From Arbacia lixula (lineage: Eukaryota > Echinodermata > Echinoidea > Arbacioida > Arbaciidae): 64,000 nucleotides of DNA. Numbering within the stretch: the first letter of the stretch is position 1; the number at the start of each line of letters is the position of its first letter. Location of the stretch: contig OZ022576.1 in the NCBI GenBank assembly GCA_963669155.1, positions 16,245,035 to 16,309,034 on the forward strand, read 5' to 3'. The translations under genes and the position numbers were made by a program. Below the pieces are notes generated by a model, which was given only the letters and a program-made list of their open reading frames with translations, searched no databases and was not told where the DNA came from. Shown one piece after another: positions 1 to 64,000 of this stretch.

Positions 1-3000
1 CCGCACACACTGATGACGCCGACCAGTGCTCTGCCATCGTGAACTTCACCTGCACCATTACAAAGTTTAGCGATGAGGCTGATCCCAATATCACGTGCAC
101 GAATGGAAACAACGTGTCACTCCACTACCCTGGACCAAACACGTTCTGTGTGGGCACAACGCAGGTCAGATGTACGGCCATCTTCGGAAATGACACAACT
201 CAACTTGTCATACCACCATTTACCGTGGACGTAATAGAAGACGGTAAGTATTATCAATAGCGTATACGACAAAGAGGGCGAGGGCAGCAGGTGCCCCCCC
301 CCCCCCACACACACACACACATACAGGCTGACAGAAGATTTTGTTGGCACAAGGGAAATTTATTTGGCACATCTGAATATCAGTGAAAACGAACGGGTAA
401 ATTCAGTTGTGCCAAAGACATTTCAGTCGTATCGACAAAGACGGTGCTTATGTTAATGTTCCGAAAATGTATACATGTATTTAGTTTCAAAACCTCGCAA
501 AAGGAGAATGGTGTAGGGCGCAATAAACAGAACGGATAAAACTATATCATGCACACACATTTTATAGTGTTTGCATATTTGCATGTCTCCTTACTCGAGA
601 TGAAACAACTTCGAGTATCACACCCCTTGAAGTTCACATTTCTAGAGCTGCTCGGTCGCTTTGCTCAATCGTATAAAGGTATATGAATGAGGAATTTGGA
701 TGTATGAGGACAACTAGGCGCAAAGCTCACGACGGATTTACGTTTATTCTAGGTGACATGTAATACGTTCATCAATGTGAGTGTGCGTGTTTTTTTTTTG
801 GTGTACCCTTTTCTTCATATTTGCACTGGTCATTGCTGGTTAAAGGTTCCCCTCCGAAGAATATTTTATTTAATTGTTTGGACCTAATACAGTACATGTA
901 TGTAAGTGTGTTCGTGCAATATGCGCTTGGTCACGGTTTAAATTGTATTTGCTTGTGCTTATCCCCCCCCCCCACCCCCTCCCATCCACTCACCGCCCAC
1001 CACCAACATGGAAACGGAGATTATGCTAATGTTATTATTAAAAAACACCTTTGACACATTTGAAAAATGACATAAAAGACGGGACAACTCGAATCAAACT
1101 GAAAGTTACACATTATAAAGTCAGAGAATGTTAACATTTTTAGAAGCAGATTTCATTACATTTTATCAATTATCATTCTAATAATCATCCTCGGCATATT
1201 TAATGAGATTTTCACTTTTGAACAAATTTGTACCTTACCATATGCGCATATCGGATTCAGAGCACCACAATGCCCATTGTGCATCACATCTGTCAATAGA
1301 GCGGTTTACTAATGAAGTCAAATTTATGGATGTTTCTTCCCTCTGGGCCTAGTAACGAGTTATTCCATCTACATGTACCTAACAATGGCATTTCAGTACT
1401 TGGAATCTACTTTGCATACATTCGTTGTTGCTATGGCCGGCGAACCTCGGGCAAGCTTTTCGATTGACGGGGGCAACCTTTGCTATGCGTAACATTTGAA
1501 TATGTTAGTAAACCGGTCTATTTACTAGCAACTGCCATCACAGTTCCATTGATAATGCATGATGCATCTGGCAGACAGATTGTAGGGTGGCACGTTGTTG
1601 TGTTCTTAATTAATTTCCTAGGGCCATATTCATGAAACCTTACTAAGCCTAGTTAGTTGCTAAAGTGCATTCCGCTGCATGCAATTTAGTAACTAACTAG
1701 ACTAGCAAGCTTTCATGAATATGGCCCCTGATACCCACAATTCTTTAGATCCAAATATTTCCAAAATTGATGATATCATCAAAATATTTCAAAGATTATT
1801 ACTACTTAAATTTAGTAAACGAAAACGAAAACCTACTTTTAAAGAAATTGACATCGTTCGCCTTATAGATGTGTAAGTTTCACCTTGTTTTGAGCTGTAA
1901 CTTTTTTTATCATTATTTTTCAAAAGCGTCATACACACACACACACACACAAAGTCGCACTTTTCTCTAGAGCTGCTCACTCGCTCGATCGCTCGCGAAG
2001 AGATTAACATTGTAAGAAGTGTAGTACCAAAACACACGATATGAAATAAAATACGTTGTACAAGGGCCCTCATTCGAAATAGACAAACCTTGATTACCGC
2101 ACTCAAAAAAAAGTATTGTTCTGTCAAGCTCGTCGCTTGTTTTTCTTGTTTACAAACATAATAGTTATGTAAGGAATTAGGCGCAAAAACAAAGGATTCA
2201 ACTCAATCTCCGCCAGCTGTCTCTCTCAAACTCTTCGTGCTGCTTTCCTATCTGTTTTAGACCGGCCGGCGCTGGGGCTGAGTTGCGAAGATGTGCGCGT
2301 AAACAGTAATCAGGATGCCTCCGACCAGTACTCTGCCACTGTGAACTTCACCTGCACGACTACGAAGCCTAGCGATGAGTCTAATCCCAACATCACGTGC
2401 ATGGATGAAAACGGCGATTTACTCAACTACCCTGGACCAAACACGTTCTCTGTTGGCAAAACGCGGGTCACATGTACGGCCACTTTGGCGTGTTCAGCAT
2501 GTCCACAGAAATCTAACAGTTCACGATTTGACGTTGAAGTACTAGTGATCAGTGAGTATTGTAAATAGCGTGAAAAAAAGAGGCGAAGGGGCAGGGGTAA
2601 GCTTCCCCCCAATAATAGATCTCAGTGGATTTTATCGGCACAAGGGAAATTTTGTTGGCACAAGCAGACAAGTGAATTTCAGTTGTGCCAAAGACATTTC
2701 AGTAATGTCGACAAACAAGACGATTATGCCAAAGTTCCAACTATTTGTATTTATTTTCTAGAGCTTTCCGATCGGTTCGCTCAAGAAAAGAAGAATGATT
2801 CAGGGCAGCAGAAGCAATACACAATACAGACAAACATCTTGCAGAGAAAACAAAAGAAATATAAAGTCTCATTTCGCTTATCCCGTACTGTTAAAGGGTT
2901 ACTTAATTAGAAAAATAAGTTCCTACTAATCTATGTAAAATTATCCACTAAAAACGAATTTCAAATTTGTTTGCCGCAATAAAGTCTCATTTTGACGAAA

Positions 3001-6000
3001 ATTTGAAGAAAAAAAACACACACCTCCAAGTGACGTCAAAGGAGTCAAATGCCATAAAAGACTCCGTTGTTAAACTTAGATTGTACAGAAGTCAACGATA
3101 ATTTCTAATAGACCTTTTAATTCGTTATGTATACAAATTTTATTCACGCCGTTCAAACAATGCGTTACCAATGGGAACTCCAAAGCTTGTCCGAGGTTTG
3201 TCCTAGTCGCAACAACTAATAGATTCAAAGTGCATTCCATCCATTGAATCTGAATGACAAGATACAAGTGAATGCAATAACGCGTTACGACGCAGTTGGG
3301 GGGAAAGTTGTAAATACGTTACGAAAATGGTCTATATATTGTTGTCCTCCGTACAATCAAAGTTTAACTATGAAGGTGTTAGAACTGGAGTCGGCACAAA
3401 GAGTAATTTATTCCTTCACCAGCTGCGTTCATTGATAGCACAATATAATATTTGACGCGTTTGGGTCTTTGATCGAGGGAGGTCCGCCGCCAAATATGCT
3501 AGACAAATTTTGGATGCATTTAGAGGAATATAATATTCTGTATGCGCAGAAGATTTCAGAACCACTTCATGTACTGAAGTGCATATGCAGTAGTAGAACA
3601 TCGTATAATGATACGATTCTGTGAATTTCAGATTAGATTGTTGCTTCGTTTTTTTGATAAATCGAGAAAACTGTCGAAAACATGTCAGAGAAATGACTCC
3701 ATATCGCACATTGGGGCAATCATATTTCCTTACAAATATCTTATAAATCGTTTCTTGAGTATTTCACATTCCATGGAAACAACCTCGATTTTATGTGCGG
3801 AGATGTCCGAAAAAGTTACGGACCAAATTCTTTCTACAATTTTATCAAAATTTCCCTTCGCTGACCCCCAATCTAATTTCCAGTGTGTGTAATAAGATCA
3901 GCTATGAACTCCCAGCGAAGGCTGAACGGTTGACATATTTCTCAAACCAGATTTTATTTTGTTATTCAGAGGAAGGCACTGCCTAATTAGAAATACAGCG
4001 TATTGTTTGAAACACCTGAATGTCTTGAAATGTTATGAGGCGGCGGTCATCATAGATCAAAGGAAGTCTATCCGAGCACAGTCCATCCATGATAGGTCCA
4101 TGATGCGGGTAATGCGAGGTTGGGGTCAATCTTCACAGATCATGAAGCACATCTCTCTCTCTCTCGTTAAAAAAAAAAAAAGATTCACTTTTCGACATGA
4201 CCGTGTGTGTGAATGCCCCTATTGTATCATGCTCGGGTTGTTACTCCTTCCTAACACCTCCCTGGTCATATACGGGAAGAGAGATGTTCAAGGAAAACTA
4301 GGTGCAATAAAACACATGACGGATTGAACTTCGTTATACTGAACATGTAGTAGGTGACGTGTGATACGTTTATCGATGTGAGTGTGGGTTGCTTTCCTCT
4401 CTGTTTTAGACACAACGACATTGCATCTGGATTGCGAAAATGTGCAAGTAAACTACACTCAAGAGGGCGACACAGACCAGTGCTTTGCCGCTGTGAACTT
4501 CAGTTGCGCACTGTCTACTAATAGCGAGTCTAATCCGAACATCACGTGCATAAATGATGAAAACAACGATAAACTCGACTACACTGGACAAAATATGTTC
4601 ATTCTGGGCGCAACGAATGTCACCTGTACGGCCACAGTGGGAAGTGAGCTTGCCAGTTCTAAATTTACCGTTGACGTTCAAGTGAACGGTGAGTAATCAA
4701 CAGGGTAGCCAAAGTGGGTGACTGGGGAACGAGGCAGCCCCCCCCCCCCCCCCCCATTCAATATCGGGTTTCAGAGGAGTTTGTCGACACAAGGGATACT
4801 TTGTTGGAACAAATGCATGTCATTGTTTGCCACCAAATTAAACAAAATGATAATTAAATTGTACGTTGTGCTTTTTTTCTAGAGCTGCTCACTCGCTTCG
4901 CTCTCTCCCAAAAGGAAGAAGGATGCAGGACAAGATAACGGATTGAAATGCATTTTAAACGTTTTATTTGACGTTTGCACGGTTACATGTCCCTTCACTT
5001 CAGATGAATCAACTACGTGGCACCCCTTAGATTTCTAGAGCTGTTCGATAATTTTGCTCACTCTCAAGAAAGGTGTTTACAAAAACTGCTGGCACTTTTG
5101 AAAAATTATGTTTCAATAGTAACAACTCGAATGAAGCTTAAATTTGAGCAACGTGAAGTCAAAGGATGTCATGTTTTTAATAAGCAGGTCTCGTTACATT
5201 TCATCAATCATTATTCTTGTAATAATCCTTTGAATATTTAATTAGATTTTCATTTTAGGACAAAATTTGGACCTCAAAATGTGTGTGTATCAGAAAATTA
5301 AGTCAGAACACAACATTTCATTTCATTTCATTTATTTATTTCCACATTCAAATTCAACAAAGTAAGAACAATAACAATGTAAAAAACACAAGTAATCCAA
5401 GACAAACATAACATTCAAGTACAAGAAATAAAAAAAACAACAACCATAAGGTATCAAAGAGAGGTTAAGAACATATACATAACATAGTATTTAAATGTGG
5501 AGGAACCACCAAAAGCCAAAGAGGCTTATCGAGGGTGGTCCCCGTGAGTGTGTATGACAAAACTTATGTTCAGAAAGAAAGGAAGGAAAGATAGAAAGAA
5601 AGAGGGAGAGAGAAGGTGTAGGAACGATAGAGAGAAAGAAAAGGAGTATTTAGAACGTACATACATGCAGTAACTACTTTACAATATTTCATTTTGCAGT
5701 ACATATAACTTGTATTTCCTTTTAAAATTTGATACGGTTGGACACAATTTATACTCATTTGGAATACCATTCCAACACTTAGGTCCGATGTAATTAATAG
5801 TTGTCCGTGAAAAATTGTACTTATAAAATGGTAAACGTATATCCCCCTGAGCTCTAGTACTATACTGATGAATTGCACTATTACATGTAAAAATGTTTTC
5901 AAAAATCAATGGAAGAATACCTTTAAAATATGAATACATAAATATGGCAACTTGCAGATTAGTTATTTGATATACAGTTAAGACTTTCATTTTTTTTAAA

Positions 6001-9000
6001 AGAGGTAAAGTGTGGCTAAGGGGTTGGGCTTTACAAATAACTCTTATTGCACGCTTTTGTAGAATATATAACCTGTTAATTATTGTTGAGCCACAGTTTC
6101 CCCAGACAATGTTACAATAAGATAAATGCGGTAAAATCATGGTATTATACAACATTGATAATATTTGTAGAGGAATAATCAACTTTATACGATTAATTGC
6201 ACCAATGGCCCTTGAAATTTTACAAGCTATATCATTAATATGTTCCTTCCAAGTTAGTTTGGAATCGATTGTTACTCCTAAGAACTTTGTTCGTTCTACT
6301 TGTTGTATTAAAATATCACCAATTCTGATTTGTAAAGCTGTCTCATCAATTAAAAGGTTTCTTGGTTTAAAAATCATGTAACAGGTTTTATCCATATTGA
6401 TAATTAGATGGTTGGCATTAAACCACTGTTTTACATTCTTTAACTCAACATTTATGTTATTATTTAATTCATTGACGTCTCTACCAGACATAAAAAGATT
6501 AGTGTCATCAGCAAACATAATTGACAAGAAATGATCATTGACAAATTGAAAATCGTTGACAAATAACAAAAATAATAATGGACCTAGAACCGATCCTTGA
6601 GGAACGCCTGTTCGTAAATAGGATTGTTCAGATGTACAGTTATTAATGAATACAGATTGTTTACGATTAAAAAGATAGCTCTGAAACCATTTTAGAATCT
6701 TGCCTCTTATACCATATATCTCGAGCTTATTCAATAAAATTTGATGATCGATGCAATCAAAAGCTTTTGAAAGATCTAAAAATATTCCAACTAAAATTTC
6801 CTTTTTTTCAAATACAGTGGCAAGATTGTGAGCAAATTCTATGAGAGCTGTACTTGTTGAATGGCCTTGTCTGAATCCAAACTGTCTTTTGTATAAAATA
6901 TCGTTCTTGACAACGTAATTCATGAGTTTATTATACATTATTTTTTCAAAAGTTTTCGTAAACACAGACAATAAAGAAATTGGTCTATAATTTGAAATCA
7001 TGTCCTTATCACCCTTTTTAAAAACTGGAATGACTTTGGCTAATTTCAACCTATCAGGAAATATACCATGTTCCAGTGAAAGATTAAAGATATTGCATAG
7101 TGGTTGTAAGATGAGATTAATAGTCTTCTTATATACCTCTACATTGATATCATCAAACCCTGGACTCTTGTTTATTTTAAAAGTATTAACAGCTTCTATA
7201 ATATCGGCAAGACTAATGGGTGATAAAAACATAGAATGGGTGATTCTTTTTTTCATAAAACATCTAAAATTAATATTACTTGACGGCAAGTTTTCAAGAA
7301 GTTGACTTCCTATTGCACTGAAATAACAATTGAATCTATTTGCAATTTCCCTTCCGTCCTCAATAATAACACCCTCATCTTTAACGATTTTACATTGTTC
7401 TCTTGTCTTTGACTTACCAAGTACTTCATTAATGACTTTCCATGTTTTATTCAAATCACCATGCAACTGGTTAAATTTTTTCATATAATATTTTCGCTTA
7501 CACTTCCTTAATTCAGTATTAAAAGAATTTCTATATGTTTTGAATGCATTTTTTCTTGCTGATGTGGGGCCTTTTACATACTTACGATATAGGGCATGTT
7601 TCTTTTTACACATTTTACGCAATGAACTATTAAACCAAGGTTTATCTCTAGTTTTGAATTTAGAAAGAACTTGTTTGATAGGAAAACATTCATCATATAA
7701 AAGCATGTATTGATTAAAAAAGGCCTCAAATCTGTCATTAACCTCACTGCAATTATGTATGAATGACCAATCTTGGTTATGTAATGAGGTACTGAAGTGT
7801 GTAATCGATTCATTATTAATAATACGTTTATAATAACAAGATTCAGGTGGGCTTATATCGACCGAATTAGTTATTGCAAATATTGCACAATGGTCACTAA
7901 ATTCACAAGTGAGAATACCAGAATGTGATATATTATTTGATTCATTAGTAAAAATATTATCTAAAAGCGTTGCACTCTCAGTGGTGATGCGAGTGGGCTT
8001 GGAAATTACAGGAGTAAAAGAAAATGATGACAACATATCAACAAAGTTGTCTGACAATGTGGTTGAACTTGGTACATTTATATTAAAATCACCAAGTAGA
8101 TAGCATTCCTTCTTTTCATCTGAAATCTGCTGTAAAATTGGTTCTAACTTATCTAAAAAAAGATGTAACGGATTGATCAGGAGGTCTATATATTACATTA
8201 ATCACAACGTCTTTATGCAAATAAGAATTACCAACCTCAATACAAATAGATTCTATGGCATTATCCATAATTTCTAAATCATATCGTCTCTTAAATGATA
8301 CATTATTAGCGACATAAATACCTACACCACCACCCCGTTTCGAGATACGATTATTGGCAAGTAAGGAATAATTAGGGATATTCAAAAAAACACTTTCTCC
8401 TTCTTTCAACCATGTCTCTGTTAATGCAATTATAGAAAATTCCGAGTTAAAACAATTCAAGAAAGTATTCAAATTATCGAAATTTTTCTTTAAACTTCTA
8501 CAATTGAAATGTATAAATGATAATTGATTAGTATCACATTTCAGTTTATTATAATCATCAGGGGTCATATAAGGGGATTCAAATGTATCTAACGTCCTAT
8601 CCAGGTGTATAAATGGCAGGAAAGGCATATATATACTGCTGTGCTTGGTTTACAATTCTGCATGTTGTATACACGAAAGGAGAAATCAAACAGAGAGACA
8701 TGTTTATACAAGATCATAATAATATCAACACAGGGTAATGTACACAAATGACAAAAAACACTACGAAGAAAAAAAAAAGTATGTATCAAAATACGATAAA
8801 ATAAGCTAATGTACATATGATTGATCACAATAACAAAAAGAGAAAAACACATTTCCGCTGATATACTTTATGATCAGTAAAAAAAAAAGAATATATATAT
8901 ATGGCCTGAGGCTCGTGCACATTAAGCATGGCGGATATTGTACTTTATCAAGTCTGCATCGCACGAGATCGACAGAAGTTTATTGTCATCAGTTCTAACC

Positions 9001-12000
9001 TTGATTTTCCCATCCTGGGACCAAACTTTGTTGTGAGGTGCAGGATACTTCCTCCTCGTGTCATGGAGCCATTTTTGTCGCGTCGCCGTGAGATTCTCAT
9101 GGATGAACACATTGGTTCCTTTAAGAAGTTTCCGTTCATTGTAGAATCGCGACCTGGTCGAGTATCTGCTGAACTTAATGATGATGGGACGGATAAGCTG
9201 ACGGCCCTTAGCGTCCTTCTTTCCGCGTTGCCCAAGTCGATGACTGCGGTCGATGTCGAGAGGAGAAATATCCTGATTCAGCTTGTCTTTGGCGAGTTTG
9301 CAGATGATGGCGCTGGTATCCTCTTGTGCGGTTTCCGGGACGCCGTGTACGAGGATGCAGTTACGTCGGGAATATTGCTCAAAATCCTCTAGTCGAGCTT
9401 GCGCTTCATCGACCTGGCGTTGAAGGTTTTGAATAGCTTCGTCGCGTTTGGTGATCTCGACCATGAAACAATCATGAAGTGCTTGACTGAGAGCGGGAAT
9501 GAGCTTGTCAAGAAGCTTTTTATCCGCGAACGCCTCAACAATCGCGTCCACAATACCGGCTTTCGCGGGTACTGCAATACTGCCTTCGTTGCACGCTTCA
9601 GTAAGCACAGTGCCATCGTTCTTCTTGGGACTGCCTGCAGCAGAGAAAGTCGCGCCTTGCGTCGGGCTGGGATTAGGTGTCTTCCGCTGCTTGTTCTGAT
9701 GAGCTGCCCGGGTATTCATTGGTATATAGCTGACAGAGGGATAATTCCAAGTCTACGCCAACATCGCCCTTTGTCCACACCACCTGTGAATCCATTAGCA
9801 ACTACCATCATTGTTGTGCTCTGAATTGGTATACACACATTGTAAGGTCCAAATTTGTCCAAAAGTTAAAATCTCATTAAAACTTTATTAGAAGAAGAAT
9901 ATAACAATATCACGGAATCAGCTTTATTTTTCTCTATTTCTCTCTACTTTATTGTCCTTTGCTAGTGCTTGTAATGTTGAAGTATTTTGAAGTCTACGTT
10001 ATATATACATTGTAACTGGCCCCATGGAAGACCAGCGGTAACATTACAGTTACTGCTGAATATGGGCAACCAGTCGTAAATTGAACCTCATTGTATACGT
10101 TTGAATTTTATTTGATTTTTCTACGGAAACAAAACCCAAGCAAACCAAGCTTCAAAAAAAAAATTACTCACTTAATGTTATAATGTGTCATTGTAAGCTC
10201 GATTCAAGTTGTAACTTATTGACTTTATATAGAATGAATGATACTTCTTTTATAGCATGTCCATATCATTCAGCAAGATGAATGTAATAATAAACTTAAA
10301 AGACTCTTAGCAAATCGACATTAATACAAATATAAAGCTCACTTTCAACCTCTTCTCTCCCTCTCTCTACCACAGGGGAATCTATTGGCAATAATATGCC
10401 TTGTACTACTTCTGATACCACTACACCTCTACAAGATCTCACAACAATGGTAATTATTTTCTCTACAGCTGCGTTCACGTGGAAGCGGCTCATATCTGCC
10501 GCTCGCCGCTCCCGATGTTTTAAAGTGTTTTCCCACTGCGGCAAAGCAAGGAAACGAATTTTAAACCAATAGGCAGTCCACAAGTTTATTGCAGTGATCA
10601 AACCAATTAAGCTGCCATTTTGACAAGCGGCACCGGCAGCGGAATCCGCTTCTGTGTGAATGTAACGTATGTTGTCAAGGGTTGAAGATACCGTTTGACG
10701 TATACGCTCCGGCGACGGCGAATATACACAAATCAAAACTTCAGCACTGGACTAAACAATACAGCAACCCTAAACCGAACATATACCAGAAATCATAACG
10801 ATAACCTTAAAGATAAGGGATAATAGCATTCATGGCGGAACTATTCTGCGGTCATCGAGTCGGATTTCGTTTCATTTAACCTTTCACGTCCCAAATCAAA
10901 TGCTGCTTAATAAAAAAAGGACATAAACGTGCATTACTCGTGAAAAAAATACCTACATGGCACATAAACAGTTCGACGATTTTATTATTTTAAGGGGATT
11001 TCTACTTGGTATCCTAAAATCAAATGCGATTGGGACCCGTGGTTATGAAAGAACTGGGCTCCGTGGTCTTTAATTGCCTCTACTACCGTTGACCTTTAAC
11101 CCCGTATTTGACGAATATAACAAAGCTCAGAGGGGTGTCACTGGAAACATGGGATCGCCGCTGAAAATGGTCATTGAAGTAAACGCCAAGAACCCACAGA
11201 TTGTTGCGAGTTCCAATGTGAGGCGTAACTTGGAGTCCGGGATCCGCGAGCCTCACCCCTTCATCTTTATTCATATCGGGTCTCAGGGCTCAAGTCACCT
11301 GTAGCAGGGTAAATGGTGGTGTCTGGTAGTACCACAGTGAAAGCCCATTTATTGTTATGTCCATCATGGCTGAACTTTTGGGGGTAAACTGGCAGTACAT
11401 TTGGTTACTTTGTGAATAGTTCTTATCTCTCCTTTTCCTTTCAAGATACTGATGTTCCATGACTTTTTATGTAATCACAGTTTATATACCATCGTTTATT
11501 TCACAGAAAAATATCGACGTGTATGTTACAGATGTCACGATTTTCGTTGGATCCATTGTTGCCATAATTTTCATCCTTGCCACTATGATCACCGCTCAGA
11601 GTGTGCAGTAAGTAAAATCAATTTCCGCCATGACCAAGGCACACCTAAACATGATGTTGTATGTAGTTACATATTTGGACCCCTGTGAAGAAGAGCTTGC
11701 ACGTAATAGATAAATAAACAAAATACATAAATCATGATATTGATATAAGTATGTTATGGCAACATAGAAAATGTTTAGAGCTGAGTTGCTACCATTCATT
11801 GTAAGGTATTATGAAATATGACGCAGGTATTTAAATTTAATTGCTTACACCATACGATGTTATTCACATACGCTTTTTTCACATACATTCAGTACAGTCC
11901 GTGCATTTTCTATTACGTTTGCAAAGATTGCATAAATAGTAAACCTATTGTGTACATGTACATTGTGTTGAATGGCACTAGGTTTGTCTAAACAATGGAC

Positions 12001-12961
12001 ATACATGTATATCACACTCATTGGGAAATAACTATGTGCCCTCCTTGTTGGGTATTTCCGGAATTCCGAAACTGTATTTTTTCAATAATTTACCAAATAG
12101 GGTGAAGTATAATCAGTAATATTGTAATATTTCTTTCATTTTACAATTACAAAAAAGTTGATCGCATTCATAAAGTGGCATCTAACTGGCCCGGGTATTC
12201 GTTGGCGACCTGTTAGGCACCGAGTCTCTGAGACTTCTCCGCGGTGTCTCCACCAATGAGAGCTAAGAGCTTTCATTGGTTGTTGTTTGTTGTTCATTGT
12301 ATTTCTTATATGTCCACACGGCACCTGTCTTTCATGATAGTCACATTTTGAAGGGGTAGAGGAGCCAAAGTCATTATGGATATTCCATCGGCGAACCGTT
12401 GGAGACCGAATCTCCGCGATATTTCCAGGAGGCTAACTTGGTCGTCTCCGGGGACTAGCGTCTCCAGCAGGTCTCAGAGACCTCTGTGAGATAGGACCTC
12501 CAGTGCCTTCAGATTGGGTAACTTTACCAGTTACATCGTTACTGATCGTTTCTCGCCAAAAGTGCCTTAATTCCTGCATGAATGAAAGTATTTTACCGCT
12601 TGTTTAATACATTGTGGGCTTTCATTCTCTACCAGCTCGACACAAGGACGTCGGATTCTGGTCCAGACATGCCTTGCTCTCCTTGGCCTCCATCTCGCCT
12701 TTCTGATTGGGATCCAGCGTCGTTTCTCCGAGGCCGCGTGCATCGTCTTCGGCGTCTTAATCCATTTCTTTGCGCTGTCGTCAAAATCCTGGATTACCGT
12801 CGAAAGCATCAGTATCTACATTCAGGCCACCGGGAAACCCAGCCAAGATATATCTCACTTTGTGCTGAAAGCGGCCGCTGGAGCATGGGGTAGGTCTTCG
12901 ATTTTGAAATAGTGTAATGATCGTCGAAAATCGTCAAAATAAGATTAGCGAAAGTGAAATA

Positions 12962-13027
<66 letters not shown>

Positions 13028-14926
13028 GGGGGGGGGCGGTGGGGCGTGTCTGTGGGGGTGTGTACAGACAGTCCTTTATGAAGAAAAGGGGGAGGTAAAG
13101 AAGCCCATATGGTGGAAAAGAGATACATGAATACAGGAAAAGCAAGGGCGGGTGTAGAGAAAGGAAAGGAATGCAGGAACACGTAAAAATGTATCATGAG
13201 TAGGAGGTAAGAATGAATAATGATTACGAGTGGAGAATCATTTCCCTGAAATATCAAACTAAAGTTAAAACAATATGACCATCAGATATATGTGGCCATT
13301 CACGGAAGTGATAATGATAAACCTGTAACAGCAGTATTAGCATTTTCTAAATGTGAACGACAGGGTACAAGGTTCGGTTTGTTATAATAAAAGGGGTTTG
13401 ATCTATTTCTAAATCATACTTCGGGAAATGATTTACCACTCCTGTTTTTCTGTTCTTAGCTTAAAAAATATGGGGATGAAGCCTCCTTGGGTAAACACGA
13501 ACCTATGATGAATAATTTACCAGTATTTATTCGATTTCACAGGCTTTCCTGCGATTATCTGCGTGGTAACCGCTGTGGTCGATAGGACACTGTATCTAGA
13601 CGACAACACATAGTAAGTTTGCAGAGGCAAATAGATATTAATGAGAGTTCCAGTAAAAGCGCATTAAACGGCTTTGAAGGTTGGTCTATGGAAGGAAAAT
13701 TCACGTGGCTCAAGTAAATTTTACAATCAATACATCTGTGGAACTAAATGTAAAAGAAAGGCCACCTCATTAAATAAATCATTATGTAAACAACAATTAT
13801 GTTGACCTCTTAACTGTAAAGGTGTGTGTGTGTGGTTTGGGGGGGGGGGGGGGGGTAGTGGAGAGAAGATTCGCCACCCCATCCCAGGATAAAAATGTAG
13901 CACCACAAACAAAATTACTATGTGCAACTTTATTTTATAATTCATTGTTTCGTGACTAAAATAATGTATTTTTTTTTTTGCAAATTACGTTTACCAATGT
14001 TTCTTATCATTGGATGTGAAACTATAGTAAAAAACGAAACGCTGCTTGTTATAACCATAATATTGCAATGCACTTGAATGACTTGTTGGAGTTGTTCGAA
14101 AAAAGCATACCATGTCATTTTTAAAAATCTTTTCTGTGTGTATAACAGCTGCTTCTTTGCACTCAGTACTGGCCTGTACTACAGTGTGGTACTCTTTTTA
14201 ATCGCTCTCCTTGTACTGGATATCATCATGTGGGCGATGACCGCATGGTGCCTATGTGACAAGCCTGAACGCGGGATGGATCCAGATAGCAAGGACGGTG
14301 CCAATTCCCCAGTGCCGGGTAAGGCCGACGAGGGCGGTGCGGCAAGACGGCTGAAGAACGTGATGGCCATTACTCCGCTGCTCTGTGCCTCGTTCTTCCT
14401 GGGGTTTCGCTCGTTCTCCTCCCCTAGTACCATCGTTAACATCCTCTTCCTCGTATTCACCGACGTTTTCGGTCTCCTGCTCTTCGTGTTGCACTGTGTT
14501 TCACAGGCAGAGGTCCGGGACCACTGGAGCCGGTGTATGCGATGTAACTACGCCAAACTTCACGTCAGGATCCGCCGCCGCACCCAGAGGAAACCCTACG
14601 ACACCAGCAGAGGGCTCGACCGCCCAAGTGACCGCATGACGATGATCGAGATGGCTGACGAGGCAGATGGCAAGGCCGATCTTCATGGAGAGGCAAGTAA
14701 CGGCGGTCTAGATGCAACAGATGGCCCTGATGCGATGGAGGCTGACGAGACCAGTAATGGGAAACTCCCTACCAAGACAACAGCTCCAGATGAAACAAAC
14801 CCGGATACATCAGCTGTTGATCAGCCCGGCGATAGCAAGGACAGCAGCTTGGTTTCGCAGGACAAAACCGAGAAAACAACGGAGGTTGAAGGAAACCCAG
14901 ATAGTGGTAAACCTCTACTTGTGTAG
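1..14926 (+). CDS. HYR-domain 7TM receptor (adhesion/secretin-like GPCR), 5'-partial
   Basis: Exons by consensus and phase: <1-243, 2261-2551, 4410-4688, 10376-10449, 11507-11607, 12636-12889, 13543-13612, 14149-14926 (TAG). They join into one frame of 695 residues counted from the first visible codon at position 3. Residues 1-270 are three HYR-like, N-glycosylatable Cys-containing domains (recurring DQC, NITC, VGxTxVxCTAT). Residues 271-304 are a Thr-rich linker. TM1 is about 305-326, TM2 336-355, TM3 364-391 (Cys364), TM4 415-427; Cys438 in ECL2 could pair with Cys364. TM5 to TM7 lie in the last exon, with a long ICL3, then an acidic Ser/Thr-rich cytoplasmic tail ending PLLV, a possible PDZ ligand. 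TM2-TM3 (LALLGLHLAF; Cys then VLIHFFALS..W..VE) resembles family B2. Expected in the plasma membrane; ligand unknown. No GAIN/GPS cleavage motif is visible before TM1, which is odd for the family. The 5' end lies outside the window. Confidence 0.85.
1125..1605. repeat. Palindromic repeat family P1, copy split by a small MITE
   Basis: The stretch around TCAGAGCACCACAATG, then CATCACATCTGTCAA, and the resumption TACTAGCAACTGCCATCACAG match copies near 43047-43290, 45300-45540 and the two flanks of the LINE at 5313 and 9765. The copy is interrupted by a separate 220-bp element at 1299-1518. Confidence 0.6.
1299..1518. mobile_element. 220-bp TA-flanked MITE inside repeat P1
   Basis: Inverted ends GAGCGGTTTACTAA and TTAGTAAACCGGTC are each flanked by TA (1297-1298 and 1519-1520), as for mariner/Tc1-like elements. 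P1 sequence runs up to the left TA and continues after the right one. There is no coding capacity. Confidence 0.65.
1621..1728. repeat. 108-bp perfect-ended hairpin MITE
   Basis: The left arm GGGCCATATTCATGAAA and right arm TTTCATGAATATGGCCC are exact reverse complements. Pairing continues inward through TAGTTAGTTGCTAAA and TTTAGTAACTAACTA around a TTCCGC loop. Intronic and non-coding. Confidence 0.75.
3085..4110. repeat. Foldback-type repeat copy carrying an empty insertion site
   Basis: Positions 3765-4110 match 20127-20349 plus 21052-21170. Positions 3100-3245 match 21185-21320 in inverse orientation. At about 3985 the sequence reads through TTAGAAATACAGCGTATTG, where the copy at 20.3-21.1 kb is interrupted by a MITE. 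This copy therefore preserves the pre-insertion site. Lies in receptor intron 2; no gene seen in it. Confidence 0.65.
5679..8628 (-). pseudogene. LINE ORF2 endonuclease/reverse transcriptase, one frameshift
   Basis: The N-terminal frame (8628-8149) carries an APE-type endonuclease: HFNCRSL, LTETWL, then the GGGVGIYV and NVIYRPP segments. The second frame continues with LLGDFNIN and SDHCAIF (endonuclease motifs), then RT: NYRPISLLS, FLDLSKAFDCIDH, GVPQGSVLGPLLFLLFVNDF and the catalytic FADD (residues about 515-518 of the second frame). A C-terminal region ends at 5679. The frames meet in a run of seven T (minus strand, about 8150-8160). One extra T would join VTSFF to LDKLEP, so the break is a homopolymer indel, either real or an assembly error. 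Otherwise the length is near the usual size for such ORF2 proteins. Confidence 0.85.
8922..9719 (-). CDS. LINE ORF1 nucleic-acid-binding protein (265 aa)
   Basis: The intact frame starts with MNTRAAHQ, only about 40 nt inside the 5' junction. Residues 1-50 are basic and low-complexity. Residues about 85-117 are a likely coiled coil (heptad-like EAIQNLQRQVDEAQARLE). Residues 118-200 begin with YSRRNCILVHGVPE, the typical start of the L1-ORF1-like RRM core (transposase_22 type), and continue with basic IIIKFSRYSTRSRF. A C-terminal domain follows. By family knowledge ORF1p coats the element RNA and acts as a chaperone. It overlaps no host exon and lies antisense to the receptor gene. Confidence 0.8.
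   Translation of the reverse strand: MNTRAAHQNKQRKTPNPSPTQGATFSAAGSPKKNDGTVLTEACNEGSIAVPAKAGIVDAIVEAFADKKLLDKLIPALSQALHDCFMVEITKRDEAIQNLQRQVDEAQARLEDFEQYSRRNCILVHGVPETAQEDTSAIICKLAKDKLNQDISPLDIDRSHRLGQRGKKDAKGRQLIRPIIIKFSRYSTRSRFYNERKLLKGTNVFIHENLTATRQKWLHDTRRKYPAPHNKVWSQDGKIKVRTDDNKLLSISCDADLIKYNIRHA
10466..10665. repeat. Imperfect foldback in receptor intron 4
   Basis: GCTGCGTTCACGTGGAAGCGG near 10467 is roughly mirrored by CCGCTTCTGTGTGAATGTAAC near 10645. Non-coding; likely a decayed MITE just downstream of the 74-nt linker exon. Confidence 0.4.
12964..13026 (+). repeat. (GT)n microsatellite
   Basis: About 31 GT units with one GC interruption, followed by a G-rich run, in the intron between the TM2-3 and TM4 exons. 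Confidence 0.95.
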
Positions 14927-15615
14927 ACCATTTGGAGGACAATGATATAGGACATATCAACGAGATCCGTTAAAGCAACAATGGAGCGGGCTATCATATT
15001 CGTGAATCCATAAATTGTTATTCCAAAATTGGTGGATGTATCTTACAAACTTTGAGGGGAGAAGAGGGGGGGGGGGGCACTCTGAGTATTGAGTGGGGTC
15101 ACATAAGATGTGGGTTCACCATTATGGATCATATATCAGGAGCAATATCATGACAGTTTTATTGGGGGAGTGATGTCACCTTTTCATGGTATGTAAATCC
15201 TGCATTTTAAAGCATAGAATATTAACGAAGGATATTGAAGCTACAATTATTCGAAATTTGACACTTAATTTCCAAACTCGTGAAAGAAAGCCAAGGGGTT
15301 GGTTCTAGGTACTGAGGAAATGTTGCCATTTTGTTACACTTGGCAGGAATATCGTTTCGATATCGCAAATAATTATATAATCATCATCGCGCGCGCTATC
15401 ACAGATTATACATGATAATGTTAATAAATTATGAAAAAGCAATATATCTTCGTAGTTTCATATTTCTGAAGCATCTGATAATGGATGTCAGGAAGTCGAT
15501 TTGCTTGTTTGGGTTCATTGTATACAGACTATGTAATCAGCACTATAAAACTCTTTCAATCGCCAATTACGGTAACAAGTACACAATCATTAGTTTGAAG
15601 TGTACATTTATATTA
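14927..15615 (+). other. Receptor 3' UTR/downstream region
   Basis: No coding signal. It would contain the receptor 3' UTR. The first AATAAA-like hexamer is at about 15423 (TTAATAAATTATG), a candidate polyadenylation signal. A G run lies at 15068-15077. Confidence 0.4.
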
Positions 15616-16349
15616 ACACAACAAAAAAAAGTAAGCCCCCCCCCCCCCCACCTAAGCAAAATAGCATAACTTTTTATCGAAGAGGTTTTGGGCAAAATCA
15701 TTCGGCAGGATTGTTCCTCAACTTATTGATTAACTTCTGTGTGAAAATCACATTAATCCAATTAGTCATGCATGAGTGGGCAAATTCAAAAGCAAAATGT
15801 CACTTTTCAAGTCACAAGGGTAATTTTGGGATTCTGTCATATGAATTTTTGATAAATTCCATTTCTGTCCTTTCATTGTTTATCATCCATCCCTCGATAC
15901 ACTAACACATATCCCGACACTTAACCAACTGTTCTGGTTGAGTGAGCACCGTTTAAACAATACTCATCCCTCTTGAGTTTGAAAATTTTAAAAACCCTTT
16001 ATTTTGGTGAAAAAATTAAACTGGGTATTTTGACAAAGATGTAACATGAAAGATGTAACAAGTCATTTTCGTGTCATGGTTGAGTGAAAACACTTTAAAA
16101 ATCGCACAAGAAATGCCAAAATGTATTGTTAAAACAGCATAAACAATTACCCTTGTGACTTTTGAAAAGTGACATCTTTGCCTTTAAAATTTGGCCACTC
16201 ATGCATGACTAAATGGATTAATGTGATTTTCACACAGCAGTTAGTCAATAATATAAGGAACAATCTTGCCAAATTATTTTGCTCAAAACTTCTTCGATAA
16301 GAAGTTATGCTATTTTGCTTAGGGGGGGGGGCTTACTTTTTTGTTGTGT
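15616..16349. mobile_element. 734-bp foldback element with TTA target duplications (PIF/Harbinger-like MITE)
   Basis: Arms of about 210-220 bp at 15616-15840 and 16140-16349 are inverted copies: ACACAAC..GTAAGCCCCC at the left end, GGGGGCTTAC..GTTGTGT at the right. Inner matches include CACAAGGGTAATT and AATTACCCTTGTG. TTA flanks both ends (15613-15615 and 16350-16352), fitting the TWA target preference of PIF/Harbinger elements. The loop of about 300 bp is non-coding. Confidence 0.75.
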
Positions 16350-18710
16350 TTAGTATTCGTATACATGTTTCTGTAGTTTTAAGATCTTGTTTGTAGAAAT
16401 ATGAAGTGATTTTTAAGATCTTGAGTCTACTGCTCTTATAGCAACATCGTCAATACATATTACGACCATTGCTTGGAATCATTAGCGGGTGTATGTATTC
16501 AGTTTCGTAGTCACGCGAGGAAAAGTCTTGGACAAGTTGGAGGGATTTGAAAACCTTTATTGAATCATTGTAACCATGGACCCTGAAGCAATATGATTAA
16601 TGATATAATATAATGTAAGATGATATTGTACGTATAGTGCATTCTAAGAAGTTCAATATACCATAATGTGAGTGTCCATATATTTCTCGCGTGCGTTTAT
16701 ATGCCAACGAGGCCGCAGGCCGAGTTGAAATATTCGAAATCTATGCATACGAATTATATTGTATATTGAACGGCAATTAGCATGTACTATTTGTGTTATT
16801 TAAGATGGGAACACGAAATTCTTTAAAAATATATCTGAACTTACCTGAACAATTTACATGATGAATCCTCTCTTCAAACTTGAAAATCCATGTAACGTCC
16901 ATAACACGTAAAAACAGGAAAGTTTTGAATAACCTTGACAAGTTGAATGAAAAGTCGGAACTATTTACATGATGAATCCTTTCTTGAAGACTTAAAAATC
17001 CACGTAACGTCCATTACACGTAAAAAATGAAAGTTTTGAATGCCCTTGAAAGTTTAATAAACGTCTAAAATGCAATTCCAAAAAGTTTAAACAGCTAAAT
17101 TCCAGTGATACCGCCAAAGTCAAAGTTTAAGGAAAATTTTACTTTTAGTAGTAGATTTTTACACAAGCTACTGAGAAGACATTGCTGGTATATGCCACGA
17201 TCGTGGGCATATACCGGATTACGCAATTGACCAATCAGAAGCCTTCTCTCTTACAACCCATCTAATATCATTTATATTTATAATTTATATTGTATATAAT
17301 ATGAATGGTTACAATCAAGGTTGCCTTGACGTGTAGTTTGGAGGTGAACGAGGTGACTGACCATGGCACTTGTTCAGCACCTCCACCCCGACATTAACCC
17401 CCTACTCCCCATTATTATGAATATTGTTATTTCATTTACATTGTTCTTCTTCTGATATGTAAAGTGCATTTAACTAATTGCGCAGGTAAATTATTGTAAG
17501 CTGATATTTTCGGGGTTTTTTTGACAAGTTTTGCTTCTTTATATCACTGCACGTTCTCATCGTATGTATTATAATGTATTTGTGTTATCCTGTGTTGTAA
17601 ATGTCTTCCAATTTTGTCAAAAATTAAAACACATATATAAATGAGACGTGAAAAAAAAACAAACGGTGACAGCTCGTTATTTCGGAGACCCGAATACACC
17701 GCAGGTTCGTTTATCCGAAGGTTTGTTATTAAAAAAATAAATTACGATTCGTTTATCTGAAATTGAAGTAAGGTTCGTTAATCCGAATATTGTTTTACTC
17801 AACTCTTTATGCGCTTTACATTCAGGCATTTTTCACTGGTAATACACCGTTTCCATGATATGGCAGTAACACGAGTATGGATTCTGGCAGAAAATATAAG
17901 GAGTTCAAATAACGAACCTTCAGAATAACAAATGTCACCTTAATATCATCCCTCATAGTACGAGGCGTTGAATGCCACGAATGACTTACTTTATTTTGTC
18001 ATTCCGTTGGTATTGACGGTGAGAACTTCTTTTCAATAATGCGCCGTCCAAAATTCATCCATGAAATAGGCATACACAAACTATATGTATTTTGAAAATT
18101 TCGCGAAAGCTTAAACAATTCGATGGTTTCATTAATTTCATTTATATTCCATATTACTCGGAAATATTCGTTGATATGCATGCTCTGTGATTTTACTTGT
18201 CATTTATGGGTATTGCCCATCAGTGTGTATTTGTATTTTTTTTTTTATTCAAGATATGCTATTTGGTGTTTTGTATCTGCATTGCATCAACTTCTTCCGC
18301 AGCTGTATCGCACTTTCAAAATAATTGAATAAATAAAAATGTGCCTCTGCAAAGAAAAACGATCTGTGATTGTTATTCATAGTTACTATTGAAATATATA
18401 AGTGACAGCGTATAACACGGTATATGATACAAACAACTAAATGATCTCAAAGCAAACTTGGAAAACCCTCGAGAAACATTCAACAGAAAAGACAAATTAA
18501 TCGGAAATAAGAACTTTCCTTAAAATTGTATATATTTCTTTATTTCATTTGTTCGTCGGTGATATTACAATAAAGTCCACAACCAGTACACCATATCTAC
18601 AGGGTAAAAAAAAAAGGGAGCCCCGGAGAGCACCTTTGAATTTATTCTATCCTGTCCACAACGTGTCCGCTATGACACCCCGTTTAATAACACATGTATT
18701 TCCTACTTTA
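16350..18710. other. Intergenic, no gene seen; tandem duplication and TTCGTTATTCCGAA-type repeat
   Basis: A segment of about 110 bp is duplicated in tandem at about 16851-17065 (TTTACATGATGAATCCT at 16853 and 16963; both copies contain GTAACGTCCAT and ACACGTAAAAA). Positions 17690-17935 hold dispersed, partly inverted GGTTCGTTTATCCGAAGG-like motifs, matching the repeat at 45600-45735. Nothing else recognisable. Confidence 0.5.
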
Positions 18711-18712
18711 CA

Positions 18713-19190
18713 AAACGTGTTAGGAAGGAGAAGAAACTCGATCAAACATCTGTATGGGTACAAAAGCGTGCTAATGAATTTCAAAAGCATTCCACACTCA
18801 TGAAAATACTTTGATATCCCATGCTCATAACCGACATGCAGCGGATGTCAACTTGGAAAGAAATTATCTTTAATTGCCCTTTTTATCTGAAGAAGCTTTG
18901 TTTTTATAATATTTTTGGCAAATTTTAAGGCAGTTAAGGAAAACACTAAAAAATCTGACATATATGATATATTTGTATTACTTACAAAATTGACTAATTC
19001 TTCATTTTCCGACATCTTGTGCATTCGTGGGATTCAATCATTGTCAAAATGGTATCTTAAGCAGTGTATTTTCATGATCAGTGTTTGCGTGCGTTTGCGT
19101 GCATCTGAGATGTTTTACTTGAAAAACGTGTTTATTTTTGTTTGCTGATATGTGTTATGCTCATGGAGATATTAATACAATTATCAGAAC
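18713..19190 (+). repeat. Diverged fragment of the CAGGGA MITE family
   Basis: GTGTTAGGAAGGAGAAGAAA, then CTGTATGGGT..AAAGCGTGCT and AGCGGATGTCAACTTGGAAAG, match the family copies at 21339 and 24335 in the same order. Terminal CAGGGA is lost. Confidence 0.6.
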
Positions 19191-19336
19191 TGGACAAGAA
19201 CCAGTTGTCTTAGACAACTCGTTCTAAACAATGCGGGCAACTTGTCTTGACAATAATGCTCAAATGACGTCACACTTCGGTACTCTAAACACACGAACTA
19301 GGGGAGAGTTAGTGTTGTTGTTGTTGCTGTTGGTGT

Positions 19337-19377
19337 TGTGTGTTTTTTTTTTTTTTTTTTTTTTTTGGGGGGGGGCG
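19337..19377 (+). repeat. Poly-T/poly-G tract
   Basis: About 30 T followed by 9 G; low-complexity intergenic sequence. Confidence 0.9.
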
Positions 19378-19865
19378 GGTTATAGGTCTTTCAAATGGAC
19401 GACCTGTTATTGATAATTTGTGTGTCTTTATCCCCCAAAAGCACCCCCTCCCCTTGAAAAAAGCTGGTGACGGCACGGCTACACATGTATACATTTCAGC
19501 TTTCGCTAATTAATTTTGTCATTAAGTGCTTGTTATGTAGTTAATGAGGACAAGCAAACACGAAGTGTGATACTTTTTGAGATTAATTTACTAGCTAATT
19601 GGGCGCTTCTGGGCACGTTTTTCATGTTACTTGTCTGAAAGGAAAATATCTGAAATTAACGTTTCCAGCAAATTGTTTATGGAATATGATGCGGAACAGT
19701 GTGAAATCGAGACTTTTGTACAGCAACTTGATATCATGTTTAGAGACCTTTTGTCTTATTTTAACAATATTCCTCGATTTAATCTTTATAGATGCTTTGT
19801 GGATATTATACATGTATGTCACAACTGCGCAAGCAATATGGGGTGAGGATAGTTCCCCAAATTCT

Positions 19866-21320
19866 TTATGTGCATCCTATTTTGTTTATACATCAAATCC
19901 AGGCAAAAATCATCCAGAGAACCGGCGGCATTGAACATTCTGAGATCAAAGAGAAAGTGTTTGTAAAGCATTCTTTTGCGACTAGAAGGAGAGTACAGGA
20001 ATCTACATTAATTAAACGGCTGGTGGGCCATGAAACTTGGTCTAACCAGAATCGTGTAAGAACTGGAGTCAGCACGAAGAATAATTTATTCCTATACACC
20101 AGTCGTGTTCAATGATAGCACAATTTCCATGGAAACAACCTCAATTTCGTGTCCGGAGGTGGCCGAAAAAGTTACGGACCAAATTATTTCTACAATTTCA
20201 TTAAAATTTCCCTTCGATCACCCCAAACTAATTCACAGTATGTGCATCCAAATAAGCTACGCTCCCAGCGACGGCTGAACGGTTGACATATTTCTCAGAA
20301 CAAATGTTCTTTTGCTATTCAGAGGAAGGCATTGCCTGATTAGATATACCAGGGAGGTGTTACGAAGGAGTAGAAACTCGAGCATAATATATGCAAACAT
20401 CTGTATGGGTTCTAAATCGTGCTCATGAATGTCAAAAGAATTCCATAATCATGACAATGCTTTGATGTTCCATGTGCCGAGCCGACATTTAGCTGATTTT
20501 AACTTAAAAAGAAATTTCTTTAATTTCCCATTTATCTGTAGACGTTTTGTTTTTGACAAATTTGTTTGCAAACTTTAAGGAAGTTAACGGCAGATAATGA
20601 CAGATCCTTTACTCTGCTTTTGTTTCGAAAAGTATTGAGGAATCATTAAAAATCGTACATAAAAGCTATTTGTATTACTTACAAAATTGACCAATTTCTT
20701 CATTTACCGACAACTTGTGCATTTGGGGGATTCAACCACTCTCAAAATGATATATTAAGCTGTGTATTACCATTAACGGCGTTTGTGTGTGTTTGCGTGA
20801 AACAGAGATATTTCACTTGGAAAACTTGTTTATTTGTGTTTGCTGATACCTGTTATGCTCATGGAAGTATTAATGCCATTAACAGAAATGAGACTGTACA
20901 TTTCTGTTGTTCTCGCCGTTGCCACACAATCATGTTCATAATTGTTCAAACACCTGAACAGCACCTGTTGAGAACACATAACTTTTCAGCGGCTTGGCAC
21001 ATGGGTTCAAAGGAAGAAAATTGCTTCATATCCTTCCATAACACATCCCTGGATATACAGCGTATTGTTTCAAACACCCGAAGGTCTTTAATTGCTATGA
21101 GGCGGCGTTCATGATAGATCAAAGGAAGTCTCTCCGAGCACAGTACATAAAGATAGGTCCATGGTCAAACCCAAAGCTTACCCGACAATGCACTTTGAAT
21201 CTATTAGTTGTTGCTACTCGGACAAACCTCGGACAAGCTTTAGAGTTCCCATTGGTAACGTATTATTTGAAGGCCGTGAATAAAATTAGCATATATAACG
21301 AAAAAAGTATATTCAAAGTG
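19866..21320. repeat. Second copy of the foldback repeat at 3085-4110, split by a MITE
   Basis: Aligns to 3380-4110 on either side of the MITE at 20350-21051, and to 3100-3245 inverted at 21185-21320. A fragment with the same CATTCTTTTGTGACTAGA and GGCAAATATTATC core also sits in hnRNP B intron 8 at about 56600-56730. Confidence 0.6.
20350..21051 (+). mobile_element. 702-bp CAGGGA-family MITE, 7-bp duplication GATATAC
   Basis: Ends CAGGGAGGTGTTACGAAGGAG and ATCCTTCCATAACACATCCCTG. GATATAC at 20343-20349 is repeated at 21052-21058. The paralogous repeat at 3985 has the uninterrupted site. Non-coding. Confidence 0.8.
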
Positions 21321-21338
21321 CATGTCGCATGCCTTTAC

Positions 21339-21885
21339 CAGGGAGGTGTTAGGAAGGAGTAGAAACTCGAGCATAATACATTCAAACATCTGTATGGGTT
21401 CTAAAGCGTGCTCATGAATGCCAAAAGCATTCCATAATCATGACAATGCTTTGATGTTCCATGTGCCGGGCCGACATTTAGCTGATGTCAACTTGAAAAG
21501 AAATTTCTTTAATTTCCCATTTGTCTGTAGACGTTTTGTTTTTGACAAATTTGTTTGCAAACTATAAGGAAGTTAACGGCAGATAATGACAGATCCTTTA
21601 CTCTGCTTTTGTTTCGAAAAGTATTGAGGAATCATTTAAAATCGGGCATATAGCCTATTTGTAAAATTGACCAATTTCTTCACTTTCCGACATCTTGTGC
21701 ATTTGGGGGATTCAACCACTCTCAAAATGATATATTAAGCTGTGTATTATCATTAACGGCGTTTGTGTGTGTTCGCGTGAAGCAGAGATATTTTACTTGA
21801 AAAACTTGTTTATTTGTGTTAGCTGATACTTGTTATGCTCATGGAAGTATACGTCATTAACAGAACGGGACAAGCGAAATGAGCA
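21339..21885 (+). repeat. CAGGGA-family MITE, 3'-truncated
   Basis: Starts CAGGGAGGTGTTAGGAAGGAG and follows the copy at 20350 closely through ACAAGCGAAAT, where homology stops. Confidence 0.7.
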
Positions 21886-21939
21886 TCCCATAGCTCGCAA
21901 ATTTCTGACATAAGGACACGATTATACATGAAAGGTTGT

Positions 21940-22244
21940 TAGATGGTATTGTGTGAAGACATGTGATGCTCTTGTGGGCAGGTGGAGGTAGTCATTGCAA
22001 TGTTTAATTTGTGCACAAATTCTGCTTATTATCCTGCTAATTTCTACCTTTGATGATGTCACAGGGGGAATCTTGAGTTGGAGGATATTTTGGAGGCGGG
22101 GCTTATCAGTACTGAGAAAAAATAAAGAAAAATTATTTTAAAATATAGGACACATATTACCATTGAACAGTTAGTGATTTTGTTATGTACATATTATGTT
22201 GCATCAACATAAGTCGACATACATTTTGATGACAGGGGACCTTT
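21940..22244 (+). repeat. Half copy of the AAGGTC foldback family
   Basis: AGGTAGTCATTGCAATG, TGATGATGTCACAGGGGG and GGAGGCGGGGCT, ending ATGACAGGGGACCTT, match the right half of the large foldback in hnRNP B intron 1 (48205-48370 and 50000-50088). Confidence 0.65.
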
Positions 22245-22321
22245 AAGTGATATGTACAAACAATATTAGATCTAGTCTCTTCAATTTCAGATTAGAACTG
22301 AATGACTGACAAGGGTTTGTC

Positions 22322-23048
22322 CAGGGATGTGTTATGGAAGGATATGAAACAACTTTCTTTCTTTGAACCCATGCGTGGCACCGCCGAAAAAAATGTCTTC
22401 TCAGCATGTGCTTTTCAGGTGTTTTAATAATAACGAACAGGATTGCGTAGCAACGGTTTCTCAGATAGAACAAAAGAAATGTAGAGTCTTATTTCGCTTG
22501 TCCAGTTCTGTTGGATTACATCAATACTTTTGTTAGGAAAAGAGATATCAGCGAACAAATACAAACAGTTTTTTCTACTAAAATATCTCAGCTGCACGAA
22601 AATGCACGCAAACTCTGTTAATGAAAATAAACAGCTTAAGATATAATGTTGATAACGATTGAATCCCGCGTTAGCGAACATCTGCGGAAAGTGAAGAAAT
22701 TTGTTAATTGTGTAAGCAAGAATATTATATTATATCTCCGTTTGTGCATCATTCAACAATCATTTAGAAGAAAACCGAGTACAGGATCTTTAGTGGTGTT
22801 GCCCGTAACTTTCTTGAAAATTGCACAAAAATATGATAAGAAACATAGTTTCCAGAGACAAAACAGTGAATTAAAGATATTGCTTTCTAAGTTGACAGCA
22901 GTTAAATGTCGGTGCCGCGCATGGGACATCAAAGCATTGTACATAGTGATTGTGGAATGCTTTTGACATTCATAAGCACGCTTTAGTATCCATACAGATG
23001 TTTGAATATATTATGCTCGAGTTGTCCCTCCTTCCTAACACATCCCTG
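22322..23048 (-). mobile_element. 727-bp CAGGGA-family MITE, 7-bp duplication GTTTGTC
   Basis: Opposite orientation to the other copies. CAGGGATGTGTTATGGAAGG at the left and CCTTCCTAACACATCCCTG at the right; GTTTGTC at 22315-22321 and 23049-23055. Confidence 0.8.
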
Positions 23049-23055
23049 GTTTGTC

Positions 23056-24327
23056 CCTGCTAACTAGCACAAGCCATCGACAGGCCTAACTACGAGAAAA
23101 GATTCATGATCAGCCGGGCTAGGAAGATATTAAAATTCCAAAGTATTTAGCTAACATGCATGGGGGCTATCATGGAGGATATCGGATTTATGAGGTGGAG
23201 AGCTATAAGTGATTTAAGAATGTACTATTTTTAAAACTGAATTACTCGGGATTCAGAATAGAAGAAATCGTGTGAGCAAGTCAAATAACATGAGAACGAG
23301 TGAAAGGATGAAGAGATGATAAACCCATGAAACAATACCATATACCTAGAATACCGAAGTGTGACGTGATATGTGCATGTTGTCAAGACAACTGATTCTA
23401 TACACTGTAGATAGAGTATAAAGCGGTGAGCATAGGCCTACCCGACACTAGCCCGTATAGATAATGTCAGGCAGGTGAATCTATCAGTCTTGATCGTGCT
23501 GTTGTTTAGACAGAAACCTGTAACAATGGATATGACGACATCACAAAGTGTATAACGTGTAACGTAATGCACCCACCGGCTTAAATCTTCCCGATTCTTG
23601 TGAGTCCGTCCACCCTCTTATTGTTAACGCTTTTAGCCAGTTATGTGGGTGACGGGCGGCGGCCAAATTCATCGGCACAATAGGCTGGCGCGGAGTGTCG
23701 TCATATCCGCTTAGCAACCCCTTAGAGCGATGAAAACAAGTTTTCTATGGCTTTTCAACATCAGCCAGTCCGACAGCCGCGGCAGGGCAATGGTTCAATA
23801 CCCCCGCCTAGCAAGCCTTCACCCGAGAATCTCCACGTGCAATTTGCTTTCATCAGTTGTCCACAGCAACGTATTGTTATGCATGACCTTTGAACGATTG
23901 AACCCGTATGTCCGCGCCCGCCTATATAAATACGCATAAGTACATACGGACACTCGGCAGCATAGTCGCTATGACAACCACCATGACCCACCGTAACAAA
24001 ATAGGTCTTATTTGGGGGAAAATCCTGCAGGGCTACTGCCATAGTAGCGCAAAAAACTGGCGTAATGTTTAATAATGTTAAATAAAACAAACACCGAGCC
24101 CATTGCAACCGGAATGACCACTGAGATGGCGCGAAACGCCGGAAATGTAAAATCGGAGCTCGTAGGATAGAGTCAGAAAACAGAGATAAGACTTCAGAGG
24201 CGCAAATATCTGGAAAACATCTATGACCACCGGCTATAACCACGGACAGTGAAAATGGAAATACATGTACAAATTTCAAAGAGTAAACATTGTGCTAGGC
24301 TGTGAACCTGAGGGAACTATTTCCACG
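23056..24327. other. Intergenic, no gene supported
   Basis: Contains a GTGTGACGT..GTTGTCAAGACAA segment at 23357-23392, a recurring repeat end also near 19200, 40890 and 44230, and a GC-richer stretch 23600-24280 with a TATATAAATA motif at 23922. An open frame on the minus strand there has no recognisable domain. Confidence 0.4.
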
Positions 24328-24334
24328 GTGAAAC

Positions 24335-25028
24335 CAGGGATAGGAAGGAGAAACAACTCGAGCATAATATATTCAAACATAATGGATCCTAAAGCGTGCT
24401 AAATGAATGTCAAAAGAATTCCACAATCACTACAATGCTTTAATGTCCCACACGCAGTGCACCGACATTTAGCTGCTGTCAACTTGGAAAGCAATATCTT
24501 TAATTCCCTGTTTTGTCTCTCGAAGCTGTATTTTTCTTTTCACATTTTTTTTTGCAATTTTCAAGAAAATTAAGGGCAACACCACTAAAGATCCTGTACT
24601 CGGCTTTCTTCTGAATAATTGTTGAATGATGCACAAACGTATAAATAAGATAATTCTTACTTACACAATTAACAAATTTCTTCACTTTCCGGCGATTTCC
24701 GGAAATGTGGGATTCAATAATCATCAAAATTATATCTTAAGCTTTTTATTTTCATTAACAGAGTTTGCTGGCATCTGCGTGCAGCTGAGATATTTTACTA
24801 GAAAAAAATGTTTTTTTTTTTTTCGCTGATATCTCTTATCTTCACAAAAGTATTGATGCAATCCAACAGAACTGGGCAAGCGAAATAAGACTCTACACTA
24901 CGCAACCCTGTTCGTTATTGTTAAAAACACTTGAAAAGCACATGCTGAGACCACATAATTATTCGGCGGTGCCACGCATGGGTTCAAAGAAAGAAAGTTG
25001 ATTCATATCCTTCCATAACACATCCCTG
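24335..25028 (+). mobile_element. 694-bp CAGGGA-family MITE, 7-bp duplication GTGAAAC
   Basis: CAGGGATAGGAAGGAG at the left, TCCTTCCATAACACATCCCTG at the right; GTGAAAC at 24328-24334 and 25029-25035. No coding capacity. Confidence 0.8.
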
Positions 25029-25510
25029 GTGAAACTAATTCGAACATTAATAAGAGATACAAAATGCATGATACCACAACGGTCCTGCACCGCATATCCA
25101 TAAGCATTCCGATGCTTGCTTTACAAGCCAAATGTTTCATTTAGGCCCAATGGTGGCATAGGTTAATAACCCGGAGCTCTCTATAAAGAAGATACATGTA
25201 CAGCACAAGATGAGGCCTTATTTCACACCAACCCCTGCCTCATTTTCAATCAAAACTACTATATTCAATAAATGCATGCAGAATCCTAATCATTTTTAAT
25301 TTCTTTTCTGGCTCGCTATATAGCATTTGCTACGTACGGAGAGAGAAAAGAGGTTGGTGAAAGAGTGACTTGTCTTGCGAGTAGGCCTATTAGACTCTAA
25401 ATTAAAAAGTTGATTTAGAAAAGCCTGAAAGCCAGGTTAGCGTAGTACGAGTAATCGATATGGAGTCACGTGCATGTGCAGTTGTATAATGATGAGCGTG
25501 GTACGCCTTT

Positions 25511-25520
25511 GCGCATGCGT
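25511..25520. promoter_or_regulatory. NRF1-like site in the hnRNP A promoter
   Basis: TGCGCATGCGT, matching the NRF1 palindrome, lies 175 bp before the ATG. A matching site lies 172 bp before the ATG of gene B. No TATA box was seen nearby. Confidence 0.55.
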
Positions 25521-25685
25521 AGTCCAGATTTAGAAACGAGCGGCGTTACTACATTGTTCATGATGCATTCACCACGCGTTATCCTTTAGCTTTCTGCACC
25601 ATTAGGACACAGGTCTTCTGCTTTCCTGACTGACTCTAACTCGTCTTAAATTCTTCTTGCTATTGTACAAACGCCAATCTTAAAT

Positions 25686-34650
<8,965 letters not shown>

Positions 34651-37600
34651 ATGATTGGTAAGTGTGAACCTATAACTGTATATTCAGCTTTTTGTAATTT
34701 TTCAAATCATCATTGATTCAGCTATGCTGTATGATATGCTGGATGTGTTACAGACAAAAAACTCCCAAGTTTTGCATTCTGCATGAAGTTAACCATATCT
34801 CCTCAGCAATGCATGCTCATTGTTAACAATTCATTCAGGCCTAGTTTGTGGGAACGTGTCAAATTAGGTCTTTTTTTATCGTATATGATATATGAACAGG
34901 CTATCATCAGTATTGTTTTCTGCACATTGTGAAAAAAGACAATTTGCATTTGGTACTGAATGACGTTTGGCCAAATAAGATTGTACATGGTATTTATTTC
35001 ACTTGAAATCAAACCTGCCAAAGCCTTTCATATGAAGTTTTGGATTTGCTTTCGAGATATTCCTGTAATTATTGTAATAACGAGTTAGTTTACCAAAGAT
35101 CTCGAAGGAGGTGAAAAGAGGAGACCTATTTCTATTATCTACAGTGTATTAATTTTTGCTTCAAAGGAATATTGTTTGATATTGGGAGGAGGCTTTGGAA
35201 GTCTTGTTGAGCTTGTTAAGTTTCTGTCAGATCTTTTAGGGCAGTGTGAGTTTTTCAAACATGTTTTTTTTTTTTATTGCTTGGCTTCATCGTGTATTAT
35301 ATACCACAATTCACCTAAGTGTTGTCATTTGAATATACTTTACAATGACGTGTCATTTTTACCTTTCAAAATAGAAAAAAAACATTGTTCTTATTTTGCT
35401 AGTTTTGTATGATTTGTAATTTATCCCATACAGATAGGAAAGAGATAGAATGGTAGCAAGGCGAATCCATCAACAACCCATTTGACAGGAAAGCAGAAAT
35501 CATAGGCCACACCTCTTGTTCCTCGCAACTTCATTGTAACTGCCAAAGCTTGAGAAGAAATAGGACCACATCGCAGACTCTTTCCTAGGCAGTCAGTCAC
35601 ACTTTGATTGTTGCCCACATAGGATCTCCACTGGGGCAAAGAATATAGATGCTGTACTACCCACCCATCCATGAGTTCAGTCTGATAGGAGGGCAGTTTG
35701 CTTGTTAGCAGAATCGCACACAGGACACAAACGAATGACATAACTTCCCTCCGTCTGCCCTCATAGGACCTCAACAGAACTAAGAATAGAGCAGACATCT
35801 TCAGAATTCAGAGCAAGCAGCTATCGGCTGATTGTGTTGTATATCAGACCTATGCGTGTGTTTATCTCGCGTGAAACATATAAGCAATGAACTGCGTGTG
35901 ATGCTCTTTTCGATTTGAAACTTCATGCAGCCACAATCGTAATGAGCACAAGGCGGCAACAACGTTGTGCCCTGTGTACATGTCACATGATTCGTACAAG
36001 TTCGACATTTAGGAATCTCAACTCAGAAGGGTAAAATGGGCTGAATATCGCACTTTATACCTGATTTGAGTCCTCATTCCTATTTATACATCTGGAGTAA
36101 AAAAAAAAGAATTTTTGACTTTGCATGATTGTTAAGGAATCTTATTATACATAGCTTGTATGGATCATGTGACTATTGATTTTTTAACTTGGAATTTGTC
36201 ATTGTTTGCTTTAAATATCTTACAACAATAGAAGGCTAACAACAAAATCAAACAAGCATACACTACTTTCCAATGGATTTACGGAAACAAAAGACGGTTC
36301 AAACCATTACATCAAACGGTCTATACAGACATGTTACCAGGCTTTGATTTGTAAATATGTATGATGTAAATGTTGTGTACTATTCTAATGTTGTGTAAGT
36401 TAAATGACCTTAAAGAAAGATACACACATTCTTTCTCCGGTTGCCTTCAAATAATGAGTAATCAGTTACACCGAAGTAAACATTTTTGTATTATTTGGCC
36501 AAATGTATTAATCATGCAAAAAAAAAAAGATCACTCAGCGCTATTAGTAGTGTCATACAAACACCATGTAAGTTAGCTGCTCTATCAGATATTTTGTTAC
36601 TAAGTATATTTTCAGCAATTTTAAAGATGCGGTTTGTGTCACAGAAATGTATTTACATTTTATTATGAACATCATTGCATTCTTTCAACAGATTGTCCAT
36701 ATCCTCTCATATGGGATGAATTTGTCTCTCTAACTTGTTGGTTTAGGATTGAGATCTAGTTCTGGGAATGTCTGAAACTTCTAGGATATACAGTGATATC
36801 CAAATTATGTGATTCTTAAAAATTTGTATATATATATATATGGCTTGCAAGTTGGTCCCGTAGCGATTGTAAAAATACATTTCTCTCAAAATACAAAGAA
36901 TGGGAGGGTACATACACAAGCACATATGGAACATATACACATGGTATTCACAGATGTCAAGTAATTAAAATGCAGAAAGTGTTATTCATTCCATGATGTG
37001 GGGAAGGGTGGGTTTACTATTTTATCTGTAAGTGATTTGTTCTGATGTTTTTTATCCAGCGTTATGGTTTTTGAATTAAAAGAAAAGAGTTTGTCATGAA
37101 TAGCCCAGATAGTTGTCCATAGTTCTGATTATTTCATAGCGGTGGTGCCTTTAGACCATTGTAAGAAGAGTTTTTGTTAATTTGTTGTATATTTCATTAT
37201 GAATACTTCCATATTTTTTGCCAATTCAATTTCAGGAACATCACTTCAACTTGTTTCGAGAAGATCCATGTAATAACTCATACACCACTGAAGCAATGCC
37301 ACTTATTCAACCAATCTTTTGTCAATTCGTGGGCTGCTTGAGCTTTCCCCAGGCGCACTGGAAATGTTAATTATTCTTGGGGTTTTTTCTCGGCAACTGT
37401 AAATCAGAAATTAAAGCCACCCTTTTCCCCAAGATCCAAGGTCAACTTTTTTACAAAGACAAGCAGGGAGGGGGCCTTGGACTGTGGTGTTTATGATTCA
37501 TTATTTTTTCCAGCTTTGTGAAGATTTTAAAAGCAAATTTTTCAGATGGGGTGTGCCATTGAGATGCCAGGTGACATTTTGTGAGACAATATCCTTAATT

Positions 37601-39000
37601 TGGCTCATTTGTTGAAAAGAAAGCCTCTCATAATTTTTAATTTTTTTCTAAGAAACAAAATATACATATTGGTAACACATCACTGAAACAAAGGAAAATT
37701 TTGCTTTTTTTATGTGAGGACTTCTTGATTAAGTCGCAAAAAAAAAAATTATCCCTGAAATCATTACTTTCCAAGGACATTCCACTTCTATTGTAACGAG
37801 CATCTAGATATAATGTAAGTTGACTCTATAGCTACATTAAGTAAAGGGAAAATTTGATTTTTGTGTTTAAGTGAGTGATACTGAAAATTTGTAAGTATAA
37901 TTTAATAACTACTTATGCCAGTTCATAGAATATATGAGAGACGAATTGTGTCCAGTACTCGATATAAAGAGATATTTTGTTTGGGCTTTGTTTATGTTAT
38001 CGTTTGGATGCGTAAGGAATACACTACATTTATCTTGGTGTTGGGTATTAAAAGTGCATGTAGTTTTCTCCTCAGAAGAAATGATAGATGGGTGCAGGAT
38101 TTCTATCTGCTCCTTTTTCAAGGAAGATTCCTTATCTGTAGAGCCAGGCTAGTTATATCTGCACTAGTTAGCTAGTCATATTTACACAATTGCCAGCATC
38201 ATACTTCCCAATTTATAGATGATGGGCGTTTGTACATATATCCATTGAGTAATTCGCAAAAGTCCTACATGTATCACCCAATTACTTGTTGCAAAATATC
38301 TAAGAAAAATTTTTGTTCATCGATTAATTAAAAAAAAAAAAAAAACCACCACAAGCCAGATTTGGCTAGTTAAAGCTGTTCTTGCTCACAAACTCTCGTT
38401 AGGCGAATCTTGAAGTTAGGAAGTCCTAGGGCCTTGACATATATTATTCAACTTTATACAAGCCATGGGAATAATGTAATCTTGTTTCTACACTGTCCAA
38501 AGGAATGTTCCTTTGAGCAAAGGTTATATGCTTACCAAGTTTCTTCCCATTCAAAGAAATTTGCCAAGATACAACGCAACATGTGTGATTGCTAGCCAAG
38601 TTGCTTCGAGCCATAGGAGTTGGGTAGCCAAGTTTCTTCCTGAGAGTTAGCTTACCCAAGTCTCTACAACAATAGGAGATAGCTAGCCCTGTTTCGTCAA
38701 GATGATGGTTGCTAGCCCAAGCTCTAAGTGCTAGCTCTGCGTCAAGTGAAATGTCAGATAGGTAGAGTATACCGGTATATTTCTTAGGTGTTTTTGTGAT
38801 GATAGTTTGATGATGACACATTTGCTTAAATCAATCGTTATGATTTGTAAGATGTACACTGACAATCCACTTAAGATTGGGTCTCTTTAACATGATTGTA
38901 AATTACAAAAATGCTAGTTAGATCCTTTGTTCAACTTGTAGTATCTCAAATGTTCATGATTTTTTTTTTATGAGAATATATAAAATATATTCCCTACCTT
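34651..39000 (+). other. hnRNP A 3' UTR and 3' UTR intron region
   Basis: After the stop, the exon ends at 34657 with GTAAGT. Candidate acceptors are at 35433 (CCCATACAG) and 37235 (TTCAATTTCAG). The region is collinear with 57640-61500 downstream of gene B, for example TTTGATTTGTAAATATGTAT (36344/59308), TTGTTCTGATGTTTTTTATC (37037/60098) and the TAGTTGTCCATAG segment (37111/60173). Matches also recur at 38550-38790/61090-61340. Long poly-A tracts and TA-rich stretches occur. No second gene is seen. The polyadenylation site is not determined. Confidence 0.6.
35410..35865 (+). other. Highly conserved non-coding block, copy A
   Basis: Nearly identical to 58277-58733 downstream of gene B. By hand alignment there are about ten substitutions and one 2-nt gap over about 450 nt. 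It begins at a conserved acceptor (TTTGTAATTTATCCCATACAG, exon-like start 35434). Joined to exon 9 it would give DRKEIEW and a stop; joined to exon 10 it would be 3' UTR. An open frame on the minus strand is not conserved. Confidence 0.75.
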
Positions 39001-41366
39001 TGATAAAGCAAAGCAAAGAATGCCCTAGCAACAGAATAGATGATACTGGTGAAATGTGAATATTTGTGAAAAAAATTAGATTGTTTGCCAAAAGAAAAGG
39101 TGAACTAAGGTTGATAATTGTTGAGATTCTTCATTTGGGACTACACGTAAGTCACAATGTATATGGCACAAATAATAGAAGTATTTATACATTGTGCATA
39201 GATGATTTTGTAGGTGTTTGGACTGTATGTTAGAAAAGCTATGTTATACAACACGTTACTAGCGTAAAGAAAAAAAAAATGTACATGTACTTGTGATTTG
39301 ATGTTTTAGTCTTTGGCAGACAGAAAGGGTGGGAGGGGGGGGGGGGTATTCCATTGAACAGTGTCATGAGAAAAAAAAATAGTTCTGAATAAGTAATTAT
39401 GCTGTTTTATTGCACTTGTTAACAGTTGAAAAAGAGGGATAACATATGTACCTGTGGTTTGATGATTTTAGTTACTGCAAGGTGTCCAAGTATTACAGAG
39501 TTTTGTCATTAAAAGCAAAATAGTTCAATATTTTTCTTGGGAGGCATTCGTAGTGAAATGAAGAGGAAAATATCCAATAACAAAGGCAAATTGTCAATCA
39601 GAAGTTTTCTCAACTTTGGATAACTTACCAGTTAACTTCAGGTCATTCAGGGTACCAAAAGTCCCACCCCATCAGATACTCTATGACCCATGAAGTCCAA
39701 CCACTCTGACGTGACTGGAAGCCTCTACACTTTGCTGATTCAATCTCTAAATTTGATGAGCATGATCCTATTTTTCTTCACATGTATTCTTGTTGACTTG
39801 ACAAATGTACAGAAACAAAATACCATATTTGTAAATGGTCTCGTGGTTCAATTATCTTTCAGTCTGTGTATTCCATTGGTTTGGGCAACCCTTGACCTTG
39901 TTTCAAAAGAAATTGGATTTAAATTGGGCAATTGTTATACACTATATCAACTACATAGTACATGAACACATAAATCATCAAATTTGTATCACAAAGAAGT
40001 TGCAACAGAACCCTATTGTTATATGAAAGGGATATTGATTATACCAGATTTATCTGATTGATTAATAGCAGTGATAATGACTTTATGAATTTACTCTTTG
40101 TGATACAACAAAGTATGTTGTAATGAGAGCCCATTGAACTTGTACAAACACTTGATGCACGTTCATGTACTCTGTCTGATTTCAGCATAAATTAATCCAC
40201 ATCTTGTGTATTTTATTTTTTTGTACCGCAGAGATATGCCATGAGATTACATATGGTCACGTCTATGCACAGTGGATGATGTAATTCACTGCCAGCAACC
40301 AAACAGGTAAATTATTTTTGTAAAAATGTAGAGGCAATGGTTAAGTTACGTCTAGACAAAACATCAAATGTGAAAGGGTTCAATCCAGATGAGACAGTAA
40401 CGAGTCCTGTTTTGTTTAACAACTGCATTCAATCCTTTGTACTGGTTGGGGCTGCTGCTGCAGATAAACACAGCTCATACTTTGAGTAAGAAGGAATAAG
40501 GGGGACGGAGGCTGAGGGGTGGGGGGGGGGGGGGGAGTGATTACAATTCTACACAGTCATGTACATTTGCATAATTGTGAATTGAGTGCATATTGCCAAA
40601 TTAAAGATAAATGTTGCCCTGGTACAAATCCTTGTCTGGAGTAGTGCCAAGCTGTGACACCATGACATGTATAAATTTGGTATTTTTATGCTGGGCAAAC
40701 CAGAGAATCATTACCAGAGAATCATTAATGGAGTAATGAACTGGTGTCATATCCATTGTTGAGCTGGCTTATGGTTCTAAACAACATCACTCAAGTGAGA
40801 CTTTCACTGGTCCAACACTGTCTAGCGGGCTAGTGTTGGGTACACCCAATGATAGTCTCACTGCTATACGTTCTTCCCTCATAGTTTAGAACCAGTTGTC
40901 TTGACAACATGCACATGACGTCACACTTCAGTGATCTGGCAAATTTGTGTCGGTACACAATGATGCAACTTGAATGTTTACAGCCATTTTATTGAATGCC
41001 CCTTGTTTATGTTACACCCAGGTGAGAGAACCAAGGCAAGAAGAATGGAAGATGTGGCCTAGCTAATTGGACTAGTTGAGTTTCAAGTGAGTAGTTTGGC
41101 TATAAAAGCAATTGCCAATAAGTAGCAGTATGGAAAATGTACCTATCAAATATCTTTTAAAAACATTGTAAACAGAGGAGATTATAGCCCTCCCCCCTCC
41201 TTTTCATTCTGACTACCATTCATAACATTTTTAACACTTCGATTACACAAAGTCAGAAAAGCGGATTTGTGTTAAGGCAATATAAGACTAATCATAATTG
41301 TGCGTTATGTGTTAAAATGTCTTAACCAGTGGCCCTGTTATTTTGCATTAATGTGAGTTACAAATA
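39000..41366. other. Intergenic, no gene seen
   Basis: Low-complexity runs (G tracts at 39337-39348 and 40520-40535) and a TTGTCTTGACAACATGC..GACGTCACACTTC repeat end at 40898-40928. No supported coding region. Confidence 0.4.
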
Positions 41367-42510
41367 CAGCTTACTCTCGATATAACGAGGTCGTCGGGAC
41401 CAGGGCTTTTTCCTCGTTATAACGAAACCTCGTTATATCCAAACATAAGAAAAAACAATAAAAAACATTGAAATATGTGTGCTTGTGTGTACTTTGTGTT
41501 TTACTATGTTTTGGTGTTCATAGCCGGCTCGGAATCATGTGTTATCAATCGGGAAAAGGGTGATTGGAACCATGCGTTTTCACATGGAAAAGAGGATATA
41601 TTTTTGCTCAACACATCATCCGACCTCGATATACTGTAGCCGTTCGAATAGCTAATTGCATTACATGACATGAATCGGACTTGCAAACCACATGCTTTCA
41701 ATGTACGTACGCTGTGCGAAGGAGTATGCTCCCGTATGTGCAGTGTATTACGAGATGTGTGCCTGGCTAGCGGCTCCATGCGTTGCCGATGCAATACATG
41801 TGCTTTCAATGTACATGTAAGTACGCTATGCGAAGGAGTACATGCTTGCGTTAATGTGTACAGTGTATTACGAGGTGTGTGCCTGGCTCCATGCGTTGCA
41901 GATGAAATACATGTGCTTTCAATGTACATGTACGTACGCTATGCGAAGGAGTACATGCTTGCGTTGTGTGTACAGTGTATTACGAGGTATGTGTCTGGCT
42001 CCATGCGTTGCCGATGCAATACATGTGCTTTCAATGTACGCGCACGTACGCTATGCGAAGGAGTACATGCTCGCATTGTGTGTACAGTGTATTACGAGGG
42101 GGTGTGTGTCTGGCTCCATGCCTCGCCGATGCAATACATGTGCTTTCAATGTACATGCACGTACGCTATGCGAAGGAGTACATGCTCGCATTGTGTGTTC
42201 AGTGTATTACGAGGTGTGTGTCTGGCTCCGAGCTCCACGCGTTGCCAATGCAATACATGTGTGAGAAGATTGCTTTCGGCCCGCTCGCCCTCAATTTTTC
42301 ATTCCTCGTTGTAACGGACACAGTTGTTATGTTTTTCTTTGTCTTGGAGTCAACATGATAAGCTCGTTATAACGAAATCTCATTATAACCGTGCTCGTTG
42401 TAAGCGACGTAGTGCACCATAGGTTTGCATGTAGACAATTTTGGGACCGAGAGATTTCTCTCGTAATGAAACCTCGTTATATCCGTGCTCGTTGTATCGA
42501 GAGTAAGCTG
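41367..42510. mobile_element. 1144-bp pogo-like element, TA-flanked
   Basis: The left end CAGCTTACTCTCGATATAAC and right end TCGAGAGTAAGCTG are inverted copies flanked by TA (41365-41366 and 42511-42512). Internal CTCGTTATAACGAAACCTCG motifs repeat the end. Terminal CAG plus CTCGATATAACG and a TA duplication fit pogo/Tigger-type elements. No transposase; the interior is a minisatellite. Confidence 0.75.
41694..42262 (+). repeat. Minisatellite, about 113-bp unit, five copies
   Basis: GCAATACATG (or GAAATACATG) recurs at 41791, 41904, 42016, 42131 and 42250, with intervening TGCGAAGGAGTACATGCT, CAGTGTATTACGAGG and CTGGCTCCATGCG in each unit. It makes overlapping open frames that are repeat artefacts. 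Confidence 0.9.
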
Positions 42511-43046
42511 TACTGTTTATTGAATTTATCTGAATTTAAGTGGGGGAAAATTCAACAGCACTTGCTAATGTAGTTTTGGGAATTGTGTATATTTACGGTA
42601 CATATACATGTATTTGAATCTTGCATGTCAGAATGTGTTCATAGATTTATCATTGTATGGTTTGTAGGTCCTTTGATTCTGGTTATCTTCATATTGTTTG
42701 TATTACCCTTGCAGTCTTTTTAAACATATTTGAGCATTGTAATTGTGTTATACATTACACAAGGTCCAGCAGTAATTACATGTGTAGGTTGTTTCCTCTT
42801 TCCTCTTTTACAGGGTTCCTGGTCAGAGGTTTCAGGCTAGACACACTGGTGCCTTTTGGTCATCTTGAGCCATGCTGACCGGACTGACCAGAAATGTTCT
42901 TTAATGGAGGAGGCCCTGTTTTAGCATTACAGAAGTTGTGCAGTCAGCCTTGCATTATCAAAATGCAAGGTCTACTTAACTTATACCAATATCAAAATAC
43001 AGTGTTTAGACAAGTGTGCTGTTAACCATTACCCAAATATTGTGCA

Positions 43047-43290
43047 CAAAGATGTCGTCAGCCTTTATGAAAATGTCATGACATTATCACAATTTAATAT
43101 TTTTCTAATAATCCTTTGAATATTTGATTACCATAAATGTTCACTTTTGATAAATCAGGACCAAAGTTTCTGTTTAAAATGTATCAGATAGATACTTAAT
43201 TCAGAACACAATGCATTTTATGCATCACACCTGTCAATCCACTAGTGACTGCTATCACAGTGTCGTTAATTTATGATGCTTCTGGTAAAA
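43047..43290. repeat. Repeat P1 copy
   Basis: AATAATCCTTTGAATATTTGATTAC, TTCAGAACACAATGCA and CACCTGTCAATCCACTAGTGAC match the P1 copies at 1125 and 5205. A further inverted copy with the same centre is at about 45300-45540. Confidence 0.6.
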
Positions 43291-43741
43291 AACACCTTGT
43301 TTAACGTGTGACGTTTACATTTCAACTTGATATGAGTTATAACTTTGTATTTCTGAAATGTGTGAAATTTGCTTTTTACCCTTAGTTTATGTGTTCTGAA
43401 GCCAAACGCATTCTGATAGAGCAAAGATGGAACTATGAAGCATGTGACTGATGTGTACATTGTCTAGGAGTGAAACAAACCAGAAAACAAAAACAAAATC
43501 TGTAGCTTACTACAATGGCGCATGCTATGATAACAATGGCACAGCAACCACCTTTGCCTTTTGTACTTTTGCTTGTTGACCACTTTGAATCTTCGCGCTG
43601 TTGTACACTAACTCACTCTGTCAAAGGTGGTCTTCGAGCCAAACTTAAAAAACATTTGTAGCAAGTTGATCCAGACAGGATCCAGGATAGGAATCCACTC
43701 AAGGGCTCCAGGCCTTAAACGATTGTCATGCCTCCGCTACA

Positions 43742-43990
43742 GAGTGTCTACAGGTATTATATTATACAGTTGTATAGGTTGTTTGTCCATATGTGCGTCC
43801 GTCGGTCTGTTTACGCAATATGTTGAGAATCGTTTGAAAGACCTAATGAATTGTGGAATTGTGATGATATCTGCCTTTGGTCAAAGGTCGGTTTACTTTG
43901 ACAAAAAAGTTCATATTCAATAAGCCTGTTTCTACCAAAGTGGTACGAAGATTTCATGGAAATAGGCTGATCCCTTAGAAGTGAAAGGTT
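43742..43990 (+). repeat. Fragment of the ATGCCTCCGCC repeat family
   Basis: CATGCCTCCGCTACAGAGTG, then GTCCATATGTGCGTCCGTC and GTTGAGAATCGTTTG, parallel the element at 55313. Confidence 0.5.
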
Positions 43991-44760
43991 ATTGATATTG
44001 TACATTTCATGAATGTTTTTACATGTTAGTGATCAATAGCCAATCCAAAGTTTGCAAGACGGTTCCAGGACATTGCAACACCTACAGTGTACCAACTGCA
44101 GACTTGTATTACTCTTCAAAGACACATGTGTGCAAGGTATGTGGATACAATGTTATCAGGTTGGCAAAGATATTGGCCTAAAATAGAATTTTGTATGTTG
44201 GAGTTAATTGGTGTAAGCACATCGAAGTGTGGTATCATATGAGCATGTTGTCAAGACAAGTGGTTTTAAATTATGTGAGTACATTTTGATGTACATGCAT
44301 TGATTAATAAATGAACCTAAATTGTAAATGTGAAATGTTCTTTATCAATTCTTTAATGCTTATGCAGATATCGCACTTTTAGAGCTGTGTTCATATACAG
44401 TATAGGTAGTATATGTATACACAATGAATGTTTGTACTCAAATTGTTTACATAGTTATAACTCTTAGTGTAATGGGAAAGAGATAAAAGGAAAGAGTGTA
44501 TATGAGAAATGAGAAGTGGGTGTTTCTTCCATTATTCATATTGATTGAATCAGATTTCAGGTATCTGTGATTTCATTGGCTTATTTCAATCTGCCAGTAG
44601 AGGGTAGATCCTTGAGATGTGTATGAATTTGTGGGTAGTGGGTGAGGAATGTTTTTTGTGTTGATGCAGTATGAGATGGACCCATGTTAAAACATGCCGC
44701 AAAATAATGCCGCAAAACATAGACTGATTCAAAGCAATTGGTCAAAAATTACATCTTGAA

Positions 44761-45139
44761 GGGAATATACTGTACTGGGAAGAAAAACAAGCCTTCAAAA
44801 AGATGATCATGAGCAATCTTCTTGCCAATGATGTTAAATTCAAGGATTGTCCATTTGAGAAACTCGCTGAAAATTACTTGCCCTCAAATCCACATTTGGA
44901 GTAATGAGTCTTAAAATCTCAAATTTATAAATGTTTGGCACGGACGTTCGTGGATTTGTGATGTAATCACTAATTACTTCAAATGTGGATCACCTGAGGC
45001 ACATAACTTTCAGCAAGTTTCCAAAATAGACAATACATGTACATGTACATTGTACTTGAATTTAAGACCATTGGCAAGAAGATTGCTCATGATCACCATA
45101 TGGAGTTTATTTTGTCTTCCTAGTACAGTATATTCCCTT
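44761..45139. repeat. Foldback repeat (TACTGTACTGGGAAG ends)
   Basis: GGGAATATACTGTACTGGGAAG at the left is mirrored by CTTCCTAGTACAGTATATTCCC at the right. Inner arms CTTCTTGCCAATG and CATTGGCAAGAAG pair. Same family as the foldback at 48376-49982. Confidence 0.7.
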
Positions 45140-45594
45140 AAATACAACTTGTAATAGGTGTAACAAATTTTAAATGAACTACTGTACCTTCAAATAAGTT
45201 ACAAATCAAAGCAAGCTGGAATTTATATGTCATTAAGTCAAAGGATGCAAAACTTCTTACAAGCATGTTTGTGACATTAATCCAGAACACTATACTGTAC
45301 ATGTAATGCCCATTGTACATCACACCGGTCAATCCACTAGCAATTGGCATTACAGTGCCATTTCTGGTAAAGATGTTTCTGGCAGAAAATATGATGTGAT
45401 GCACAATGAGCATTGTGTTAGGAATTGATTATCTCGTACATTTTAGTTGTACAGAGAATTATTACAAGAATAATAATTTGATGAAATGTCATGAAATTTG
45501 CTTCTTTACAAGGTTGACATCCTTTGACTAAATGATTTGAAAATCCAGCTTGGCCTATGTCAAAAGTTGGTTAATGCTTACCCGGTAGTACTAA

Positions 45595-45745
45595 TTGTTG
45601 GGAAGCACTCGTAATCCCGAAGGTTTGTTATTCCGAACGTTATGCGACAAATGCTCGGATTAACGAGCATCGAGGTAAAGGCAATTTACGTGTTTCAGAA
45701 TTACGAACCTTCGGAATAACGAGCCTTTGGAATAAACAAAACTTA
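45595..45745. repeat. TTCGTTATTCCGAA-type repeat
   Basis: CCGAAGGTTTGTTATTCCGAAC and ACGAACCTTCGGAATAACGAG are inverted copies; related to 17690-17935. Confidence 0.6.
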
Positions 45746-45773
45746 CGAATATCAAACTGTAACCCTATTTGTT

Positions 45774-45774
<1 letters not shown>

Positions 45775-45825
<51 letters not shown>
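45775..45825 (+). repeat. (AC)n microsatellite
   Basis: About 25 uninterrupted AC units. Confidence 0.95.
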
Positions 45826-45829
<4 letters not shown>

Positions 45830-46111
45830 CGCACATCATAACGAATAGCCTCACTGTCCCACTAACTGTCCAGCTAACATGCAAAATAGGGATGCAGTTC
45901 GGAATGCACAGGCTTACTGATTAGAAGAGGGAGCCTCAGTGCTGCGATGGTGATATTCTGAGCGCAATACAATGTATATCCAAAACTGTTTTGGATATAT
46001 TTTATAAAAAATCAAATGAGTCGAAATCTGTGCCACTGTAGGCCAATCACAGTCTTGGATGAAGGGGAAATTAAGCCAAAGCTGTTAAGTACAATCTTTT
46101 CACCTTCTCAA

Positions 46112-46585
46112 AGGGATACAGTTCACCCCGGAGAAGTTAGTTTCAACAAAAGCAGAAACATGAAAGAAACATTTGTGAACGATAAGAAAGTTATCTTTTA
46201 AAATTTCAGCTGTGTGACGTCACGTGCGAGGTGCTCTCCCTTATGCTGTGTGATGTATGATTCCAGAAATTGCTCCTTTTCTATACTAATGATATTTTTT
46301 TTCATAGAGGTTTGTTTGTAAAAACGTTTTTCTAACCATGTATTGAATGCATAGGTAAATTATGCAGAGCCTTTGGAGAGAATTGATGCCCCCGGCCCCC
46401 CTAAAAAAAATTTTTTTTTTAAATGTACATGACATATGGGAGAGAGCATCTCGCACATGACGTCACAAAATATTTTTTTTAAAAGACAACTTTCTTATCC
46501 TTTAACGGACTTTTTGTTAACAAACCTTCACTAATGTTTCATGTTTCTGCTTTTATTGAAACCACTCTATCTTCAGGGTGAACCA
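46112..46585. repeat. Foldback MITE just upstream of hnRNP B
   Basis: GTTTCAACAAAAGCAGAAAC, GACGTCACGTGCGAG and GTGCTCTCCC on the left are mirrored by GGGAGAGAGCATCTCGCAC, ATGACGTCAC and GTTTCTGCTTTTATTGAAAC on the right. Non-coding; about 0.5 kb before the gene B promoter. Confidence 0.65.
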
Positions 46586-46871
46586 TATTTCTTTAAAATT
46601 CAATTCATTCACATGTGTATAATATGTATGCAAATATATGTAATAATATGCATGCATGGTTAAGGGGAAAAGTCGGGTAATCATGTTATCGAACGGGGGG
46701 CTTTAGGTAAAATTCAATGTGATCATGAATAAACATAAAACGATTTATATTTCTGGAGGGGGCGTGGAGCACAGAGTTTATAGGTTGTTATCACCAGTTT
46801 CAGTACGAATCTCGTTTCGCGCTTGATTCCAAATTGTCAAACTGCCTGGCACCTAGACTAGTCCCATCTTC

Positions 46872-46881
46872 GCGCATGCGC
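46872..46881. promoter_or_regulatory. NRF1-like site in the hnRNP B promoter
   Basis: GCGCATGCGC, a perfect core palindrome, lies 172 bp upstream of the ATG in a short CpG-rich stretch (46850-46960). It is positioned like the site of gene A. A pyrimidine-rich TTTCTCCTTTCCTGTCTGTCC at 46985 may mark the start region. Confidence 0.6.
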
Positions 46882-47043
46882 AACCCGCGAACGCCAATTT
46901 TCCCCGATATCGCGATCGAGACCATTTTCTTTCTTTGTTCCGGCGGCGCGCGTACCCTAGGCCCATTCGCCCATTCAAGCACATTTCTCCTTTCCTGTCT
47001 GTCCTATATTAGAATTTATTTTCGACAAACAACTATATCCAGT

Positions 47044-57632
<10,589 letters not shown>

Positions 57633-58276
57633 ATGTGTGGTAAGTATTTTATCAGGCTCAGGTATTTTGGGGGGATATCAGATTCTATTTCAGACCTCAA
57701 CTTAGGCCCTGGGGTTTTAGGGTGTGTGATTTGTCTTTAAGCTTCAGCCACAGGACATTTCTTTCTCAAAAAAGTCTTTTTCTTAATGTATAAACCTACT
57801 TTTCCAAATTGTTTAATCACTGCTGTCCCCATTAAGGATCATGATATTACAATTTCCTATTAAGTGGAATTCTATATAGCGACAACATTGGAGCAATATA
57901 AAGGAAAAGGGCATGTCCACCTGCAATTATGGATAGCTACCCGAATTTCAATTAGGATTTATATTCTGCTGTCCAGTAGCATATTAGGTTACTGGTACAA
58001 GAAACTACCTTCTAGTTTCATTTTAGTCTGAAGTGTACTGGTATTTCTTTGGTGCTTGAAAGCGTAATTCTGATAGTGTTAACAAAATTGCAAGAAAGTT
58101 TTTTTTAGAGTATCTTAGTGAGTCTCCTTGAGCTTTTGCTGAGATATAAATGGGACGGGCAGTGAAGTTTTTTTGGCACAATTCACCTTACCAAAAATAG
58201 TGCTGTAGAAATAGTTTGCATGTCATGTTCATTTTCAAGATAGAAAAGGCATTGTTGTTATTCTGCTAGTTTTGAT

Positions 58277-58733
58277 TGATTTGTAATTTATCACATACAG
58301 ATAGGAAAGAGATAGAATGATAGCAAGGCGAATCCATCAACAACCCATTTGACAGGAAAGCAGAAATCATAGGCCACACCTTGTACCTCGCAACTTCATT
58401 GTAACTGGCAAAGCTTGAGAAGATATAGGACCACGTCGCAGACTCTTTCCTAGGCAGTCAGTCACACTTTGATTGTTGCCCACATAGGATCTCCACTGGG
58501 GCAAAGAATATAGATGCTGTACTACCCACCCATCCATGAGTTCAGTCTGATAGGAGGGCAGTTTGCTTGTTAGCAGAATCGCACACAGGACACAAACGAA
58601 TGACATAACTTCCCTCCATCTGCCCTCATAGGACCTCAACAGAACTAAGAATAGAGCAGACATCTCAAGAATTCAGAGCAAGCAGCTATCGGCTGATTGT
58701 GTTGTATATCGGACCTATGCGTGTGTATATCTT
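58277..58733 (+). other. Highly conserved non-coding block, copy B
   Basis: Counterpart of 35410-35865. The acceptor TTTGTAATTTATCACATACAG ends at 58300, and the exon-like part starts ATAGGAAAGAGATAGAATGA. If spliced to exon 9 it would encode DRKEIE and a stop. A 2-nt gap relative to copy A breaks any shared minus-strand frame. Confidence 0.75.
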
Positions 58734-61646
58734 GCACGAACGCGAAGCCATGAAGGGCATGATTTGCTCTGTTCGATTTGAGATGTCATATGGCCATCAG
58801 TCTTAATGGCGCCACATTATACCATATGTACATGCCTCATGATTCGTATAAGTTTGATAGGTAGGAACCTCTAAACTCTGAAGGCTTCAGACGGCAAGCT
58901 ATGACACTTGATAACTTTCTCTTCTTTTTCTTCTTTTCATCTGTAGTAAAAGAGATCTTTGTGAAGAAATCATTGCATTGCATTACTTGTATGGATCATG
59001 GGACATTTTAGTTTATTGTAAGAAATTCGAGTGGTATGAAATTTTCAATTCCCCCCTTCTTGGAGCAATTGTATGTCTCTTACATGTAGGGTTCTCCCTG
59101 ATATTTGAGAAAATGCTTAAATTATCACACAACTCAACAGGTCTAATGAACTTATTCTTGTAATGATTGTGCTAAAACTTACCCTCAAATTTATGAACAA
59201 ACCCTACTTTATGGGTAAAACAAACTCTATGGGTAGCATGTAAAAAATAAACAATGAACTACAGCGAGTTCCAGTCATTCCTAATCTAAACACATGTTTC
59301 CTGGATTTGATTTGTAAATATGTATATGAATGTTGTGTACTGTTGTAATATTGTATAAGTTAATTGACCTTGTAGATAGATGCGTCCATGTTTTCTTAGT
59401 CAAGTATTTCAGTTGCCCAGACATAATATGCAATCATAGAGTGAAGTTATGAAGTATACAAGTTTTGTTTTTTGGCTTGTTTGTTTTGCAAAAAGTTAAT
59501 CATGCACAGGAACGAAACTGAGTATAAAGTGTGTAAGTGTATCATTTTAGTTCCTTGAGCTATGCTCAACAATGTCCAATGTTTTTGTCAGAATTTGTAT
59601 CCAAGCCTTAATTTGTATTAATTAAGAAGAGTGAACCAAGCCTAAGTGTTTTTCACAATTCTGTGTGTGCTATAGGTGTCACAGACAAACATAATTGTCA
59701 GGAATGTGTCATTCTTCATTAGACATATCCCTGCATAGGCAATGAATGAGGATAGTTGGGCAAATATGTGCAGCTGGATTGTTGGCTCAGTCCTAGGTTG
59801 TGGAAACTTCTGTGACATCTATAGCATATACAGTACGTGGAGTCAAGGATAGTGTTTGTTTTAATAATTTGTACATATGAAGGATGAAATGGCTTGCTAG
59901 TTCTTCATATAATGGTTGTAATTTATCTTGGTCCTTTCAACAAAGATCACAAATGTGAGGGTATATGGCATACACATGCATATATAGAACATATACTCAT
60001 AGTATTCTCAGATGTCATCTTTTGAAATACAGGAAGTCATTCCTTGATGTGGGAAAGCTAGGTCGGGTTTGGGTTGATTGTTTTATTGTAAGTTATTTGT
60101 TCTGATGTTTTTTATCCCGTACTATGATTTTCGATTAAAAAAAAGAACAATTTGTCATGAATAGCTGAGATAGTTGTCCATAGTCCTGATTATTTGATAG
60201 CAGTGGTGCCTCAAGGCCATTGTAAAATGTGTTTTTTGTTATTTGTACATATATTTATGAACACTTCAACATGTTAAGACAAATTTATTACCAAAAATAT
60301 GGATAACAACATGCAAGAAGACCAATATCATGATACGTACACATCTGAACACAGCAACAATTCCCCACATGTGAATATTTGATATTGAAATGAATATATT
60401 GTCCCATGTTTATCTAAATAGAACAAAAGTTTGTCTTTGCATATTTGCTACCGGTTCTTATTTTAGTATGGCTCCATGTTAAACCCAAATCATGGAAACA
60501 AGTTATTTGCGAGCAGATTCATTGAAAATTAAAAATTGAGAAGCAGCACCTTGAACCATGTGATGCATAACATTTCAATGTATACTCTATTGAGGGGGAA
60601 GAATCACAGGTACTTTTGTTATTTTATGTATCATGTGTTGTAGGAGTCTCTTGAGCCCCATTTTTCATTGACCCACAGACAGATTTGCTTCAAATTGATT
60701 TCTTGAAGAACTGAAGAGTTTGTTCATCACTTTTAGAACCTACAATACTGGTGCTTACTGAACTAATACCTCCCAATGTACAGATGATCACTATTTGTAA
60801 GCCTTGATAATAGCTCATGAGAGTGGAGCATTTCCTCATTGCAAACCAAAATTTTATAACCAAATACAGTACATGTACCTGGTAATGTAAAATGTCATCT
60901 CCGACAGCTAATTGCTCACTGTCGAGAGTTTTTTTTTTTTTTTGACAAACCAAATATTCTCATTCAGTGACCCTGAGATAGTTATAGTTCCAAGTTGTAG
61001 AGAATGGATGGGCCGAACTATAATTCGAACCTGTATGTTTATACATAGTTGCCTCGAGCCATCATTTTGTGCTAACCTCCTTCCTCCAAGCTTGAAGAAA
61101 ACTAGCAAAGATTCAACACAACGTAGGTGTTTGCTAGTCAAATTGTTACGAGCCATACAAGTTGGCAACCAAGTTTCTCCGATCCTGCCAGTTATCTTCC
61201 TGAAGTTTCTACAACAATAGGAGATATCTACCCCAGTTGCATCAAGATGAAGTATGCTAGTCCTATCTTCCCAAGCTCTAAGTGTGTGCTAGCTCTGCAT
61301 CAAGTGAAATTTCAGATGGGTAGAGTATACAGGTATATTTCTACAGATTATAGGTGTTTTGTGTAAGTAACTTGTCTTTGTGAATGCAATGTAAGATGTA
61401 CACTGCAGAATTCCAAGTGAGGGTGGGGGTCTCTTGAAATATGATGTGATAGTGCTAATGTTTGTACCTGTACAAGGTAGAGTGAATTGATAACTTCAAA
61501 GATAAACCACCTGTTTCGGGACAAGCCACTACAAATATGTGGCTGGGGTTATAACTTTTGATTTGAGTACATGTATTACAAATGATTGAAAAATACATCA
61601 AGTGAAAGAGGTTCTGCCAAAGATGATCACAACTGTCTTCATGTGA

Positions 61647-61652
61647 AATAAA
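61647..61652 (+). terminator. Candidate polyadenylation signal of hnRNP B
   Basis: AATAAA in ATGTGAAATAAATTGCC. Other AATAAA hexamers upstream could serve instead, so the choice is tentative. Confidence 0.3.
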
Positions 61653-61659
61653 TTGCCTT

Positions 61660-62340
61660 TGTAATTATTCTTAGATGTGAAATGACTTTAATTTTCTTTA
61701 AGATATGACCTATGGTTGGTCATTGTCTTTTAGATTCCCCATTTTGCACTTCATATTTAACAAGTATTAATACATGTAGCACATACACACATTTAGGCGG
61801 TGTTTGGTTTGTGGAATTTGTTCAGTCTGCCAAGAAATGTCATGTGTTAAATTCATTTTTGTTACATTTTGGAGTTGGTTGTATTTTTGTCACAGATTTA
61901 AAAAAAAAAAAAAAAAAGAAACTTTGTGATCTTTTTTTTTTCAAGCTGAACATGAAAGGAACACACAAATTCATGTAGTTTTTCGTACTTTGAGAAAAAA
62001 ATCCCACAGGTATCTATAGGGCCTCTCTTTCATGTTGCAAGGGTTAAAGTTTAAAAGAAATATAAAGCAAAATGTGATTGCGTCTGCACCCAACCTTATT
62101 GTACATGTAATAGTCTCTAAAGTCACAACCAGTAAAGAATTAAAGTATTCGGAACAAAATGAATTTACCGTTTGTAAGGAGCTGGTCAGATGTACTTGTG
62201 CTCCAATGTTAGGCAACACTTACCCATCGTTAAATGTATATTTCTTGTTCAAATGGCATTTCCCTGAAACATTTCTAAAAATTATGCAACACAGTTCATG
62301 AGCTCCTACCAGATTGAGTGGATTGTGTTCCTTTCATTTT
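61660..62340. other. Intergenic, no gene seen
   Basis: Contains a poly-A run at 61900-61917. No splice-consistent coding exon; no TM1-like exon precedes the receptor remnant. Confidence 0.4.
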
Positions 62341-62344
62341 CCAG

Positions 62345-63974
62345 TGTGATGTGCTTGAAACGGCTCAACCGATTCTACCTCGACTCGGCATCGCTCTCGT
62401 TGGCCTCTGTGATTGCGATTGAGCGTTGTCTCCCCCGAGACCATTGGCATTATGGCCTCCTCATCCCTGCACTGCCCTCGATGTTGTGGACAAGAGTTGA
62501 AACATTGGTCTCTACATTGAGGTCACCGAGCAACCCAATGGTCGCTGGCGCCTAGCTGAGGTAGGTCTTTGACCGTTAAAAAGCATGACAAAGGGAGATG
62601 GAGAGAAATAAGAGAGATCGAATGGAACCCAGAAAATGAAGGGAGAGGGAGTAGATAGAAATTGACCATCAAGGGGAGATGGAAATATGAATGTTGGGTG
62701 AGGTAGAACAACAAAATGAGAGACATTATGGAGCATGTTTTACAGTACAGGGAAACCCCGTTATAACGAGGGGGACGGGACCCACACTTTTTCCTCGCTA
62801 TAGCCGATTGCTCGCTATATCAGTACATGATCAAAACATACAGAAACAAATGCATCTATAGGACTATACAAACAATAACATATTTACCGCTAGGACTGTA
62901 ATATAAATGGCTTTGCAAGCATTCTAAACTGAATTCATGACCTAAAAATTCACTAAATATCTAACAGCACAGTTGAAAATGTAAATAAATGACACTTCCA
63001 ACACCTCCGTTTACCGACAAATGAAGCAGCGGGGAGGCCCAGTTACCCGGCCGCGCCTGCCGTCATGACTGCGTGTTAGCAATGAATGATCATTGAACGC
63101 TACCTGCATGCATGCGCGGCCGCGGTCGTACACGCGCGGTGTCACACGTGTTTAGAGGCTTCTGCCATGTAAGTGCGTGAGCGGGACTGTGTTGATTGTT
63201 GCGCGCGGGGGCATGCAGTACCTAGAGCCGTATAGAGATACGGCTCTGGCAGTACCACACGCATGTAATGTGGACATATGCATGTGTGGTTGTGTGGATT
63301 CTTGAACGGTGTGTGTGTGATCAGCGTTTAACGGCGCGAAGAAAATTGCCTGTGCTGTTGTTGCATTTCCCTCGCTGGGCGGCGTGGCTGAAGGGAGTTC
63401 TCGTAATAACGGAGTAAATTTCCTTTCTTTTTCTTTATTCTTGGGCTGGGAATTTGCCTCGCTATAGCAGAAACTTCGCTATAGCCGATCTCGTTATATA
63501 AAAACAGAATGCACAGAGGTCTATGGAAGAAAAATCAGGACCCAAGAAATGTCCTCGTAATAGCAGGGTTCTCGCTATACCCGTGCTCGTTATAACGGGG
63601 TTTCCCTGTATCTCCCACATATTGAATGATGTTCTGGAAAGGTGTTGTGACCCTGCCAATCTTTTAATGCACAAGTTTAATGTACTTTATTATTTCTCAT
63701 TTCTCTTTGCTAATTTCTTCTGTAATATCCTTCTTACTTGATCATACATGTTCTTGTACAGATTGAAGTGAAGTAGAAACAAAAAATGAATACAAATATG
63801 ATAACGCTCATTGTTAGATAGCATATAAACACATTTTTATCCAACTTGATATTTATAAAATAACTTGAAATCATGATTTACCAGTGTCCTTCTATTGTTA
63901 ACAGGCCCGCCTTTCGTTGCCTGTGTGATGACCGCTGTGGTACATGAGACGACGTACCTTGGCTAGAACAGAGT
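62345..63974 (+). pseudogene. Decayed second copy of the HYR-type receptor (TM2-3 and TM4 exons)
   Basis: The first piece (62345-62560) aligns with the TM2-3 exon 12636-12889. It shares CTCTCGTTGGCCTC, GGCCTCCTCATCC (vs GGCGTCTTAATCC), GTTGAAACATTGGTCTCTACATTGAGGTCACCG (similar order) and the same intron start GTAGGTCTT, but it is shorter and the matching peptides fall in different frames. The second piece (63905-63974) is exactly 70 nt like the TM4 exon and reads P.FVACVMTAVV..TYLG, then TAG where the first gene has Asp. Its acceptor and donor are intact. The stop and frameshifts make it a likely pseudogene; the gene may continue beyond the window. Confidence 0.75.
62748..63608. mobile_element. 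861-bp pogo-like MITE with perfect ends, TA-flanked
   Basis: CAGGGAAACCCCGTTATAAC at the left is the exact inverse of GTTATAACGGGGTTTCCCTG at the right, flanked by TA (62746-62747 and 63609-63610). Internal CTCGCTATAGC motifs occur near both ends. Inserted in the intron between the two receptor-pseudogene exons. Same family as 27647-28395. Confidence 0.85.
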
Positions 63975-64000
63975 GTAAGTTTTGCCATCGCAAATAATCT

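Follow-up and report, generated by a model that had tools for sequence, protein, structure and literature searches.

The window analysed here is a stretch of 64,000 nucleotides (C1:16245035-16309034) from a genome that was searched in full (607.0 Mb, 590 contigs), and it holds two of three tandem hnRNP A/B genes, the third lying past its end. The mitochondrial gene order 16S-COX1-ND4L-COX2 and the COX1 reading suit a sea urchin, most likely Arbacia lixula. The genes, numbered 1 to 3 below, are ~23 and ~30 kb apart, and their exons align one-to-one. The protein of gene 1 has two RRM stretches (Pfam) and finds its best matches among PDB sequences in hnRNP A1 (E 8e-48) and A2/B1; genes 2 and 3 are assigned to hnRNP A/B by alignment, with 83% identity to gene 1 in the RRM part. 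We take the YGPMKGG...RSAPY stretch of the hnRNP A/B protein to resemble M9. The gene structures in the window are as follows.

28673..33800, plus strand: coding exons 2-9 of gene 1 (28673-28791, 29838-29985, 30529-30724, 30958-31059, 31949-32008, 32296-32346, 32985-33077, 33693-33800)
34499..34657, plus strand: last coding exon of gene 1, with the stop codon TAG at 34648-34650, then 7 nt, then the donor
34658..35433, plus strand: 3'UTR intron of gene 1, with donor TTG/GTAAGT (the slash marks the junction) and without AATAAA or ATTAAA
51330..57639, plus strand: coding exons 2-10 of gene 2 with their introns, with 7 nt between the stop and the last donor
57640..58300, plus strand: 3'UTR intron of gene 2, with donor GTG/GTAAGT

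Because exon 1 was not located, all coding counts refer to exons 2-10. The original prediction had described the two genes of the window as hnRNP A/B paralogues whose RRM1-coding exon 3 is about 89% alike and whose introns are mostly unalignable. The assignment is borne out by the structure and Pfam matches of gene 1 and by the alignment of genes 2 and 3, and exon 3 (29838-29985 in gene 1, 51795-51942 in gene 2) shows 16 differences in 148 columns (89% identity). Most introns indeed fail to align by BLAST, but the last intron of genes 2 and 3 aligns throughout. An RRM2 query of the genome returned seven matches, the trio and four distant relatives with 44-50% identity.

Several other features of the locus deserve mention in their own right. 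Throughout the trio, GTACATGTAAGC comes directly after exon 3 (29986-29997, 51943-51954); it places another in-frame donor 6 nt beyond the assumed one and perhaps gives rise to an alternative isoform. In the intron that follows exon 6, genes 1 and 2 hardly differ over the initial ~35 nt (32009-32043, 54033-54067), a likeness that gene 3 shares in part (TCTGGAAACTTC) and that marks a possible intronic splicing element. A non-LTR retrotransposon copy or its remains lies on the minus strand at 5682-8649, with an 837-codon reverse transcriptase frame (Pfam RVT_1, E 7e-37); endonuclease-like matches that fall short of curated cut-offs occur in that frame and in a neighbouring one. The segments 27650-28397, upstream of gene 1, and 62826-63610, between genes 2 and 3, are 82% identical and perhaps represent a mobile element. 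There are two tandem arrays: a 112-base unit repeated 4.7 times at 41701-42229 (89% matches) and, in an intron of gene 2, a diverged 172-base unit repeated 4.8 times at 55512-56341 (74% matches). A 282-codon open frame at 14078-14923 weakly matches the secretin receptor family (Pfam 7tm_2, E 7.5e-4, which falls short of the curated cut-off).

The feature of main interest is a block of 456 bases with three matches genome-wide, one per gene (identity 100, 97 and 97%), in a search that ignores very common words and scores the best candidates only.

35410-35865, plus strand: block match of gene 1 (genome search); its exon part, 35434..35865, is the first ~432 nt of the predicted 3'UTR terminal exon
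35410..35433, plus strand: 24-nt end of the gene 1 3'UTR intron, with near-identical counterparts in genes 2 and 3, a weak pyrimidine tract and a CATACAG acceptor
58277-58730, plus strand: block match of gene 2 (genome search; the block itself spans 58277-58733); its exon part, 58301..58733, lies in the predicted 3'UTR terminal exon
C1:16332930-16333383 (window-equivalent 87896): block match of gene 3, 30 kb past the gene 2 copy and 24 kb outside the window

Near-identity extends from ~25 nt upstream of the acceptor to ~430 nt inside the terminal exon, and the block thereby appears to open the last (3'UTR) exon, of which it covers ~430 nt, and to take in ~25 nt of the intron before it. Two near-identical copies, ~97% alike and beginning at a conserved acceptor, had been predicted; both are present at about the expected coordinates, a third is now added, and CATACAG/ATAGG is found in all three. 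The junctions proposed at 35433 and 58300 correspond to this predicted acceptor, with the first exon base lying one position later, at 35434 in gene 1 and 58301 in gene 2. A dispersed repeat, the alternative that the original prediction had wished to see checked, is rejected by the genome search, in which all three matches fall in the hnRNP A/B trio, and the block was not found at the four distant RRM2 relatives in a whole-genome DNA search. Exact-pattern scans of viral_contigs and genome_contigs for block orthologues in contaminating contigs gave 0 matches, and no paper title among the matches listed in a literature search names the block or an echinoderm hnRNP A/B 3'UTR element.

The block had also been described as non-coding, with which the reading frames agree. 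Its longest sense stop-free runs per frame measure 33-43 codons in gene 1 and 26-41 in genes 2 and 3. On the antisense strand the run reaches 128 codons in gene 1, 101 in gene 2 and 78 in gene 3, and the frame is not kept among the copies: a stop interrupts it in gene 3 and a 2-base indel separates gene 1 from genes 2 and 3. The antisense frame of gene 1 has no Pfam match. A protein-coding role in either orientation is rejected by the short runs, the broken or shifted frames and the missing Pfam match for gene 1.

The predicted splice-site anatomy around the block is the same throughout the trio: the stop codon, 7 nt, a good donor, 0.6-0.8 kb of intron and the acceptor. Scored with a donor matrix, the 3'UTR intron donors reach 9.0, 9.6 and 10.6 bits in the three genes, and the best GT inside the block, ATTGTAACT, reaches 2.8 bits in all three copies, against 3.0-11.2 for the 27 donors of the trio, 26 of which score at least 4.4. 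The pyrimidine fraction at positions -23 to -4 of the block acceptor is 0.60, 0.55 and 0.55; the 27 coding introns have a mean of 0.76 and a minimum of 0.60, which puts the block's tract at or below the weakest of them. Throughout the trio the 3'UTR intron lacks both AATAAA and ATTAAA, and full retention is therefore the natural alternative to removal of this intron, whose position may be ancestral.

The block is further distinguished by a cluster of UAGG, identified as an hnRNP A1 word by SELEX and iCLIP (PMC4932749, PMC9634572). The cluster, which the original prediction did not mention, would by analogy consist of the trio protein's own binding word.

35435, 35503, 35561, 35586, 35620, 35686 and 35764, plus strand: UAGG words of gene 1 (span 35435..35767), all seven aligned in genes 2 and 3

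Dinucleotide shuffling of the gene 1 block gave a mean of 1.31 UAGG against the seven observed (P 2e-4, the floor of the procedure, none of 5000 shuffles having reached seven), 0.16 ATAGGA against five (P 2e-4) and 6.97 UAG against twelve (P 0.017). The 7 UAGG and 12 UAG occupy aligned places in all three copies; with variation at just 11 of the 407 sites of the core, however, the conservation of UAGG has no power on its own. The words are spread across 330 nt of the block, with the first at exon position +2, beside the weak acceptor. The window holds 43 ATAGGA on both strands against 28.9 expected, and 10 of the 43 fall inside its two blocks. When the rest of the three genes is cut into 66 non-overlapping 432-nt pieces, none has more than 4 UAGG. 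In sliding windows, 6-7 UAGG per 433 nt are reached at 4 other places in 132 kb (three on the plus strand and one on the minus strand), one of which overlaps a conserved element further downstream.

Beyond the block, two more conserved features follow on the same strand.

36350..36357, plus strand: TGTAAATA, a Pumilio-type word, further down the gene 1 3'UTR, part of an element that the whole trio has
38557..38784, plus strand: second conserved UAG-rich element, downstream of gene 1, 78% identical to 61099-61342 of gene 2

Part of the second element (38586-38784) is 74% identical to the gene 3 copy, which lies outside the window. The element contains UAG and UAGG words, its antisense frames are alike in genes 1 and 2 and broken in gene 3, and it may represent a distal 3'UTR or downstream regulatory element. 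It lies 1.5 kb past an ATTAAA that in all three genes precedes the conserved stretch TTGTCATGAATAG...ATAGTTGTCCATAG (37075-37135, 60134-60194), a possible poly(A) region.

Compared among the paralogues of this one genome, the block is more conserved than either introns or synonymous sites. Its exon part differs at 10 of 430 positions between genes 1 and 2, 9 of 430 between genes 1 and 3 and 15 of 433 between genes 2 and 3 (2-3.5%), whereas fourfold sites differ at 30 of 163, 39 of 158 and 37 of 167, respectively (18-25%; P 1e-10, 2e-16 and 1e-11). These fourfold counts are independent of the two codon methods used for exons 2-10, which differ from each other: in the same order of pairs, NG86 gives dS 0.32, 0.40 and 0.33 with dN 0.077, 0.086 and 0.054, and YN00 gives dS 0.16, 0.20 and 0.16 with dN 0.10, 0.12 and 0.075. 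The JC distances of the block (0.024, 0.021 and 0.035) are below dN in every pair with either method, so that the block changes less than amino-acid sites do. The longest run identical in all three copies measures 103 nt (35650-35752), genes 1 and 3 share an identical run of 191 nt within the block, and the variable sites are not clustered beyond a uniform expectation (longest spacing 104, P 0.17). In the alignable stretch of genes 2 and 3, the 15 differences in 433 block positions compare with 70 in 562 of the intron (P 3e-7) and 48 in 261 past the block (P 9e-11); as the block falls below its adjoining sequence here, this constitutes evidence of constraint that does not involve gene 1. Purifying selection on the block is likely.

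What could such an element be selected for? The chances seem to us evenly divided that the block is a shared feedback element, through which hnRNP A/B protein hinders the removal of its own 3'UTR intron. The protein would bind the UAGG cluster, one word of which, at +2, adjoins the weak acceptor. When the protein is abundant, recognition of the acceptor would be hindered and the 3'UTR intron kept, the intron-retaining transcript staying in the nucleus or being unstable; when it is scarce, the intron would be removed and the mRNA exported. The three genes would sense the summed protein pool, because all carry the same element. These steps, from binding and repression to intron retention, feedback and cross-regulation, are inferred from sequence. 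A more far-reaching version, which we put forward as possible but doubtful, is a pooled dosage sensor: the shared terminal exon would read total hnRNP A/B and set intron retention of three genes at once, kept uniform by conversion together with selection, so that the RNA changes less than the protein under its control while the proteins and introns have drifted apart.

Human data bear on this proposal from both sides. According to Suzuki and Matsuoka 2017, as cited in PMC8068773 and PMC9634572, HNRNPA1 favours the inclusion of its own intron 10, and PMC8068773 places the stop codons of human HNRNPA1 and HNRNPA2 in the penultimate exon. The latter paper also reports, however, that HNRNPA1 autoregulation is independent of its 3'UTR and that extra HNRNPA2 had no effect on HNRNPA1 intron 10 splicing, with 3'UTR-mediated compensation found instead; these findings speak against a sensor in the 3'UTR exon and against the proposed kind of cross-regulation. 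Exons repressed by hnRNP A1 are reported to have weaker 5', not 3', splice sites (PMC4932749). These contrary reports leave some probability to a purely mature-mRNA role.

Could the near-identity of the copies have arisen by copying alone? Tandem genes can undergo concerted evolution by gene conversion, and the original prediction had offered local conversion as an alternative to constraint. The site patterns, counted without columns that have three states or gaps, support conversion as an actor, one that may operate together with constraint. Within the block, gene 1 is the odd one out at 2 two-state columns and gene 2 or 3 at 15, whereas in the 100-nt flanks on each side the ratio is 40:15 (40 of 55 against 2 of 17, P 1e-5). 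The upstream flank alone gives 16:2 (P 5e-6 against the block). The next 65 nt downstream (35966-36030) give 2 for gene 1 and 12 for genes 2 and 3, plus 4 three-state columns; with this piece included, the flanks stand at 42:27 (P 3e-4), and the two downstream pieces alone at 26:25 (P 0.005). Equal constraint would preserve the share of gene 1 seen in the flanks; the contrast of the block with its flanks (P 1e-5 to 3e-4) therefore points to conversion, which probably also acted here, or to a loss in genes 2 and 3 of constraint that gene 1 kept. The gene 1 branch takes up 69% of neutral change (P 7e-6), an estimate with few sites behind it. The idea that the block was recently copied among three neighbours and has no special function draws further on the tandem arrangement, on the 191 nt identical between genes 1 and 3, and on the 1.6 kb (57450-59018, 84%) over which genes 2 and 3 align continuously through the last coding exon, the 3'UTR intron, the block and 285 nt beyond. 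Most other introns of these two genes do not align in this way, and the stretch is likely an older conversion tract. Yet conversion alone would by our reckoning require at least two block-limited events with nearly equal ends, one of them at the acceptor. The upstream edge is a shoulder and not a single step, with 75% and then 85% invariant columns over the final 100 nt of the intron (81% in the last 32 nt of the block; 55% and 67% downstream). The discord with coding exons 2-7 and 9 is weak (46:68, P 0.03), the genes being nearly equidistant there (46 for gene 1, 35 for gene 2 and 33 for gene 3); exon 8 was left out, and the comparison for the last coding exon (P 0.17) is affected by misaligned glycine repeats. 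Copying also leaves the UAGG cluster unexplained. We regard conversion without function as quite unlikely, and suggest that a single conversion event combined with constraint would fit the numbers most simply, conversion among the three genes having probably helped to keep the copies alike.

If the block is constrained, its role need not lie in the retention of the intron. An element of the mature 3'UTR, bound in the cytoplasm by hnRNP A/B or other proteins that set stability, translation or localisation and leave splicing untouched, would suit the spread of UAGG over 330 nt and not just beside the acceptor, the conserved Pumilio-type word and the second UAG-rich element further down, and reporters with human HNRNPA1 and HNRNPA2 3'UTRs respond to the other protein with splicing unchanged (PMC8068773). 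We still consider it unlikely, given that conservation reaches 25-40 nt back from the acceptor into the intron, a part absent from spliced mRNA, and that the acceptor tract is unusually poor in pyrimidines. The original prediction favoured an ultraconserved alternative (poison) exon. Such a classical exon, or splicing of the 3'UTR coupled to NMD, is known from vertebrate SR genes and from HNRNPA2B1: human hnRNP A2/B1 acts in this way in its own conserved 3'UTR (PMC3091714), and a sea urchin SRSF5 exon of such a type has been reported (PMC4379411), so that the general kind is known in the phylum. The trio also uses weak donors, one of which, at 3.0 bits, is close to the 2.8-bit ATTGTAACT. Nonetheless, the block has an acceptor of its own but no GT above 2.8 bits in any copy, below all 27 donors of the trio, and the predicted junction lies 7 nt past the stop in all three genes, short of the ~50 nt of the usual NMD rule, although a junction at another place in the 3'UTR may exist. 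With no good inner donor and an ordinary RNA fold, the poison exon is not supported and appears highly improbable; the retention of a 3'UTR intron, as in human HNRNPA1 intron 10, would be the closer parallel. Barely credible, finally, is the reading as a structured RNA or as a gene on the antisense strand, for which the 128-codon frame of gene 1 could be cited: the fold of the gene 1 block has a z-score of +0.50, with 69 of 100 shuffles folding at least equally well, the window has no Rfam match at gathering scores, leaving a structured RNA unsupported, and the antisense frame is broken or shifted in the other copies and lacks a Pfam match in gene 1.

Taken together, the block is a real, non-coding element in three copies, whose place and words would fit feedback by hnRNP A/B, with conversion as a contributor or a rival. 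Should feedback through intron retention prove to be its function, hnRNP A/B feedback via a terminal 3'UTR intron would occur outside vertebrates, which raises the question of whether it is ancestral to deuterostomes or had two origins. The tandem trio would offer a natural experiment in which one regulatory RNA acts on three diverged proteins, and orthologues added to it could separate selection from gene conversion. The dosage of hnRNP A1 and A2/B1 matters in human disease, and for this reason such a compact circuit would be useful for study.

Among known systems, the concerted evolution of tandem genes resembles the present case in the near-identical patch among neighbours and in a site pattern unlike that of the flanks, but here the patch starts near an acceptor, has an upstream shoulder and bears a cluster of binding words. 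The ultraconserved poison exons known from SR and hnRNP genes share with the block extreme non-coding conservation in a splicing-factor gene, and include the sea urchin SRSF5 case (PMC4379411); judged by its splice sites, however, the block is not a cassette exon, and its conservation is among the paralogues of one genome. A study of ultraconserved elements that includes sea urchin does not use the term "hnRNP" in its main text (PMC3556307). Human HNRNPA2B1, which autoregulates through NMD-coupled splicing, is likewise an hnRNP A/B gene with a highly conserved 3'UTR splicing event and motifs for its own protein (PMC3091714); it makes NMD targets by 3'UTR splicing, in contrast to the sole predicted junction 7 nt past the stop and the lack of a good donor in the block. 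The block showed no similarity to a provisional sequence for part of the human HNRNPA1 3' exon (P 0.89), and the human effect is reported to be independent of the 3'UTR (PMC8068773); here three tandem genes share one element, whose effect is predicted from sequence. The likeness to HNRNPA1 intron 10 lies in the arrangement: both are hnRNP A-type genes with a stop in the penultimate exon, a last intron within the 3'UTR (both predicted in the trio) and UAGG words, the protein's own, at that intron, and in both the intron would be retained by the gene's own protein.
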